From Peptoniphilus phoceensis (GTDB lineage: Bacteria; Bacillota; Clostridia; Tissierellales; Peptoniphilaceae), in assembly GCF_001517665.2 (NCBI RefSeq), contig NZ_LN999807.1, positions 85,788 to 149,787 of the forward strand: a stretch of DNA of 64,000 nucleotides, written 5' to 3'. The translations under genes were made by a program, and so were the position numbers. Positions 1 to 64,000 of the stretch are shown here, piece after piece. The notes under the pieces are model-generated. The model had not been told where the DNA came from, searched no databases, and saw nothing but the letters and a program-made list of their open reading frames with translations. The first letter of the stretch is position 1, and the number at the start of each line of letters is the position of its first letter.

Positions 1-680
1 TTTTTAATTCTGTCATATTCCTTTTGGTCAATTGGGACATATCTAATATAGTCACCAGCTTGTATAAATACAGGTGGTTCCTTAGTATCATCAAAAAGTT
101 TAAGTGGAGTTCTTCCTATTAGTTGCCATCCTCCAGGAGATTCTAGTGGATACATACCAGTTTGAGAGCCGGCTATACCTACAGAACCTGGATCAATTTT
201 AAGTCTAGGACTTTTTAATCTTGGAGTTGCAATTCTTTCGTCAAGTCCACCAAGATAAGTAAATCCTGGAATAAAGCCCATCATGTAAACTAAATAATCT
301 GTTCCAGAGTGAATTTTTATAACTTCTTCTTCTGATAATTTTGCATTTTTAGCAACAAAATCAATATCTGGACCATATTCTCCACCATAAAGTGTAGGGA
401 TTTCAATTAGTCTAACTTCATCACTTTGTTTATTTGAATCAGCCTTGCTAAGTCCCTTTAGGATATCCATCATTTCACCATAGGAAATTTTTACAGGGTC
501 ATAGTTAATTAAGATAGACCTATAAGTTGGTAAAATGTCTAGGATTCCGTCAATTTTTTTGTTTTTTAAATTTTCTACAACTGCTGCAATTCTGGCGTTA
601 ATTTCTTTTTCAATTGTGTCGCCAAATTCCATAACTATGGCAGAATCACCAGCAGTTAGAAATTTTATTTTATCATACAT
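1..680 (-). CDS. pxpB: 5-oxoprolinase subunit B (KipI family), partial
   Basis: Subunit of the ATP-dependent PxpABC 5-oxoprolinase, which opens pyroglutamate to glutamate in the cytoplasm. The reading frame starts with ATG at 680 behind an AGGAGC-type ribosome site and stays open to the left window edge, so the C-terminus is missing. The translation begins MYDKIKFLTAGDSAIVMEFG, typical of KipI/PxpB, and later carries the family signature around MMGFIPGFTYLGGL and RLKIDPGSVGIAG. It is the third gene of a minus-strand operon after pxpA and an NRAMP-like transporter; pxpC would be expected just outside the window. The B. subtilis ycsF-ycsG-ycsI-kipI-kipA cluster has a similar content. Confidence 0.93.
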   Translation of the reverse strand, partial: MYDKIKFLTAGDSAIVMEFGDTIEKEINARIAAVVENLKNKKIDGILDILPTYRSILINYDPVKISYGEMMDILKGLSKADSNKQSDEVRLIEIPTLYGGEYGPDIDFVAKNAKLSEEEVIKIHSGTDYLVYMMGFIPGFTYLGGLDERIATPRLKSPRLKIDPGSVGIAGSQTGMYPLESPGGWQLIGRTPLKLFDDTKEPPVFIQAGDYIRYVPIDQKEYDRIK

Positions 681-707
681 TTTTTGCTCCTAACGTCATC
701 TCTTTAC

Positions 708-1913
708 TTAACCAAATAGTTTTCCAACGTTTGCTATTACAGTTTGAATTCCCATGAAAGCAGTTACTGCTACTACGATCCATCCTAGAATATATAGTAC
801 ATTTGAGTGTACATAATCGCCAACGATTTTCTTGTTCTTAGAAGCAAGTAGAATTACTGCAAGTGTAATTGGAAGGATAAATCCGTTAAGTGTTCCAACT
901 ACTACTAGTAGTGTTTGAGGTTGTCCAATAAAGATAAACATAATTGTAGATAGTACGATAAAGGCAATTGTAACCATGTTTTCGTGGTCAGCTACAAATT
1001 TAAATAAAGTCTTTAGGAAAGATACTGATGTATAAGCTGCACCTACTACAGAAGTGAAGGCTGCTGCTGCAAATACAAAACCAAATATCTTATAACCAAC
1101 AACACCTGAAGCAGCTAAGAAAGAAGATGCTGCAATATTATCAGGATCAATTTGAGCGTTTGTCATCTTAGTAACACCAAGAATAGCAAGGAATAATAAA
1201 ACTCTTACTATAAAAGCAACACCAATACCTAGTGATGCTGATTTATTTACTTCTGAAAGATTTTCTTCTCCAGTGATTCCAGCATCAATAAGTCTGTGTC
1301 CACCTGAGAATATAATATAACCACCAACAGTTCCACCAATTAGTGTAAGAGTTGGAGAAACAATGCTATTAAATCCACCAACAGGGTTAACTGAAGCTTT
1401 AAGAGCTTCTCCAACAGGAGGTTGTGTTTTAATTGCTACAAAGGCAATTAAAATAATCATAAGTGCTCCAAGCACTTGAGTTACTCTATCCATAATTGAA
1501 GATGCAGATTTTGATGAGAATAAAATAATACCGATAACACCACCAATTGCTGCTCCAATTTTTACGTCAATGCCAAAGATAACATTAAGTCCAAGTCCAG
1601 CTCCACCAACGTTACCTATGTTAAATGCCAAGCCACCTAGGGCTACAAGAAAGGCAATTACATAACCAAGTCCTGGCAATACATTGTTGGCAATGTCTTG
1701 ACCTCTCATCTTAGAAACTGCTATAACTCTCCAAACATTAAGTTGTGCTATATAAGAGAATATAATTGAAATTAAAATTACTGCTGCAAAGTCTGCTCCA
1801 ATATTTGTAGTAAATGTAGCAGTTTGAGTCATAAATCCTGGTCCTACGGCAGAAGTTGCCATCAGGAATGCCGCACCTAAAAGAACGGACATATTAGTTT
1901 TATTTTTACTCAT
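708..1913 (-). CDS. NRAMP-family transporter of the 5-oxoprolinase operon (YcsG-like)
   Basis: A 401-residue polytopic membrane protein with about 11 hydrophobic segments. The N-terminal segment contains GPGFMTQTATFTTNIGADFA, matching NRAMP transmembrane segment 1, although the canonical metal-binding DPGN is changed to GPGF. This resembles the YcsG branch found beside 5-oxoprolinase genes rather than true manganese transporters, so a role in importing 5-oxoproline or a similar substrate is plausible but inferred. Start ATG at 1913 follows AGGAGGACAAA. It lies 15 bp after pxpA and 27 bp before pxpB, so it is very probably co-transcribed with them. Confidence 0.85.
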   Translation of the reverse strand: MSKNKTNMSVLLGAAFLMATSAVGPGFMTQTATFTTNIGADFAAVILISIIFSYIAQLNVWRVIAVSKMRGQDIANNVLPGLGYVIAFLVALGGLAFNIGNVGGAGLGLNVIFGIDVKIGAAIGGVIGIILFSSKSASSIMDRVTQVLGALMIILIAFVAIKTQPPVGEALKASVNPVGGFNSIVSPTLTLIGGTVGGYIIFSGGHRLIDAGITGEENLSEVNKSASLGIGVAFIVRVLLFLAILGVTKMTNAQIDPDNIAASSFLAASGVVGYKIFGFVFAAAAFTSVVGAAYTSVSFLKTLFKFVADHENMVTIAFIVLSTIMFIFIGQPQTLLVVVGTLNGFILPITLAVILLASKNKKIVGDYVHSNVLYILGWIVVAVTAFMGIQTVIANVGKLFG

Positions 1914-1928
1914 TTTGTCCTCCTAATA

Positions 1929-2699
1929 TTATAAGAAACTAATTAAAGGTTTTATTTCAATACCTTCAGCCTTTAAACCTTCGCGAATATTTTTAACAAA
2001 TTCTAGAGCTTCTGGATTATCTCCGTGAACACAAATTGAATCTGCAACTATATCGATTTCCTTACCATTTGCAGTTACAACTTTGTTTTCTTTTATCATT
2101 TTTACCACTCTAGGAATTGCTTCCTTTGGATCTTTTACAAAAGCTCCTGGTAGAGATCTATTTACTAAAGTTCCGTCTTCGTTGTATCCCCTATCAGCGA
2201 AAACTTCTTGAGCAACTCTGAGTCCTCTTCTCTTACCTTCTTTAGCTATGTATGAACCACTTAGAACCATTAAAATTAAGTCCTTGTCGAATTCTTCAAC
2301 TGCATCTAAGATTGCGTTTGCAAGCTCTTCGTCATTACAAGCTGTGTTGTAAAATGCACCGTGAAGTTTCATATGTTGAAGTTTTTTTCCATGAGCTTTG
2401 GCAAAGGCACTAAGAGCTCCAACTTGATAAAGCATATATGCTCTTGCTTCTTCAGGCTTTACTGCCATTTTTCTTCTACCAAATCCCATTAAATCTGGGT
2501 ATCCTGGGTGAGCGCCAATTTCAACACCATTATCAGCAGCTGCCTTGCATGTTGCATCCATGATTAGTGGATCTCCAGCGTGGTAGCCACAAGCGCAGTT
2601 AATACTAGTAACATATTTTACAATCTCTTGGTCCATTCCCATCTTATAGGCACCAAATGATTCACCGATGTCACTGTTTAAATCTACAAAGTATTGCAT
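1929..2699 (-). CDS. pxpA: 5-oxoprolinase subunit A (LamB/YcsF family)
   Basis: 256 residues, the usual family length. The N-terminus [20 protein letters not shown] and the following [12 protein letters not shown] are the YcsF/PxpA signature; [15 protein letters not shown] and [10 protein letters not shown] are further conserved blocks of the polysaccharide-deacetylase-like barrel. With PxpB and PxpC it cleaves 5-oxoproline at the expense of ATP. ATG at 2699 has AAGGAGG directly upstream. It is the first gene of the pxpA-NRAMP-pxpB operon, and its promoter region carries a perfect inverted repeat that may be an operator (see 2746-2786). Confidence 0.95.
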
Positions 2700-2745
2700 C
2701 TATTTCCTCCTTTTTCTAAATAAACTATTGCAATAACGTATTTAA

Positions 2746-2786
2746 ATTATAATCTAAAAAAGACAATTATGCAAACATTGTCTTTT
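2746..2786 (-). promoter_or_regulatory. pxpA promoter overlapped by a perfect 10-bp inverted repeat (operator candidate)
   Basis: On the minus strand TTTGCA (2770-2775), an 18-bp spacer and TATAAT (2746-2751) form a promoter for pxpA. The arms AAAAGACAAT (2758-2767) and ATTGTCTTTT (2777-2786) are perfectly complementary, 9 bp apart, and flank the -35 element. The upstream thi operon already has its own terminator, so an operator is more likely than a second terminator. The binding protein is unknown. Confidence 0.6.
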
Positions 2787-2820
2787 CTAAAAGTTAAGTA
2801 CTTTTTTGTAAAAATCCCAT

Positions 2821-2847
2821 AAAAAAAGAGGCTTAAAGCCTCTTTTA
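2821..2847 (-). terminator. Terminator of the thi ABC operon
   Basis: An AAGAGGCTT/AAGCCTCTT hairpin immediately at the stop codon of the ATPase gene, followed on the minus strand by a run of seven T. Confidence 0.85.
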
Positions 2848-3597
2848 CACGATTTCATCTAGTATCTTGATAATGTGTTTTTTATACTCAATAAATTTTT
2901 TATCTTCAAAAAAATTCTCATCAAAATTTTCTTGTACTTCAATTTCATCAACTATGCTTCCTGGATTTTTGCCCAAAATATAAATTCTATCTGATAGCTT
3001 TATCGCTTCTTCTATATCATGACTTATAAAAATTGTGGAAATTCCAATTTCACTAATAATACTTTTGTACCACTTGTGGATTGACGCCTTAGTTATTGCA
3101 TCTAGGGCAGAAAAAGGTTCATCCAGTAATGCAACTTCTTTTGAAAAAACATAAGTCCTAAGAAGAGCTGCACGCTGAGCCATTCCACCAGAAAGCTGAG
3201 CTGGATATTTTTCTTCATATCCACTAAGACCAAAACCTTTAAAAAGTCCACGAACTTTTTCACGAGCAACTTTTTTCTTTTCTCCACGCAAAATTAGAGG
3301 AAGTGAAACATTATCTATTATTGTCATATAAGGAAGAAGAAGATCCTTTTGAAGCATATAAGAAACTTTTCCTGCTTTAGCAGTTATGTCCTCTCCCTTT
3401 AAATAAACTTTGCCAGAGTCAGCTTTTAATAGACCAGCAATTATATTAAATAAAGTTGTCTTTCCACTTCCAGAAACTCCAACAAGAGAAACTAACTCTC
3501 CCTTATTTAATCTTATATTGATATCTTTTAAAACAAGTTTATCTCCAAAAGACTTGTTGACATTTTCGACTCTTAAAATTTCTGATTTGCCACTCAT
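2845..3597 (-). CDS. thiZ: ABC transporter ATP-binding protein, thiamine/HMP type
   Basis: 250-residue nucleotide-binding subunit of the SsuB/TauB/ThiZ group. Walker A is GVSGSGKTT (about residues 40-48), the ABC signature is LSGGMAQR (about 135-142), Walker B is VALLDEPFSALD (about 155-166) and the switch His is in FISHD. The ATG at 3597 overlaps the TGA of the substrate-binding gene (ATGA), and it is the last gene of the TPP-riboswitch operon, ending at a terminator. It should energise uptake of thiamine or a pyrimidine precursor. The substrate rests on operon context, since the ATPase itself does not show it. Confidence 0.85.
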   Translation of the reverse strand: MSGKSEILRVENVNKSFGDKLVLKDINIRLNKGELVSLVGVSGSGKTTLFNIIAGLLKADSGKVYLKGEDITAKAGKVSYMLQKDLLLPYMTIIDNVSLPLILRGEKKKVAREKVRGLFKGFGLSGYEEKYPAQLSGGMAQRAALLRTYVFSKEVALLDEPFSALDAITKASIHKWYKSIISEIGISTIFISHDIEEAIKLSDRIYILGKNPGSIVDEIEVQENFDENFFEDKKFIEYKKHIIKILDEIV

Positions 3598-4616
3598 TTT
3601 AATTTTTCAGGATTTACAAAATCATTAGTGAAACCAAAGTCCTTTGGAATTTCTCTATCAATTAATTTATTTTTCCACAACCAAGCGTAGAAATTATTCC
3701 ATCTTTCTGCATCAATTTCGCCAAAGTAATTTGCATCATCTTGGTATTTGTCAGCAATATATTCCATAGCCTTGATTGTGTAATCTTTATCAAGTTCTGG
3801 ATTTAACTTTACAAGAATTTCTGCTGCTTCTTTAGGATTTTCTGCTGCATATTCATAGCCTTTAGAGAAAGCACGCATAAATCTTTTTGCTACATCTTCT
3901 TTATTTTTTAAGAAATCATTATTGGCAATTAGAATTGGTGTGTAATAATCAAAAATTGGGTTTATATCTTTAAAAGCAAAATAATTAATTGGAACATTTT
4001 CCATTTCAGCTCTTACGCCATCTACTGGGTAGAAAATCCAAACTGTGTCAATATCCTTTCCTTGGATTGCTGCAATATTATTGGTTACATCGCCAGGAAC
4101 TAAGTTTACCTTGGAGAAATCTCCACCATCATCTTCTACAACTTGTTTTAAAATTGCCTGTTCAATGGGAAGTCCCCAAGTTGAGTGATTGTGATTTTCC
4201 ATATCTTTAGCTTTTTCAATATTTTTGTCTTTTGCAGAGAAAATGCCTGAAGTGTTGTGATTTATTATTGCAGCAACAGCTGTAACTGGAAGTGGCTTTT
4301 CACTTGCAAAAGCTGGAGCAATTGTATCTTGAAAAGATACTCCAAAATCAGCCTTTCCTGATGCAACAAGAGCTTCAGCACCATTTGCTGGCGGTTGATT
4401 TACTTCAACTTCTATTCCTTCATCTGCAAAAAATCCCTTGTCCATGGCAACATAAAGTCCTGCGTGATTTACATTTGGATCCCAATCAAGTAAGAAGCTA
4501 ACTTTTTCTGTTGGGACGTCTTTCTTTTCTTCAGCTTTTTTATTTTCAGCCTTGCCACAAGCTGTTAGCATAAGACCTGCTAAAATTAAAACTAATAATT
4601 TTTTTAAATTTTTCAT
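3594..4616 (-). CDS. thiY: ABC substrate-binding lipoprotein, NMT1/THI5-like
   Basis: 340-residue lipoprotein. The signal peptide ends in a lipobox, MLTAC, so the mature N-terminus should be a lipidated Cys. The body is NMT1/THI5-like: VSFLLDWDPNVNHAGLYVA near the start, then a GSGKADFGVSF-like block. These proteins bind thiamine pyrimidine precursors such as HMP or formylaminopyrimidine. I chose ATG at 4616 because GGAGG lies directly before it and the permease TGA overlaps it; an earlier in-frame start within the permease gene lacks a ribosome site. TPP riboswitch control supports a role in thiamine supply. Confidence 0.86.
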   Translation of the reverse strand: MKNLKKLLVLILAGLMLTACGKAENKKAEEKKDVPTEKVSFLLDWDPNVNHAGLYVAMDKGFFADEGIEVEVNQPPANGAEALVASGKADFGVSFQDTIAPAFASEKPLPVTAVAAIINHNTSGIFSAKDKNIEKAKDMENHNHSTWGLPIEQAILKQVVEDDGGDFSKVNLVPGDVTNNIAAIQGKDIDTVWIFYPVDGVRAEMENVPINYFAFKDINPIFDYYTPILIANNDFLKNKEDVAKRFMRAFSKGYEYAAENPKEAAEILVKLNPELDKDYTIKAMEYIADKYQDDANYFGEIDAERWNNFYAWLWKNKLIDREIPKDFGFTNDFVNPEKLK

Positions 4617-5377
4617 TTTTCCTCCATCCACGGCATCATCTTTTTTTGTAAAAATCCAACTAATTTCATCAATAAAAGAGAAATTGCCGAAATTAAAAAT
4701 ATAACTGCAAACATTTTGTCAAAGGAATAGTTTTTTTGGACTCTTATCATATAGACCCCTAGTCCCTTGTAACCTCCAAGCCATTCAGCTATTACTGCTC
4801 CTACAACAGAATAAGAAACTGCTATTTTAAAAGCAGAGAAAAAATTCCCCAGACTTTCTGGCAGTTTGATGTATTTATAAATTTCATACTTATTTGCACC
4901 CATTGCCTTTAATAATTTTATTTTGTCCCTATCCACCTCTTTAAATGCCTCAAGAAGAGAAACAGCAACTGGAAAAAATGTGACAATTACAATAAGTGTA
5001 ATCTTTGGTGCTATGCCATAGCCCATCCAGAGAACAAGTAGTGGCGCAATTGCAACTGTTGGAACTGTTTGTGTCAGAACTAAAATTGGATAAATAGCAG
5101 AATAAATAGTATCTGATAAATCCATTAAGAGTGCTGCAATAAAACCAAGGCTAACTCCAACAAATAAACCTAAAAAAGCTTCTGTAAGTGTAGTGCCTAA
5201 GTGAGATAAAATTGTTGGAAAATCTGTAACAAAAGCTTTAATTACATCAAGGGGTTCTGGCAATAAATAAGGCCCCACAATCCCCCTAGTAGTTACAAAA
5301 TGCCAAATAACTAAAATGACTATTATCAAAGAAGCTGCTGAGATATTATCCTTGATACTTGCCTGTTTTTTCTTCAA
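4613..5377 (-). CDS. thiX: ABC transporter permease, thiamine/HMP type
   Basis: 254-residue membrane subunit with about six hydrophobic helices and the cytoplasmic EAA loop near EAFKEVDRDKIKLLKAMGAN, which docks to the ATPase. It belongs to the SsuC/TauC/ThiX permease group. It overlaps the upstream thiamine-binding gene by about 32 bp and the downstream lipoprotein by 4 bp, so translation is coupled. Substrate assignment follows from the TPP riboswitch and the THI5-like binding protein. Confidence 0.85.
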   Translation of the reverse strand: MKKKQASIKDNISAASLIIVILVIWHFVTTRGIVGPYLLPEPLDVIKAFVTDFPTILSHLGTTLTEAFLGLFVGVSLGFIAALLMDLSDTIYSAIYPILVLTQTVPTVAIAPLLVLWMGYGIAPKITLIVIVTFFPVAVSLLEAFKEVDRDKIKLLKAMGANKYEIYKYIKLPESLGNFFSAFKIAVSYSVVGAVIAEWLGGYKGLGVYMIRVQKNYSFDKMFAVIFLISAISLLLMKLVGFLQKKMMPWMEEK

Positions 5378-5645
5378 TTGTCAAAATCCCTTTCTCAGAA
5401 TAAAAAGTCTTAGAATAACAAGCTACTTGTTCTGAAATTTCTCCTGATAATTTTACACAGTTTTTTAAAATTTCAAAGGCCTTGTCAAAGTCATCGAGTT
5501 CTATAACTGTTTCAAAGGGAGTAACCACATAAGTTACATTTTCACTTTGGATATATTCTATAACCTTATCTACTACTTCAACAATAGATTCTGATGTTCC
5601 TTCTTTTGTAGTAGGTAAAATTTGTATTGCTATTGAAATTTTCAT
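5346..5645 (-). CDS. Thiamine-binding protein, MTH1187/UPF0045 family
   Basis: 99-residue cytoplasmic protein of the DUF77/MTH1187 thiamine-binding family: a ferredoxin-like fold beginning MKISIAIQILPTTKEG and containing VTYVVTPFETVIELDD. It is the first gene behind the TPP riboswitch. ATG at 5645 has AAGGAGG seven bases upstream; an upstream in-frame start would lie in the riboswitch terminator and is rejected. It may sequester thiamine or regulate the transporter; the exact role is not known. A second family member is at 59964-60275 without a riboswitch. Confidence 0.85.
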   Translation of the reverse strand: MKISIAIQILPTTKEGTSESIVEVVDKVIEYIQSENVTYVVTPFETVIELDDFDKAFEILKNCVKLSGEISEQVACYSKTFYSEKGILTIEEKTGKYQG

Positions 5646-5672
5646 ATTAACCTCCTTGTTAAAAAATACAAT

Positions 5673-5697
5673 AAAAAAAGCCTCCACAAATAGAGGC
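5673..5697 (-). terminator. Riboswitch expression-platform terminator
   Basis: GCCTC/GAGGC hairpin followed on the minus strand by seven T, directly between the TPP aptamer and the first ribosome site. This indicates control by transcription termination. Confidence 0.85.
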
Positions 5698-5780
5698 AGC
5701 TTTCCCTAGACAGCATTACCTGTCCCGGTTCAAAGGGTTTAAGGATAAACCTAATCTCAGCATGCGCTCCCCTGACAAGT
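5698..5780 (-). ncRNA. TPP (THI element) riboswitch
   Basis: The minus strand shows the conserved aptamer blocks in order: GGGGAGC, CTGAGA, then ACCCTTTGAACC, GACAGGTAATGCTG and CTAGGGAAAGC. A terminator follows, then the ribosome site of the thiamine-binding gene. Binding of thiamine pyrophosphate should stop transcription of the thi transporter operon. Confidence 0.96.
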
Positions 5781-5782
5781 TA

Positions 5783-5811
5783 ATTATAGACATATAAGTT
5801 ATTTATTACAA
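5783..5811 (-). promoter_or_regulatory. Promoter of the thi operon
   Basis: TTGTAA, 17-bp spacer, TATAAT on the minus strand, placed immediately upstream of the TPP aptamer. Confidence 0.75.
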
Positions 5812-5828
5812 GGTAATTGAAATTTCAT

Positions 5829-5852
5829 AAAAAAAGTAGGCAAAATGCCTAC
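5829..5852 (-). terminator. Terminator of the nitroreductase gene
   Basis: GTAGGC/GCCTAC hairpin followed by seven T on the minus strand, about 14 bp after the nitroreductase stop. Confidence 0.85.
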
Positions 5853-5865
5853 CTAAAATTATAAT

Positions 5866-6441
5866 TTATTCAAAAACCTTTAAAATTTCTTCAATTGGCT
5901 TCTTTTCTTTTGCTTCTGGTTCTTCTTCAATTTTGCCAAAGGGCATTTCTGCAATAAGTTCCCAAGAAGCAGGAAGATTATAATCTTCTTTTACCCAAGA
6001 ATCTATAACTGGATTGTAGTGTTGATTGCTTGCTCCAATATTTTCATCACGAAGGGCTTGCCATAGATTTAATTCAAGCATAGCAGCTGAATGATGACCC
6101 CAAGTTTCAAAATATTCTTTATAGGATGGAATATCTTTTTCTTGTTTTTTTATTTCATCAGTATCAATGAAAAATAGGGCAGTTCCCTTGGCGTGATAAA
6201 AACCGTGAAACTTTTCTTCTTTAATTTTGTTGTCAAAAGTTTCATTTACCTTATTCCAAAATTCCTTAGATTTTTCATCGAATAATAAAACAATTCTTGT
6301 CGTTTGAGAATTCATGTGGGAAGGAGTTACATTCATTACATCTTCCACAAGATATTTTATTTCTTCGTTGGAAAGGTCTACATCTTCTGACAAGTTGTAA
6401 TAAGACCTTCTCTTTTTAATCATTTCTATATAGTTTTTCAT
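5866..6441 (-). CDS. Nitroreductase-family flavoprotein
   Basis: 191 residues, FMN-dependent nitroreductase fold of the short HBN1/YdgN-like type. The N-terminus MIKKRRSYYNLSED corresponds to the FMN-phosphate-binding RRS motif, and a later block around GHHSAAMLELNLWQALRDENIG matches the dimer-core helix that precedes the second FMN contact. Monocistronic: its own terminator follows and AGAGGTG precedes ATG at 6441. Likely an NAD(P)H-dependent reductase of quinones or nitro compounds; the physiological substrate is unknown. Confidence 0.85.
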   Translation of the reverse strand: MKNYIEMIKKRRSYYNLSEDVDLSNEEIKYLVEDVMNVTPSHMNSQTTRIVLLFDEKSKEFWNKVNETFDNKIKEEKFHGFYHAKGTALFFIDTDEIKKQEKDIPSYKEYFETWGHHSAAMLELNLWQALRDENIGASNQHYNPVIDSWVKEDYNLPASWELIAEMPFGKIEEEPEAKEKKPIEEILKVFE

Positions 6442-6493
6442 AATTCACCTCTTGCTAAATTAATAACTTAATAAGATGATACCCTAAACTATA

Positions 6494-8239
6494 TTATTCT
6501 AACCTGCCACCCTTGGTGTATAGATTGTAATAATAGCCTTTTTTATCCATCAGATCTTTATGAGAACCTCTTTCCACTATGCCATCTTTTGTCATCACAA
6601 GGATTAAATCTGCATTTTGAACAGTAGTAAGTCTATGGGCAATAGTAAGTGTTGTCCTTCCCTTTGATAATTTTTCTATAGAATCTTGAACAACAACTTC
6701 ACTTTTATTGTCAAGAGCTGAAGTTGCTTCATCCAAAATTAAGATTGGAGGATTTTTTAAGAAAACTCTAGCTATAGAAATTCTTTGTTTTTGTCCTCCA
6801 GAAAGTTTAACTCCCCTTTCACCAACATAGGTGTCAAATCCATCTGGCAAGTTTTTTATAAATTCATAAGCACCAGCAAGTTTTGCAGCTTTTACAACTT
6901 CTCTATCACTAGCGCCTTCTTTTCCATAGGCAATATTATCTCTAACAGATCCAGAAAATAAATAAACATCTTGTTGGACTATTCCAATATTTTCTCTAAG
7001 AGATTTTATTTTTACATCACGAACATCAAATCCATCTACTTTTACTGATCCCTTATCCACATCATAAAATCTAGGTATCAAGTTGCAAATAGTTGTCTTA
7101 CCTGCACCACTAGGTCCAACTATGGCAAGTTTTTGACCTGGAGAAATTCTAACTGAAAAATCATTTAGGACTTTTTCTTCTCCCTTTCCATAAGAAAAGT
7201 CTACATGATCAAAGGAAATTTCACCTCTTAAACTTTTTATTTCAAGAGCGTCACTATTATCTTTTATGTCAGATTCTATTGCCATAATTTCTGTAAATCT
7301 TTCTATACCTGTCATTCCCTTTTGGAATTGTTCAGTAAACTCAATAATTCTTCTAACAGTGGCAATAAGAGATTGGACATACATTACATAGACAATCAAA
7401 TCTTCTGGACCAATTTCTCCCTTCATTAAGAAATATCCACCAGAAATTATTAAAATGAGATACATTAGCCCGTCAAAAATCCTGTTTACCGTGTTAAATC
7501 CAGCCATAGACTTGTAATATCTCTTTTTAATGCCCAAAAATTTGTTGTTTTCTTTATTGAATTTTTCATTTTCCAAATCTTCTTTAGCAAAAGATTTTAC
7601 AACTCTTATACCTAGAAGAGAGTCTTCTATACTAAAGTTTAAATTTCCTACGTGAACTCTTTGATCTTTTTGAGCTTTTCTCATTTTATTTCTAAAATGA
7701 CCAGAAAAATATATCATAAGTGGAATCATAATATAAATAAGAAGAGTCATTTTTACATTGAAGTTTAGGAGAATAATAAGTGAAATAATTATCTTAATGG
7801 CTCCAATAAAATATTCTTCTGGACAGTGATGGGCAAATTCTGTTATATCAAATAAATCGTTGGTGATTCTTGACATAATAACTCCAACCTTGGTTTCATT
7901 GTAAAAAGTATCTGATAGACTTTGAAGATGGGAATACAAGTCCTTTCTCATATCAGTTTCTATTTTGGCACCCATAATGTGTCCAATACTTGTCATAAAA
8001 TATTGAGCAATTACTTCCACAATTTTTATTCCTACATATATAAGTGATAATTTTAGGATAAAATCAAAAGTGATGGAAAGAATGTCTTCCATACCCCTAT
8101 TTGTCAAAGCTCTTAATATCAGTGGCAAGATCATTTCACTTGCAGTTGTAAGTCCTGCACACAATAAATCTAAAAAAAGAGTAAATCTATATTTATAAAA
8201 ATAGGGCAAAACTTTTTTTATTAAATTTTTATTTTTCAT
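6494..8239 (-). CDS. ABC exporter, half-transporter (MdlB/MsbA type)
   Basis: 581-residue fusion of a six-helix transmembrane domain (roughly residues 15-310) and an ATPase domain (roughly 335-575). Walker A is GPSGAGKTT, the signature is LSGGQKQR, Walker B is ILILDEATSALD, and the switch His is in TIAHRL. It should act as a homodimer or with a partner to export lipid, peptide or drug. I place the start at ATG 8239, which has AAGGGAGG upstream; an in-frame start 42 bp earlier has no ribosome site. No partner gene is adjacent. Confidence 0.9.
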   Translation of the reverse strand: MKNKNLIKKVLPYFYKYRFTLFLDLLCAGLTTASEMILPLILRALTNRGMEDILSITFDFILKLSLIYVGIKIVEVIAQYFMTSIGHIMGAKIETDMRKDLYSHLQSLSDTFYNETKVGVIMSRITNDLFDITEFAHHCPEEYFIGAIKIIISLIILLNFNVKMTLLIYIMIPLMIYFSGHFRNKMRKAQKDQRVHVGNLNFSIEDSLLGIRVVKSFAKEDLENEKFNKENNKFLGIKKRYYKSMAGFNTVNRIFDGLMYLILIISGGYFLMKGEIGPEDLIVYVMYVQSLIATVRRIIEFTEQFQKGMTGIERFTEIMAIESDIKDNSDALEIKSLRGEISFDHVDFSYGKGEEKVLNDFSVRISPGQKLAIVGPSGAGKTTICNLIPRFYDVDKGSVKVDGFDVRDVKIKSLRENIGIVQQDVYLFSGSVRDNIAYGKEGASDREVVKAAKLAGAYEFIKNLPDGFDTYVGERGVKLSGGQKQRISIARVFLKNPPILILDEATSALDNKSEVVVQDSIEKLSKGRTTLTIAHRLTTVQNADLILVMTKDGIVERGSHKDLMDKKGYYYNLYTKGGRLE

Positions 8240-8328
8240 ATTTCCTCCCTTTAATCTTATTTTTTCTATTGCACTATACATAATAACACAAAAACTAAAT
8301 TCTTTGGAATACTAGAAATCAAGCTTAC

Positions 8329-8357
8329 TTGACATAAAATTTCAAACAAATTATAAT
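8329..8357 (+). promoter_or_regulatory. Promoter of murJ
   Basis: Consensus TTGACA (8329-8334), 17-bp spacer and TATAAT (8352-8357), about 30 bp before the murJ start. Confidence 0.88.
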
Positions 8358-8386
8358 TTGATAAGACTTATAAAGGAGATTTTAAA

Positions 8387-9997
8387 TTGGAAAATAAAAG
8401 TAGCGAAAGCAGCACAGGTTCAAGAATTGCAAAGTCAACTCTTGCCATCACAAGCTTTCTTTTAATAGGAAAAATTTTCGGCTTTTTTAGAGAATCACTG
8501 ACAGCCTATGTCTTTGGTGCCGGCACTGAAATGGATGCCTTTTCTCTTGCACAAGCTGCGACAGCAATGATTGCAGGTTTTGTAACACAAGCAATAGCCA
8601 CAACTTATATACCTTCTGCTCAAAAGGCAGAAAGTGAACATGGACCAAGTAGAAAAAATTATTTCACAAATAATTTATTGATGGTTACATCTCTTGTTTC
8701 CTTTGTCCTAATAATTCTTGGAATTCTTTTTCCAAATCAAATTGCACTTTTAACTGCATCACAAGCTGATCCAGAAACTTACGTCATTGTAGTAAAATTA
8801 ATCCAAGTTGGAATGCCAGTGGTTTTATTTTCATCTTGGGTCGGTGTAATGGAAGGCTACCTTCAACACGGTGGCAAATTTGCCGCAACAGGTGCCATTG
8901 CCATTCCACTTAACTTAACTTATATAATTTATCTTGCAATTTTCTCCCATCACGTTGGCATAATGGGACTAACAATTGCATCAGTCCTTGGAATACTTGC
9001 ACAATTTTTATTTTTGCTTCCAAACGCAATGAAAATCGGTTACAGACCAAAATTGGTCGCAGATTTCAAAGACGAGTATGTTAGAGAAGCAATAGTCCTT
9101 GCCCTTCCAGTTTTCGTTTCTGTATCAGTTAATGACATAAACACAATTGTTAATAGAAACCTTGCATCGGGAATGGGCGAAGGTGCAGCCTCAATTTTAT
9201 ATTATTCAAACAAAATGAATACCATGATAATTGGGATTTTCATAACAGCAATAACTGCCATAGTTTTCCCTATCCTCACAAGAACTTTGGGATCAGGCGA
9301 CATGAAACTTGGTAAAAAAGTTATGAATGCATCAATAAAAACTGTTTTATTTATAACAGTTCCAGCAACTGTGGGACTAATAATACTTGCAAGACCAATA
9401 ATAGAAATTGCTTTTGTCCGTGGATATTTTACTGCAGCAGATGGTATTGCAGCAACATCAACACTTAGATGTTATTCTTTATCCTTAATTTCAATTTCTG
9501 TTATCAATGTTTTAAATAGAATTTACTATTCTATCGAGGATACAAAGACACCTTTTTATGTTGGAATAACAAATGTAGCAATAAATGTTGGTCTTAATCT
9601 CTTGGTTGCAAGACATTATGGCACTAATGGACTTGCAGCATCAGTTTCCATTGCAACAACAATTGCAGTTTTTATTTCCTTTATCTTGCTGAAAAGAAAA
9701 ATTGGAAATCTTGGAACAAAATCCTACATCAAAGCCTTGATTAAAACATTTATGGCTTCAATAGCAATGGGCCTCGTGGCACTTTCCTACTTCCCTTACG
9801 AAAAGCTTATAATGTCTTTGACATCAGGAGGACTTCAAACTCTATTAAGACTATTATTTTTAATGATAGTAGTATTTATTGCAGCAACAGTTTATGTATT
9901 TTTCCTTTACAAATTAGGAGTTCGCGAAGTTCGCGATGTTGTTAATATTGTTAGAGAAAAATTAGAAAATAAAAAAGTTAAAAGTTTAGAAAATTAA
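8387..9997 (+). CDS. murJ: Lipid II flippase MurJ (MviN family)
   Basis: 536-residue MATE/MOP-type polytopic membrane protein with about 14 hydrophobic segments. The N-terminal GKIFGFFRESLTAYVFGAGTE is the MviN/MurJ signature, and the RNLASGMGEGAAS block after the seventh segment is also typical. It would flip lipid II across the membrane for peptidoglycan assembly. The start is TTG at 8387, supported by AAGGAGAT six bases upstream and a consensus promoter. It stands alone, with a long terminator after it. Confidence 0.92.
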   Translation: MENKSSESSTGSRIAKSTLAITSFLLIGKIFGFFRESLTAYVFGAGTEMDAFSLAQAATAMIAGFVTQAIATTYIPSAQKAESEHGPSRKNYFTNNLLMVTSLVSFVLIILGILFPNQIALLTASQADPETYVIVVKLIQVGMPVVLFSSWVGVMEGYLQHGGKFAATGAIAIPLNLTYIIYLAIFSHHVGIMGLTIASVLGILAQFLFLLPNAMKIGYRPKLVADFKDEYVREAIVLALPVFVSVSVNDINTIVNRNLASGMGEGAASILYYSNKMNTMIIGIFITAITAIVFPILTRTLGSGDMKLGKKVMNASIKTVLFITVPATVGLIILARPIIEIAFVRGYFTAADGIAATSTLRCYSLSLISISVINVLNRIYYSIEDTKTPFYVGITNVAINVGLNLLVARHYGTNGLAASVSIATTIAVFISFILLKRKIGNLGTKSYIKALIKTFMASIAMGLVALSYFPYEKLIMSLTSGGLQTLLRLLFLMIVVFIAATVYVFFLYKLGVREVRDVVNIVREKLENKKVKSLEN

Positions 9998-10000
9998 TTT

Positions 10001-10078
10001 AAAAGACTCAAATTTGAAATGCCAATCAATTGTAAATAAAAAATTGATAGCTTCTATTTCAAATTTGAGTCTTTTTTT
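10001..10078 (+). terminator. Long-stem terminator of murJ
   Basis: A perfect 20-bp stem (10001-10020 with 10055-10074) closes over a 34-nt loop that itself contains an ATCAATT/AATTGAT helix; T-run to 10078. Unusually long for an intrinsic terminator. Confidence 0.88.
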
Positions 10079-10158
10079 AAAATTTTTTAGAATTTATTTA
10101 ATTAAAGTAGTTATTTACTATTTAAGTGGTATAATATAAATAAATTGGAGGTGTTATT

Positions 10159-11517
10159 ATGGGTGGCGTAATTTTTGTTCTTGCCATTGTTGTAATCGTT
10201 TGCTTTATTTATTGGAAAAAATCACAAAATAAGAGAATTCCTGAAGGTAAAAAATCAATTGAAAAAGTCAATGAAGCTAATAATTCTAAAAGGGAAAATC
10301 TACATAAGACAAGTGATAATTCCAATGGACTTTCTAATAATGAAGATTTAGAAAGAAAAAATAAGAAGGAAGTTTATGATGCTTCAAGAAAAAAAGATCG
10401 TGGTAAGAAAAGACGTGAAAAGAAAAAATCTAATGAAATAAAATCTGAAGTTAAGGCTCAAGAAGTAAAAGAAGAAAAAGCTAAGGCTGATGAAAGTAAA
10501 AAAGAAACTAAAATTGAAAATCAAGATATTGATGTAAAAGTTTCTCACGAAGCCGATAAAGTTAAAGAAGATGCTCAAGCTTCAAAAGAAAATTCTGAAA
10601 CTAAAACTAAAGATCTTAAAAAAGAAAATCAAGTTAAGGCTAAAGAAGTAAAAGAAGAAAAGATAACAAAATCTCAAGAAGTAAAAGAAGAAAAAGTTAA
10701 GGAAGATGCTCAAGCTTCAAAAGAAAATTCTGAAGACTTAGGAAAAAATCTTAAAAAAGAAAATCAAGTTAAAACTGAAAAAATAAAAGAAGAAAAGATA
10801 ACAAAATCTCAAGAAGTAAAAGAAGAAAAAACTAAGGCTGATGAAAGTAAAAAAGAAACTAGACTCTATAATCAAGATATTGATGTAAAAGTTTCTCATG
10901 AAGCCGATAAAGTTAAGGAAGATGCTCAAGCTTCAAAAGAAAATTCTGAAACTAAAACTAAAAATCTTAAAGAAGAAAATCAAGTTAAGGCTGAAGAAGT
11001 AAAAGAAGAAAAATTTAAGACTGAAGAAATTAAAGAAGAAAAGATATCCGAGCCAGAAGAAATTAAAAGAGAAAAAGAAAATTTAAAAATTACTAATGAA
11101 AAATATTCTGATTTAATATCTTCTCTTAAAAATAATCCATGGAAAAAGGAAGATTTAAATACAAAAGTTAAACTAGAAAATACTAGGACTAAAAAAACCA
11201 TTTCTGAAGAAGAAATAGATAATCTTCCACTAGAAAAGATAAAATCTTCCCTAAGTCCAGAATCTGTATCAGAATTTTTAAATGCAGTTAAAACAAATCC
11301 TACAATCTTAAAGAGAAAAGATGACACAGCTTACGAATTTACAAGTAAAGATAAGGATGAAATTGAACTAATTAAAAAGAGATACAATCTTCTTGATAGA
11401 GATATTGACAAAATTACTTCTGTCCTCATTTTCGACAAGGACAATTTAAAAGTCAAAGAAGTAAAAGATATTTTAGCTGAAGGAAAAAATAGAATTTACA
11501 TGGAAACAAAATTTTAG
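10159..11517 (+). CDS. Membrane-anchored, highly charged repeat protein of unknown function
   Basis: 452 residues. Residues about 3-18 form a single transmembrane helix followed by basic residues, so the bulk is probably cytoplasmic. Residues about 95-290 are low-complexity Lys/Glu sequence in which a block DVKVSHEADKVKEDAQASKE occurs twice and KEDAQASKENSE three times, separated by KEVKEEK motifs. Residues about 305-452 look like a folded domain that I do not recognise, with SLSPESVSEFLNAVKTNPTI and KRYNLLDRDIDKITSVLIFD. The repeats are also direct repeats in DNA, so length variation between strains is likely. ATG follows TTGGAGGTG. No function is proposed. Confidence 0.8.
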   Translation: MGGVIFVLAIVVIVCFIYWKKSQNKRIPEGKKSIEKVNEANNSKRENLHKTSDNSNGLSNNEDLERKNKKEVYDASRKKDRGKKRREKKKSNEIKSEVKAQEVKEEKAKADESKKETKIENQDIDVKVSHEADKVKEDAQASKENSETKTKDLKKENQVKAKEVKEEKITKSQEVKEEKVKEDAQASKENSEDLGKNLKKENQVKTEKIKEEKITKSQEVKEEKTKADESKKETRLYNQDIDVKVSHEADKVKEDAQASKENSETKTKNLKEENQVKAEEVKEEKFKTEEIKEEKISEPEEIKREKENLKITNEKYSDLISSLKNNPWKKEDLNTKVKLENTRTKKTISEEEIDNLPLEKIKSSLSPESVSEFLNAVKTNPTILKRKDDTAYEFTSKDKDEIELIKKRYNLLDRDIDKITSVLIFDKDNLKVKEVKDILAEGKNRIYMETKF

Positions 11518-11524
11518 TAGAATA

Positions 11525-11556
11525 TAAAAGTCATAGAAATATGGCTTTTATTTTTT
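11525..11556 (+). terminator. Terminator of the charged repeat protein gene
   Basis: AAAAGTCATA/TATGGCTTTT hairpin with one G-T pair, followed by a T-rich tract. Confidence 0.7.
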
Positions 11557-11666
11557 GCCAAAAATAATAAAAAATTACAAAGATCCTATTTTTTACTCAA
11601 AAATTTAATAAAAATTTTGAATTTTTTTTACTTTTTTAGTTTAAAATATGTCTTGGGAGGAAAAAA

Positions 11667-12137
11667 ATGGATAATAAACAAAGATTAGAAGAAATAGTGA
11701 ACTTCTTAAAGAAAAACACTAGATTTTTAGAAACCAAAAACTTTATACAACACGGCGACACCACTGTCTATTCCCACCAAATTTCTGTGGCAAAAAAGTC
11801 AATTGAGTTAGCAGAAAAATACAATCTTGATGTGGACATGAACTCTATGATAAGGGGAGCTCTTCTTCATGATTACTTCCTCTATGATTGGCACGACGGA
11901 AAAAGAGAAAGAATGATTCACGGCTTTACCCATCCCATGAAGGCATATCTAAATGCAAAATCAGAACTAGGCCTTAATAAAATAGAGAGAGATATAATTG
12001 TAAAGCACATGTTTCCCCTAACACCGCTACCTCCAAAATATTTGGAATCTTGGATTGTGACTTACTCTGACAAGTACGTATCCCTCGTTGAAACTCTAAG
12101 GGTTATACCTGTAAAAATTGGATTGGTTCGCCTATGA
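11667..12137 (+). CDS. HD-domain phosphohydrolase, uncharacterised
   Basis: 156 residues. The HD metal motif is visible: His37 in VYSH, His68-Asp69 in ALLHDYFLYDW, His85 and His89 in IHGFTHP, and a late Asp in YSDKYVS. Such proteins hydrolyse phosphomonoesters or phosphodiesters, often of nucleotides; this subgroup has no assigned substrate. Its stop overlaps the next gene's ATG by 4 bp, so it is translationally coupled to a CmpB-like membrane protein, a pairing also common in Clostridia. ATG at 11667 is preceded by GGGAGG. Confidence 0.82.
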   Translation: MDNKQRLEEIVNFLKKNTRFLETKNFIQHGDTTVYSHQISVAKKSIELAEKYNLDVDMNSMIRGALLHDYFLYDWHDGKRERMIHGFTHPMKAYLNAKSELGLNKIERDIIVKHMFPLTPLPPKYLESWIVTYSDKYVSLVETLRVIPVKIGLVRL

Positions 12138-12835
12138 GAAATCAAGAATTTTATTTAATATTTTTTATTTATTCTTTTATAGGTTGGTGCTGGGAGACTT
12201 TCCCTTGCTCTGCTATTGAGCTTAACAAAATTCATAACAGAGGTTTTTTACTTGGCCCTGCCTGTCCTATTTATGGAATTGGAGCTAGCCTTTCCTTTGC
12301 TTTTTTAAAAAATTTTGAATCAAATCTTACAATTTTTCTGTATTCGGCTTTTTTATCTTGCTTAATTGAATATATAATTGGATATCTTTTGGAAAAGTTT
12401 TTTAACAAGAGATGGTGGGATTACAGCAACTATCCCTTCCAAATCAAGAGCAGGGTTTGCCTATATGGACTTTTGATTTTCGGTCTTGCAAATATTTTTA
12501 TAGTAAAGAAATTAACACCAATACTTATATTTTTCTTATCACTTGCAAGTGATAAAATTGTAGACTACCTACTTATTTTCTTCTCATTCTTATTTATTTT
12601 GGATTTAATTCTAACTTTAAATCATCTCTTAAAGATATTTGAGAAATTAGACAAAATATATCTAACAATTGACAAAAATATAAATGCTTATTTTTCTGAA
12701 ATAAACGAATCCGAGAGAATTGCAAATCACAAATTATTAGAAGAATCAAAAAAATTCAAGCTAAAACTAATTGATTTAAATTCAAATCTCAAGGAAAGAG
12801 AAGAAAATATAAAAAAATTAATTACACAAAAATAA
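12134..12835 (+). CDS. CmpB-like integral membrane protein (annotated elsewhere as putative ABC permease)
   Basis: 233 residues with five or so hydrophobic segments and a coiled, charged C-terminal tail (about 185-233). The block IYSFIGWCWETF near the N-terminus and NRGFLLGPACPIYGIG are the hallmark of the CmpB/COG4905 family. The family is often labelled ABC permease but no ATPase accompanies it here, so transport is doubtful. It overlaps the HD gene by 4 bp. Confidence 0.8.
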   Translation: MRNQEFYLIFFIYSFIGWCWETFPCSAIELNKIHNRGFLLGPACPIYGIGASLSFAFLKNFESNLTIFLYSAFLSCLIEYIIGYLLEKFFNKRWWDYSNYPFQIKSRVCLYGLLIFGLANIFIVKKLTPILIFFLSLASDKIVDYLLIFFSFLFILDLILTLNHLLKIFEKLDKIYLTIDKNINAYFSEINESERIANHKLLEESKKFKLKLIDLNSNLKEREENIKKLITQK

Positions 12836-12876
12836 AGACCTCTTTAGTAAAAAATACTTTTTGAGGTCTTTTTTAT
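12834..12876. terminator. Bidirectional terminator between the CmpB-like gene and pyk
   Basis: AAAGACCTC/GAGGTCTTT stem with T-run on the plus side and A-rich flank on the other. It sits between convergent genes and can serve both. Confidence 0.8.
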
Positions 12877-12904
12877 TACATATAATTTTTCCACAATAAT
12901 AATT

Positions 12905-14638
12905 TTATCTTCTAACTGTCCCATCTGTTCCATCAATAGTTATTATATCGCCAGTTTTTATTAGCTCTGTAATGTTCTTTACTCCAACTATGGCAGTTTT
13001 ATTTAAAGATATAGCAGCCACAGCTCCATTTGATGTAAAACCTGCCTCTTCTGTTACAAATCCTGAAGATTTTTCCATGTAAGGAATCATCCTTCCATCT
13101 GTTCCCTTGCAGATAATTATGTCCTTGCTCTTAAAGTTTTCTTTTAACTCTTCAAAAGTATTTGCAACTACTGCTCTCGCTTTTTTCTTTTTCTTGCCAA
13201 TGGCAGTTCCTCTTCCAAGAATTTCTGAAACATTTTCTATTTTGAGAAGATTTGTAGAACCAGCAATGCCAGTTGGAACTCCTGCTGTTAAAACAACTAG
13301 ATCTCCTGATTTTAAAAATCCCTTTTTAACAGCAACTTCCATAGATGCATCAATTAAATTATCTGTGTCTTTAAAATTTAAAACTTTAACTGGTCTTACT
13401 CCCCAAACCAAGCTCAGTTGATTTTTAATTTTTTCAAAGGGAGTTGAAGCAATAATTGGAGTTTCAGGTCTAAATTTTGCAATTGCCCTTGAAGTGTTGC
13501 CTGAAGTTGTGGCAGTTATAATTGCATTTGCACCTAAATCTCTTGCGATTACACAGGCAGATCTTCCAATAGAATTGGTCATGGAATTTTCCACATCTTT
13601 AATTCTATTTTCCAAAATTTCATTGTGGTCCACTGTTGATTCTGTGTATTCACAAATTTTTCTCATAGTCACTACTGATTTTAAAGGATATTTCCCACTT
13701 GCAGTTTCTCCAGACAACATAACTGCACTTGTTCCATCAAGGACTGCATTGGCAACGTCATTTGTCTCTGCTCTAGTTGGTCTTGGATTTCTTATCATGG
13801 AGTCTAACATTTGTGTAGCTGTAATTACAGTCTTGCCAGCAATATTACATTTTTTTATAATTTTCTTTTGAATTATTGGAACAGCTTCTGTTTCTATCTC
13901 AACTCCAAGATCTCCTCTTGCCACCATTATTCCATCAGAAACTTCTATTATTTCGTCAATTAATTCAACAGCCTTTTGAGATTCAATTTTGGAAATAATT
14001 TTAGTCGTGTAATCTTTTTCTTCTTCAAGAACTTTTCTTATAGCTAAAACATCTTCTCTTGATCTTATAAAAGAGGCAGCTATAAAGTCCACATCTTCTT
14101 TTATTCCAAATTTAATATCTTCAATATCTCTTTCTGTTAGGGCTGGAAGTTTTATATCAACTCCAGGTACATTAACTCCCTTGTGAGATGAAATTGTGCC
14201 AGAATTTTTCACTTCTGTTATTATTTCTTCTCCTTCAATAGATTTGACAAGAAGTTCCACAAGTCCATCGTCAATTAAAATTTTGTCCCCAATTTTTAAA
14301 TCCTTGTATAAATCTTTATAGGAAACACTGGCAATTTGCTTGTTGCCAATTAAATCTTTGCTTGTCAAAATAAACTTCTGACCAATTTCTAAGAGAACTT
14401 CCCCTTCAATATCTCCAAGTCTTATTTCTGGGCCCTTGGTGTCAAGCATAATTCCAATGGGAAAATCCATTTCACGCCTTAATTTTTTAATTCTGTCAAT
14501 TTTTATCTTGTGTTCTTCATGACTTCCATGAGAAAAATTTAATCTGGCAACATTTACTCCTTCTTCGAAAAGAGCCCTTAAAACTTCTTCACTCTCACTT
14601 GCAGGTCCTATTGTCGCTACCATTTTTGTATTTTTCAT
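12905..14638 (-). CDS. pyk: Pyruvate kinase with C-terminal PEP-synthase-like mobile domain
   Basis: 577 residues, the length of Bacillus-type pyruvate kinases that carry an extra C-terminal domain. The catalytic barrel shows ARLNFSHGSHEEH, the signature IISKIESQKAVELIDEI and VARGDLGVEIE, then TRAETNDVANAVLDGTSAVM. From about residue 485 a swivelling phosphohistidine-like domain follows (GADGPT is absent; core ICKGTDGRMIPYMEKSSGFV, where the usual His is Asp/Gly-like). It produces ATP and pyruvate in glycolysis. It lies 9 bp after pfkA, in the common dnaE-pfkA-pyk operon. Confidence 0.97.
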   Translation of the reverse strand: MKNTKMVATIGPASESEEVLRALFEEGVNVARLNFSHGSHEEHKIKIDRIKKLRREMDFPIGIMLDTKGPEIRLGDIEGEVLLEIGQKFILTSKDLIGNKQIASVSYKDLYKDLKIGDKILIDDGLVELLVKSIEGEEIITEVKNSGTISSHKGVNVPGVDIKLPALTERDIEDIKFGIKEDVDFIAASFIRSREDVLAIRKVLEEEKDYTTKIISKIESQKAVELIDEIIEVSDGIMVARGDLGVEIETEAVPIIQKKIIKKCNIAGKTVITATQMLDSMIRNPRPTRAETNDVANAVLDGTSAVMLSGETASGKYPLKSVVTMRKICEYTESTVDHNEILENRIKDVENSMTNSIGRSACVIARDLGANAIITATTSGNTSRAIAKFRPETPIIASTPFEKIKNQLSLVWGVRPVKVLNFKDTDNLIDASMEVAVKKGFLKSGDLVVLTAGVPTGIAGSTNLLKIENVSEILGRGTAIGKKKKKARAVVANTFEELKENFKSKDIIICKGTDGRMIPYMEKSSGFVTEEAGFTSNGAVAAISLNKTAIVGVKNITELIKTGDIITIDGTDGTVRR

Positions 14639-14646
14639 AATTCACC

Positions 14647-15600
14647 TCATATAGAAACAGTTTTTAGAATATCTAATAAATCTTGTCTAAAAACTTTTTT
14701 CACTTCAAAAATTTCATCAAAAGTCATGGCCATTGCCCTTCCATCTTTAAATCCAAGAGCTAAAGAATTTCCCTTCTTAGCTTCTTTTACTGCAAGATAT
14801 CCAAGTTGAGATGCCAAAATTCTATCAAAGATAGCTGGAGCTCCTCCCCTTTGAATATAACCGAGAACTGTAACCTTTGTGTCAATGCCCGTCAGTTCTT
14901 GAAAGTCATTGGCAAATTCAAAGGCAGACCCACAACCTTCAGCCATGATAATTATGTGATGTCTTTTGCCACGATTTTTTCCCATAATTGCCTTTTCTGC
15001 AATTTCATTTATATTTGTTTTGATTTCTGGAACAATTATTGACTCTGCACCAGAAGAAACTCCTGCATAAAGAGCAATATCGCCGCACTCACGACCCATT
15101 ACTTCCACAACATTTGCACGACCATGAGCTTCAGTTGTATCTCTTATATGACTTATAGCTTCTGTGACAGTTTCAACAGCTGTCATAAATCCTATAGTAA
15201 AATCTGTATAGGCAAGATCATTATCTATGGAGCAAGGGATTCCAATTACATTTATTCCACAATCCTTTAATTTTTTTGCACCCCTTAGGCTTCCATCTCC
15301 TCCAAGGACAATTAGTGCATCAATTTCAAAAATTTTTAGAGAATTTATTGCCTTTTCAAGTCCCTCTTCTGTCATAAATCTATCTGATCTTGAAGTTGAT
15401 AAAATTGTTCCTCCTCTTTGGATAATATCTGCGACAGATGAAACTTCTAATTTTTCAAATTTTGCATCAATAAGTCCTTCATAGCCACCGCTTATTCCAT
15501 AAACCTCTATCCCTTCAAAGATGCAAGTTCTTGTAACTGCTCTTATTGTGGCATTCATGCCAGGAGCATCTCCGCCACTTGTTAAAATTGCAATTCTCAT
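14647..15600 (-). CDS. pfkA: ATP-dependent 6-phosphofructokinase
   Basis: 317 residues, standard for bacterial PfkA. ILTSGGDAPGMNA is the ATP-binding start, GGDGSLRGA gives the GGDGS ATP site, and IPCSIDNDLAYTDFTIGFMTA holds the fructose-6-phosphate/catalytic Asp region (the usual TIDND is SIDND). I use ATG at 15600, preceded by TAGGTGG; a GTG six bases earlier is possible but less well spaced. It is the middle gene of dnaE-pfkA-pyk, starting 6 bp after dnaE. Confidence 0.96.
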   Translation of the reverse strand: MRIAILTSGGDAPGMNATIRAVTRTCIFEGIEVYGISGGYEGLIDAKFEKLEVSSVADIIQRGGTILSTSRSDRFMTEEGLEKAINSLKIFEIDALIVLGGDGSLRGAKKLKDCGINVIGIPCSIDNDLAYTDFTIGFMTAVETVTEAISHIRDTTEAHGRANVVEVMGRECGDIALYAGVSSGAESIIVPEIKTNINEIAEKAIMGKNRGKRHHIIIMAEGCGSAFEFANDFQELTGIDTKVTVLGYIQRGGAPAIFDRILASQLGYLAVKEAKKGNSLALGFKDGRAMAMTFDEIFEVKKVFRQDLLDILKTVSI

Positions 15601-15606
15601 ATCCAC

Positions 15607-18600
15607 CTACTTTAAAATAATTTTTTCTCTTGTTTTTGTAAATTCTATTAATTCATTTTGAATTTCATCAAAGGACTTGTCGTCAATCCAAAGATTTGAT
15701 TCTGTGCCAAAGGCTCTCCTAGTTTCCTCTTCAAAAAATACAACAGGAGTGTTGCCTTCATAGTCCCTTAAAATTCTCTTTATCTTATTTACATTTTCAC
15801 TTTTCATGGAATTAACTGAAATATATAATTTATTTTTTGTTGGCATCTTCAATCTTGAAATTGTATCCACTAAAATTTTAGGTTCTTCAACTTCAGACTC
15901 TTGGAAGTGGCCTTCTACTATAACTATATTTTCATCTTCAATTAAGTCCTTATATCTGGAATAAACATTTGGAAAAATAACAAGTTCAATTGTGCCAAAT
16001 AAATCTTCTAAGGCTGCAAATGCCATCATTTTATTTGTCTTTGTTATCATTGTCTTCTTGGATTTTAAAATTCCTGCAACTCTAACCCTAGACCTTCTCA
16101 AAAGATTTTCCCTATATTTTTCAAAAATTTGATTTGTATTAATGCTTGAATTTTTTTCAATTGCTTCTCTATAAGGATCAAGAGGGTGTCCAGATATATA
16201 CATTCCTATAACTTCTTTTTCCATGTCTAATTTATCTTTTTGTGGGAAATCACGTAGCCTTGGCAAATCTTCTTGAAGGTCTTGATCTTCAAAAAGAGAA
16301 AATTGTCCCATCACATTATTTTTTGCAGTATTAGATGACGATGATAAAATTCCTTCATAAATTGCCAAGTATTGAGCTCTATTTCCCCTAAAATCATCCA
16401 TAGCACCACATCTTATTAAGGATTCCACAGCTCTTTTATTTAGAGCAGACTTATCAATGGCGTTAATCCTATCAACAAAATCTTTTAAAGATTTATAGGT
16501 TCCCTTTTCTCTTCCCTTAACAATTACATCAATTAAATTGTCCCCAACATTTTTAACTGCCTTTAAACCAAATCTTATTTTTTTATCTTCAACAGTAAAG
16601 TTTTTAAAAGAATAATTAATATTAGGTGGCAAAATTTCTATTCCAAGTCTTTTTATCTCCTCAATATAAAGGCTAACTTGCTTAATGTCATTTGTATAAG
16701 TAGAGATCTGTGCTGCCATAAATTCTCTTGGATAATAATATTTTAACCAAGCTGTCCTATAAGCAACTACTGAATAGGCAACAGAGTGGGATTTGTTAAA
16801 GGCATAATCTGCAAAATCTATTATCAAATCATAAATTTCATTGGCAGACTTTTCGTCAACTCCATTTGCAATAGCTCCACAAACTCCTTCAGCTGCATTG
16901 CCATAAATAAAATTTTGCCTTTCTTCTTCCATTACCTTCATTTTTTTCTTTGATATGGCACGTCTTACTATATCTGCCCTGCCAAGAGAATAACCACCAA
17001 TTTGTTGAACAATTTGCATAACTTGTTCTTGGTAGACTATACAGCCATAAGTAGATTTAAGTATTGGTTCAAGTTTTGGATGAATGTAAGAAATTTTACT
17101 TTTGTCGTGTTTTGAAGCTACAAATTTTGGAATTTGCTTCATTGGTCCCGGTCTAAAGAGGGCGTTGGCTGCAACAAGATCTGAAAATTCATCTGGCTTT
17201 AATTCCTTTAAAAAGGCCCTCATGCCAGAAGATTCAAATTGAAAAACTCCAAGAGTTTCTGATCTTGCAAACATCTTTAAAACGTCTTTATCGTCGTAAT
17301 TAAAATTGTAAAAATTTATAGTTTTGCCTTGATTTTCTTTGATTAAATTTATGGCATCTCTTATAACTGTAAGAGTTCTAAGTCCCAAGAAATCCATTTT
17401 AAGTAGGCCCAACTCTTCAAGTTCAATCATATTAAATTGAGTGGCAATAATTTTATCATTCCTAGTAAGGGGAACATATTCTGTAAGTTCGTCCTTAGAA
17501 ATAACGACTCCAGCAGCGTGAGTTGAAGTGTGTCTTGGAAGTCCTTCAAGCTTTAGAGCCATGTCAATTAAAAGTTTTGAGTCCTCTTCACTTTCATAAA
17601 TCCCCCTAAAAGTTTCAGAAACTTCTAGAGCTTTTTCAAGAGTCATATTTAAAGCTTGTGGCACTTGTTTTGCAATATAATCAACTTTTGCATAGGACAT
17701 ATCAAGAGCACGCCCCACATCTCTTATGGCATTTCGAGCAGCCATAGTTCCAAAGGTAACAATTTGTGCAACGTGTGAATCTCCATATTTTCTATTTACA
17801 TATTCTATTACTTCTTCACGTCTTTCATAGCAAAAATCTATATCAATATCGGGCATAGAAACTCTCTCTGGATTTAAAAATCTTTCAAAAAGAAGATCAA
17901 ATTCAAGAGGATCAACATCAGTTATGCCCAGACAATAGGAAAATAAAGATCCAGCAGCAGAGCCTCTTCCAGGTCCAACTTGAATCTCATGTTTTCTTGC
18001 ATATCTTATAAAATCCCATACTATTAAAAAATAATCAACATAACCCATATTTTTTATGGTGTTAAATTCAAATTCAAATCTATTTTTTATTTCATCACTT
18101 ACATTTTCATAGCGGCTATACATTCCATCTATGGCAAGTTTTTTTAGGTATTCTTCGTGAGTATATCCTTCTGGAACAGTGAATTCTGGCAAATGAAGAT
18201 TATGAAAATTTATTTCCACATTACATCTTTTGGCAATTTTTACTGTATTTTCTAAAGCTTCTTTATTTTCTGGGAAAAGAGCTGCCATTTCATCTGGCGA
18301 TTTTAAATAAAATTCATCAGATGGGAATTTCATCCTAGATTCATCATTTACAGTCTTGCCTGTTTGGATTGAGAGAAGTACGTCGTGACTTTTTGCGTCT
18401 TCCTTATTTAAATAGTGCACATCATTTGAAGCAGTAAGATCTATGGATAATTCCTCTGAGAGTAAAACTAATTCGCGATTAACTCTAGCTTGTTCAGGCA
18501 TACCGTGATCCTGAAGTTCCAAATAAAAATTATCTTCTCCAAAAATTTCTTTGTATTCAAGAGCAGCAGCCTTTGCAGCTTCAATATCTCTATTTAAAAT

Positions 18601-19032
18601 TAAATTTTGAACCTCGCCTCCAAGACAGGCAGAAGTTGCAATTACACCCTTTGAATATTTTCTCAAAACATCCTTATCGACTCTTGGCTTATAATAATAA
18701 CCATCCACATATCCAATGGAAACTATTTTCATAATATTTTTAAAGCCCTCATTATTTTCTGCCAAGAGAATGAGGTGGTATCTCTTATTAGACTTGTCCT
18801 TTATTGACATATCCTTTTCAGAAATATAAACCTCACAGCCAAGTATTGGTTTTATTCCACTGTCCTTGCAAGCCTTATAAAAAGCAATGGCCCCATACAT
18901 ATTTCCATGGTCTGTAAGAGCGACAGCCTCCATTCCAAGTTCTTTAACTCTTTGTGGCAAAAGATTTATTCTTGTAGATCCATCTAAAAGAGAATATTCA
19001 CTGTGCAAATGTAGGTGGACAAAATTATTCAT
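15607..19032 (-). CDS. dnaE: DNA polymerase III alpha subunit, DnaE type
   Basis: 1141 residues. PHP domain at the N-terminus (VHLHLHSEYSLLDGSTRI), then the polymerase palm with PDIDIDFCYERREEVIEYV holding the catalytic Asp pair, and GPGRGSAAGSLFSYCLGITD. A helix-hairpin-helix region is near NKRAVESLIRCGAMDDF and an OB fold near RVRVAGILKSKK. In Firmicutes it extends primers before PolC takes over. It is first in the operon with pfkA and pyk. The gene shows no internal disruption. Confidence 0.97.
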   Translation of the reverse strand: MNNFVHLHLHSEYSLLDGSTRINLLPQRVKELGMEAVALTDHGNMYGAIAFYKACKDSGIKPILGCEVYISEKDMSIKDKSNKRYHLILLAENNEGFKNIMKIVSIGYVDGYYYKPRVDKDVLRKYSKGVIATSACLGGEVQNLILNRDIEAAKAAALEYKEIFGEDNFYLELQDHGMPEQARVNRELVLLSEELSIDLTASNDVHYLNKEDAKSHDVLLSIQTGKTVNDESRMKFPSDEFYLKSPDEMAALFPENKEALENTVKIAKRCNVEINFHNLHLPEFTVPEGYTHEEYLKKLAIDGMYSRYENVSDEIKNRFEFEFNTIKNMGYVDYFLIVWDFIRYARKHEIQVGPGRGSAAGSLFSYCLGITDVDPLEFDLLFERFLNPERVSMPDIDIDFCYERREEVIEYVNRKYGDSHVAQIVTFGTMAARNAIRDVGRALDMSYAKVDYIAKQVPQALNMTLEKALEVSETFRGIYESEEDSKLLIDMALKLEGLPRHTSTHAAGVVISKDELTEYVPLTRNDKIIATQFNMIELEELGLLKMDFLGLRTLTVIRDAINLIKENQGKTINFYNFNYDDKDVLKMFARSETLGVFQFESSGMRAFLKELKPDEFSDLVAANALFRPGPMKQIPKFVASKHDKSKISYIHPKLEPILKSTYGCIVYQEQVMQIVQQIGGYSLGRADIVRRAISKKKMKVMEEERQNFIYGNAAEGVCGAIANGVDEKSANEIYDLIIDFADYAFNKSHSVAYSVVAYRTAWLKYYYPREFMAAQISTYTNDIKQVSLYIEEIKRLGIEILPPNINYSFKNFTVEDKKIRFGLKAVKNVGDNLIDVIVKGREKGTYKSLKDFVDRINAIDKSALNKRAVESLIRCGAMDDFRGNRAQYLAIYEGILSSSSNTAKNNVMGQFSLFEDQDLQEDLPRLRDFPQKDKLDMEKEVIGMYISGHPLDPYREAIEKNSSINTNQIFEKYRENLLRRSRVRVAGILKSKKTMITKTNKMMAFAALEDLFGTIELVIFPNVYSRYKDLIEDENIVIVEGHFQESEVEEPKILVDTISRLKMPTKNKLYISVNSMKSENVNKIKRILRDYEGNTPVVFFEEETRRAFGTESNLWIDDKSFDEIQNELIEFTKTREKIILK

Positions 19033-19144
19033 ACAATCATCCTTAATTTATAAAAAGTTTTTAACTCTATATTTTAAAAAACAAAATTCTATTACTAATC
19101 TTTAATATATTTTATCAAAGCCCATGGACAAATAAAAGGACATG

Positions 19145-19172
19145 AAAAAAGAGTTTTGACTAAGCAAAACTC
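19145..19172 (-). terminator. Terminator of whiA-HPr
   Basis: GAGTTTTG/CAAAACTC stem followed by six T on the minus strand, 23 bp after the HPr stop. Confidence 0.88.
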
Positions 19173-19195
19173 CAAGAAATAATATTTTATTTAAA

Positions 19196-19462
19196 TTATA
19201 GATTAATAAATTCTTTTTCAACTAATTTGGCAAGTCTTTCCACAGCTTCTTCTTCATCTACCCCATCAGCTTCAATGGAAATTTCTTCGCCTATAAAAGC
19301 TCCCAGTGACATTATACCAATAATAGATTTACCATTTACCTTGTCATCGTGAGCTTCAAGATTTATATCAGAAGCAAATTTATTAGCTTCTCTTACAAAA
19401 AGTGCAGCGGCTCTAGCATGTAGTCCGTCAGCATTATTAAGCACAACTTTTTTACTTATCAT
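19196..19462 (-). CDS. ptsH: HPr phosphocarrier protein
   Basis: 88 residues. With the start at ATG 19462 the phosphorylatable His falls exactly at position 15 (GLHARAAA) and the HprK target Ser at position 46 (NGKSIIGIMS), which confirms the start; a GTG three codons upstream is rejected. GAGGGG lies about nine bases before it. It follows whiA with the start region overlapping the whiA end, the position held by crh in Bacillus, but unlike Crh (Gln15) it keeps the catalytic His and so should work in PTS phosphotransfer and in carbon regulation. Confidence 0.94.
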   Translation of the reverse strand: MISKKVVLNNADGLHARAAALFVREANKFASDINLEAHDDKVNGKSIIGIMSLGAFIGEEISIEADGVDEEEAVERLAKLVEKEFINL

Positions 19463-19463
19463 T

Positions 19464-20399
19464 TCATACACCCCTCAACTTGTTAGCAATTTTCCTAAGT
19501 TTTTTAAATCTATAATTAACAGTGGATTTTGAAACCTTTGGATCTAGGGAGTTTGCAATATCATTTAAACTCATAGACCTATTTTCTAGTCTAATCCTAG
19601 CAATAGATTTCAAATCATCATCCAAGTTTTCTATCCCTATCTCCCTATCGATGAGCTTAATATCTTCCACTTGATCGTAAGATGACTTAACTGTTTTATT
19701 TAAGTTAGCCGTCTCACAATTTACAATTCTATTTACATTATTTCTCATATCTTTTATAACTCTTATATTTTCGTACTTCAAAACAGAGTTATAGGCACCA
19801 ATAAGAGATAGAAAATCAGAAATTTGTTCTGAATCTTTAATGTAAACTATGTATTTTTCCTTTCTCATAATAAGCTTGGAATTGAGACCAAATTCATTAA
19901 TTGTCTCCATCAAAAAATTTGCATTGGATTCGTTTTCAGAAACAAATTCCAAATGATATCCTTTTTGTGGATCTGTAATAGAACCTGAACCCATAAAGGC
20001 ACCACGTATGTAGGCCTTTTTCTCATTCTTACTTTTTATGAGTAAAGTAGGTGCATAATTTATCATAAATACGCTTGCACCCTTTATATATTTTAACTCA
20101 TCAAGTAGTAACCTGCAAGACTCATCTTGAGATATATAGATAATAAATATATTTTTTTTAAGTTGCGTGGACTTTACATTTTTTACTTCAACATCAAATC
20201 CAAAATATCTTCTTAAAAATGTAAAAATTCTTCTCGCCACGGGAGCATTTTCAGTAATGTACTCCATGGAAATTTTATTATTTTTAAAATTTAAAATCCC
20301 ACACATGGGTGTGATTCCTGCAAGTTCAGACAAAATTAATTTATAATCAGAAACTTTTATCTTTGCAACTTCATCCTTAACCTCAGATGAAAAACTCAT
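19464..20399 (-). CDS. whiA: DNA-binding protein WhiA
   Basis: 311 residues: N-terminal LAGLIDADG-like homing-endonuclease fold without nuclease function (FMGSGSITDPQKGYHLEF) and a C-terminal helix-turn-helix (SLNDIANSLDPKVSKSTVNYRFKKL, described by its end). In Firmicutes it is linked to cell division and chromosome segregation. The usual upstream partners rapZ and yvcK are absent here: the next gene upstream, across 200 bp, is prsA-like. ATG at 20399 follows GGGGTGAAGAA. Confidence 0.94.
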   Translation of the reverse strand: MSFSSEVKDEVAKIKVSDYKLILSELAGITPMCGILNFKNNKISMEYITENAPVARRIFTFLRRYFGFDVEVKNVKSTQLKKNIFIIYISQDESCRLLLDELKYIKGASVFMINYAPTLLIKSKNEKKAYIRGAFMGSGSITDPQKGYHLEFVSENESNANFLMETINEFGLNSKLIMRKEKYIVYIKDSEQISDFLSLIGAYNSVLKYENIRVIKDMRNNVNRIVNCETANLNKTVKSSYDQVEDIKLIDREIGIENLDDDLKSIARIRLENRSMSLNDIANSLDPKVSKSTVNYRFKKLRKIANKLRGV

Positions 20400-20526
20400 T
20401 TCTTCACCCCATTACCAATAAGTTTACTTTATTATACCAGAATTTACTATAATTTGTTTATTTAATTAGATATTTATCTAATATAGGAAATTTATTTTAC
20501 TTAAATCTTAAATTACAAAAATATAA

Positions 20527-20583
20527 ACCTGTGAGCTAAGAGAAGGAACTAAATTATTTTGCCCTTAACTCTTCTATCACAGG
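20527..20583 (-). terminator. Terminator of the prsA-like gene
   Basis: Outer arms CCTGTGA and TCACAGG with a longer imperfect inner stem (AGAG/CTCT and AGG/CCT); T-rich after it on the minus strand. Confidence 0.7.
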
Positions 20584-20601
20584 CTTAAAATCTACTTTAA
20601 A

Positions 20602-21693
20602 TTATTTTGTTTCTTTTTTATCTTCTACTTTTGTATTTTTATCTGCATTAGCTTTTTTTGCATTTTTGTTATTTTCTGCAGCCTTAGTATTTGATTCTTT
20701 AACTTCTTGACCTTCTTTTTCTACTTTACCAAAATTTTGGTATTCTTCTGGAAGTTCAACATCTTTTGAAGTGTCAACGTAAGTTTTTATTTTTGCATCT
20801 TTCTTAACTTTGTCAAGATAGTCTTTGAATTTTTCTTGTTGTAGTTCAGCCTTAATTTGATCTTTTACTGCATCAAATTCTAGAGGAGTTTTTTCATCAA
20901 GTTTAATTACGTGATATCCAAATTGTGTGTTAACTGGTTCAGAAATGTCTCCTGCCTTCATCTTAGCAACTTCTTGATCAAAAGCTTCTACCATTTGACC
21001 AGATGTAAATTCTCCAAGAGAACCACCATTTTGTGCACTTCCTGTATCTTTAGAATTTTCTTTTGCAAGTTTACCAAAATCTTCGCCCTTTAAAGCTTTC
21101 TTTCTCAATACATTAGCTTCTTTTAAATCAGATACTAAAATGTGAGATGCTTTAGCCTTGTAGTAGCTATCTTTATTGTCTTCGTAATGCTTTTTAACTT
21201 CTTCTTCTGTTGGTTCAAGATCTTTTAATTTTTCTTGAGTATATTTTCCAACAAGCATTTGATTTTTCATATTTTCAGTTACATATTCTTTTGGGAGACC
21301 ATTTTCTTTTAAGAATTTGTTGAAGTTTTCTTCTCCACCAAGTTGCATTTGAATTTCTTCAATCTTTTTATTTACTTCTTCATCAGTAACTGTGATTTTA
21401 GATTTTTCTGCATCTTGTTTTAAAGCTTCAGTTGTTGTCAAATCATTTATTGCTTGTTCTCTTAGAAGTTCTTCAGTTGTTTTTTTGCCGTCTTCTTGAT
21501 TTTTAAGAACTTCTTCACCATACATTGAAGTAAGTTGATTTACTCTTGCTGCATAAGATTTATAATAATCTTCCATTGGTATTTCAACTCCACCAACTGT
21601 TGCAGCTACTCCTTCTTTTTTTCCATTACAAGCAACTAATGTCCCAGCTAGGGCAATAGCTACTGCTAATTTACCAAATTTTTTAAATTTCAT
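20602..21693 (-). CDS. prsA: Peptidyl-prolyl isomerase lipoprotein, PrsA/SurA-like
   Basis: 363 residues. Signal peptide with lipobox LVAC at about residue 22, then a SurA-N-like chaperone region (residues about 25-160), a parvulin domain (about 175-270, with ASHILVSDLKEANVLRKKA and GSAQNGGSLGEFTSGQMV) and a Lys/Glu/Asn-rich tail (about 330-363). It should fold secreted proteins outside the membrane. It follows mfd by about 52 bp, as prsA does in other Firmicutes, and ends at a terminator. Confidence 0.92.
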   Translation of the reverse strand: MKFKKFGKLAVAIALAGTLVACNGKKEGVAATVGGVEIPMEDYYKSYAARVNQLTSMYGEEVLKNQEDGKKTTEELLREQAINDLTTTEALKQDAEKSKITVTDEEVNKKIEEIQMQLGGEENFNKFLKENGLPKEYVTENMKNQMLVGKYTQEKLKDLEPTEEEVKKHYEDNKDSYYKAKASHILVSDLKEANVLRKKALKGEDFGKLAKENSKDTGSAQNGGSLGEFTSGQMVEAFDQEVAKMKAGDISEPVNTQFGYHVIKLDEKTPLEFDAVKDQIKAELQQEKFKDYLDKVKKDAKIKTYVDTSKDVELPEEYQNFGKVEKEGQEVKESNTKAAENNKNAKKANADKNTKVEDKKETK

Positions 21694-21745
21694 AATTCTC
21701 TCCTTATTCTAATTTATTTTTCTCATATAATAATTCCATTATACA

Positions 21746-24700
21746 CTACTTTTTGGAAGTTTTTGTGTCCTTTTTGTGTAAATACAAAATAGTAACTAGT
21801 TTTTTCAACTCATCTAGAGGATATTTTAACTTTGTAAGAACAATTTCATTGTCTTCTCCCATGGAATAAGAAATATTTTCAAATTCATTATTTAATTCCA
21901 TTATGGCATTAAGAGAAACTTCTCCCAGAACTTTAATTCTGTATTCTCCCTTTCTCTCAACAATAGATGACACTTTTGCCTTTTGCGCCTTGTTCTTTAA
22001 AAGGGCAATGTCCATTAGATTAGAAACTTCATCAGGAAAATCTGAGAATCTGTCAATTAATTCTTCTACAAGATCAGAATAATCTTCTTCGCTTGAAATT
22101 ACAGAAATCTTTTTATAAATTTCAAGTCTTGTCTTGTCATCTCCTATATAATCCTTTGGAATAAATGAATCTAATTTTAAATCAATTGTCGTATCAATTT
22201 CTTCTTCAACTTCTATTCCCTTTAGTTTCATGACAGCATCTTTTAGATATTTCATGTACAAATCATAACCAATTTTTTCAATGTGACCTGACTGTCTTGA
22301 ACCAAGTATAGAACCTGACCCTCTTATTTCAAGATCTCTTTCTGCAATTTTGTGACCTGAACCAAACTCTGTGAATTCTTTTATAGCTTGTAGTCTTTTT
22401 TGAGCAACTTCAGAAATTGACGTTGACCTATCATAAGTGAAATAAGCATAGGCAATTCTTGAAGACCTTCCTATCCTTCCACGAAGCTGATAAAGTTGTG
22501 AAAGACCAAGCCTATTTGAATCTGTTATTATCATTGTGTTGGCATTAGGCACATCCATTCCAGTTTCAATAATTGTTGAACAAACTAGGACATCTATGTT
22601 TCCCTCTATAAATTCAATCATGGTGTCTTCTAGAGCTTTTTCAGACATCTGTCCATTTGCCATTGAAAAACTTGCTTCTGGCACAAGTTTTCTAAGTTCC
22701 AAAAGTTTATTTTCCATATTCGAAACCTTGTTGTATAAGAAATAAACTTGACCACCTCTCTCAATTTCTTTTAGGATTGCTTCTCTAACCATGAGATTGT
22801 TGTATTCCAAGACATAAGTTTCAACTGGAAATCTTTCTTCAGGAGGCTCGTCAATTACTGACATATCTCTTATTCCAATCATTGACATTTGTAAAGTTCT
22901 TGGAATTGGCGTTGCTGTTAGAGTTAATGTATCTACATTTTCCTTTAACATCCTTAACTTTTCTTTGTGGCGAACTCCAAATCTTTGCTCCTCGTCTATA
23001 ATTAAAAGTCCCAAGTCCTTAAATTTTACGTCTTTTGAAAGCAGTCTATGAGTTCCAACAATTATGTCTATATTTCCATCTTTCAAACCTTCAAGATCCA
23101 TTTTTTGGTCTTTTTTACTTCTAAATCTAGATAAAAGTCCAACTCCAACTGGGAAATTTTTAAATCTTTCTTTTATGGTGTTGTAGTGTTGTTGTGCCAA
23201 AATTGTTGTTGGAACTAAAATTGCAACTTGTTTTCCATCAAGTATTGCCTTAAAGGCAGCACGAAGAGCAACTTCTGTCTTTCCATAACCAACATCGGCA
23301 CATAAAAGTCTATCCATTGGAGATGCTTTTTCCATATCCTCTTTTATTTCTTCAGCAGATTTTAACTGACCACTTGTTTCCTCATAGATAAAAGCATCTT
23401 CAAATTCCCTTTGATACTGAGTATCCTCGCTAAAGGCAAAACCCTTTGTATTTTCACGAGTTGCATAAAGTTTTATCAGCTCATCTGCCATATCATCAAT
23501 AGATTTCTTTGCTCGCGCCTTTTTCTTTTTCCAGTCAAGAGAATTTAATTTATTTACCTTTGGAGCTCTCTTGCCTTCTTGAACATACTTGTAAATTGAA
23601 TCCAAAGCTTCAATAGGAAGAAATAATTTGTCTTCTCCACCATATTCTATTACAATATAGTCCTTTTGAATTCCAGAAACTTCAAGTCTTGTTGTTCCCA
23701 CATACTTCCCAACTCCGTGGGCCTCGTGAACTACATAATCGCCAATTTTTAAATCTTCAAAATTCAAAGATTTCTTTTTAGAAGTTTTTTTCTTTTTCTT
23801 CTTTTTAGAAAAAGAACCATATATCTCAGAATAATTTATAAAAACTGTCTTTGAATCAGAAAATTCAATACCATCATTTAAAGCTCCACTTGTAACTACA
23901 ATATTTGAAGAAATTTTTTCATTTTTAGTATTTTTTGCCAAGTATGGAGAATATCCAAGTTCCACTAAGTGATCAAATAATCTCTTTGCTCTTTTTTCTG
24001 TTGCACCAAGAAGAATTACCTTAAAATTATTTTTTCCATAAAAATCTAAATCTTCTTTAAATAACTTTATCTTGGACATATAATTTGTGACACTTTTTAC
24101 CTTGATGTTCACAATATCCTGTGGATTAAACATCTTAGGCGGTTTTAAAAGAGCATTAAAAGTTATTAAACTTCTTTCATTTAGCCTGTCGACTATGTCC
24201 TTATAATTATAAAAAGTATTTTCGTGTGCTTTTGTAACTTCTCCATTTTCTATTAAGATAGAGAATTTTTCCCCATTTGCAAGTTCAAGCTCATCTTCTC
24301 TTTCAACTATTCTAGTAGGTTCTTCAATTAAAAATAAAAAATCATCTAAATAGTCTAAGAAAGATCCAATCTCATCCTCATCAATATAAGGAAGGATTAA
24401 ATCTTTATTTAAAATACTTTCGTCATTTTCAAGTCTATCCACGTATCTAAGGAATTTTTCATTGAGTCTATCCTTTTCCTTGCCAACTAATTTTGTCTTG
24501 GAAATATCCTTTTTTATTCTCTCTGCAATTTTTTCCTTGTCCCCACTCTTTAAAATTAAATCTTCTATGGGATAAATTAAAATTTCTTCCAATTTTTCAA
24601 TTGATCTTTGACTTTCTATTTCAAAAGACCTAATAGAATCTACTTCATCATCAAAGAGTTCTATTCTGTAATTTGCATCTTGTGTTCCAATATCAATTAT

Positions 24701-25228
24701 TGAACCTCTAATAGAAAATTGACCAAGTCCTTCAACACTTGGAAATCTTTCGTAACCCATGTCTAAAAATTTATTTGGCAGATCTTCAAGAGATAAAACT
24801 TCTCCTTCTTTTATACTTATCTTGTAGTTTGAAAAAATTTTTGGCTTAGATATTTTTGCTGTGAGAGCATTTAAAGTTGTCACAACAATATTTGCCCTAC
24901 CACTTGAGATTTCTGCCATAGCTTCAAGTCTTTTTTTTGTATTTTCTTTTGATTTTGAATCCCTATCATAGAAAAATACATCTTTTTCTGGATAATAGAC
25001 ACAGTTTTCATCAGAAATACTTTCTATATCTTCATAAGCTTTTCTTGCAGTCATCCTATTTTGTGAAATTAGGCAAACTTTTTTACCTTCATCACAAAAT
25101 GCAGGCGCAAAAAGAGAGAGCACTGCCTCCTCTGAACCAAAGACTGCAGTGTTCTTTGAATTTTTTATTGAATTATCTAATTCTTTAAAAGATTTTAGAT
25201 TTTTTACACTATTGATTAAAAAATTCAA
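21746..25228 (-). CDS. mfd: Transcription-repair coupling factor
   Basis: 1160 residues. UvrB-like N-terminal modules, an RNA polymerase-interaction domain around FEDLKIGDYVVHEAHGVGKY, and a RecG-like helicase: Walker A DVGYGKTEVALRAAF, DEEQRFGVRHKEKL (DEEQ box), TLTATPIPRTLQMSM, and the TRCF C-terminal domain. It removes stalled RNA polymerase and recruits UvrA. The start is TTG at 25228 with GAGGTG five bases upstream. It lies 8 bp after pth. Confidence 0.96.
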   Translation of the reverse strand: MNFLINSVKNLKSFKELDNSIKNSKNTAVFGSEEAVLSLFAPAFCDEGKKVCLISQNRMTARKAYEDIESISDENCVYYPEKDVFFYDRDSKSKENTKKRLEAMAEISSGRANIVVTTLNALTAKISKPKIFSNYKISIKEGEVLSLEDLPNKFLDMGYERFPSVEGLGQFSIRGSIIDIGTQDANYRIELFDDEVDSIRSFEIESQRSIEKLEEILIYPIEDLILKSGDKEKIAERIKKDISKTKLVGKEKDRLNEKFLRYVDRLENDESILNKDLILPYIDEDEIGSFLDYLDDFLFLIEEPTRIVEREDELELANGEKFSILIENGEVTKAHENTFYNYKDIVDRLNERSLITFNALLKPPKMFNPQDIVNIKVKSVTNYMSKIKLFKEDLDFYGKNNFKVILLGATEKRAKRLFDHLVELGYSPYLAKNTKNEKISSNIVVTSGALNDGIEFSDSKTVFINYSEIYGSFSKKKKKKKTSKKKSLNFEDLKIGDYVVHEAHGVGKYVGTTRLEVSGIQKDYIVIEYGGEDKLFLPIEALDSIYKYVQEGKRAPKVNKLNSLDWKKKKARAKKSIDDMADELIKLYATRENTKGFAFSEDTQYQREFEDAFIYEETSGQLKSAEEIKEDMEKASPMDRLLCADVGYGKTEVALRAAFKAILDGKQVAILVPTTILAQQHYNTIKERFKNFPVGVGLLSRFRSKKDQKMDLEGLKDGNIDIIVGTHRLLSKDVKFKDLGLLIIDEEQRFGVRHKEKLRMLKENVDTLTLTATPIPRTLQMSMIGIRDMSVIDEPPEERFPVETYVLEYNNLMVREAILKEIERGGQVYFLYNKVSNMENKLLELRKLVPEASFSMANGQMSEKALEDTMIEFIEGNIDVLVCSTIIETGMDVPNANTMIITDSNRLGLSQLYQLRGRIGRSSRIAYAYFTYDRSTSISEVAQKRLQAIKEFTEFGSGHKIAERDLEIRGSGSILGSRQSGHIEKIGYDLYMKYLKDAVMKLKGIEVEEEIDTTIDLKLDSFIPKDYIGDDKTRLEIYKKISVISSEEDYSDLVEELIDRFSDFPDEVSNLMDIALLKNKAQKAKVSSIVERKGEYRIKVLGEVSLNAIMELNNEFENISYSMGEDNEIVLTKLKYPLDELKKLVTILYLHKKDTKTSKK

Positions 25229-25236
25229 TTTTCACC

Positions 25237-25806
25237 TCAATAAATGTTGTTGTTATAAGAATTCATAGACTTGTCGATACCTGAATCAACTGCCTCTATT
25301 ATGGCTTCGGCACAAGCATCTATGGCATCTTCAATATGTTTTTTATCCTTTGAAGGAAAACTGGACAGCACAAAACTTGCCAAATCTTCATTTGGGTGTT
25401 TCTTTCCAACACCAACTTTAAACCTGGCAAAATCTTTACTTCCTGTTAAATTTACAATTGACTTTAGCCCATTGTGAGTTCCAGCTGAACCATTTTTCTT
25501 TATCTTTAGCTGTGCAAACTCAATGTCTATGTCATCTACTACTACCATTAAATCTTCTGCTTTTAATTTATAAAAATTTAAAATTTCTACAATTGATTCT
25601 CCGGAATTATTCATAAAAGTATGGGGCTTTAGGAGAATAACTTTCTCTCCAGCTATTCTCCCTTCACCTACAAGCCCCTTAAATTTTATCTTATTAACTT
25701 TTATATTTAGTTTATCCGCAAGGACATCAATTGTCTTAAATCCCACATTGTGTCTAGTATCTTCATACTTTTTACCGGGATTTCCAAGTCCTGCAATTAT
25801 ATACAC
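25237..25806 (-). CDS. pth: Peptidyl-tRNA hydrolase
   Basis: 189 residues, standard length. IAGLGNPGKKYEDTRHNVGF includes the catalytic His19, and LLKPHTFMNNSGES and DDIDIEFAQLKIKKNGSAGTHNGLKS are conserved. It recycles peptidyl-tRNA released from ribosomes. The start appears to be GTG at 25806 with AGGTGA upstream. Nine bases after prs and eight before mfd. Confidence 0.97.
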   Translation of the reverse strand: MYIIAGLGNPGKKYEDTRHNVGFKTIDVLADKLNIKVNKIKFKGLVGEGRIAGEKVILLKPHTFMNNSGESIVEILNFYKLKAEDLMVVVDDIDIEFAQLKIKKNGSAGTHNGLKSIVNLTGSKDFARFKVGVGKKHPNEDLASFVLSSFPSKDKKHIEDAIDACAEAIIEAVDSGIDKSMNSYNNNIY

Positions 25807-25815
25807 TAAATCACC

Positions 25816-26766
25816 TTATTCAAACATTTCACTTACTGATGTTGATGTGTTGATCCTTCTAATTGCTGATGCAAAAATTGGAGCAACAGACACAATATCA
25901 ATTTTATCTATTTTCTTTTCTTCTGGAAGTTCAATTGTATCAGTGATTACAAATTTTTCAAGAGATGATTTTTCTAATCTTTCAATAGCTGGTCCTGATA
26001 AAACTCCGTGAGTTGCAGCACCATAAACATATTTTGCTCCCCTTGCCTTTAAAGCATCAGCTGCTTTTGTAATTGTTCCAGCTGTATCAGCAATATCGTC
26101 AACAAGGATTACTGACTTGCTGTCAACATCACCAATAATATTCATTACTTCAGATACATTTGCCTTTGGTCTTCTTTTTTCTATTATGGCAATAGGAAGA
26201 TTTAATTCGTTGGCAAATTTTCTTGTTCTTGTAACTCCACCTAAGTCTGGAGAAACAACAACAAAATCATCTTTATTTACAATATCTTTAAAATATCTTG
26301 CAAGATATGGAACTGCAGTAAGGTGGTCAACTGGAATGTCAAAGTAACCTTGAATTTGTCCTGCGTGAAGATCCATTGCAACAACTCTATCTGCTCCAGC
26401 CTTAGTTAAAAGATCAGCAACAAGTTTTGAAGTAATAGGTTCTCTTGCCTTAGTCTTTCTATCTTGTCTTGCATATCCATAATAAGGTATAACTGCATTA
26501 ATTCTACCAGCTGATGCTCTCTTTAATGCATCAATTAAAATTAAAAGTTCCATTAAATTGTCATTAACTGGTGAAGAAGTAGATTGGATAACAAAAACAT
26601 CCTTACCTCTTACAGAAACTCCAATATCAATTGAAATTTCACCATCAGAAAATGTAGACACTGTACAAGCGCCCTTTTCGATTCCCAAGTTTTCACAAAT
26701 TTTGTTTACAAGACTTAAATTAGAATTTCCTGTAAATACTACAATATCTCCGTTTACTGTACTCAT
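25816..26766 (-). CDS. prs: Ribose-phosphate pyrophosphokinase
   Basis: 316 residues. The PRPP-synthase signature [19 protein letters not shown] and the PRPP loop [13 protein letters not shown] are intact, and [19 protein letters not shown] holds the catalytic flexible region. It makes PRPP for nucleotides, His and Trp. AGGAGG precedes ATG at 26766. Part of glmU-prs-pth-mfd-prsA. Confidence 0.97.
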
Positions 26767-26780
26767 TTTACGCTGTCCTC

Positions 26781-28160
26781 CTATTTGACAAATCCTTTTC
26801 TCTTAACCCATCCATCTATATTTTTTTGAGGTGCTCTCTCAAGAGAAAGTTGACCCTTCAAAACATTTTTAGTAATAGTAGAACCTGCGGCAATATAAGC
26901 CTCATCTTCTACTTCAATTGGAGCAACTAAATTAGAATTAGAACCAATAAAGGCATTATCCCCAACTTTTGATCTAAATTTTTCTCTTCCATTGTAGTTT
27001 ACAAAAACTACTCCACAACCAATATTGACACCACTTCCAACATCAGCATCACCAATATAAGCAAGATGACTCATCTTGGAACCATTTCCCACATTGGAAT
27101 TTTTAACTTCAACAAAATTTCCAATTTTACAATTTTCCCCAACATTAGAATTTGGTCTAAGGTGGGCATAAGGTCCAACAGTAGTGCCTTTTCCTATTGA
27201 AGAATCTTCAATTTCAGATGACCTAATAATTACATCTTCTCCAATTGTTGAATTTTTAATTGTGGAAGAATAAATTTCTGCGCCTTCTTTTATTACAGAA
27301 TTTCTGTCAATGCGAGTGCCAGGATAAATCATGACATCTCTATCTATTTTTGCGCCATATTCAATATAAGTGGACTTAGGATCAATTATCCCAACACCAT
27401 TTATCATATACTCTTTATTTATTTTCTTTTGCAAAATTTCTGCTGCAACAGATAATTCATATCTTGAATTAACACCTAGAATTTCTCTAGTATCTCTCAG
27501 TTTAAAGGAATCAACTTTTTTGCCTTCCTTAACTAAAATACCAAGAGTATCAGTTATATACATTTCATTTGCTGCATTGTCTGTATCAATTTTTGAAAGA
27601 GCTGACTTTAGTGAAGAACCCTTGAAAGCAAAAATACCAGAATTAATTTCACGAATTAACTTTTGTTTTTCGCTGGCGTCCTTTTCTTCTACTATTGCAA
27701 CTACATTTGCATTTTCATCTCTTACAATTCGTCCATAATTTGTAGGATCCTTCATATCAGCAGATAAAACTGTTATATCATTATTTCTCTCTTCGTGATA
27801 TTTCAAAAAGCAAGAAATAGTTGAGCTAGAAATAATTGGAGTATCTCCATTTAAAATTATAACTGTATCTTCATCTTCTATTTTATCAAGAGCATTCATA
27901 ACAGCATATCCAGTACCATAGGGTACATTATCGCCAATTGGTTGCTCAATAAACTCTACATCTTTTTCTTCTTTAAAGGACTCACGCACTTTTTCCTTGT
28001 TGTGTCCCACAACCACAAGATTTTTCTCCACTTGAGAATGCTTGCAAGAATTTAGAACATAAAAAAGCATGGGTCTTCCAAGAATTTCATGAAGTACCTT
28101 TGGTTTTTTGGACTTCATTCTCGTTCCCTCTCCTGCTGCCAGGATAACTGAAACTTTCAT
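26781..28160 (-). CDS. glmU: Bifunctional GlcNAc-1-P uridyltransferase / glucosamine-1-P acetyltransferase
   Basis: 459 residues. N-terminal nucleotidyltransferase with [21 protein letters not shown]-terminal left-handed beta-helix made of hexapeptide repeats (about residues 255-450), with the acetyltransferase His region at [20 protein letters not shown]. It makes UDP-GlcNAc for the cell wall. It is the first gene of the five-gene operon and has its own promoter. Confidence 0.97.
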
Positions 28161-28188
28161 AAAACACCTCTTTTTATTTACTTCTTAC

Positions 28189-28218
28189 ATTATAACTAAG
28201 ATTCACACTCATATTCAA
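28189..28218 (-). promoter_or_regulatory. Promoter of the glmU operon
   Basis: TTGAAT (28213-28218), 18-bp spacer, TATAAT (28189-28194) on the minus strand, 29 bp before glmU. Confidence 0.75.
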
Positions 28219-28318
28219 GAATATTTCATAATTAATTTAAAAATTAGATTTAGAATATCAAAAATATATTTTTTATTTAATAAGATACTTTTTAGTATTA
28301 AATTTTTCTTTTATTATT

Positions 28319-28541
28319 GGAGGGGCTTATACCCATTTGGGCACGAGTGGGCATCGTGAGGCCCCGCTTGTGCCCTATGGGTATGCCCCTCCAAACTACC
28401 CCCTTCACCCCACGTACGTTGAGTCCAAAAAAATCGGTTATGCTAAATTTTCAAAACTCATTCGCTTCGCGAATTCAAACAGTTGAAAATTTTTAACGCA
28501 TAACCGATTTTTTTGCTTATTTTATACACTAGATTAGCTCA
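28319..28541 (+). repeat. Intergenic modular repeat E1 (type A)
   Basis: Three parts. First a GC-rich imperfect hairpin 28319-28392 (GGAGGGGC at one end, GCCCCTCC at the other, with CCCAT/ATGGG inside). Then a linker with CTACCCCC and CACG. Then a long AT-rich palindrome 28427-28514, whose outer arm AAAAAAATCGGTTATGC is perfectly complementary over 17 bp, whose inner arm ATTTTCAA pairs over 8 bp or more, and whose loop contains a TTCG-capped mini-hairpin and AAACAG. The tail ACACTAGATTAGCTCACTA recurs in E3. Related copies: 33819-33992 and 45755-45945. Confidence 0.85.
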
Positions 28542-28596
28542 CTACATAATAAAAAATAAAAAGCTTTTATCCTTAAATACTATTGTTTTTCATTAT

Positions 28597-28876
28597 GAGC
28601 TTGGCAAGTGTGCTCCAGCTCATTGAAGTCTTATGAAGATATAGACTTGGCAAATATCCAGCAAGTTTATAAGGCAGTAAGCAAAAAGTTTGAAGGCGTT
28701 AAAAAATTTTGCTGTTTGAGCGAAGCGAGTTCAAAATTTTAGCCGGAGAGCTTTTTGCGTATTACTGGGTCGGGCCCCTGCCAGGTCGTTTTGGGTGTTC
28801 AGGGGAGGTATGGAGGGGATAAGGGCGATTCGAAACTCCCTAAATCCCCTCCATAAATATGCTTTAAAGCCTCAAT
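28597..28876 (-). repeat. Intergenic modular repeat E2 (type B, minus orientation)
   Basis: Contains CAAGTGTGCTCCAGCTC, then AAGGCAGTAAGCAAAAAG, then a three-stem hairpin 28681-28758 (GCAAAAAG/CTTTTTGC, GGC/GCC, AAAATTTTG/CAAAATTTT) whose loop is CTGTTTGAGCGAAGCGAG. GGGCCCCTGCCAGGTCGTT and a GC-rich hairpin 28812-28852 (GGAGGGGAT/ATCCCCTCC) follow. The reverse complement is recognisable at 38390-38655 (E5). The gap between glmU and the cysK promoter is filled by E1 and E2; I see no gene in it. Confidence 0.85.
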
Positions 28877-28952
28877 CTTTAGAAAAACCTAAACATAATT
28901 TAATATCAAAAACTTTGCTTTACTTTTTAAAAAAGTAAATTTTTACTCTTCC

Positions 28953-28981
28953 TTGACAAAACAAAAAAATAATAGTATAGT
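28953..28981 (+). promoter_or_regulatory. Promoter of the cysK leader
   Basis: TTGACA (28953-28958), 17-bp spacer, TATAGT (28976-28981). It places the leader ORF about 20 nt after the predicted transcription start. Confidence 0.82.
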
Positions 28982-29007
28982 CGAAACATATTGATGAGGC
29001 GATAAAA

Positions 29008-29091
29008 ATGAAAAACTTAAATAACTTTAAAAATTTCACAAGCCAAGCATTCTGTTGTTGTTCTATAAAAAATTTTATAGGACTTATTTGA
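29008..29091 (+). CDS. Cysteine-rich leader peptide of the cysK-cysE operon
   Basis: A 27-codon ORF starting MKNLNNFKNF and containing QAFCCCSIKNF; the three consecutive Cys codons are TGT TGT TGT at 29053-29061, stop TGA 29089-29091. GAGG lies nine bases before ATG. It follows a consensus promoter and precedes an intrinsic terminator (29139-29169) and then cysK. The arrangement is that of a classical amino-acid attenuator: ribosome stalling at Cys codons when charged tRNA-Cys is scarce would change downstream folding. A hairpin CTATAAAA/TTTTATAG (29063-29080) sits right after the Cys codons, and ATTTTATA (29072-29079) can instead pair with 29117-29124. An opposite-strand ORF over 28920-29156 has no support. 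Confidence 0.75.
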   Translation: MKNLNNFKNFTSQAFCCCSIKNFIGLI

Positions 29092-29138
29092 ATGTGAATC
29101 AATATTTTAAAACTTTTATAAAATATTAAGAAAGATTT

Positions 29139-29169
29139 AAGAGTATATGATTTCATATACTCTTTTTTT
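29139..29169 (+). terminator. Attenuator terminator before cysK
   Basis: AAGAGTATATGA pairs perfectly with TCATATACTCTT around a tiny loop, followed by seven T (29163-29169). It lies 38 bp before the cysK start, after the Cys leader ORF, and ahead of the gene, so it must be conditional. Confidence 0.85.
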
Positions 29170-29207
29170 AATATCTATTTATTTAGAATTACTCAGGAGG
29201 AAAAAAA

Positions 29208-30098
29208 ATGACAAAATTATTAGAAACAGTTGGAAAATCAAAATTAGTGCAATTAGAAAATATTGGAAATGGAAAAATTTTCGTAAAAGTAGAAAAATCT
29301 AATCCAGCAGGATCTATTAAAGATAGAGCTGCCCTTTACATGATCAAGGGAGCAATAAAAGACGGATCTTTAAAAGAAGGTATGGAAATAGTTGAACCTA
29401 CAAGTGGCAACACTGGTATTGCTATTGCCATGATTGGTCGTGCCCTAGGTTATAAAGTTAATATTGTAATGCCTTCTTCTATGTCAGTTGAAAGAAGAAA
29501 TTTAATCGAAGCCTTTGGTGCAAACTTAATTTTAACTGGTGAAGGCGGAATGCAAGCTGCTGTGGATAAAGCAAAAGAACTTGTAGCTACAGGAAATTAC
29601 TTCATGCCAAACCAATTTGAAAATAAGTACAATGCCCTTGCTCACGAAGAAACAACTGGTCCAGAAATCTATGAAAATCTTAAAGACATCTCTGGATTTA
29701 TTGCAGGAATTGGAACTGGTGGAACTGTATCTGGTGTTGGAAGATATTTAAAAAATCAAGATGAAAAAATAAAAATTTGGGGACTTGAACCAGACGAATC
29801 ACCACTTCTTACAAGAGGAGAAGCTGGCGGACACAAGATCCAAGGAATTGGTGCAAACTTTATTCCAAAAGTTTTAGACACAAAAATTCTCGACAAAACT
29901 ATAAGAGTAAAATCAGATGAAGCTATCGAAATGGCTAAAAGACTTTCAAGAGAAGAAGGACTCCTTGTTGGTATATCTGCTGGAGCAAATGTTTTGGGTG
30001 CACTTAAAATGCAAGAGGAAATTGGTGGAAATATTGTAACAGTTGCACCTGACACAGCAGAAAGATATATGTCCACTGAATTATTTAAAAATGAATAA
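29208..30098 (+). CDS. cysK: Cysteine synthase (O-acetylserine sulfhydrylase)
   Basis: 296 residues, fold type II PLP enzyme. The PLP Lys is Lys38 in [29 protein letters not shown] is the substrate loop and [14 protein letters not shown] binds the PLP phosphate. It condenses O-acetylserine with sulfide to give cysteine. AGGAGG precedes ATG. It is followed with an 8-bp overlap by cysE, which supplies its substrate, and both lie behind the Cys attenuator. Confidence 0.96.
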
Positions 30099-30642
30099 TT
30101 TTTTTAAAAGACTAAAAGAATACGGGGAATTTATATTAAAAAAAGACCCTGCCTGTAAAAGTTTATTTGAAGCAATTTTCATGTATCCCATTGTATCTTG
30201 TATGATTAGTCACAGAATTGCTCACTACTTTTACGAAAAAAATCACACAAGTCTTGCCAGGTGGATTTCTCAAAGAGCCAGGAAAAAAACTGGTATAGAA
30301 ATTCATCCTGGTGCAAAAATTGGCAAAAATCTCTTTATTGACCACGGCATGGCTGTGGTCATTGGAGAAACTGCCGAAATTGGGGACAACTGTCACATGT
30401 ACCACAACATAACACTTGGTGGAACTGGAAATGAAAAAGAAAAGAAAAGACATCCCACAGTTGGAAACAATGTAATAATTGGAACTGGTGCAACAGTTCT
30501 TGGTCCAGTTTTTATTGGTGAAGGGGCAAAGATAGGAGCAGGTGCTCTTGTACTAACAGACATCCCTGCCAACTCAACTGCTGTTGGTGTGCCAGCAAAA
30601 GTCGTAAAATTCCACGATCCCAGTGAGAATAAGTTCCACTAA
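30091..30642 (+). CDS. cysE: Serine O-acetyltransferase
   Basis: 183 residues. N-terminal helical region ending [20 protein letters not shown], then a left-handed beta-helix with [20 protein letters not shown] and [20 protein letters not shown], the CysE acetyl-CoA and catalytic His segment. The short N-terminus is of the Firmicute CysE type. I place the start at ATG 30091, which overlaps the cysK stop by 8 bp, with no separate ribosome site, so translation should be coupled. The C-terminus is short, so the usual tail that docks in CysK may be reduced. Confidence 0.94.
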
Positions 30643-30674
30643 ACTTATTATAAAAAGTTTTATAAGGAGGTAAT

Positions 30675-31505
30675 ATGTTTAAAATAGGTCCCCATCTTTA
30701 TACATCAAAGGGCTATGCAAGTATGGGAAAAGATGCCCTTAAAATTTCTGCCACAACATTTCAATTTTTTTCACGTAATCCGAGAGGTTCCAAGATAAAA
30801 AAGTTAGATGAAAAAGACATAAAAGACTTGATGAATATAGCAAGAGAAAATAAATTTGGACCACTTTTAGCACACGCCCCTTACACCTTAAATCCTTGTT
30901 CTTCAACAGAAAGTGTGAGAGAATTTGCAAATTTAGTGCTTGCAGAAGACCTTGAAAGACTAAAATATTTTAAAAACACTTACTACAATCTCCATCCCGG
31001 TTCTCACACAGGTCTTGGAAAACAGACTGCCATAGAAATTATTTCTCAAAAACTGAATTTAGTTTTAAGAGAAGAACAAGATACTATTGTCCTTTTAGAA
31101 ACTATGGCTGGCAAGGGAACAGAAGTTGGATCAAGATTTGAAGAAATTGGCAAAATAATAGAAAAAGTTAACTTAAAAGAAAAAGTTGGAGTGTGCCTCG
31201 ACACTTGTCACGTCCATGAAGCAGGTTACGACATAGTAAATGACTTAGAAGGTGTCCTTGAAGAATTTGACGAATTTATAAGTCTTGATAAACTTTATGC
31301 AATTCACTTAAACGACAGCAAAAATGAAAAAGGCGCTCACAAGGATAGGCACGAAGTTATTGGTCAAGGTAAAATTGGACTTCATGCAATAGAAAAAATT
31401 ATAAATCATGAAAAATTAAAAGACCTTCCCTTTTATCTAGAAACACCACAAGACTTAGAAGGTCACAAAAAAGAAATAGAATTATTAAAAAAACTCCGCA
31501 AATAA
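30675..31505 (+). CDS. nfo: Deoxyribonuclease IV (AP endonuclease family 2)
   Basis: 276 residues, TIM-barrel Nfo. Three-zinc ligands are visible in [10 protein letters not shown] (His), NLHPGSHTG (His), [14 protein letters not shown] (Glu), [13 protein letters not shown] (Asp, His), [20 protein letters not shown] (His, Asp, His) and FYLETPQ (Glu). It incises abasic sites in DNA repair. ATG follows AAGGAGG, 32 bp after cysE, so it is probably read with cysK-cysE. An IS3 remnant lies just downstream. Confidence 0.96.
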
Positions 31506-31583
31506 TTAGTATTAATTACAAAAATATAAATACCCTTATAATCATAACCACCCGTCGATGAGGTGACCCCATTAAGTTGGACC

Positions 31584-31625
31584 AAATACCAGAGAGAATT
31601 TATATTTTCTCTGGTATTTTTTATG
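31584..31625 (+). terminator. Hairpin with T-run at the left end of the IS3 remnant
   Basis: AAATACCAGAGA pairs with TCTCTGGTATTT, followed by T residues on the plus strand. It may end the cysK-cysE-nfo transcript. Confidence 0.6.
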
Positions 31626-31886
31626 CTGCATTCTTTTCTCTGTATTCTATTGGACTTAAATATCCTATTTTTTTAATTTTTATCTTTATTTGGCATATTT
31701 TTAAGGTTCTTCTATCTTTTCTGGTTTCAGTCCTTCATAGCCTTGAGATTCATAAGCATTAACCCAAGTTCTAATAGTAGAATGATCTGGGATAGAGTAT
31801 TTTTTTGCTAATCCTTTGTAGCCAATATTTCCTTATAGATATTCTTTTACTACTTTTATTTTAAATTTTGTTTTGTATTTTGCCAT
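31621..31886 (-). pseudogene. IS3-family transposase remnant (orfA start fused to orfB end)
   Basis: Minus strand begins MAKYKTKFKIKVVKEYL, then an in-frame TAA, then GNIGYKGLAKKYSIP and STIRTWVNAYESQGYEGL, the helix-turn-helix of IS150-type OrfA. After another stop the last codons read YLSPIEYREKNAA, the usual OrfB C-terminus. Most of orfB, including the DDE catalytic region, is deleted. Confidence 0.85.
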
Positions 31887-31944
31887 TAAAAAACTGACCT
31901 CCCTTAGTTGGTTTTCAAGTCCAACTTTTAGGGGTCAGTTCATT

Positions 31945-32545
31945 TTTTGCTTTTGTTCACTTACTCACCCGTAAACGGGTCTACAAATTCTTTAATGCTT
32001 ATTTGATCTGCCATGTAATCTTCTTTTAATTGATTTTTTATATATTCTTGTATCTTTTTCGCATTCTTCCCTGCTGTGTCTACGTAATATCCTCTACACC
32101 AAAAGTGTCTATTCCCATATTTGTATTTTAAATTCGCATGCCTATCAAATATTATTAGACTACTTTTCCCTTTTAAATACCCATTATTTGGGATATGCTA
32201 TATTTTGGTGGAATCTCCAGCAACATGTGAATATGGTCTGGACAACATTCTGCTTCTATTATATTTATTCCTTTTCTATCACATAGATCCCTTAATATTT
32301 TTCCTATATCTTGTTTTAATCTTCCATATATTACTTGTCTCCTGTACTTTGGAGCAAACACTATATGATATTTACAATTCCAAGCTGTATATGATAGACT
32401 GTTCTTATCCATTCAGGATACCTCCCTTTTCTATTTATGCTACTGCCAGTAACATATATAGTTTATCACGGGGAGGTTTTTTGCTTGAAGCTAAAGCTTT
32501 TTTCCTACCACCAGCATAGCTGGTGGTTTATTCATGCTAAAGGGT
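31945..32545. mobile_element. IS200-type insertion sequence, inactivated
   Basis: A tnpA pseudogene on the minus strand with subterminal hairpins: CCACCAGC/GCTGGTGG at 32510-32528 upstream of the gene and ACCCGT/ACGGGT near its end (31968-31981). No tnpB is present. Limits are approximate. Confidence 0.7.
31961..32412 (-). pseudogene. tnpA: IS200-like Y1 transposase, frameshifted
   Basis: The first 79 codons read SLSYTAWNCKYHIVFAPKYR through CCPDHIHMLLEIPP, which holds the HUH pair (HIH). At about 32173 one base is missing in the run giving QIMGI-stop, where related proteins read QIMGYLKGKS. In the next frame the rest continues as KGKSSLIIFDRHANLKY, HFWCRGYYVDTAGKN and IQEYIKNQLKED with the catalytic Tyr, ending at TAA 31961. 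A single indel has killed the gene, so the inactivation looks recent. Confidence 0.9.
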
Positions 32546-32550
32546 ACAAT

Positions 32551-32592
32551 AAAATAAGCTTAATCATAAAAGAATTAAGCTTATTGTTTTTT
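32551..32592 (+). terminator. Hairpin with T-run between the IS200 element and repeat E3
   Basis: AATAAGCTTAAT pairs with ATTAAGCTTATT over a short loop, followed by GTTTTTTA on the plus strand. No gene on that strand ends here, so its function is unclear. Confidence 0.55.
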
Positions 32593-32611
32593 ATTCTATA
32601 TTTAATTGTAA

Positions 32612-33016
32612 GTTTTGCAATGATGCCCCAGCTCGTTGAAATTTTATACGGTCGTAAAGTTTGCCAATAAACCATAAACTAATAATGCAGTAAGCAAAAA
32701 GCTCTACGGCTAAAAATAGAAGACCACAAATTGTCGCAAACTCCAATTTGCGAACTGATCTACCATCAATTTGCTATGCAAATTGGGTTAGATCATGTCA
32801 ACTCGCTTCGCTCAAACAGTGAAATTTTTTTGACGTCTCCATCCTTTTTGCTTACTGCCTTATAAGTTTACTGGATATTAGCAAGCACAACTACCTTATT
32901 AAACTTCAACGAGCTGGAGCACACTTGCCAAACTTGCAAATAATTACCTAAAGGAACTGATATTACATAAAAGTTTTTTGCTTATTTCTTACACAAGATT
33001 AGCTCACTATTTAAGT
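32612..33016 (+). repeat. Intergenic modular repeat E3 (type B, long inverted repeat)
   Basis: Both ends carry related inverted sequence: TTTGCAA, CCAGCTCGTTGAA on the left (32615-32640) and its complement CAACGAGCTGGAGC on the right (32907-32920). Next inward, GCAGTAAGCAAAAAG faces CTTTTTGCTTACTGC. The core hairpin 32694-32851 has the loop CTCGCTTCGCTCAAACAG, plus two extra inserted hairpins (CGCAAA/TTTGCG at 32736-32753 and CAATTTGC/GCAAATTG at 32766-32785). A type A tail (AGATTAGCTCACTA) follows at about 32998. The 1.67 kb between nfo and the antitoxin gene holds the two IS remnants and E3, and no intact gene. Confidence 0.82.
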
Positions 33017-33127
33017 TCGAAGTTAGATTTACTTATGAAGTCATATAAAGTTAAAAATTTACAAATAATTAGGAAGCTATAAAAATTTTAAAATACAATA
33101 ATCTAAATATTTATCTTGGTTAAACCA

Positions 33128-33156
33128 TTGTAATTTATGTGTAATATACTTATAAT
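33128..33156 (+). promoter_or_regulatory. Promoter of the RelB/Doc module
   Basis: TTGTAA (33128-33133), 17-bp spacer, TATAAT (33151-33156), 21 bp before the antitoxin ATG. Confidence 0.75.
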
Positions 33157-33177
33157 TACCTTAAAGGAGCTGATTTT

Positions 33178-33429
33178 ATGAACAAAATTAATTTAACTGT
33201 AAGTGTGGATAATGATGACAAGGAATCTTTTAATGCTTTGGTTTCTGAACTTGGTCTTAATATTTCTGCCGCTATAAATATGTTTATCAAACAGTCTATT
33301 AGAAATCAGGCTTTACCTTTGGATTTATCTTTAAATAAAAAGGAAAAAGGAAATACAAAGAGTTTAGAAAAAATTTCTGATGAAATTATGGATAAGTACG
33401 ATATAGCATTTAAGGAATTGGCAAAATGA
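33178..33429 (+). CDS. RelB/DinJ-family antitoxin
   Basis: 83 residues with a ribbon-helix-helix N-terminus: INLTVSVDNDDKESFNALVSELGLNISAAINMFIKQSI matches RelB/DinJ, given here as its first and last parts only in outline. The C-terminal half (KSLEKISDEIMDKYDIAFKE) should wrap the toxin. AAAGGAGC lies seven bases upstream. Its stop overlaps the ATG of a Doc-type toxin gene, an unusual antitoxin-toxin pairing because Doc normally partners Phd; the toxin frame is broken. Confidence 0.85.
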   Translation: MNKINLTVSVDNDDKESFNALVSELGLNISAAINMFIKQSIRNQALPLDLSLNKKEKGNTKSLEKISDEIMDKYDIAFKELAK

Positions 33430-33806
33430 AATATGTAAGCCTTCAAGAAGTTATAATGCTTTAAGAAAAATTAATTTCTCGTTTTGGTGGATCCTATGGA
33501 ATCAGAGAAATAAATTTGCTTAAATCTTCAGTTGAAAATGTATTTCAAACTTATGATGGAGAAGAACTATATCCATCACACTTAGACAAAATTATACAAG
33601 TAACTTATTCCCTTATAGAAAATCATTGCTTTGTAGATGGCAATAAGAGAATTGGTGTTATGGTACTTTTGTATTTACTAAAAATAAATGAAATTAAACA
33701 TAATTTATCTAATGAAGATATTATAGAGATTGGGTTAAAAGTGGCAAGTGGAGAGATGAGTAAGGAAGAGTTAAGGAAGTTTGTTGAGAATAAGGTTGAG
33801 GGTTGA
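33426..33806 (+). pseudogene. doc: Doc/Fic-type toxin with an in-frame stop at codon 13
   Basis: Reading from ATG 33426 gives MKYVSLQEVIML, then TAA (33462-33464), then EKLISRFGGSYGIREINLL and on to the Doc core NHCFVDGNKRIGVM, ending GLKVASGEMSKEELRKF at TGA 33806. Intact Doc proteins have a His or Gln at the stop position, so one substitution explains the break. The Fic motif HxFxDGNKR is kept apart from one extra residue spacing. Reinitiation at ATG 33516 would give a 96-residue core lacking the N-terminus. I call it a recently inactivated toxin. Confidence 0.88.
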
Positions 33807-33818
33807 AGTTTTTTATCT

Positions 33819-33992
33819 GGAGGGGCATATACCCATTTGGGCACGAGTGGGCGTCTTAATGCCCCGCTTGTGCCCTATGGGTGCTTGTGCCCTATGGGTG
33901 CTTGTGCCCTATGGGTGTGCTTGTGCCCTATGGGTATGCCCCTCCAGACCACCCCATTCACCCCACGCACTGGAAGTCCAAAAAAATCGGTT
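33819..33992 (+). repeat. Intergenic modular repeat E4 (type A, truncated, with 17-bp tandem expansion)
   Basis: GC-rich hairpin 33819-33945 related to E1. Inside it GCTTGTGCCCTATGGGT occurs four times (33866-33882, 33883-33899, 33900-33916, 33919-33935); E1 has a single copy. The linker continues to GTCCAAAAAAATCGGTT, where similarity to E1 stops and a fragment of another doc gene begins. Confidence 0.85.
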
Positions 33993-34063
33993 TAAATGTC
34001 GCAAGTGGAGTCATGGATAAAAAGGACTTAAAAAATTATATAGAAAAGAGAGTAAAAAAATAA
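33986..34063 (+). pseudogene. 3' fragment of a second doc-like toxin gene
   Basis: Reads IGLNVASGVMDKKDLKNYIE and on to a TAA at 34061-34063. It parallels the end of the preceding Doc frame (IGLKVASGEMSKEELRKFVE), so a second toxin copy or paralogue lost everything but its last 25 codons. The junction with repeat E4 falls in the shared A-run and ATCGGTT. Confidence 0.8.
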
Positions 34064-34095
34064 AGCTAGCAATTTTTGCTAGCCTTTTATTTTTG
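34062..34095 (+). terminator. Terminator after the doc fragment
   Basis: GCTAGC/GCTAGC stem with a T-rich loop and T-rich tail, just after the stop codon. Confidence 0.75.
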
Positions 34096-34150
34096 CCCTT
34101 TTACTTTTTATATCTTTAGATCAGGCTTATAAATAAAATTATGTAAAAAG

Positions 34151-34177
34151 AAAAACCCGAGAGTTTCCTCTCAGGTT
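34151..34177 (-). terminator. Terminator of the SLH surface-protein gene
   Basis: CTGAGAG/CTCTCGG stem followed by T-rich sequence on the minus strand, 32 bp after the stop of the -1 frame (34209). Its position after 34209 rather than 34619 supports one transcript across both frames. Confidence 0.85.
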
Positions 34178-34208
34178 TTATCTTTAAAGCTTAATTAAAT
34201 AAAGTTAA

Positions 34209-34631
34209 TTATTTAAATTCAACTGTGTAAGTGTCTTCAGCTGTTACACCATCTTTTTCAAGGTAAACTTTAACTTCTAGTTTGTTTCCTACGAAATCAG
34301 AAAGAGTGTTTACTGATCCATCTTCAGCTTTTATTGTTGAATAAGCTATAGTTGTAATAGCAGCCTTTAGTTGATCAGTAGTCATGTCTTTTACTGGAAC
34401 TTTATTACCTGCAATTTCAAAAGCAGTAAGGTTTTTAGCAGTTGCTAGTTTTTCTAGAGCAACCATAGCTCCTGTTCCTTTAATAGCTGTAAATTCTTTT
34501 TCACCATCTTTAATAGTAATTACTAAAGTTTTAGTTTCAGGATCATAAGATTTTTCTGCAAAAGGATCTACATTAATACTGTCAATTGAAGGTTCTACTT
34601 CATCTGCTAGATCTTTAATTAGTTTTTTTTT
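34209..34631 (-). CDS. C-terminal continuation of the SLH surface protein in the -1 frame
   Basis: From the nine-A tract onward the -1 frame reads KLIKDLADEVEPSIDSINVD, KSYDPETKTLVITIKDGEK, GTGAMVALEKLATAKNLTAF and ends KVYLEKDGVTAEDTYTVEFK at TAA 34209. It is well-formed coding sequence of about 139 codons. Only the last 85 codons have an ATG, and that ATG (34466) has no ribosome site. It therefore looks like the natural end of the upstream protein. See 34619-37018. Confidence 0.8.
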   Translation of the reverse strand, partial: KKKLIKDLADEVEPSIDSINVDPFAEKSYDPETKTLVITIKDGEKEFTAIKGTGAMVALEKLATAKNLTAFEIAGNKVPVKDMTTDQLKAAITTIAYSTIKAEDGSVNTLSDFVGNKLEVKVYLEKDGVTAEDTYTVEFK

Positions 34632-37018
34632 GCGTCTTCTTCAGCTGCTTTAGCTGCTGCGTCTGCTGCTTCTTTTTCAGCTTTAGCTTCTTTTACAGCA
34701 TCTCTAACTGCTTGAAGTTTGTCAGCGTGATTTTTATTTTCGCTTAATACTTTAAATTGTTTTTGAGCGTCTAATTGATCATCAATAGCTTTAAGTTCTT
34801 TAGCTACTTCTTCAAAGTTTTCAACAGTTACTTTGTTTGCTGGTGTTAATTTTTCAATAGCAGTTAAGAATTTGTTTTCTAAATATTCTTCAATAGTTGT
34901 TTCATCTTTAACTGAAGTATCTTTTCCATCGTTTAGAACAAAGTCAAATGCCCAGTCGTTTCTTTCGTTGTCTCTGAAGTTAACGTTAAATTTAACTTCT
35001 TGTCCAACTTTAAGAGCGTCTGCCCATTCTTTACTTACTTCAAATACTTTTGTAGTCTTAGCAAGTCCTGCATCCCAGTTAGCTTCTTCAATCTTAACTT
35101 CTACAGTGTATGGGTAAGCATCGTTGTTAACTTTTGTAACTTTACCAACAACAGTGTTAGCTTGGATACCTTGAACAACGTTTAGAACAGAACCTGATTT
35201 ATCAAATAGGTCTCTTGTGTCCTTAGTATCTTCAAGAATTGATACAATTTCGATATCTCTTGCATCTTTGTTGTTAGCAGTGAATTGTAGGTAGTCACCC
35301 TTAGCTAAATCTTTGTATTGTTTAGCGTTAAAGATGTCTGCATCGCCTACATAAAGAAGAGTTTCGTTTCCGAATCTGTCTTCTACTCTGATTTCATTGT
35401 TGTCAAAGATTTGTGCAACTTTAACTACAGGGAATGCTTTTTCATCGCTGTGGTCAAGAAGTCTGTCGATAACGTCTCCACGAGTTTCGATAACGTCAAG
35501 TAAATCACCATAGTTTAGTGGGAAGTTAGCTTTGTTAAGAACGTTGTCTCTGTCGTAAAGTTTTCCATCAGTATCTTCTAGTGTAGTAGAGAATTTAGAA
35601 GAAGAAGAGTTAATTACTCTGTATCTGTCTCCATCATTATCTTTAGATACTACGTTAAATACGATAACTTTTGCAGTATTTCTTTCAGAATTGAAAGATT
35701 TTACAGCTGATTTGTGAGAATCTGTGTCGAATCCAGCGTAAACATTAGGAATCTTGAAAGTGTCTCCATAGTGGTGGAAACCGATTAATGAAAGTGCTTC
35801 ATTAATGTCTTTAACTTCTTTCATAATGTTGTTGTATGGGTTAGCAACATAGATTTCAGTTTTGTCGTTAACTTTTAGGTCAGCGATAACTGATTTGTTA
35901 GCATTGTGGAATACAATGTTATCAGCTTTAGTCTTAGAACCGTTAAGAGTTACAGTAGCATAAGCTCCGTTAACTTTCTTTTGGTCAAGATCTTTTAGAG
36001 ATTCAATGTTCTTGTAGTAGTTTGTTTCTACTGTAGCATCAGCAACACCTTCCCAGATGTGGTTGTCAGTGTCAAGAAGTTGATCTTCTTTGTCAGTTCT
36101 TGCAAGAGCTTCTGGGTTACCAAGTTCGATAATGTGAGTTACTTCGTTCTTGTCGTTAGTAAGAATTCTTACTAGAGATCCTTTGTAAAGGTCAAGGTTG
36201 TTAAGGCTGTTAACTTTAACGATTTGTTTTCTAGCGTTGATACCATCAACGATTACTGTTTCACCAGTGATAGTGTATTCTTTTTCGCTATCTTGGTTAA
36301 GAGTAAGTTTAGAGTTTGTTAAGTTAGAAACAATACCTCTTGTTTCGTTAGCTGGTACTCTCTTGAATTCTTTCATTCTGTAAAGAGCATTGTAAACCAT
36401 AGTGAATGCGTCTGCTCTGTTAGCTGCTTTGTTAGAATCTGCAACAGTTACGTCGTTAAGAATTCCAAGTTCAGCTGCCCAAGTCATCCAAGAAGATGCC
36501 CATTTAGCGTTTTTAACCATGTCTGCAGTAAGATCTTCTTTAACAAGAACTACTAGCATTTTAGCTAATTCAGCGTAAGTTACATCGTTTTCTGGCTTGA
36601 ATGATCCATCAGGATATCCTGCTAGCATAGCAATTCCGTTAGCATCAGATGGTACAGTTGTACCTACTGTGATAACTCCGTTTGCCCAGTGCTTAGTATC
36701 TACGTCAGAGTAGATTTTCATTGATCCTTGTAATTGTTTAGCTAATTCTTCGTTACCATTAGCTAGTACAAGTAATCTTGTAATTTCGGATCTCTTGATG
36801 TTTTTATCAAGTCCGTAGTTTCCGTCTTCATAGCCTTCAACAAGCTTTTTGTCGATTACGTATTGGATTTTGTTATCTTTTCCAACTACTTTTTCAACTT
36901 TTTCTCCAGCTTCAGCTTTTTTAGCTTCAGCTTTTTTAGCTGTTTCGGCGAAGACACTTGAGAATGTTCCTAGTACCATAACTAGTGCTAGTACTAGAGA
37001 AATAATTTTCTTGTTCAT
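34619..37018 (-). CDS. SLH-domain surface protein, frame interrupted at a nine-A tract
   Basis: 799 residues in this frame, about 936 if the -1 frame is joined. Signal peptide at 1-25 (ending VFAET), then three SLH modules at about 40-220 (KLVEGYEDGNYGLDKNIKRS, MLAGYPDGSFKPENDVTYAE, AAELGILNDVTVADSNKAAN), which bind secondary cell-wall polymer. A long beta-rich region and an Ala/Glu/Lys-rich helix (about 740-799) follow. The frame ends DAKKN-stop where nine A (34623-34631) precede CTAATTAAA. A -1 slip on AAAAAAA, or one extra A, continues into the 139-codon extension. A long structured leader and strong ribosome site suggest high expression, so it may be the S-layer or major surface protein. 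Confidence 0.9.
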   Translation of the reverse strand: MNKKIISLVLALVMVLGTFSSVFAETAKKAEAKKAEAGEKVEKVVGKDNKIQYVIDKKLVEGYEDGNYGLDKNIKRSEITRLLVLANGNEELAKQLQGSMKIYSDVDTKHWANGVITVGTTVPSDANGIAMLAGYPDGSFKPENDVTYAELAKMLVVLVKEDLTADMVKNAKWASSWMTWAAELGILNDVTVADSNKAANRADAFTMVYNALYRMKEFKRVPANETRGIVSNLTNSKLTLNQDSEKEYTITGETVIVDGINARKQIVKVNSLNNLDLYKGSLVRILTNDKNEVTHIIELGNPEALARTDKEDQLLDTDNHIWEGVADATVETNYYKNIESLKDLDQKKVNGAYATVTLNGSKTKADNIVFHNANKSVIADLKVNDKTEIYVANPYNNIMKEVKDINEALSLIGFHHYGDTFKIPNVYAGFDTDSHKSAVKSFNSERNTAKVIVFNVVSKDNDGDRYRVINSSSSKFSTTLEDTDGKLYDRDNVLNKANFPLNYGDLLDVIETRGDVIDRLLDHSDEKAFPVVKVAQIFDNNEIRVEDRFGNETLLYVGDADIFNAKQYKDLAKGDYLQFTANNKDARDIEIVSILEDTKDTRDLFDKSGSVLNVVQGIQANTVVGKVTKVNNDAYPYTVEVKIEEANWDAGLAKTTKVFEVSKEWADALKVGQEVKFNVNFRDNERNDWAFDFVLNDGKDTSVKDETTIEEYLENKFLTAIEKLTPANKVTVENFEEVAKELKAIDDQLDAQKQFKVLSENKNHADKLQAVRDAVKEAKAEKEAADAAAKAAEEDAKKN

Positions 37019-37192
37019 TTGTCTTTCGACCTCCTTAAAAATTTTGTAGATTCTACAAAAGTCTCAAACTTTTGTCGCCAAGACTGAACTATCTCGGCTA
37101 AGAGGTCGACAAATAAATATCGCCTTTTGGTTTTATTTAGTTGTCATGTTCCTCTTGTGCTTATATTATACACTAGAAATTTGCTTTGTAAA
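37019..37192 (-). promoter_or_regulatory. Promoter and structured 5' leader of the surface-protein gene
   Basis: TTTACA (37187-37192), 16-bp spacer, TATAAT (37165-37170) on the minus strand, then about 140 nt of leader. The leader contains a TTTTGTAGA/TCTACAAAA hairpin near the ribosome site and a larger imperfect stem near its 5' end (GACAA/TTGTC). Such leaders usually stabilise abundant surface-protein mRNAs; that role is inferred. Confidence 0.7.
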
Positions 37193-37536
37193 ATTACAAT
37201 TACATTACATAAATTTCATCCATGAAATTATCATGAAATATTAAGATTTTTGTCTGTAATTGGCATCTACTGGCACTTTCCTGTGCTAATATAAATAGGT
37301 CTTTTGGACCGTATTTAGAATTATAACAAAGTGGTTACAATTTTGCAATTGTATTTTTGGGGTAAGGGTGGAAAAAGTTTTTCTTTTCTTTTATAAAGAA
37401 AAGAAGGAAGAATTTAAGAAATGGGTGAAAGATGAAATTTTTGGGAATTTATATAATTTTTTTATAAAATTTTTATAAAATTTGTAAAAGCTAAAGCTTT
37501 TTAATTGCTTTGTAAAGCCCATGGCATTAATATTTC
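37193..37536. other. Intergenic region without a recognised gene
   Basis: AT-rich. The only structure I see is a perfect 11-bp inverted repeat TTCTTTTCTTT/AAAGAAAAGAA at 37381-37405. The stretch is bounded by the surface-protein promoter and the end of the RelE-type toxin gene. Confidence 0.5.
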
Positions 37537-37860
37537 TTATAGATCCTTCATTCTTTTCTCTGCTTCTTTATAGACTTTGGAGTCTGCTCTTGCCCCTATT
37601 ATAATTATCAAGACATTATCTTCGTGTTTTTCTAATTTGTAGACGATTCTAAGTCCTGAACTTTTTAATTTTATTTTCATAAGTCCTGCTAATGATGAAT
37701 TGCTTTGGTTTCCTAGTGGCTTCCCATATCCTCCTTCTGTATTGGGTAATGGATTTATTAATATTCTTTTTATTGCTTTATCTACAATTTTTCTTTGTGA
37801 ACCATCTAAGGCTTCGTAATCTTCTGCTGCCTGCTTAATAAAAGATAGCTTGTACATCAT
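37537..37860 (-). CDS. RelE/ParE-superfamily toxin
   Basis: 107 residues with the RelE fold pattern: YKLSFIKQAAEDYEALDGSQ, a helix pair, then LAGLMKIKLKSSGLRIVYKL and VLIIIIGARADSKVYKEAEK. The SGLRIVYKL strand and ARADSKVYK end are typical of the RelE/StbE mRNA interferase group. The gene starts inside the last codons of the antitoxin (4-bp overlap), so it is translationally coupled. It would cleave mRNA on the ribosome when free. Confidence 0.88.
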   Translation of the reverse strand: MMYKLSFIKQAAEDYEALDGSQRKIVDKAIKRILINPLPNTEGGYGKPLGNQSNSSLAGLMKIKLKSSGLRIVYKLEKHEDNVLIIIIGARADSKVYKEAEKRMKDL

Positions 37861-38180
37861 TCAAACTCATCTTCACTAAGAGGTTCAATGTCATCGAAGT
37901 TCATCTTAAATGCTTTTTCAATATCTTCTTTTGAAATAACTTCAATTTCATTCATGGATTCAAGTCTTGACTTAGCAAGCATTAAGTCCCTTGCATCCTC
38001 AACTTCATCCATTAGTCTTGAATACTCCTCTGGTGAAAGAAGAACGCACTCAGGTGTATTATTTTTTAATACAACTTTTGATCCATTTGACTTAACATCA
38101 TCAAAAATTCTACCTGCAAGACCTCTGTTAAAATCAGATATAGATACAGTTCTATTAGAAATTTGTTTAATAAAGTTCAT
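37857..38180 (-). CDS. Phd/YefM-family antitoxin
   Basis: 107 residues. The Phd/YefM DNA-binding fold is recognisable in RTVSISDFNRGLAGRIFDDV and SKVVLKNNTPECVLLSPEEY. The acidic tail (FDDIEPLSEDEFE) should neutralise the toxin. GAGGTGA precedes ATG at 38180, and TATAAT lies about 20 bp further up. It likely represses its own operon with the toxin. Confidence 0.9.
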   Translation of the reverse strand: MNFIKQISNRTVSISDFNRGLAGRIFDDVKSNGSKVVLKNNTPECVLLSPEEYSRLMDEVEDARDLMLAKSRLESMNEIEVISKEDIEKAFKMNFDDIEPLSEDEFE

Positions 38181-38301
38181 ATAATCACCTCATTGTCATT
38201 ATAACACAAGGATAAAAAGATAGGTATATTTATCGATAAAATTGTTGTTAAAATTGTTTTAAAATTATTTTAAAAGCTGACACTTTTATGAACCTTATTG
38301 G

Positions 38302-38660
38302 AGGGGCTTAGGGACATCGTGAAATTTATTTGAAAAGACCCTGTCTTTATGAATCTATTTCTAAAGCCTAAGGCTTTAAAACTCTATAAGGAGGGGGAGC
38401 AAGGGGCAGGCGAGGCCCCTTTCCCCCTCCTTAAACCTCCCTCCTATCCCCTCGCCCTGGCAGGGGCCCGTCCCTTTAATACGCAAAAAGCTCTACGGCT
38501 AAAATTTTGAACTCGCTCATTTCATTCGCTCAAACAGCAAAATTTTTTTTACGCCTTCGAACTTTTTGCTTACTGCCTTATAAACTTGCTAGATATTTAC
38601 CAAATCTACATCCTCATAAAATCTCAATAAGCTGGAACACACTTGCCAAACTCACAATTA
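38302..38660 (+). repeat. Intergenic modular repeat E5 (type B with GC hairpin)
   Basis: A fragment GGAGGGGCTTAGGGACATCG (38302-38321) is followed by CTAAAGCCTAAGGCTTTA. Then a GC-rich hairpin 38390-38434 (AAGGAGGGG/CCCCTCCTT with AAGGGGC/GCCCCTT inside), CCTGGCAGGGGCCCG, and the three-stem hairpin 38485-38571 with loop AACTCGCT and CGCTCAAACAG. Finally CTTACTGCCTTATAAACTTGC and GCTGGAACACACTTGCCAA. It is an inverted copy of E2. A short ORF at 38507-38704 falls in the palindrome and is not a gene. Confidence 0.85.
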
Positions 38661-38841
38661 AATACAAGACTATAAAAAGAAAAAGCTTAGTTTTATTCAA
38701 CTAAGCTTCTTTTGATGTAAAAATTTTTATAAGTTATTAAGTTTTTCTAAATAACTCTACATAAGTTTGAAAACATGTAGAGGTAAAACCAATTAGTAAT
38801 CTTATGTAACACCGTAAGGCAAGACATCCGTTAAAAAATTC

Positions 38842-39085
38842 AACTGTTTGAGTTAAGCGATTGAGTTTATAAGTAATTAAGGCGTAATCTTAATTGATTG
38901 ATAATTTTTTTAATCTTAAAAATGTAAGCTTAACGAGTTTTGAATTTTAGGCTGTCTGCCGCTCGGGGTTGTTTGCCAAGGCCCCTGCCAGGTCGTTGAA
39001 GGTTTTGGGGGTGGTCCGGAGGGGGAAGGACCAATCGAAAGGTCCTAACCTCCTCCGGATAAAAAATTTTAAAGCCTCAGGCTTT
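38842..39085 (-). repeat. Intergenic modular repeat E6 (degenerate, minus orientation)
   Basis: Degenerate core CAACTGTTTGAGTTAAGCGA (38841-38860), then GGCCCCTGCCAGGTCGTT (38980-38997) as in E2, and a GC-rich hairpin 39016-39058 (CCGGAGG/CCTCCGG with AGGACC/GGTCCT inside), ending AAAGCCTCAGGCTTTA. E5 and E6 fill the 975 bp between the Phd-type antitoxin and the AlbA_2 regulator gene; no gene is seen there. Confidence 0.75.
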
Positions 39086-39154
39086 ACAAAAAACTATATA
39101 GATAATATCTTTATAAAAAATTATAAAAACCACTCAGTTTTTAGAAAAAACACC

Positions 39155-40585
39155 TTATTGATTAACTTCCCAATACCCATCCTTAGCACTACCGACATAC
39201 TTTATTGTTTTTTCATCTGTGAGAACTTTTAAATCTCTTTCAATAGTTCTATCGGTTACACCAAATTGTTTAGATAAATCATAAGCCGTAATTTTAGGAT
39301 TGCCCTTTATTATATCAATAATTTTTTCACGTCTATCATTTGGTTTTAATTTTTGACCGACATTTTGACCGACATTTTGACCGACATTTTGACCGACATT
39401 TTGGGTGTCACTTTCACCTTCATTTTGGATGTCATAATTTAAATTCTTCAGAATTGTAATAAAAGAAGATTCTGTTGACTTAAACCCTGGCTTTAATTCT
39501 TCTTTATAATTTTCTTCTGCTTTATAGGCTTCTATGATTTTTCTAAGTCCTGATCCACGTCTTTCCATTAAATCCATTCTTGCAAATACATCTGCTATGA
39601 TTGGATTTCTTCTTGTGGAAGATACATTTAATGGATTGAGATCCTGCACGAAAGTTCCGTCATACATACCTCCAGGAGAATATATTTCTAATCTGTCATC
39701 ATAGATATCTACATGAACTTCACTTCCAAATACTGAATAATCCCTGTGAATTAGTGCATTTACTAAAGCCTCTTGAACTGCTCTTTCTGGATATTCTGGA
39801 TATTCTATTCTATAGACTGGACCTTTTTTCCACATCTTTTTGGTGTTTCTTTTTACAAAGTCCAAACTTGCTTTTAAAAGATAAATTATATTACCTTCAA
39901 ATTCAGCATCATCTAAGGCATCTATTCTTCCATTCGCTTTAGTTAGACCATTCCATCTAGTACAAAATACTCTTGACTGATAAACTTGATAATCGTCTGC
40001 AAAGAGTGCTCCTGCTATGGTTAGGTTGCCCTCATCATTTACAAGCCCAAAAGATTTTAAATCTTTTTCTTCAAATTCTTTTTCTGTTCTATTTTTATAT
40101 TCTATGCTAAGTTCTTTAAAAGTTACATTTTCTAATCTTTTCTTTGATTCTAGTGAGTCATAACTTATATGTTCTCCCTTTAAAGACAAATTAAAAAGAT
40201 CAATTCGACCTGCAGGGACACTTTGATTTCCTACTCTCTTGTAGGCTGTTCTAGAACCACCATCTACTACAAAATAAGGAGTATTTTTACCTGCAAAGAT
40301 TGTTAGAATTAAAATTATTTTCTCATCTATCTCTTGTATCTCCATATCAATTTCGGGGTTAGGATCCATTTTAGATTTTATGATTTCTGAAATACTTTCA
40401 GAAGTCTCTTGATATTCACTAAGTCCAAGGATTGTGTTATCTTCTTTTACTCCAAATATTAGCTTCCCACCTCGACCGTTGGCAAAAGCTGAAACAGATT
40501 TTAACCAAGACTTAGGTTTATTTGTTTCTAATTTTTCTTTTTTGTCATATAGATTTGTTTCTCCAAGATAGTCTTTTAAGTTCAA
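39155..40585 (-). CDS. Schlafen/AlbA_2-domain ATP-binding transcriptional regulator
   Basis: 476 residues. AlbA_2 domain at about 20-130 (KSVSAFANGRGGKLIFGVKE is its signature), a GHKL-like ATPase region at about 270-370 (QEALVNALIHRDYSVFGSEV and MERRGSGLRKIIEAYK), a linker of four to five NVGQ repeats at about 395-415, and a C-terminal DeoR-like winged helix (KITAYDLSKQFGVTDRTIER). Such proteins are common in accessory DNA and are thought to be regulators. The start is TTG at 40585 with GAGAGGAGGG five bases upstream; a TTG 21 bp earlier overlaps that ribosome site. Confidence 0.87.
   Translation of the reverse strand: MNLKDYLGETNLYDKKEKLETNKPKSWLKSVSAFANGRGGKLIFGVKEDNTILGLSEYQETSESISEIIKSKMDPNPEIDMEIQEIDEKIILILTIFAGKNTPYFVVDGGSRTAYKRVGNQSVPAGRIDLFNLSLKGEHISYDSLESKKRLENVTFKELSIEYKNRTEKEFEEKDLKSFGLVNDEGNLTIAGALFADDYQVYQSRVFCTRWNGLTKANGRIDALDDAEFEGNIIYLLKASLDFVKRNTKKMWKKGPVYRIEYPEYPERAVQEALVNALIHRDYSVFGSEVHVDIYDDRLEIYSPGGMYDGTFVQDLNPLNVSSTRRNPIIADVFARMDLMERRGSGLRKIIEAYKAEENYKEELKPGFKSTESSFITILKNLNYDIQNEGESDTQNVGQNVGQNVGQNVGQKLKPNDRREKIIDIIKGNPKITAYDLSKQFGVTDRTIERDLKVLTDEKTIKYVGSAKDGYWEVNQ
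39351..39410 (+). repeat. 12-bp tandem repeat inside the regulator gene
   Basis: TTTTGACCGACA repeats perfectly four times (39351-39398), with a fifth diverged unit TTTTGGGTGTCA. It keeps the reading frame and encodes NVGQ units in the linker before the winged helix, so copy-number changes alter linker length without frameshift. Confidence 0.9.
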
Positions 40586-40665
40586 AGTATCCCTCCTCTC
40601 AAGCAAATATTATACTTAATTTTACCATGTTTATTCTATTGTTAAGGATCGATTTTTAAAGTAGT

Positions 40666-40840
40666 TTATAGTACTGTATTTAATATCTCTTTTTCATCTT
40701 TATCTCTAACTACTTTAAAATAATATCCTGCACCTATAACTTCTCCTATTACAAGTGAAACAATTGAAAAATCTCACATCAACTAGATCTTCTTTTTTTT
40801 CAAACACAGAAAATTCATATCTTTTACTAAATTTGCACTC
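40666..40840 (-). pseudogene. Fragment of an unidentified gene, frameshifted
   Basis: On the minus strand one frame reads SKRYEFSVFEKKEDLVDV and the next frame continues DFSIVSLVIGEVIGAGYYF and KVVRDKDEKEILNTVL to TAA at 40666. Together they look like the C-terminal end of a protein with one hydrophobic segment. I do not recognise the family. The rest of 40600-41048 shows nothing else. Confidence 0.4.
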
Positions 40841-41048
40841 ATATTTTTTATTTATCTATCCATTAATTTTTTATCCTTATTTAATAAATTTTAATTAAAA
40901 TAGCGACTGAAGTTTTACTCCAATAGCCAATTACCTTTACTATTTATTTCTTTATAGAGAAAAACCTTATTTTTACCAACTTAAACCAAAAATTTTGAGT
41001 ATAAAAAAACGATATTCTTACCAGCTTTCAATCGGTGTTCTAAAATAC

Positions 41049-42374
41049 TTAATTAAAGGAATTAATTAGCTTCTGATTATTTTTGTTTTTAAACTCCATT
41101 ATTATATATATAAAAATCGAAAGTATTTCTTTGTACAAAAGTTCAAAATCAATATTTTCTTCAATAACATCCCCATGAGATAAATCATTTCTTATATCCA
41201 TCATGTAATTTAATCTTTTTTTTCGTTCAATTAAAAATTTATTTTCTTCCTCACTAAATAAATTTTTAATTTTCTTTGAATGTAGATAATAATTAATATT
41301 CATTAAATCAACAAATTTTTCATTCACAAGATTTCTTGTATCATTACTTATTTTCTTTATAAAATAAGCTGAGTCAATGATTTCTTTATTTATCATCTGT
41401 CCGCGAGAAAAGTCTACTGAAACAAGAAATTTAACTAAATCTTTGACCTCTTCTTTTACACTATTATTAAAAATCCAATCTGTTATTTGATTAATCATTA
41501 TGTGTTTTAATTGAAATATACTTGATTCAATGAAAGAATCTAAGGAAAACATAGATTGTAAAAAAGCTAGTTTATAATTATTTTGATTATATAGTTTTAA
41601 TGATTCAATAAGGTATTCTTCCCATGAAAATATAGTTGTAAAGTATTGTATTTCTACTTCTATGTACGCTTCATCTTCAATAGCTTCCCATACAATATTA
41701 CTGTTGTAATTTTCTTCAATTGTAGCTTCTACATAAATTTGGTCTGATCTATTACTAACTCTAATATCTTTTACATTCAATTCATAAAAATTATCATTCT
41801 CTCTTAATATCCCAAAACATATATTTTCAATTGAGCCGATTTTGGAATATTCGATGTCAACATCACCCTTAATATTTGTTTCGTGGGTAATATGACTTAC
41901 TAACCTTCCTGACCTTCCGGAATAACTATTTCCGCTTTCAAATTCTATTTCTGCTCTAAATCGTGTTTTTTCAACTTTACTATTAATTAATAGCTCAATA
42001 ATTTTTAACACTAATGAATTGAAATACTTATAATTAGTATTATAAAGAATATATTTATACAAATTATTTTCTTCTTTATAAAAATAATATAACAAAAAGT
42101 AAGAAACCAAAGCTTCTTTTACTTTAATCTTAACTTCATCTTCTTCAAGTTTCTTTCTATCCACTTTGAGCAAATCCAAAATAACACTATCACGAATTAA
42201 CTTATACTCTTCTAAATTTATTTCGCCATCAACATATTTAGTTAATAATAATTTTTCTTGATCGTTAATATCTAAGTCATTTATCGATAATTCAATGAAT
42301 GTTTTGCTTAAGTCAGATTTTAGATCTTCAATTTTACATTTTTTTTCAAATAACTTTATCCATTCCTCTAACAT
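41049..42374 (-). CDS. Unknown protein with a C-terminal HEPN-type motif
   Basis: 441 residues, AT-rich codon use. The middle (about 145-250) is beta-rich, with RFRAEIEFESGNSYSGRSGR. The C-terminal part is helical and holds RNDLSHGD, where Arg395 to His400 fits the HEPN pattern R-(N/D/H)-x3-H. HEPN domains are often metal-independent RNases in defence or toxin systems, but non-catalytic ones exist, so nuclease activity is only a suggestion. I choose ATG 42374, preceded by AAGGTGG. No adjacent partner gene is evident; the location among TA modules, repeats and a gene remnant suggests accessory DNA. Confidence 0.7.
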   Translation of the reverse strand: MLEEWIKLFEKKCKIEDLKSDLSKTFIELSINDLDINDQEKLLLTKYVDGEINLEEYKLIRDSVILDLLKVDRKKLEEDEVKIKVKEALVSYFLLYYFYKEENNLYKYILYNTNYKYFNSLVLKIIELLINSKVEKTRFRAEIEFESGNSYSGRSGRLVSHITHETNIKGDVDIEYSKIGSIENICFGILRENDNFYELNVKDIRVSNRSDQIYVEATIEENYNSNIVWEAIEDEAYIEVEIQYFTTIFSWEEYLIESLKLYNQNNYKLAFLQSMFSLDSFIESSIFQLKHIMINQITDWIFNNSVKEEVKDLVKFLVSVDFSRGQMINKEIIDSAYFIKKISNDTRNLVNEKFVDLMNINYYLHSKKIKNLFSEEENKFLIERKKRLNYMMDIRNDLSHGDVIEENIDFELLYKEILSIFIYIIMEFKNKNNQKLINSFN

Positions 42375-42537
42375 TTTTTCCACCTTAAAACTTATCTTCT
42401 AAGAAAGATTTTATTTCTCTTAAGCGTTATATAAATTTGCCCCAATTTGTTACATTTATTTCATCTTGGTCAATAAGTCTTTTTCACAACTTTTGATAAG
42501 TCAGTTAAAAATTTTTTGCTTTTCAAAAGCAATTTTA

Positions 42538-43659
42538 TCACTTCATTAGTTCTACAAATTCTTCTTTTAAAGAAACTTCCGTCTTTATCCCAAGTTCTTC
42601 AAAGACTTCATCCAACTTTTCATATAATTCTAAAAAGTTTTCATAGGATATGTTGTTGCCCATGTGTCCTATTCTAAATACTTTTTCAAATATTTCTCCT
42701 GCTCCCTTTGATATAAGGATTCCCCTTTTTCTAAGTGCTGATAGGATGTCTTCTGCTATAAATCCTTCTGGAACCATGACTGCTGTTAGGGTATTTGATC
42801 TTGAGTCTTTGGCATAAAGTTCAAATCCTGCTTTTTCAAATATTTCTCTTGTTACTTCTGCGTATTTTTGGTGAAGGGCAAGGGAATCTTTTTCCATCAA
42901 AATGTCTAATGCCAAGTCAAGGGCATAAGTCAAGTTTTCATTCATTGTGTATGGAAAGGCAAAGCCGTCAGAGTATTCGTAGTAGTTTGTGAAATTCATG
43001 TAATATGAAGGAACTGGTTTTTTTCTTTCTTTTATGGCTTTTTTTGCTCTTTCTGATATTGTGACTAGTGTTAGTCCTGCTGGTGCTGAAATGCATTTTT
43101 GACTTCCGCCAAGGGCTATGTCAACTTTGAATTCGTCAAAGTCAAATTCCTCTCCACCCATTCCCGATACTGTATCCACAACTGTTAGGATTCCATAGGA
43201 ATTTAGGAGATTGCAAATAGTTTTTACGTCATTTGTTATGCCTGATGGTGTTTCGCAGTGAACCATAGTTGCAACTTTGAAGTCGTGATCTTTTTCTAGG
43301 AATTTTTTTAATTTTTCTATATCAAATCCTCTTCTAAAGTCATCTTCATATATGTAAGGTTCTCCACCATAAAATTTTACATAGTCGGCAAAGCCTGCTC
43401 CAAAAACGCCGTTATTTAGGACTAGGACTCTGTCGTTTTCTTCTACTAGGTTTATAATTGCTGCTTCTAATCCAATTATGCCTTCGCCAAGCATGATAAA
43501 GGAAGTGGCATCTGTTTTTAATAGTTTTGAAATTTTCTTTTCTACTTGTCTGTGTCTTTTTTCATACTCTGGATCAATGTCTGGGTTTGTGTGTGACTCT
43601 CCCATGACTTCCATTACTCTTTGGTCAATTGATGTAGGTCCTGCACATAATATTTTCAT
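42538..43659 (-). CDS. Class V aminotransferase (alanine-glyoxylate / serine-pyruvate type)
   Basis: 373 residues, PLP fold type I. The PLP Lys lies in DIALGGSQKCISAPAGLTLV and the preceding VVDTVSGMGGEEFDFDEF holds the PLP-binding Asp. C-terminal VFRIGHMGNNISYENFLELY is the family Arg carboxylate-binding segment. It probably interconverts alanine, serine or glyoxylate; the exact pair cannot be read. AGAGGT lies before ATG at 43659. It is not linked to a serine or glycine gene here. Confidence 0.88.
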   Translation of the reverse strand: MKILCAGPTSIDQRVMEVMGESHTNPDIDPEYEKRHRQVEKKISKLLKTDATSFIMLGEGIIGLEAAIINLVEENDRVLVLNNGVFGAGFADYVKFYGGEPYIYEDDFRRGFDIEKLKKFLEKDHDFKVATMVHCETPSGITNDVKTICNLLNSYGILTVVDTVSGMGGEEFDFDEFKVDIALGGSQKCISAPAGLTLVTISERAKKAIKERKKPVPSYYMNFTNYYEYSDGFAFPYTMNENLTYALDLALDILMEKDSLALHQKYAEVTREIFEKAGFELYAKDSRSNTLTAVMVPEGFIAEDILSALRKRGILISKGAGEIFEKVFRIGHMGNNISYENFLELYEKLDEVFEELGIKTEVSLKEEFVELMK

Positions 43660-43713
43660 TTTTTACCTCTCTTATGTAAATTTCTTTTGAATAAATTATA
43701 TTAATATAGATAG

Positions 43714-43747
43714 AAAAAAACAAGCTGCCTTGTGACAGCTTGTTTTT
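43714..43747 (-). terminator. Terminator of the stalk-glutaredoxin gene
   Basis: ACAAGCTG/CAGCTTGT stem followed by seven T on the minus strand. Nearly the same hairpin occurs at 44767-44800. Confidence 0.85.
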
Positions 43748-43752
43748 GATTT

Positions 43753-44682
43753 TTATTTATTTTCTACAAAGTAAGTGTTTTCTTCTATTTGTTTAAATAT
43801 TTCGTCATATTCTTCTTTATCAAAACCAACAACGCATTTGCTTATGCTTTTTCCGTCTTTTTCAAGAGTTATTATATGAGTTGGATAATAAACTCTATCA
43901 TTATACTCTGTTCTATCAGAATAATATTTTTCAAATATTTCATCTTTTTTTTCTTCGCTATCTCTAATATCTCTTGATATATACTTGATGCCTTTGTTAT
44001 CTAAATATGCTTTTAATTTTTGGCAGTAAGGACATTCTTCAAATCCATAGATTAAAAATCTTATGTCTTCTTCTCCTGTTTTTGTTTTGATTTTGTTTAT
44101 AGGCGCTGTAAAGTAGCCTTCTTCATATATGTCTTTTATGTTTGCATCTTTGGAATCTAATAAAACTGTTCCTGTTTTGAAGTCATAAGCTACTCCAAAG
44201 TCTAAGATTTTTGCTAGGTCTCTTAGGCGAAAATAGTTGTATCCATCTATGAAATATCCATTGAGTTCTATGTCATTTCCTTTGCTGTCAACTATTTTTT
44301 GTTTATTTGTTTTTGCTATTTTTTCTTCTTCCGTTTTTTCAACATAAGTAAAGTCTTCTTTTTGATTTTCACCCTTTGTTATGATTACCTTTTGAGTTTT
44401 ATTGTCGTAAGATACCATAAATTTTGATGGTGTATCTTTTAGAAGAGCTGCTGCATCTCTAATTCTTACATAGTTAGACCTGTTTATTAGGTAGGAATTT
44501 ATTTTTATGTCTTTTCCGTCAAATCTAACTTTTTCTCCTGATGTCTCAGCAAACCTTTCGTCTGATTCTAATTTTGATATTTTAGCTTTGTTCTCTTCTT
44601 TGCCTTCATTGCTGTTAGCTAGGGCTGTCATTGGACTTGTTAAGGTTAAAAGAGCTAATAATACTACTACAAATTTTTTCAT
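43753..44682 (-). CDS. Secreted protein: two copper-amine-oxidase-N-like domains fused to a glutaredoxin-like domain
   Basis: 309 residues. Signal peptide 1-22 (ending TALAN). Two stalk domains of the Cu-amine-oxidase N1 type at about 50-105 (FDGKDIKINSYLINRSNYVR) and 130-177 (IELNGYFIDGYNYFRLRDLA). Then a thioredoxin-fold domain at about 205-305 with FLIYGFEECPYCQKLKAYL; the active site is CPYC at 217-220. The domain resembles glutaredoxin and should act on thiols outside the membrane, which is unusual. The stalk domains match those of the secreted protein at 50219-51292. AAAGGAGG precedes ATG; monocistronic. Confidence 0.85.
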   Translation of the reverse strand: MKKFVVVLLALLTLTSPMTALANSNEGKEENKAKISKLESDERFAETSGEKVRFDGKDIKINSYLINRSNYVRIRDAAALLKDTPSKFMVSYDNKTQKVIITKGENQKEDFTYVEKTEEEKIAKTNKQKIVDSKGNDIELNGYFIDGYNYFRLRDLAKILDFGVAYDFKTGTVLLDSKDANIKDIYEEGYFTAPINKIKTKTGEEDIRFLIYGFEECPYCQKLKAYLDNKGIKYISRDIRDSEEKKDEIFEKYYSDRTEYNDRVYYPTHIITLEKDGKSISKCVVGFDKEEYDEIFKQIEENTYFVENK

Positions 44683-44766
44683 AATCTGCCTCCTTTAAAT
44701 TTATTACTAGTATTTTATCACATTAAATTAAAGTTTAAATGTTATTTTCAAATTTTTTATGGAGAC

Positions 44767-44800
44767 AAAAAAACAAGCTGCCTCTTGACAGCTTGCTTTT
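44767..44800 (-). terminator. Terminator of ribU
   Basis: CAAGCTG/CAGCTTG hairpin with seven T on the minus strand, 13 bp after the ribU stop. Confidence 0.85.
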
Positions 44801-44812
44801 ATAATTTTATCT

Positions 44813-45418
44813 TTAATCTTTAAAGATTGGACTAATTTTTTTGTAAACTAGCATCATCACTGCTGATGTTGTGAATCCTTTTATTAGGTTAAAAGGAAGG
44901 ACTGAATAAATCATCATGGAAAATAGTCCTGTGATTCTTGGTGTGATAGCTGATCCCATTTCTATTATTGCGTCCATTGGCATTACTTTTGCGTAAAGTG
45001 GGAAAACTACGAAATAGTTTGATAGCATTGCTAAACAAGTCATAGCAAGAACTCCCAGTGTTAATGATAATATGGCTCCTTTATATGTCCTGTGTTTTCT
45101 ATAAAAATATGCTGACACAAAGGCAAAGGTACTTGAGATTAGGAAGTTGGATAGTTCTCCTATTCCTGCTGTCATTGTTCCTTTAAATATTATGTGCATT
45201 ATATTTTTTAAGGCAGCTATTATTATTCCAAAGACTGGTCCCATTGTGAAAGCCCCCATGAGGACTGGCAAGTCTGAGATGTCTAGCTTCATAAAGGGTG
45301 GTGCTACAAAGGTAATTGGCAATTGAAAGTACATCAATATAAATGCAATTACTGATAGCATTCCTACTTTTGTCATGTCTTTTGTTCTTATCATAGAACT
45401 TGAATTTACTTTGTTCAT
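44813..45418 (-). CDS. ribU: Riboflavin ECF transporter S component
   Basis: 201 residues with six hydrophobic segments. VGMLSVIAFILMYFQLPI and PPFMKLDISDLPVLMGAFTM are typical RibU, the latter containing the riboflavin-binding loop. It needs the shared ECF module (EcfA, EcfA', EcfT), not in this window. It lies directly behind an FMN riboswitch, which fixes the substrate. AGGAGGT precedes ATG at 45418. Confidence 0.95.
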   Translation of the reverse strand: MNKVNSSSMIRTKDMTKVGMLSVIAFILMYFQLPITFVAPPFMKLDISDLPVLMGAFTMGPVFGIIIAALKNIMHIIFKGTMTAGIGELSNFLISSTFAFVSAYFYRKHRTYKGAILSLTLGVLAMTCLAMLSNYFVVFPLYAKVMPMDAIIEMGSAITPRITGLFSMMIYSVLPFNLIKGFTTSAVMMLVYKKISPIFKD

Positions 45419-45438
45419 TTTACCTCCTGTTGGGGCAT

Positions 45439-45461
45439 AAAAAAACCCCGAACCTTCGGGG
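45439..45461 (-). terminator. FMN riboswitch expression-platform terminator
   Basis: CCCCGAA/TTCGGGG hairpin with seven T on the minus strand between the aptamer and the ribU ribosome site. Confidence 0.9.
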
Positions 45462-45477
45462 CATGAAAGTTTAAATC

Positions 45478-45580
45478 ATTCTCTCATCCAGACTTTACTG
45501 TCGGTATTGGAATTGCACCAATTCAGCTTTCGCTCGCGGACTTTACCGCCGGTTGGGATTTGCACCCTTCCCTGAAGATT
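45478..45580 (-). ncRNA. FMN riboswitch (RFN element)
   Basis: Minus strand shows AGGGAAGGGTGCAAATCCC, ACCGGCGGTAAAGTCCGCGA, GGTGCAATTCC, CCGACAGTAAAGTCTGGATG and AGAG in order: the full RFN element. It should stop ribU transcription when FMN is plentiful. Confidence 0.97.
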
Positions 45581-45607
45581 TAAAATTATTATTTATTTCT
45601 TAATTTA

Positions 45608-45635
45608 ATTATAACATTTGTGAAAATTTTTGCAA
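45608..45635 (-). promoter_or_regulatory. Promoter of the FMN riboswitch-ribU transcript
   Basis: TTGCAA (45630-45635), 16-bp spacer, TATAAT (45608-45613) on the minus strand. Confidence 0.7.
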
Positions 45636-45754
45636 GATTTATGTGCACTTAATTTGTATTAAATTGATTAAAGCTTCGCTTTAGAATTATAAATACAATT
45701 TTTTCTTTATTAACTTTATTTTAATTTTAAAGATTTTATTTCTAATATATTTTT

Positions 45755-45945
45755 AAGGAGGGGATTAAGGGGCATTGCGAGGCCCCTTTTTCCCCTCCTT
45801 AAACCACCCCTTTGAACTCCACGCGCTGAAAGTACAAAAAAATCGATCATGCTAAATTTTCAAAACTCACTCGCTTCGCGAGCTCAAACAGTTGAAAATT
45901 TTTAACGCATAACCGATTTTTTTGATTATTTTATACACTCCCTTT
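45755..45945 (+). repeat. Intergenic modular repeat E7 (type A)
   Basis: GC-rich hairpin 45755-45801 (AAGGAGGGG/CCCCTCCTT, with AAGGGGC/GCCCCTT inside), linker ACCACCCC and CACGCGCTGAAAGT, then the long palindrome 45837-45924 as in E1. Relative to E1 the inner mini-hairpin has C-G where E1 has T-A, a compensatory change. The outer arm has two mismatches (ATCGATCATGC against GCATAACCGAT). The remaining spacer up to 46043 shows nothing else firm. Confidence 0.85.
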
Positions 45946-46043
45946 AACCTACGATTGTAGCTAAAGGTGTTCTTTTTATAAGTTAACGATGAGTTAGACA
46001 AAATTGCCTAGTTCATTATTTTAGAAAAATTTTTTCTTTATTT

Positions 46044-47462
46044 TTATTGTGGTCTTTGTCCCACTGTATTTTCTGGACCTGGATCTTGAACTTTTTGGGC
46101 TGCAGAGTTATAAACTATAACTGGCATACCTGTAAATGTTTTTGGATAAAGATTTTTCATAACTGCTGGTGGAATATTTATGCAGCCATGAGATCCAGAA
46201 GATCTATAAATATTTCCTCCAAAGGATGATCTCCATGATGCGTCATGAAGTCCTATGCCAGACCAGTTTATTGGTGCCCAATAGGAAACTTTTGAACGAT
46301 ATGTTTCGCCAGTTAGGTATCTATCTCTTTCTCGTGACCAAATTCTGTCGGTCCCTGTTGGAGTTCCATTGCCAAGATTTGGATTTCCTGTAACTACATT
46401 TGTTTGTAGTTCAATGATTCCATTGTTGTAATACCAAAGTTTTTGTCTTGCCAAGTCAACTTCTATATAAGTTTTTCCAATGTCGTCAATTTTTCTTGAA
46501 ACTGCATCTTGTCTGTAAACTGCTTTTACTGTCACTGGCTCATTTTTTTCTAGGGCAGCAACAACAACTTCTCTCGTCTTTGGTCTGTCTGTTAGCCAGC
46601 CGTAAATTCCACCGTCAACTTTTACTGTTCCCACACCAGTTGCATAAAAAATCCTCGATGTTCTATAAGTGTCATATTTTGCAGCAAGTTTTTCCACGAA
46701 GTGGGCAACCTTTTCTTCGTCAAGGATAAGACTCCCATCCTCTGACTTGGAATACATAGCTATTATGCCCTGACCTGTAACTTCTTCTTTTCTATCGTCA
46801 AAGTCAAAGGTAATTCTCTTAGTAAATAATTCCTCATAAGAAGCAAGTTGTTTTTTAATGTAATCTGAATCTGCCTTTATCTTTGGTTCCATATATAGAT
46901 TTTCATTTTCAAGGTCCAATTTCTCTTTTTTATCAGCAAAGTGATTTAAGATTGCATTTTTTAGTTCATCTCTTTTTATAATATTTCCATAAACTTCATC
47001 TTCTATTTTAAATTCATCTTTGTCAAAGACGACTTTGGCATCTTGAGAAGGTGTAGACTCTCCCCTAACTGCTTTTAGATTTGCAATTTTTTCATCTAAA
47101 GCTTTTTCATCATAGTGAAGGTCAAAGTCAACTGCATAATTTTTATTTATAAGAGAAGCCACTGGCCAATAGAAAGGAGTTTGTTCTACAAAACTTGAAC
47201 CAATGGAGTCTATGTAATTTATTTCTTTTGCTGTAATTTTATCATTTAGATTTTTGTCCTTTGATATTATTTCAAGTTCAAAGTTCCTTGATAGGTCCTC
47301 GTAATTTTTTTCAAATTCAGAAATCTTTGTGAGACCAAAATCTCTGCCATTGACAAAAGTTCTCGGCATAAATCTGTCTTTGAAAAAATAAAGTCCCATT
47401 ATATATATGAAAATTAATAAAACTAATAATAGTCCAAAAATTATTTTAAATGCTTTTTTCAT
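46044..47462 (-). CDS. L,D-transpeptidase (YkuD) with peptidoglycan-binding domain
   Basis: 472 residues. N-terminal signal anchor (about 5-27), then a PG_binding_4-like region (about 45-300, with TVKVDGGIYGWLTDRPKTRE), then the YkuD domain (about 325-450). The catalytic motif SHGCINIPP has His425 and Cys427. IEVDLARQKLWYYNNGIIEL is the family start block. It would form 3-3 cross-links or anchor proteins in the wall. The C-terminal tail is Pro/Gln-rich. Divergent from the Fic gene. Confidence 0.93.
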   Translation of the reverse strand: MKKAFKIIFGLLLVLLIFIYIMGLYFFKDRFMPRTFVNGRDFGLTKISEFEKNYEDLSRNFELEIISKDKNLNDKITAKEINYIDSIGSSFVEQTPFYWPVASLINKNYAVDFDLHYDEKALDEKIANLKAVRGESTPSQDAKVVFDKDEFKIEDEVYGNIIKRDELKNAILNHFADKKEKLDLENENLYMEPKIKADSDYIKKQLASYEELFTKRITFDFDDRKEEVTGQGIIAMYSKSEDGSLILDEEKVAHFVEKLAAKYDTYRTSRIFYATGVGTVKVDGGIYGWLTDRPKTREVVVAALEKNEPVTVKAVYRQDAVSRKIDDIGKTYIEVDLARQKLWYYNNGIIELQTNVVTGNPNLGNGTPTGTDRIWSRERDRYLTGETYRSKVSYWAPINWSGIGLHDASWRSSFGGNIYRSSGSHGCINIPPAVMKNLYPKTFTGMPVIVYNSAAQKVQDPGPENTVGQRPQ

Positions 47463-47632
47463 AATTCCTCCTTCAACTATTATACTCTAAAGTTTATGTT
47501 TTTATGTGAGATTTTTTAAATGTAAAGTATTTGTAAATATTTTAATTTATAAATTTGTAAGTCTTATTTGTTTTTTCACTTAATTGTATGTAAAATTAAT
47601 CTAATGAATAGGATTTGCAAAGGGGTTATTAA

Positions 47633-48199
47633 ATGAAAGATGAAGAGTTACTATCAAAAATGCGTTCAATTGAACTCTGGGACAAGAAGTTAATAAATGA
47701 ATTTGAAGTGGGAAGTCTAAAAGGCTTGCAAGATATTCACAGATATTTGTTCCAAGATATATTTGATTTTGCTGGGGAGATAAGAAAAGTAAATATTTCT
47801 AAGGGGAATTTTAGATTCGCTCCAATTTTATTTTTGAGAGAAAATTTAAAAATAATAGAAAAAATGCCCGAGAATAATTTTGATGAAATTATCGAAAAGT
47901 ATGTAGAAATGAATGTCGCCCACCCTTTTAGAGAAGGAAACGGCCGTGCAACAAGAATATGGCTAGATTTAATTTTAAAGAAAAATTTAAAACTCTGTGT
48001 AGACTGGTCTAAAGTGGATAAATTTCAATATCTAAGTGCTATGGAAAGATCTCCCGTCAACTCACTGGAGATAAATCATTTGTTGAAATCAGCTTTAACA
48101 AGTGATATTGAAAGCAGACAAGTCTATATGCGTGGTATTCAAAATTCTTATTATTATGAGGACCTATACCAATACGATATTGAAAATTTAAATAAATAA
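47633..48199 (+). CDS. Fic-family AMP-transferase, class III type
   Basis: 188 residues. The Fic motif HPFREGNGR is complete at 97-105, so the protein should be catalytically competent. The flap region is around RKVNISKGNFRFAP. Near the C-terminus SYYYED (172-177) matches the autoinhibitory (S/T)xxxE(G/N) motif of class III Fic proteins except that the last residue is Asp. That places the inhibitory helix within the same chain, so no separate antitoxin is needed; none is adjacent. It AMPylates or otherwise modifies a target that cannot be read. Confidence 0.92.
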   Translation: MKDEELLSKMRSIELWDKKLINEFEVGSLKGLQDIHRYLFQDIFDFAGEIRKVNISKGNFRFAPILFLRENLKIIEKMPENNFDEIIEKYVEMNVAHPFREGNGRATRIWLDLILKKNLKLCVDWSKVDKFQYLSAMERSPVNSLEINHLLKSALTSDIESRQVYMRGIQNSYYYEDLYQYDIENLNK

Positions 48200-48205
48200 T
48201 TCTGT

Positions 48206-48243
48206 AAATCTCTTGTAAAATAAATGCAAGAGATTTTTTTTAT
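48206..48243 (+). terminator. Terminator of the fic gene
   Basis: AATCTCTTG/CAAGAGATT hairpin followed by eight T. Confidence 0.88.
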
Positions 48244-48264
48244 GATTTTTATAAAAATAGGCAT

Positions 48265-48292
48265 GAAAAAACCCACAAGTTATCTTGTGGGC
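48265..48292 (-). terminator. Terminator of tRNA-Leu
   Basis: CCCACAAG/CTTGTGGG stem followed by six T on the minus strand. Confidence 0.9.
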
Positions 48293-48299
48293 TTAATAC

Positions 48300-48383
48300 T
48301 GGTGCGGGAAAGAGGACTTGAACCCCCACTCCGTTGGAACTAGATCCTAAGTCTAGCGCGTCTGCCAATTCCGCCATTCCCGC
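48300..48383 (-). tRNA. tRNA-Leu (anticodon TAG)
   Basis: Minus strand folds as a class II tRNA beginning GCGGGAATGGCGGAATTGGC, with anticodon arm CTAGA-CTTAGGA-TCTAG giving anticodon TAG. It has a long variable arm, T arm GGGGGTTCAAGTCCTC and an encoded CCA. Confidence 0.97.
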
Positions 48384-48406
48384 ATGAAGTTTTAACAACA
48401 AAATAT

Positions 48407-48435
48407 ATTATACGCACCTTTTAATATTTTGTCAA
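48407..48435 (-). promoter_or_regulatory. Promoter of tRNA-Leu
   Basis: TTGACA (48430-48435), 17-bp spacer, TATAAT (48407-48412), both perfect consensus. Confidence 0.92.
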
Positions 48436-48711
48436 CACTTTTTTTAAAGTTTTTTTACTTTTTATTTAGAGAAGATTTATCCTTCTCTTTTCTGGTGCTT
48501 CTTTATTATAGCAGGTGGTTTTTAAAAAATCCAGAATTTTTTATATTTTTTTACAAATTTTATTTATTTTTTATATAAAGAAAGAATTTATGGGATTTCT
48601 TTACAAAATTTTTATAAATTTTAGCTGCTACTATTATTTGCTCCTATTTCTTTTTATATCTTCCTATACTATAATATTTAGAAAGAATAATTTTAGAAAG
48701 AGTTGATTTTT

Positions 48712-49113
48712 TTGAACTTTAAAGAAAAAATGAGACAATTTATGGTTGGCAGATATGGACAAGATCAATTGGGCAAATTTATCCTATCCCTGGCACTTGT
48801 GATTTTAATTATAAATCTCTTTGTGAAAAATGCTTCCCTGCCAACAGTTGCACTAGTGCTTATAATTTATTCCTATTACAGGATCCTTTCTCGTGATGTC
48901 AATGCAAGATACAAGGAAAATAGAAAATTTTTGGACACAGTTGAGCCACTGAAAAGAAAATTTTCGAAATCAAAAAATACTTATGAAAAAAGAAAAACTT
49001 ACAAGTATATCAAATGTCCATCTTGTAAGTTTGAGATGAAAGTCCCAAGGGGCAAGGGCAAAATTAGAGTCACTTGCAAATCTTGCGGCAACAAATTCAT
49101 AATAAAATCTTAA
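48712..49113 (+). CDS. Small membrane protein with C-terminal zinc ribbon
   Basis: About 133 residues. Two hydrophobic segments near residues 20-55 (FILSLALVILIINLF and PTVALVLIIYSYY), then a basic stretch, then a zinc ribbon with KCPSCKFEMKVPRGKGK and VTCKSCGNKF, a CPxC-CxxC arrangement typical of YHS-like or finger domains. Start is uncertain: TTG at 48712 reads MNFKEKMRQ, and TTG at 48703 is alternative; AGAAAGAG lies upstream. Function unknown. Upstream AT-rich ORF at 48515-48706 is not supported. Confidence 0.75.
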   Translation: MNFKEKMRQFMVGRYGQDQLGKFILSLALVILIINLFVKNASLPTVALVLIIYSYYRILSRDVNARYKENRKFLDTVEPLKRKFSKSKNTYEKRKTYKYIKCPSCKFEMKVPRGKGKIRVTCKSCGNKFIIKS

Positions 49114-49140
49114 AAGTTCCACCATGGGGACTTTTTATTT
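49110..49140 (+). terminator. Terminator of the zinc-ribbon membrane protein gene
   Basis: AAAAGTTCC/GGGGACTTTT stem over a short loop, T-rich tail. Confidence 0.7.
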
Positions 49141-49213
49141 TGCCTAAATTCTTAATCTTTTTGTAAATTTTAAATCTTTTATTAATGGTATAATGAATTA
49201 AAGGAGTGATATT

Positions 49214-50104
49214 ATGAAAAAGAAGCTTTTATTTGTTTTATCTTTTTTATTTTTATTTACTAGCGTTTATGCCAATGGCGGGAAAAAGATGACTCTTGTC
49301 ATTAATAATATTGTCTTTGAAAAGGAATTTGTCCTTAAAAATGATAGGATTCACATTCCTCTTCGCCTAGTTTCTGAAAATCTAGGTGCTGATGTCAATT
49401 GGAATGCTGATGAGCGTAAGGTTGAAATTTTAAACCAAGATAAGAAAATTATCTTTTATGTTGATTCTAATGAGTATAGGATTGACGATATGGTCTTCAC
49501 AATTGACTCGCCATCTTTCATCATGGATGATACAACTTATGTGCCAGCAAGGGCTCTTGCCAATGCCATGGATGCAAAATTAGAATGGAATGAAAAAGAG
49601 TTTTACTGTGCAATCGACAATGGTTATGAAATTGACTCCACTCGTGATGTAGATTTAATTAAGGATGCAAAGGATCTTCAAACTATTAATAAGATAAGGA
49701 AGGTAACTGATCTTGCTGGATATCTAAAAGATGGTGTGATGAAGGTTGAAGAAGTGGAAGATGGAAAAGTTTATGAATTGTACTTAAAGGATTATGAAAA
49801 GAAAAATTTATCTATGAGATTTTCTTTTGATAAAAATAATAATTTAAGATTTTATAAATTTGACTACTTTCCTAACGAAAAGTATCCTTTCTTGGAAAAA
49901 CATTTAAGTGAAGAGGAGTCAAAGAAAGTGGCTCGTGAATTTATGGACATAGTTGGGGATAAGAAAAGATTTTTAAAGGAAAAAGAACTAGGTGCAAATC
50001 AACAAGTCACACCAGAAGCTGGAACTTACAACTTTTACACAAAATCTAGCCTCATAGCAATTGATGCAAGTGGCGGTTTTGTTTACTCTTATTCTAATTA
50101 TTAA
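49214..50104 (+). CDS. Secreted copper-amine-oxidase-N-like stalk protein
   Basis: 296 residues. Signal peptide 1-20 (ending VYANG). A Cu-amine-oxidase N1-type domain at about 24-135: MTLVINNIVFEKEFVLKNDR, IHIPLRLVSENLGADVNWNA and TTYVPARALANAMDAKLEWN. The C-terminal half (about 140-296) is unassigned, with ASGGFVYSYSNY at the end and DEEES-like acidic helices. No copper ligands or catalytic residues are seen, so it is probably a surface structural or binding protein. AAAGGAGTG precedes ATG. Confidence 0.85.
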   Translation: MKKKLLFVLSFLFLFTSVYANGGKKMTLVINNIVFEKEFVLKNDRIHIPLRLVSENLGADVNWNADERKVEILNQDKKIIFYVDSNEYRIDDMVFTIDSPSFIMDDTTYVPARALANAMDAKLEWNEKEFYCAIDNGYEIDSTRDVDLIKDAKDLQTINKIRKVTDLAGYLKDGVMKVEEVEDGKVYELYLKDYEKKNLSMRFSFDKNNNLRFYKFDYFPNEKYPFLEKHLSEEESKKVAREFMDIVGDKKRFLKEKELGANQQVTPEAGTYNFYTKSSLIAIDASGGFVYSYSNY

Positions 50105-50157
50105 TGTTACAGAAATATTAAGAATGCCAAATTAAGTAACTCATTTTAGCCTTTTAA

Positions 50158-50185
50158 TTGATTTATTGAAGAAAATCTGTATAAT
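50158..50185 (+). promoter_or_regulatory. Promoter of the 50219 gene
   Basis: TTGATT (50158-50163), 16-bp spacer, TATAAT (50180-50185). Confidence 0.75.
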
Positions 50186-50218
50186 AAAGTTAACTTATAT
50201 TTTAGGAGGATAAAAAAT

Positions 50219-51292
50219 ATGAACAAAAAATTAACATCATTATCACTAGCAGGAGTTATGCTTTTATCTACTGCAAGCCCAGTTTTCGCTGAAGTTACTG
50301 AAGCTGTTAAAGACGTTAAAGAACCAACTAAGATGGAAAAAGTTGTTGAAGAAGGCAACAAAAAGCTAGAAGAAACTAAAGAAACTGGCAAAAAAGTTGA
50401 AGAAAAAGCTGCAGAAAAAATGACTGAAGTTAAAGAAGAAGCTAAAGAAAAAGCTGAAGAAGTTAAGAAAGACGCTAAAGAAGTTAAAGAAGAAGTTAAA
50501 GAAGTTAAAAAAGAAGTAAAAACTATTGACGTTAAAGCTACTAAACAAAAAGTTAAACTTGACGGCAAAGATGTTGTTATCTACGGATACAATATTGATG
50601 GTTACAACTATTTCAAACTTAGAGATTTAGCTGCAGTTCTTAAAGATTCAGAAGCTAAATTCGGCGTTAACTACAAAGATGGCGTTGTTACTCTAACTAA
50701 GGCAGAAGACTACAAAGTTGTAGAATCTGACCAAAAAGAAGTTAAAGCTACATCTAAGGGTATGCTTACAAATGACAAAGTTCTAGTTGGAGATAAAACT
50801 CTTACTGCTACTGCTTACAAGATTGATGACCTTAACTACTACAAGTTAAGAGATCTTGGCGAAGCTCTTGAATTTGGAGTTGGATATGACAAAGCTACTG
50901 ATACTGTTCTTTTAACTTCTGTTGTTAACAAAGAAGAAACTAAAGAAGAAAAAGTTGCTCCTAAAGTTGACGAAGTAAAAGAAGCTATCAACAAAGAATT
51001 AGCTAAAGAAAAAGAAGTTCGTGCTTCTGAAGAATACAAAAAAGCTACTGACGAAGTTAAAACTAACTACGAAAACGCAGTTGCAGCTGCAAAATCACTT
51101 CTAAATGATGAAAAAGCTACTGCTGAACAATTCGAAAACGAACTTAAAGCTCTAGTTGAAGCTGGAGAAAAAATTGGTTTCAAAGCTGACGCTAAAATAG
51201 AAGAAAAAGCTGAAGAAGGCAAAAAAGAAATCAAAAAAGACGCTAAAGAAGCAAAAGAAGAAGTTAAAGAAACTGCTAAAGAAGCAAAATAA
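50219..51292 (+). CDS. Secreted stalk-domain protein with charged helical repeats
   Basis: 357 residues. Signal peptide 1-24 (ending PVFAE). A Lys/Glu-rich segment at about 28-105 with EVKEEAKEKAEEVKKD-type repeats, probably a coiled coil. Two Cu-amine-oxidase N1-like domains at about 110-160 (VVIYGYNIDGYNYFKLRDLA) and 180-238 (TATAYKIDDLNYYKLRDLGE). Then a helical domain at about 250-330 and a Lys/Glu tail. The domains match those of the 43753-44682 protein. AGGAGG precedes ATG. The gene is clean and ends at a strong terminator; antisense ORFs are composition shadows. Confidence 0.87.
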   Translation: MNKKLTSLSLAGVMLLSTASPVFAEVTEAVKDVKEPTKMEKVVEEGNKKLEETKETGKKVEEKAAEKMTEVKEEAKEKAEEVKKDAKEVKEEVKEVKKEVKTIDVKATKQKVKLDGKDVVIYGYNIDGYNYFKLRDLAAVLKDSEAKFGVNYKDGVVTLTKAEDYKVVESDQKEVKATSKGMLTNDKVLVGDKTLTATAYKIDDLNYYKLRDLGEALEFGVGYDKATDTVLLTSVVNKEETKEEKVAPKVDEVKEAINKELAKEKEVRASEEYKKATDEVKTNYENAVAAAKSLLNDEKATAEQFENELKALVEAGEKIGFKADAKIEEKAEEGKKEIKKDAKEAKEEVKETAKEAK

Positions 51293-51307
51293 TTTAACTT
51301 GAATTTT

Positions 51308-51341
51308 AAAAGACCATGGAAAAAATCCATGGTCTTTTTTT
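51308..51341 (+). terminator. Terminator of the 50219 gene
   Basis: AAAGACCATGG/CCATGGTCTTT stem with seven T. Confidence 0.92.
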
Positions 51342-51440
51342 GATTTTGTGAAGTTTTTTGTGGATGCGAGTTTGTGTGTAGTTTTTAAATATGTGAAAAA
51401 TTCTGTGTATGAAGTCTTCCTAATAGGATATTAACTATTA

Positions 51441-52256
51441 CTATATGTCATTTATCTTTTCAACTGCCCAAGCTGCTTTTATTTCTTTTTTTATTTTATC
51501 GTACTGCCACCTGTTTTTTGAATTATAAACAGAGTTTGGGTCGTTTAAAATAATTCTCCCCTCATTATCAAGCCCGCATGCCAAAGCTATGTGTCCTGTA
51601 TCTGTAAAAATTCCTGGTTTGAAAGATAAAATTACAAGATTTCCCTTTTCAAGTTCACTCATCATTTCACTTTTCATGATTCCGCGAACTCCTAAACCCT
51701 CTTTTATTAAATAATCTTCTATGAGATTCCATGAACTCATGCCCCCTTCAACATAGCCATTTTTTTCTGCAAACTTTGCAATTTCTTTTGGACTCCTATT
51801 TATCCCGTAGCCGCTTAAAGCCATGGAGAGAGTCGTTGGCATGCAACCTCCCGTGCCAATTAGTCCGCCTGCATATTTTTCGTAACCCCAACGAGGATCA
51901 AATTGTAGATAAAATTTCACTGGATTATTTACAGCAAAACTTTCACTCTTTTTAGCAAGACTTTTATCATCTTTTATGTATCCAAGTATAAAACCCAGGG
52001 CCTCTTCCCTTTTTGCGGCAAGCTTTATCATTTTGTCTGGGAGCTTGTCAATATTTTCGTAGACAAATTCATAGCCCTCATCTTTTTTTGCCTTTTCCTT
52101 TATTATTTTTATTTTGTCTGACAAATCCTCCCCTCTTGTAAAATTTTCACTGTCTTTTAAACTTATCTCACTTGAAATTCTATTTCTGTGGATGGAAAAT
52201 CCCCTTGCAAGAAAAATTATTAAAAAAATAATGACTGCGAATCTAATCTTTTTCAT
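51441..52256 (-). CDS. C39-like cysteine peptidase, secreted or membrane-anchored
   Basis: 271 residues. Signal anchor at about 4-20. The peptidase_C39_2 domain begins at VKFYLQFDPRWGY (oxyanion Gln118). GTGGCMPTTLSMALSGYG holds Cys138, DTGHIALACG holds His222 and ILNDPNS holds Asn238/Asp239. Such proteins are probably surface peptidases or amidases; the substrate is unknown. It is followed by no obvious terminator and lies beside folC. Confidence 0.86.
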   Translation of the reverse strand: MKKIRFAVIIFLIIFLARGFSIHRNRISSEISLKDSENFTRGEDLSDKIKIIKEKAKKDEGYEFVYENIDKLPDKMIKLAAKREEALGFILGYIKDDKSLAKKSESFAVNNPVKFYLQFDPRWGYEKYAGGLIGTGGCMPTTLSMALSGYGINRSPKEIAKFAEKNGYVEGGMSSWNLIEDYLIKEGLGVRGIMKSEMMSELEKGNLVILSFKPGIFTDTGHIALACGLDNEGRIILNDPNSVYNSKNRWQYDKIKKEIKAAWAVEKINDI

Positions 52257-52337
52257 ATTATCACCGCAATCATTATATAAAATTATTTTTAAGACTTTAT
52301 TCCAAATTTCTTACAAGTTATCTAAATTTTAAAATGT

Positions 52338-53636
52338 TTATATGCTGTACTCGTAATTTAAAATCTTTGCCCTCGCTTCACTTACAAAATAAAGGGAACC
52401 AGTTATTAAAATCAAATCGCCATCATCGTATTTTTCCTTGTAGTGGTCTATGGCATCTTCCAGCTTCATCACTTGGGCCCTAAGTCCATAAGAAGCTGCC
52501 TCTTTTTTTAATTCTTCAGGGCTTGTTCCCCTCTTGTAGTCCAAATTTACAAAGACGACTTCGTCAGTGAAAGATGAAATTTCTTCTAGCATCTTCTTGT
52601 GTTCTTTGTCTGATAAAATGGACATGATTAGGTAAAGTTTTTTGAACTTAAAGTTATCAATGGACTCTACTAATTTTTTTATTCCATCAAAATTGTGAGC
52701 TCCATCTAGTATAATAAGTGGATCTCTTGACACAATTTCCATTCTGCCAGCCCATGTTGAATTTTTTATCCTATCTCTTATTTCATCAATAGAAATTTTT
52801 AAAATACCCCTCTTATTTAAAATATAAAGGGCATAAATTGCTCCAAGGGCATTTTCAGCTTGGTAATCACCAATTTGTGTGAGATGAAATTTTTCTTCTT
52901 TTCCATCTAATTTTACTCTAAAATCAATTCCCTTTAAGTCAGATTTTATAATTTCACTTTCAAGATCCTTAGTGTAAAAAATTTCTGCAGATTTTTCTAC
53001 TGTTTCCTTATTTATAACTTTAAGGATTTTTTCATCTTTATTTGTAGTCACGACAAGACCATCTTCTTGGATAATGCCTGCCTTGGCATCTGCAATTTCT
53101 TCTATTGTATTGCCAAGATATTCCATGTGATCCATGGAAATAGATGTGATAATAGAAATTAATTTTTCACGACTTGTGAAGATATTTGTGGAGTCGGCAC
53201 GACCTCCCATGCCAACTTCCAAAACTGCCAAATCAACTTTTTCTCTTTCAAAGTAAATTATCGCCATTATTGTCAAAAATTCAAAGAGATTTAATTCCCC
53301 ATATTCTTCAACTATTTCTTTTTCTTTTTCTAAGATAAATTCGCCTATATCAGCAAAGTCTTTTTGTGATATTTCTCTATCGCCAATTTTTATCCTGTCG
53401 CAATATGTGATTAGATGAGGAGAAACAAAAGTGCCAAGTTTATAATCTTCTTTTAAGATGTCTTTTAAAAAACTAACAGTTGAGCCCTTGCCATTAGTAC
53501 CTGCAATGTGAATAACTTTTAATTTTTTATGGGGTGAATCAATATTTTCTAAGAATTTTTTTATTCTCACATTGCCCTTGGACTTGAATTTTCCAATTCT
53601 CTTCTCAATGTTTGCTACAATTTCTTCATAAGTCAT
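52338..53636 (-). CDS. folC: Folylpolyglutamate synthase / dihydrofolate synthase
   Basis: 432 residues, Mur-ligase fold. The ATP loop HIAGTNGKGSTVSFLKDIL and the folate block GTFVSPHLITYCDRIKI are the FolC signatures; VLEVGMGGRADSTNIF and LDGAHNFDGIKKLVE follow. It adds Glu residues to folates and may make dihydrofolate. Its ATG overlaps the valS stop by 4 bp, the usual valS-folC pair in Firmicutes. Confidence 0.96.
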   Translation of the reverse strand: MTYEEIVANIEKRIGKFKSKGNVRIKKFLENIDSPHKKLKVIHIAGTNGKGSTVSFLKDILKEDYKLGTFVSPHLITYCDRIKIGDREISQKDFADIGEFILEKEKEIVEEYGELNLFEFLTIMAIIYFEREKVDLAVLEVGMGGRADSTNIFTSREKLISIITSISMDHMEYLGNTIEEIADAKAGIIQEDGLVVTTNKDEKILKVINKETVEKSAEIFYTKDLESEIIKSDLKGIDFRVKLDGKEEKFHLTQIGDYQAENALGAIYALYILNKRGILKISIDEIRDRIKNSTWAGRMEIVSRDPLIILDGAHNFDGIKKLVESIDNFKFKKLYLIMSILSDKEHKKMLEEISSFTDEVVFVNLDYKRGTSPEELKKEAASYGLRAQVMKLEDAIDHYKEKYDDGDLILITGSLYFVSEARAKILNYEYSI

Positions 53637-56284
53637 AGATTTTTTTCTACCTTCGCAATTTGTGCTTCAACAGTTTTTAAAATTTCTTCGTATTTTGTAA
53701 CTTTTTCTTTTTCTTCTTCGATTAATTTAGCTGGAGCTTTTGATACGAAACCTTGGTTAGAAAGTTTTCCCTTAGCTCTTTTTAGTTCAGCTTCTGCATC
53801 CTTCTTGTCCTTTTGAAGTCTCTTTAATTCTTTTTCAAAGTCAACAAGTTCTTTTAGTGGAAGTTGAATTTCTGCTCTATCGAGAACAATTGCTATATTT
53901 TCAGAATTTTTCTTTGATTCGTCATCTGTTATTTCAACAGAATTTGAATAGCCAAGATTTAGTAAAAGTCCCTTCATTTCTTCAAAGATTTCCTTCACTT
54001 CAGCATCCTTAGTGTAGACAAGAGTATTGGATTTCTTTGAGTTTTCTATATTCATTTCACTTCTTGCATTTCTAATTTCACGAATTGCATTTTCAATGTA
54101 TTCAGTTGCCTTTTCTTCTTTTTCAAATACAAATTCTTCCTTATATTCTGGCCAAGATGAAATAATTAGGGCTTCTTCTCTATTTGGTAAAGCTTGCCAA
54201 ATTTCTTCTGTTATATATGGCATAAATGGATGAAGAAGTTTTAAGATGTTTTCTAATACATAAAGAAGAACTTTTACTGTGTTAGTTTTTTCTTCAATAT
54301 CATCTGAATATAAAACTGGCTTTACAATTTCAATGTACCAGTCACAGAAGTCAGACCAGATGAAGTCGTAGATTGCATCTGCTACAAGTCCAATTTCATA
54401 TTTGTCGATTTTTTCTGTAATTGATTTTATAACTTTTTGTAATTTTGAAATTATCCACTTGTCTTGGTAGTGAAGTTTTTCTAAATCAAACTTTGAATCC
54501 TTGATTTCATCAGACATATTCATCATTAGAAATCTTGTTGCATTCCAAAGTTTGTTGGCAAAGTTTCTATTTGCTTCTACCCTCTTAATATAAAATCTCA
54601 TGTCATTACCTGGTGTATTTCCAGTTACAAGAGTAAATCTAAGGGCGTCAGCACCATAATCTCTTATTATATCTAGTGGGTCAATTCCATTTCCAAGAGA
54701 TTTTGACATCTTTCTACCTTGGTCATCTCTTACAAGTCCATTTAAAAATACATCTTTAAAAGGAAGTTTGCCAGTTTGTTCTAGGGCAGAAAATACCATT
54801 CTAATTACCCAGAAGAAAATTATGTCATAACCAGTTACAAGCACATTTGTTGGATAAAAATATTCATATTCAGGAGTTTTTTCTGGCCAACCTAATGTTG
54901 AGAAAGGCCAAAGAGCTGATGAAAACCAAGTGTCTAAAGTGTCTTGATCTTGTGTAAAAGTTTTGCCTTCGTGTCCAGGAGTGTTTGATGGATCTTCTCT
55001 TGATATTACAATTTCATCATCAGAATCAGAATACCAAACTGGAAGTCTGTGTCCCCACCAAAGTTGTCTTGAAATATTCCAGTCACGAATATTTTCTAGC
55101 CAATTTTCATAAATTTTACCAAATCTTTCTGGGACAATATTTAAATTTCCCTTTCTGTATTCTTCAAGAGCTGGCTTTGCAAGAGGTGCCATTTTTACAA
55201 ACCATTGTTTTGAAATTAGTGGTTCAATAACTGTGTGGCATCTTTCGCAGTGACCAACGGCATTGTGATGGTGTTTTTTGCCAATGTAGAAGCCAAGTTT
55301 TTCAAAATCTTCTATGATTTTTTTTCTTGCTTCATATCTTTCCATGCCTGCATAAGCTCCAGCATTTTCATTTAAATATCCCTTGCCATCAATTACTATG
55401 TTTTGACCAAGATCGTGACGTGCTCCAACTTCAAAGTCATTAGGGTCATGTGATGGAGTGATCTTTACTGCCCCAGAGCCAAAGTCCATTTCTACATATT
55501 CATCGGCAATAATAGGAATTTTTTTGTTGTCCATTACTGGGATCATTACATATTCGCCAACTAAATCAGTATATCTTTCATCTTCAGGATTTACTGCAAT
55601 GGCAAGGTCTCCTGGGATTGTTTCTGGTCTTGTTGTTGCAATTTCAATTCCACCTTCTCTATCTGCAAAAGGATATTTAAAGTACCAGATATTTCCATCA
55701 CTTTCAACGTGTTCTACTTCTGCATCAGAAATTGAAGTTTCACAAGATGGACACCAGTTAATGATTCTGTTGCCACGATAAATTAGTCCCTTTTCATAAA
55801 GTTCGATAAAAACTTCTTCCACTGCGTTGGATAAATTATCATCAAGGGTAAAACTTTGTCTTGACCAGTCACAAGAAATTCCAAGTTTTTTAAGTTGATT
55901 TACAATGTTTCCACCATATTCGTGAGTCCAATCCCAAGCTCTTTCTAGGAATTTTTCCCTTCCAATGTCTTCTTTGTCTATGCCTTCATTTCTTAATTTT
56001 TCTACAACCTTTGCTTCTGTAGAAATAGAAGCGTGGTCTGTTCCTGGCAGCCAAAGAGCAGAGTAACCTTGCATTCTCTTTGTCCTAATTAAAACATCTT
56101 GGATTGTGTTATTAAGTGCGTGACCCATGTGAAGGTTGCCTGTTACATTTGGAGGTGGCATTACTATAGAATAAGGCTTCTTGTTTTCGTCCACCTCTGC
56201 CTTAAAATAATTATTTTCCATCCAATAGTCATAGATTTTTTCTTCAAAATCCTTTGGATCATAAGTTTTGTTTAACTCTTTCAT
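53633..56284 (-). CDS. valS: Valyl-tRNA synthetase
   Basis: 883 residues. Class I motifs: PPPNVTGNLHMGHALNNTI (HIGH-type HMGH) and GRKMSKSLGNGIDPLDII (KMSKS), with an editing domain around RPETIPGDLAIAVNPEDERY. A coiled-coil tail (about 815-883) is typical of ValRS. AGGAGG precedes ATG. It is under a T-box leader. Confidence 0.97.
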   Translation of the reverse strand: MKELNKTYDPKDFEEKIYDYWMENNYFKAEVDENKKPYSIVMPPPNVTGNLHMGHALNNTIQDVLIRTKRMQGYSALWLPGTDHASISTEAKVVEKLRNEGIDKEDIGREKFLERAWDWTHEYGGNIVNQLKKLGISCDWSRQSFTLDDNLSNAVEEVFIELYEKGLIYRGNRIINWCPSCETSISDAEVEHVESDGNIWYFKYPFADREGGIEIATTRPETIPGDLAIAVNPEDERYTDLVGEYVMIPVMDNKKIPIIADEYVEMDFGSGAVKITPSHDPNDFEVGARHDLGQNIVIDGKGYLNENAGAYAGMERYEARKKIIEDFEKLGFYIGKKHHHNAVGHCERCHTVIEPLISKQWFVKMAPLAKPALEEYRKGNLNIVPERFGKIYENWLENIRDWNISRQLWWGHRLPVWYSDSDDEIVISREDPSNTPGHEGKTFTQDQDTLDTWFSSALWPFSTLGWPEKTPEYEYFYPTNVLVTGYDIIFFWVIRMVFSALEQTGKLPFKDVFLNGLVRDDQGRKMSKSLGNGIDPLDIIRDYGADALRFTLVTGNTPGNDMRFYIKRVEANRNFANKLWNATRFLMMNMSDEIKDSKFDLEKLHYQDKWIISKLQKVIKSITEKIDKYEIGLVADAIYDFIWSDFCDWYIEIVKPVLYSDDIEEKTNTVKVLLYVLENILKLLHPFMPYITEEIWQALPNREEALIISSWPEYKEEFVFEKEEKATEYIENAIREIRNARSEMNIENSKKSNTLVYTKDAEVKEIFEEMKGLLLNLGYSNSVEITDDESKKNSENIAIVLDRAEIQLPLKELVDFEKELKRLQKDKKDAEAELKRAKGKLSNQGFVSKAPAKLIEEEKEKVTKYEEILKTVEAQIAKVEKNL

Positions 56285-56337
56285 TTTTCCTCCTAAATTT
56301 ATCTTTTTTAAATATTTACAATTTATAAAATTAAAAA

Positions 56338-56556
56338 TAAAAAAGCGTCCTCCATCCCTAAGGACGAAAGACGCGGTACCACCTTAATTTTTATTTTTCA
56401 ATAAACTCTCTATAATCTTTAACGAGATAAGTCGTCTTTGGCTACTATTTTCACCAAAGAAGCAAAAAAGCTACAATTGTAAAATTTATAAAAACTTTTC
56501 AGCAAACAGTTTCTCTCTAAATATAAATTTTTACAATCCTCTTTTTTATTGCTTGT
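56338..56556 (-). ncRNA. T-box leader of valS, specifier GUA (Val)
   Basis: The T-box sequence AAGGTGGTACCGCG lies at 56372-56385 on the minus strand, followed by a GCGTC terminator stem (GTCCT/AGGAC) and T-run at 56338-56375. The base of stem I pairs AAGCAA with TTGCTT (after a T-run); above it TTGTAAAA pairs with TTTTACAA. Between those helices on the 3' side lies GTA (56472-56474), the Val specifier. The leader starts directly after the stop of the GGADGPT gene, and I see no separate promoter. Confidence 0.93.
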
Positions 56557-56558
56557 TT

Positions 56559-56855
56559 TTATTTTGATTCAGTATAAATCTGTGTTGGACCGTCTGCTCC
56601 ACCAATAATTACTATACCTTTATCTTTGTCATTGTTTTCTTTCTTTTCAGTATAAATCTGTGTCGGACCGTCTGCCCCACCGATAATTTCTATACCCTTA
56701 TCTTTGTCAGTCTTTTTATTTGTTTCTGTATAGATTTGAGTTGGACCGTCTGCTCCACCAATTATTCCAATAGATTCAGCTTCATTTGCATTAGATCTAT
56801 CTAAGACTCCTGAACCTATTAAGCCAATCGCTACTACAATTATTATTTTATTCAT
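56559..56855 (-). CDS. Secreted or anchored protein with three GGADGPT repeats
   Basis: 98 residues. A hydrophobic N-terminus (about 3-17) looks like a signal peptide or anchor. The rest is three copies of IIGGADGPTQIYTE at 31-44, 57-70 and 83-96, spaced exactly 26 residues, with hydrophilic Lys/Asp linkers (DKDK). GGADGPT is the conserved loop of the beta subunit of sodium-pumping decarboxylases, but none of that protein's membrane helices are present. Copies differ at DNA level mostly by synonymous changes, which suggests selection on protein. ATG 56855 follows AGGAGGT; an earlier start lacks one. I do not know its function. Confidence 0.8.
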   Translation of the reverse strand: MNKIIIVVAIGLIGSGVLDRSNANEAESIGIIGGADGPTQIYTETNKKTDKDKGIEIIGGADGPTQIYTEKKENNDKDKGIVIIGGADGPTQIYTESK

Positions 56856-56878
56856 AGGACACCTCCTAATTAATATAA

Positions 56879-56907
56879 AAGATACCACAAAAATCCTTTG
56901 AAATCAA
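56879..56907 (-). promoter_or_regulatory. Possible promoter of the GGADGPT gene
   Basis: TTGATT (56902-56907), 17-bp spacer, TATCTT (56879-56884) on the minus strand, within the short gap after trpS. The match is moderate. Confidence 0.5.
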
Positions 56908-56918
56908 TAAAAATTCGA

Positions 56919-57911
56919 TTATCTAGGGATAAATCCAACTTTTTTATAAACTTTTCTAAGAGTTTTATTTGCAAGATAAGATGCTTTTTCTGCTCCTTCT
57001 TTATAAACTGATTCAAGATAAGCCTTGTCAGACCTTATTTCTTTAAATCGTGTTCGTAGAGGTCTTAATCCTTCAACTACAACTTCTCCAAGGTCTTCCT
57101 TAAATTCTCCGTAGCCAAGGTTTTCGTATTTCTTTACAATTTCTTCTGGGCTCATTCCAGAAAAAGATGAGTGAATATTTATTAAATTCTTTAGACCTGC
57201 TTGTTCATCTGAATATCTAAATTCGCCAGAGGAATCTGTCACGGCTCTTTTTATTTTCTTTCTTGTGTCATCTTCTGAATCTAAAATTAAGATAAAGGCA
57301 TCTTTATTTGAATCTGACTTTGACATCTTTGAAAATGGGTCTTTTAGAGACATGATTCTCGCTCCAACTTTTGGAGTCATAATTTCTGGAATAGTAAAAG
57401 TTTCTGAATATCTTGAGTTAAATCTTTGAGCCAAGTCCCTTGTAAGTTCAATGTGTTGCTTTTGATCTTCGCCAACAGGCACATAAGATGTTCCATATAA
57501 CAAAATATCGGCAGCCATTAGGACTGGATAATTTAAAATTCCTGCTTGGACATCAGTATATTTTTTTGACTTATCTTTAAATTGTGTCATCCTTTGAAGT
57601 TGTCCAAGTCCTGTCATTGTATTTAAAACCCAGCCAAGTTCTGCGTGTTGTGGCACGTGTGATTGAATATAAATTATAGATTTCTTTGGGTCAAGACCTG
57701 CTGCAAGATAAAGAGCAAGAACATCAAGAGTATTTTTCCTAAGGTCCTTTGGTTCTTGTGGTGCAGTAATTGCGTGCATGTCTACAATGCAGTACAAGCA
57801 GTTGTAGTCATCTTGAAGTCCAATAAAATTCTTTAAAGCTCCAATATAATTTCCAATAGTAAGTGATCCTGAAGGTTGGATCCCAGAATAAACTATTTTT
57901 TTATCATCCAT
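56919..57911 (-). CDS. trpS: Tryptophanyl-tRNA synthetase
   Basis: 330 residues. Class I start VYSGIQPSGSLTIGNYIGAL (TIGN for HIGH) and IMSLKDPFSKMSKSDSNKDA (KMSKS). It charges tRNA-Trp. ATG at 57911 sits 2 bp after mtaD, so it is co-transcribed with it. No terminator follows, so read-through into the GGADGPT gene and valS is possible. Confidence 0.97.
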   Translation of the reverse strand: MDDKKIVYSGIQPSGSLTIGNYIGALKNFIGLQDDYNCLYCIVDMHAITAPQEPKDLRKNTLDVLALYLAAGLDPKKSIIYIQSHVPQHAELGWVLNTMTGLGQLQRMTQFKDKSKKYTDVQAGILNYPVLMAADILLYGTSYVPVGEDQKQHIELTRDLAQRFNSRYSETFTIPEIMTPKVGARIMSLKDPFSKMSKSDSNKDAFILILDSEDDTRKKIKRAVTDSSGEFRYSDEQAGLKNLINIHSSFSGMSPEEIVKKYENLGYGEFKEDLGEVVVEGLRPLRTRFKEIRSDKAYLESVYKEGAEKASYLANKTLRKVYKKVGFIPR

Positions 57912-57912
57912 T

Positions 57913-59205
57913 TTAATTTTCTCCCCTTGTTTTTATATCTTCCCATCTCTTGTTTACAATTTCTCTAATTTTTTCTTCATCTATGTTTACTAGTTTTCTG
58001 TCTCGCATAATGAATTTTCCGTCACAAATAACTGATTCCACATCAGATGAAGATGCAGAATAAACTAGTGCAGAAATGAGATTGTTCCTCGGTGTAAAGG
58101 AATTTGAATTTAAATCAAAAATTGTAAGATCTGCTAGATAATCTTCTTTTATAAGTCCAAGCTTTTTAAATCCCAGTGCCTTTGCTCCATTTATTGTTGC
58201 CATTTTTAAAATTCCTATGGCAGGAACGGCTTTTTCATTCATAGTAACAGCCTTATTGACAATGCCTCCAATATGCATTTCTTCAACAAAATCTTGATTG
58301 TTATTTGATGAGTCACCGTCAGTCCCAAGTGCCATAGTAATATTATTTTTCAAAAGTTTATCCACCGGAGTAAATCCACTTGCAAGCTTTAAATTTGATG
58401 ATGGGTTGTAAACTGGATAGAATTTTTTATCTTTTACAAGTTCAATTTCTTCATCAGTAATGTGAACGCAGTGAGCTGCAATTATTTGACTATCAAGTAG
58501 TCCCAGTGAATTTACATATTCAATTGGCGTCATGCCATATTCTTTTTTAGAATTTTCCACTTCTGTAAGAGTTTCTGAAAGGTGAATGTGAATTAGACTG
58601 TCATATCTTTCAAGAGATCTTTTTGCAATTTCTTTTAAAAATTCTGTGGAACAAGTGTAAATTGCGTGAGGTGCAGGCACAACTCTAATTCTTCCATTAC
58701 TTTTTTCGTGATAATTATTGTAAAGATCATCAAACTCTTGTAACTTTTCTTCGCCCTTGCCATCTACATCTGTCATGCCACGAGTTAAGACTCCACGGAT
58801 TCCAGCTTCTATTGCTGCATCGCCAACCCTATCCATTTCGTAGTACATATCACAAAAAGATGTGACGCCTGATTTTATATTTTCAATAATAGAAAGCAAG
58901 CTTGACCAATATATGTCCTCTGCATTTAACTTCGCTTCTATGGGCCAAATTTCATTTTCAAGCCAGTCCATAAGTGCCAAATCGTCGGCATAATTTCTAA
59001 AATAAGACATACCAAGATGAGTGTGCGCATTGACAAAGCCTGGTGTCAAAAGTTTATTTTCTCCATCAAGGACTTGGTCTGCTTTTTGGTCTAAATTTTC
59101 TCCAATTTTTTTTATTTTATTTTCTTCTATAAAAATATCTGCCTTGTCGACAATTTTTTCTTCTTCTATATCTAAATAAGAAATATTTTTTATAAGTATA
59201 CTCAT
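57913..59205 (-). CDS. mtaD: Amidohydrolase, 5'-methylthioadenosine/S-adenosylhomocysteine deaminase type
   Basis: 430 residues. Metal-binding HTH in PGFVNAHTHLGMSYFRNYAD, later IHIHLSETLTEVE and AAHCVHITDEEIE, and metal Asp in LGTDGDSSNNNQDF. This matches the TrzN/MtaD branch that deaminates methylthioadenosine or SAH. I start at ATG 59205, preceded by GGAGGAA; a longer frame to 59274 lacks a ribosome site. Divergent from the TRIC-like gene. Confidence 0.88.
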   Translation of the reverse strand: MSILIKNISYLDIEEEKIVDKADIFIEENKIKKIGENLDQKADQVLDGENKLLTPGFVNAHTHLGMSYFRNYADDLALMDWLENEIWPIEAKLNAEDIYWSSLLSIIENIKSGVTSFCDMYYEMDRVGDAAIEAGIRGVLTRGMTDVDGKGEEKLQEFDDLYNNYHEKSNGRIRVVPAPHAIYTCSTEFLKEIAKRSLERYDSLIHIHLSETLTEVENSKKEYGMTPIEYVNSLGLLDSQIIAAHCVHITDEEIELVKDKKFYPVYNPSSNLKLASGFTPVDKLLKNNITMALGTDGDSSNNNQDFVEEMHIGGIVNKAVTMNEKAVPAIGILKMATINGAKALGFKKLGLIKEDYLADLTIFDLNSNSFTPRNNLISALVYSASSSDVESVICDGKFIMRDRKLVNIDEEKIREIVNKRWEDIKTRGEN

Positions 59206-59293
59206 AATTCCTCCAATACTAATATTATTATAACAAAGTTTAAAAATTTTTTTCAATTTATTGAAATTTCTCACTTCACAAAATAAACTTTGG

Positions 59294-59299
59294 TATAAT
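59294..59299 (+). promoter_or_regulatory. -10 element placing the transcript start at the ATG of the TRIC-like gene
   Basis: TATAAT ends seven bases before ATG 59306, so the likely start site is the A of the start codon (leaderless mRNA). No clear -35 box and no AGGAGG are visible. Confidence 0.5.
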
Positions 59300-59305
59300 G
59301 GGCTT

Positions 59306-59962
59306 ATGAATGGTAATTATTTAGAATTTAATGTATTTTTTGACATCATCGGAACTATTGCCTTTGCAATTTCCGGTGCCATACTTGCTTGCAAAAAAAA
59401 CATGGACATACTTGGTGTAATAGTTTTGGGACTTGTGACTGCCCTTGGAGGTGGCTTTGTTCGTGATTTGGTTCTTGGAATAAATCCACCAAATATGTTT
59501 CAAAATTCAACTAACGCACTTATATCCACAGTTTTTTCAGTTTTGGTTTTTATTTTCTTTTTTACAAAGAAAAATTTTTCCAACAACCACTTGTTAAAAC
59601 TCATGAATAGGTTCATGATTATAACTGATACAATTGGCTTGGCATCTTTTACTATAACGGGAATGGCAACTGCCCTCTCCCTAGGCTATCACAAAAAGTT
59701 TTTGCTCATCTTTGTGGGTGCAATTACAGGTGTTGGTGGCGGTATGATTCGTGATGTCTTGGCTGGCACTATCCCCTTTATTTTTAAGGAACAAATTTAT
59801 GCTGGTGCCTGCATCTTGGGATCAATTGTATTTATCATAGCAAGAAACTTTTTTTCTTATGAACTTTCCATGATAATTTGTTTTTTTACAGTTTTAGTAT
59901 TTAGACTCTTGGCAGTGAAAAAGAATTGGAACTTGCCAAGGATAAAAAATCAGGAGGAATAA
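59306..59962 (+). CDS. TRIC-family (UPF0126/YadS) membrane channel
   Basis: 218 residues with two repeats of three helices. Each repeat has a GGG motif: ALGGGFVRDLVLGINPP at about 45-60 and GVGGGMIRDVLAGTIPF at about 135-150. Bacterial members are trimeric cation channels (TRIC). The ATG at 59306 has no ribosome site but a -10 box seven bases upstream, so I infer leaderless translation; a TTG start at 59261 lies upstream of that -10 and is rejected. It ends at 59962, one base before the next gene. Confidence 0.82.
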   Translation: MNGNYLEFNVFFDIIGTIAFAISGAILACKKNMDILGVIVLGLVTALGGGFVRDLVLGINPPNMFQNSTNALISTVFSVLVFIFFFTKKNFSNNHLLKLMNRFMIITDTIGLASFTITGMATALSLGYHKKFLLIFVGAITGVGGGMIRDVLAGTIPFIFKEQIYAGACILGSIVFIIARNFFSYELSMIICFFTVLVFRLLAVKKNWNLPRIKNQEE

Positions 59963-59963
59963 A

Positions 59964-60275
59964 ATGGCAGTAGCAGAATTAACACTTATACCTATAGGAA
60001 CTAAGACAACATCAGTGAGCAAGTACATAGCAGGCGCCTTGGATTCAATTGGAGAAATCGAAGGACTAACTTATGAACTAAACCCTATGGGAACAGTTAT
60101 ATCTCACAAAGATCTTTCAGTTTTATATGAAGTAATAAGAAGGATGCAAGAATCTGTCTTTGAGGCTGGAGCAAATAGAGTTTACTCTGTCGTAAAAATT
60201 GATGACAGACGTGACAAGGATTACACTTTTAAGGACAAGGTAAAGTCCGTAAATGAAAAGAGAAAAAATAAATAG
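59964..60275 (+). CDS. UPF0045 / MTH1187-family thiamine-binding-like protein
   Basis: 103 residues. MAVAELTLIPIGTKTTSVSK and LTYELNPMGTVISHKDLSVL fit the DUF77/MTH1187 family, paralogous to 5346-5645. AGGAGG precedes ATG. It follows the TRIC-like gene by 1 bp and is probably coupled to it. No TPP riboswitch is present, so ligand may differ from thiamine. Confidence 0.85.
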   Translation: MAVAELTLIPIGTKTTSVSKYIAGALDSIGEIEGLTYELNPMGTVISHKDLSVLYEVIRRMQESVFEAGANRVYSVVKIDDRRDKDYTFKDKVKSVNEKRKNK

Positions 60276-60284
60276 AAATAATTT

Positions 60285-60312
60285 AAGCCTCATCATTGAT
60301 GGGGCTTTTGAT
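60285..60312 (+). terminator. Hairpin between the UPF0045 gene and the P1 peptidase gene
   Basis: AAGCCTCATCA/GATGGGGCTT with one G-T pair and a short T tail; could terminate or attenuate transcription. Confidence 0.6.
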
Positions 60313-60350
60313 AAATTTATTTTAAGTGAAAATTTTAAGGAGGAGGAAAT

Positions 60351-61313
60351 ATGTACGAAGGATTTTTGACAGATGTTAAAGGGATAAGGCTTGGTCACGC
60401 AGAAGATGATCTTGCTCTTACTGGAACAAGTGTCATCTTGTGTGAAGATGGATTTACTGCAGGAGTTGATGTTCGTGGTGCTGGACCTGGCACTCGTGAA
60501 ACTGATTTATTGAGAGCTGAAAATTTAGTGCAAAAGGTTCACGGAGTTTTCTTAACTGGTGGGTCTGCCTATGGTCTTGATGTTGGCGGCGGCATAATGA
60601 AATTTTTAGAAGAAAAAAATGTTGGCTTTGATGTAGGTGTTGGAGTGGTTCCCATAGTTCCTGGTGCAGTCCTATTTGATCTCGCTGTAGGCGACTCAAA
60701 AGTTCGACCTGATTTTAAGATGGGTTATGAGGCTGCTAAAAATGCAAGCGAAAAAGATGAAAGCATGGGAAATCTGGGAGCAGGTTGTGGCGCAAGTGTT
60801 GGTAAAATTTTGGGAAATGATTTTGCCATGAAGTCTGGCATAGGTCAATCTTCTGTAAAAGTTGGTGACTTAGTGGTGTCATCTATTGTTGCCTTAAATG
60901 CCATGGGAGATATTTTTGATTATGAAAAGGGAAAAAGAATTGCTGGAGTTTATGACAGAAAAAATAAAAAATTTTTAGACACTTGTACTCTTTACGAAAA
61001 GAGCTTAAACGATTATAATCAATTTAGCCCAGCCAACACAACAATTTCTCTTGTTGCGACAAATGCAAAACTCACTAAGGCAAACTGTAATAAGATCTCA
61101 CAAATGGCTCATGATGGTTATGGAAGGTCAATTAATCCTGTGCATACCATGAACGATGGAGATACAATTTTTACACTTGCATCTGACGAAGTTGAAGCAG
61201 ATATTAATTTAGTTGGAATTCTTGCTGCAAAGACAATTTCTAGGTCTATTGCCAATGCAATTTATTCAGCTAAGGATTCAGGCGGGCTTGTTAGTTATAA
61301 TAGCATCAAATGA
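60351..61313 (+). CDS. P1/S58-family aminopeptidase (DmpA/BapA type)
   Basis: 320 residues. Family blocks GIRLGHAEDDLALTGTSVIL, GGSAYGLDVGGGIMKFLEE and GYEAAKNASEKDES are present. The autocleavage site is read at NTTISLVATNA: cleavage before Thr would free a nucleophile as in NylC, whereas DmpA uses Ser. The family hydrolyses D- or beta-amino-acid amides and peptides. AGGAGGAGG precedes ATG. It stands before an ECF S component and a CoaX homologue. Confidence 0.88.
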   Translation: MYEGFLTDVKGIRLGHAEDDLALTGTSVILCEDGFTAGVDVRGAGPGTRETDLLRAENLVQKVHGVFLTGGSAYGLDVGGGIMKFLEEKNVGFDVGVGVVPIVPGAVLFDLAVGDSKVRPDFKMGYEAAKNASEKDESMGNLGAGCGASVGKILGNDFAMKSGIGQSSVKVGDLVVSSIVALNAMGDIFDYEKGKRIAGVYDRKNKKFLDTCTLYEKSLNDYNQFSPANTTISLVATNAKLTKANCNKISQMAHDGYGRSINPVHTMNDGDTIFTLASDEVEADINLVGILAAKTISRSIANAIYSAKDSGGLVSYNSIK

Positions 61314-61354
61314 TGCAATGAAGGGTATCTTTTTGAACCCTATCGGAGGTAAAA

Positions 61355-62104
61355 ATGAATCGATCAACAGAACGTAACAGAAGGCTAGTAATAGCTGCCA
61401 TGCTTGGTGCAATTACCGTTGTACTCAGTCTTACTCCCCTTGGACTAATTCCACTTGGAGTAATTAATGCAACTACAATGCACATACCAGTAATTATTGG
61501 AGCAATAGCAGAAGGTCCCGTAGTTGGAGCTTTAGTTGGACTTATTTTTGGAGTATCTTCTCTTTTAAATGCAATTTTAAGAAATGCAAGTCCCGTTGCT
61601 TTTGTCTTTTACAATCCCTTAATTTCTGTTGTGCCAAGAATTTTAATTGGGATAACTTCCTACTATTCTTACACAGCTGTAAAAAAACTTGAAGACAAAA
61701 ATTTGAGAAATCTTACAAAAGCACTTTGGGGTCTTATCTCAATATTTTTAGTTTATTTACTTATCAAAAATATTAGGACTGGTGGAACAGCACTTAATAT
61801 TACATTTGTAGTGATATTACTTGCACTATGTATTGGATTTTTAGTTTATTCTTTTAAGTCAAGTGAAAAGGACTTTCCTATTGCCATAGGTGCCTTTGTG
61901 GGATCAATGACTAATACTATTTTAGTTCTTGGTGGAATTTATCTTATCTATGCAAAGAGATATGTAGAAGCTCTAGATATACCACTAGACAATGCAAAAT
62001 CAGCAATCCTCGGTGTATCAGTTACATCAGGAATACCTGAAGCAATCTTATCTGTTATAATAACTACAGCAGTTATAAAAGCTTTAAAATCAAGAAGGGG
62101 TTAA
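61355..62104 (+). CDS. ECF transporter S component, probably pantothenate (PanT-like)
   Basis: 249 residues, about six hydrophobic segments. LGAITVVLSLTPLGLIPLGV and TMHIPVIIGAIAEGPVVGAL resemble the ECF S-component pattern (Ala-rich start and helix 1-2 loop). Length is larger than typical S components because of an insert near 115-155. The neighbour coaX-like gene begins 1 bp after the stop, which suggests pantothenate as ligand; this is inference. GGAGGT precedes ATG. Confidence 0.75.
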   Translation: MNRSTERNRRLVIAAMLGAITVVLSLTPLGLIPLGVINATTMHIPVIIGAIAEGPVVGALVGLIFGVSSLLNAILRNASPVAFVFYNPLISVVPRILIGITSYYSYTAVKKLEDKNLRNLTKALWGLISIFLVYLLIKNIRTGGTALNITFVVILLALCIGFLVYSFKSSEKDFPIAIGAFVGSMTNTILVLGGIYLIYAKRYVEALDIPLDNAKSAILGVSVTSGIPEAILSVIITTAVIKALKSRRG

Positions 62105-62105
62105 T

Positions 62106-62888
62106 ATGTTACTTGCAATTGATATAGATAATAGGTCAACAGACTTTGGAGTCTATGATAAAGATGAACTAATAGATAAATTTTCCATTACAACTGACAA
62201 AAACAGGTCTGTTGTGGAAATTAAACTGACAATTAAATTAATTTTAAAAGATAAAAATATAAATCTCAGTGAAATTGATGAAATTATAATTTCCAATGTA
62301 GTTCCCGAACTTTCATCTTCTTATGAAATGATTTCAAGAGAACTAATTGGCAAAAAACCAATAGTTATATCTGCTGGAGTTAAAACTGGTCTAAATATAA
62401 AATGTGAAAGTCCAAGAGAAGTTGGCAGCGACAGAATAATAAAAGCTGTGGCAGCCACTCACAAATACAAGAGCAATATAATAATTGTGTCTGCATCATC
62501 AATTACGACAATTGACTATATCAATGCAAAAAAAGAATTCCTGGGAGGACTGATCCTTCCGGGAATCAACTTACTTCAAGATTCACTTGTAAGAGGAAGT
62601 GCAAAACTCCCTCATGTGGAAATAAAAAGACCTGATGATATTATTGGAAAAAATACAGAAAAAGCAATCCAAAGGGGTCTTTACTTTGGCTACAAAAAAG
62701 CAGTCCTTGGGATAATTGATGAAATAATAGAATCCTATTCACTGAAAAAAGATAATACAAGTATTTTAATAACTGGTGCCTATGCCTATCTTCTTAAATT
62801 TTGTAAATACGAAATGATAAGAGAAGATGAACTGGGCATAAGTGGTTTAAAATATATTTACGACTTAAATAAAAACAAGGCTTCATAA
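62106..62888 (+). CDS. coaX: Type III pantothenate kinase homologue with altered active site
   Basis: 260 residues, the CoaX length. Recognisable blocks: SPREVGSDRIIKAVAA, LGGLILPGINLLQDSLVRGS, and IIGKNTEKAIQRGLYFGYKK. But the phosphate loop reads DIDNRSTDFG instead of DxGNTN, and the block that normally reads DFGTATTFD is SASSITTID, so the catalytic Asp and the following Gly are lost. The protein may have low or no kinase activity, possibly a regulator or partner of the transporter. Conserved frame and length argue against a pseudogene. AAGGGG precedes ATG. Confidence 0.8.
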   Translation: MLLAIDIDNRSTDFGVYDKDELIDKFSITTDKNRSVVEIKLTIKLILKDKNINLSEIDEIIISNVVPELSSSYEMISRELIGKKPIVISAGVKTGLNIKCESPREVGSDRIIKAVAATHKYKSNIIIVSASSITTIDYINAKKEFLGGLILPGINLLQDSLVRGSAKLPHVEIKRPDDIIGKNTEKAIQRGLYFGYKKAVLGIIDEIIESYSLKKDNTSILITGAYAYLLKFCKYEMIREDELGISGLKYIYDLNKNKAS

Positions 62889-62908
62889 AAATAAGCCTTG
62901 TTTTTTTA
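62871..62908. terminator. Bidirectional terminator between coaX and murI
   Basis: AACAAGGCTT/AAGCCTTGTT hairpin with T-runs on both sides; overlaps the last coaX codons. Confidence 0.88.
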
Positions 62909-63736
62909 TCTATATTTTATTAAATCCTTTGTATCAACCTTGTGGAAGTTGACATCAAATCCACTTAAATCCACAATCTTTTCCATAGTGTATCTAAACT
63001 GATCTATATCTCCTGTAATATAAAAATCAATTTTTCTATTTGGAATTTCTTCGTGATTTTCTTTTATATTTAAAATATTCATGGCATCAAGGACAGTTTT
63101 GTAAGCTGGATCCACCATTAAAACTTTTTTACCTTGTGAATTTAAAACTCTTTTAAAAGAATCTTCGACAAGAGGATAATGAGTGCAGCCCAAAATCATA
63201 GTGTCAAAATCATAGTCGCCAAATTCATCTAAGTACTCTTTTACAATTGCATCCATATAATCCTTTTCAAACTCTCCCCTTTCAATAGCAAGGGTGAGTT
63301 TTGGACAATAAACAGATTTTAATTCAATAGATGGGTCCATAGACTTTAGGACTTTTTCATAAACTTTACTGTTTACACAAGATTTAGTTGCAACTAAAGC
63401 AATTTTCTTTGTATTTGTCCTCTCAAGTGCGTTGATGCTACCTGGTTCGACAACTCCAATTATAGGATACTTATATTTTTCATTTGACTCTTTTAAACCA
63501 TGACTTGTAGCTGTATTACAGGCAATGATAGAAAGATCTACATCTAAATCTTTGAAATATCCCATGACTTCCATTGTATAATTTTTTATCTCTTCATCAG
63601 TTCTTGCGCCATAAGGCATTCTAAGAGTATCCCCAAAAAAGACAAAATTTTTATTTTTTATTTTATTTAAAGCGACTTTTAGAACTGAAAGCCCACCGAC
63701 TCCACTGTCATAAAAGCCAATCATATTTTTTCCCAT
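62906..63736 (-). CDS. murI: Glutamate racemase
   Basis: 276 residues. MIGFYDSGVGGLSVLKVAL, SIIACNTATSHG (Cys73) and MILGCTHYPLVEDSF (Cys184) give both catalytic Cys and the Asp-Ser of the active site. It makes D-glutamate for peptidoglycan. The GGTGATTTA before ATG at 63736 is a weak ribosome site. Terminator shared with coaX. Confidence 0.96.
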   Translation of the reverse strand: MGKNMIGFYDSGVGGLSVLKVALNKIKNKNFVFFGDTLRMPYGARTDEEIKNYTMEVMGYFKDLDVDLSIIACNTATSHGLKESNEKYKYPIIGVVEPGSINALERTNTKKIALVATKSCVNSKVYEKVLKSMDPSIELKSVYCPKLTLAIERGEFEKDYMDAIVKEYLDEFGDYDFDTMILGCTHYPLVEDSFKRVLNSQGKKVLMVDPAYKTVLDAMNILNIKENHEEIPNRKIDFYITGDIDQFRYTMEKIVDLSGFDVNFHKVDTKDLIKYR

Positions 63737-63873
63737 TAAATCACCAACTCTTTTATTATAATACTATATAAGATGAAAAACAAAAAGAATAATAAACATT
63801 TATAGCATAATATGTAAAATTTCATAAAAATATTTACTAAAATTTTTCACATTTTAATTTTATAATATCATAG

Positions 63874-63905
63874 AAAAAAACCTGCCAACTAAGTCAGCAG
63901 GTTTT
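63874..63905 (-). terminator. Terminator of tRNA-Lys
   Basis: CCTGC/GCAGG hairpin, then seven T on the minus strand, right after the tRNA. Confidence 0.85.
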
Positions 63906-63908
63906 AAG

Positions 63909-63985
63909 TGGTGCACCTTTACGGACTCGAACCGTAGGCCCACTGATTAAGAGTCAGTTGCTCTACCAACTGAGCTAAAGGTGCA
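63909..63985 (-). tRNA. tRNA-Lys (anticodon CTT)
   Basis: Minus strand begins TGCACCTTTAGCTCAGTTGG, has anticodon arm ACTGA-CTCTTAA-TCAGT (anticodon CTT), T arm with GGTTCGAGTCC, and encoded CCA at the 3' end. Its promoter would be beyond the right edge. Confidence 0.97.
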
Positions 63986-64000
63986 TATAATAATTTTACT

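Follow-up and report, generated by a model that had tools for sequence, protein, structure and literature searches.

Which signal governs the cysK-cysE operon of Peptoniphilus phoceensis, and what kind of RNA reads it, are the questions raised by the DNA upstream of cysK. The window analysed here, the whole stretch of 64,000 nucleotides, belongs to a genome of 1.74 Mb, and the original prediction had proposed that a short open reading frame (ORF) with a run of cysteine codons acts there as an attenuator of cysK-cysE. In this study, the leader was analysed by sequence, by RNA folding and by comparison with relatives, and it very probably controls cysK-cysE by ribosome-mediated transcription attenuation, with Cys-tRNA(Cys) as the signal. 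The promoter, the 27-codon ORF, the three TGT codons, the hairpin with seven T and cysK that had been described were each found in the sequence in their places. The features of the locus are as follows:

28953..28981, plus strand: sigma-70-type promoter, TTGACA-17-TATAGT, from the sequence (11 of 12 consensus matches)
29008..29091, plus strand: leader ORF, 27 codons, MKNLNNFKNFTSQAFCCCSIKNFIGLI followed by TGA, from the sequence, relatives and shuffles
29047..29052, plus strand: region 1, GCATTC, from the minimum-free-energy (MFE) fold; pairs with 29090-29095 and encloses the Cys codons
29053..29061, plus strand: regulatory Cys codons TGT TGT TGT, from the sequence and relatives
29060..29083, plus strand: inner hairpin GTTCTATAAA/TTTATAGGAC, from the MFE fold; overlaps the third Cys codon
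29090..29108, plus strand: region 2, of which 29090-29095 pairs with region 1 and 29092-29108 is the antiterminator strand
29139..29164, plus strand: terminator hairpin, from the fold and relatives; six pairs changed on both sides (16 leaders)
29163..29169, plus strand: T run of the intrinsic terminator, seven T, from the sequence
29208..30098, plus strand: cysK, cysteine synthase A (NCBIfam TIGR01139, 375.5 bits, cut-off 350.95)
30091..30642, plus strand: cysE, serine O-acetyltransferase (NCBIfam NF041874 and TIGR01172, above cut-off)
30675..31505, plus strand: nfo, deoxyribonuclease IV (TIGR00587, 270.3 bits, cut-off 129.65)

The two promoter hexamers (TTGACA at 28953-28958 and TATAGT at 28976-28981) are separated by a 17-base spacer and formed the top promoter-like match within 28160-29260, and most close relatives carry the same hexamers in the alignment. 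The scan found 7 promoter-like sites in this interval versus 4.6 in shuffled sequences and thus by itself proves nothing. The nearest long ORF 5' of the leader (26781-28160) lies on the opposite strand, and cysK is thus the gene that the promoter, leader and terminator most likely serve. The start of cysE was set by us at an ATG within the end of cysK, so that the two genes overlap, and the amino acid read by the leader codons is the product of cysK and cysE as identified by curated models. Among named relatives, Peptoniphilus timonensis JC401 is the closest at this locus, with a CysK 96% identical, and G012 is the genome marked as the same species as the source. Elsewhere, the window contains an FMN riboswitch (45471-45583, minus strand) that scored above the Rfam gathering score, a fragment of an IS200-like Y1 transposase (32173-32412, minus strand; profile positions 2-70 of 121), and a likely toxin-antitoxin pair made up of a RelB-type antitoxin and, after it, a short Fic/Doc protein (33178-33806, plus strand); directly past the Fic gene, a 17-base unit is present in four tandem copies (33866-33935).

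The leader ORF is preceded by a Shine-Dalgarno (SD) sequence, GAGG, at 28996-28999. When the 230-nt stretch that precedes cysK was subjected to dinucleotide shuffling, an ATG-initiated ORF of 8-50 aa containing CCC appeared once in 20000 trials. When the ATG was chosen by SD strength with the frame ignored, it shared the frame of the Cys codons in all 17 leaders identified in this study, a test in which six of the 17 had one candidate ATG and close relatives are not independent; the start-to-Cys-codon distances were 45, 42, 39 or 36 nt. The six leaders that, in distance or sequence, diverge most from the source leader (P. lacydonensis, G008, G006, G009, G083 and G129) all gave this result. The Cys codons are TGT TGC TGT in G083, and two, followed by Pro, in G006 and G009. 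Outside the part that encodes the stems, the leader peptide varies between genera, and the stop codon comes earlier in six leaders (P. grossensis, G008, G006, G009, G083 and G129). The SD sequence and the conservation of the frame suggest that the leader ORF is translated.

The CysK search covered 14 genomes of the genus and 130 of the family, the family giving 87 matches in 85 genomes; upstream DNA was read at 86 of the 87, with G045, whose match lies 241 bases from a contig end, left out. The leader was found in 17 genomes and always ahead of cysK, namely in 14 of 14 genus genomes and in one genome from each of three other genera (G098, G083 and G129). The ORF, the Cys run and the terminator are kept in these 17 genomes, with no loss of any of the three within the genus, which supports the proposal of the original prediction that a Cys-codon attenuator controls cysK-cysE. 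The CysK proteins of all 17 leader genomes are among the 20 that are at least 68% identical to the source CysK, and no Cys-run leader ORF was found upstream of the other three (G119, G121 and G067). A covariance model of 16 leaders, from which G129 had been withheld, recovered the withheld copy at E 3.5e-5. This model gave one match with E <1e-4, before cysK, in each of the 17 genomes and no match at this threshold in the other 113 family genomes; the next best value was 0.0056.

Candidates beyond these 17 genomes were also considered. An order-wide scan of 249 genomes with stricter filters gave matches of E <=0.02 outside the 17 in G053, G187, G212 and G229, and those in G053, G187 and G212 were read and rejected as leaders. 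Twelve weak matches, located either in genomes other than the 17 or at sites other than cysK, were read in total, a set that left out those in G061 and G229 and the second one in G003, and none was leader-like; the weak match L168 (G053) has CC in one frame with no start codon between the flanking stops. ORFs containing CC occurred at two of 40 loci of the order outside the family (G223, which has a T-box, and G131) and in five family genomes (G018, G032, G053, G056 and G084), and all were judged incidental by eye, the five in the family being very short, far upstream or lacking an evident SD sequence. The Cys-run search took only CC or longer and would thus overlook leaders whose Cys codons are scattered. 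In G073, which belongs to another genus, an unrelated leader-like ORF, MCCCCCRTEF..., starts 211 nt before the CysK match at locus L149; it has an SD-like sequence, and a short hairpin that carries seven T lies ahead of cysK. As a single case, this ORF is only a candidate for an independent origin.

The leader RNA (28986-29175) folded better than 200 of 200 shuffles (z -4.69). In stem 1:2, formed by region 1 and the start of region 2, 99% of cells were paired across 16 leaders, with one double-change pair (C-G to G-C in G083). In the inner hairpin (29060-29069/29074-29083), 94.7% of cells were paired with zero double changes in the same number of leaders. A hairpin with a T-rich tail lies between the leader ORF and cysK in all 17 leaders, the tail being short in G083. 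The MFE fold also contains a helix of the leader 5' end (SD region) with region 2, which was not supported when partners were swapped between leaders (p=0.34). The alternative pairing that had been suggested as the antiterminator, 29072-29079 with 29117-29124, did not hold up, as it is not conserved: 58 of 128 cells were gapped, 82.9% of the lettered cells pair, no double changes were present, and one of the pairs is broken in 7 of 11 sequences.

The antiterminator identified here pairs 29092-29108 with 29140-29158, that is, with the 5' arm, the loop and the top of the 3' arm of the terminator. In the source leader, this helix has two bulges and an energy of -11.0 kcal/mol versus -12.0 for the terminator hairpin, and it shares four bases only (29092-29095) with stem 1:2. 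When region 2 was matched to the terminator, the best duplex used the same stretch of region 2 in each of the 17 leaders; in G008 it contains a large internal loop. A partner-swap test with 5040 permutations was applied to seven leaders (the source, P. lacydonensis, G008, G006, G009, G083 and G129), in which matched partners of region 2 and the whole terminator beat swapped ones (p=0.0012), with windows chosen after the sequences had been viewed and statistics that ignore phylogeny. By part of the terminator, region 2 gave p=0.0008 with the loop plus 3' half, p=0.0002 with the apex and p=0.025 with the 5' arm, and matched regions 1 and 2 likewise beat swapped partners (p=0.026). The p values of 17 control pairings ranged from 0.099 to 0.94. 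In 12 of these, parts of the terminator were set against other leader parts, downstream sequence or reversed sequence (0.099 to 0.91); in three, the terminator was set against region 1 (0.55 to 0.94), and in the last two, region 2 was set against other parts of the leader (0.39 and 0.79).

Covariation was also counted on a fixed alignment of 16 rows. The antiterminator had four double-change pairs, whereas four or more arose in 0 of 500 shuffles and slid versions of the helix had 1 to 3; 89.2% of its cells were paired, as against 24-67% in the slid versions. In its number of pair types, the antiterminator did not exceed shuffles on this alignment (137 of 500). The helix between region 2 and the terminator yields precise base-change predictions.

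These elements suggest the following mechanism, by which the leader would respond to cysteine. When Cys-tRNA is ample, the ribosome would reach the stop codon (29089-29091) and cover region 2, or alternatively it would be released and stem 1:2 would re-form; with region 2 covered or held in stem 1:2, the terminator would form and transcription would stop. When Cys-tRNA is scarce, the ribosome would wait at 29053, and its body would open stem 1:2. The freed region 2 (29092-29108) could then pair with 29140-29158 as it emerges, and the polymerase would read into cysK-cysE.

Ensemble energies were computed for three states of the RNA: free, or blocked as far as a ribosome that sits either at the first Cys codon or at the stop codon. 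When the transcript lacked the last 3 nt of the full terminator, a Cys stall shifted the balance toward the antiterminator in 16 of 17 leaders relative to no ribosome (the exception being G012) and in 14 of 17 relative to a stop-codon ribosome, with G008 marginal. The three exceptions to the latter (P. grossensis, G006 and G129) are all early-stop leaders, in which the modelled stop-codon ribosome does not favour the terminator. At this transcript length, the antiterminator was the stabler form under a Cys stall in five of the 17, the source genome not among them. With a complete 3' arm, the terminator beat the antiterminator in each of the 17 leaders whatever the ribosome state, and a Cys stall slightly favoured the terminator in the source (6.9 versus 6.5) and in G012; the equilibrium probability of the terminator under a Cys stall was at least 0.91 in 16 of 17 leaders and 0.53 in G098. 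The ribosome states could not be told apart by the upstream pairing of the terminator 5' arm. The arms are AU-rich, and the equilibrium pairing probabilities are therefore uninformative on ribosome states. Since the terminator dominates at equilibrium, static folding alone does not reveal the switch, which, if real, must be kinetic and decided during transcription, which is when classical attenuators are thought to decide.

The bases around the Cys codons are near-invariant in 15 leaders, beyond what coding needs, and they might be read instead as an aptamer, the GCATTCTGTTGT region of a metabolite riboswitch or a protein-binding RNA that recognizes cysteine, O-acetylserine or a regulator, with the ORF incidental. 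Against this reading, the start chosen by its SD sequence shares the frame of the Cys codons in every one of the 17 leaders, and the start distances differ by multiples of three. Moreover, G083 carries the synonymous codon TGC, G129 retains CCC amid changed surroundings, G073 has an unrelated Cys-run leader, and no Rfam family matched near its gathering score at the leader. The aptamer therefore appears improbable.

The same RNA switch could, in principle, be driven by the peptide rather than by the supply of Cys-tRNA, if the nascent AFCCCSI stalled the ribosome on another signal, such as redox state, a metal or a drug; the FCCCSI core is kept in 13 of 15 aligned leaders. The conserved neighbouring residues, however, come from codons whose bases form the RNA stems, and the motif becomes TLCCCSI in G083, FLCCCSM in G129 and AFCCPI in G006 and G009. 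The downstream genes, furthermore, make cysteine itself, and a sensor based on peptide arrest or cysteine chemistry is given a still smaller chance than the aptamer. A leader that is simply constitutive, with the ORF and terminator merely lowering basal expression and cysK controlled elsewhere, as by a CymR-like repressor, or not at all, is the least credible of these explanations, as the alternative helices covary and the codon run matches the gene product. Attenuation by a ribosome reading Cys-tRNA(Cys) stands as the preferred explanation.

The place of this attenuator is set off by the distribution of T-boxes, which sense tRNA directly. A covariance-model scan found no T-box (RF00230) at the source cysK leader, nor at the nine other leader loci scanned. 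A T-box was present upstream of cysK at 5 of the 81 family loci scanned (81 of the 86, five genus loci being left out), within about 420 nt in G053, G055, G099 and G100 and about 620 nt upstream in G056. In other families of the order, sampled at about one locus per genus, T-boxes were found upstream of cysK at 23 of 40 loci, and no convincing Cys-run leader was seen at these 40. Most family cysK loci have neither a T-box nor a Cys leader. T-box matches over the cut-off occurred somewhere in all 14 genus genomes, and 12 were counted in the source genome. The window itself has a T-box leader above the Rfam gathering score at 56357-56558 (minus strand), which shows that T-boxes occur elsewhere in the source genome.

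Given 5 of 81 family loci versus 23 of 40 order loci with T-boxes, the leader peptide seems to be placed where a T-box might be expected, and, judged from sequence comparison, it may have replaced, or may stand in for, the T-box at cysK in this lineage. At cysK-cysE, a Firmicutes lineage that has T-boxes elsewhere in its genomes appears to rely on leader-peptide attenuation to sense Cys-tRNA. A further proposal, put forward tentatively and held to be slightly less probable than its contrary, is that the antiterminator geometry is unusual, with a continuous region 2 that wraps the 5' arm, the loop and the top of the 3' arm of the terminator and covaries most with the loop plus 3' half, whereas in textbook attenuators the partner is the 5' arm, and that Cys leaders arose at least twice in the family (once as the leader of the 17 genomes and once as the unrelated MCCCCC leader of G073), replacing a Cys T-box. 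With such a wrap-around antiterminator, if it is real, the leader would decide later than those of trp or his do. A covariation-supported leader at an operon that has a T-box in relatives makes the exchange of sensors directly testable.

The original prediction had also regarded a leader of this logic in a low-GC anaerobe as unreported. No Cys leader in Firmicutes or Peptoniphilus was found among the literature matches listed, which agrees with this view, with the subscription literature mostly outside their scope and novelty therefore unproven; the logic itself has precedents, both in Cys attenuators with terminators (uORFC-8-2, PMC8632094) and in the His leaders of Firmicutes (PMC2965389, PMC9413887). 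In the available parts of the latter two reports, leader-peptide attenuators for histidine genes combine a codon-run peptide with a terminator where T-boxes are usual, and an antiterminator is predicted in PMC9413887, all as in the Peptoniphilus leader; they differ in serving histidine genes and in belonging to other lineages. In the part of PMC9413887 that was available, Peptoniphilus is named once, in a table of HisR-controlled operons. The cysK-cysE operon of C. perfringens is under a Cys-specific T-box according to the accessible text of PMC2940859, and thus shares with the Peptoniphilus leader the operon, Cys-tRNA charging as the signal and premature termination, but has no leader ORF.

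Leader ORFs with Cys runs have been predicted before cys genes of mycobacteria and other actinobacteria (PMC1262725). As far as the available portion of that report describes them, they have no conserved terminator hairpins, whereas the Peptoniphilus leader has an intrinsic terminator. The polycysteine ORFs of mycobacteria are called leaderless in the title of Canestrari 2020 (cited in PMC13236596); by that title, they contrast with the Peptoniphilus leader, which has an SD sequence (28996-28999) and a terminator (29139-29169). The nearest system in logic, going by the available part of PMC8632094, is uORFC-8-2, an upstream ORF with tandem Cys codons before cysS in Rhodobacterales. Like the Peptoniphilus leader, it is described with Cys codons inside the first stem, an intrinsic terminator and proposed stalling at the Cys codons; unlike it, uORFC-8-2 precedes cysS, belongs to another phylum and has two Cys codons, the two being compared by description. 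In conclusion, the attenuation logic appears familiar, while the RNA family, which is set apart from uORFC-8-2 by description, and its place in this lineage appear new.
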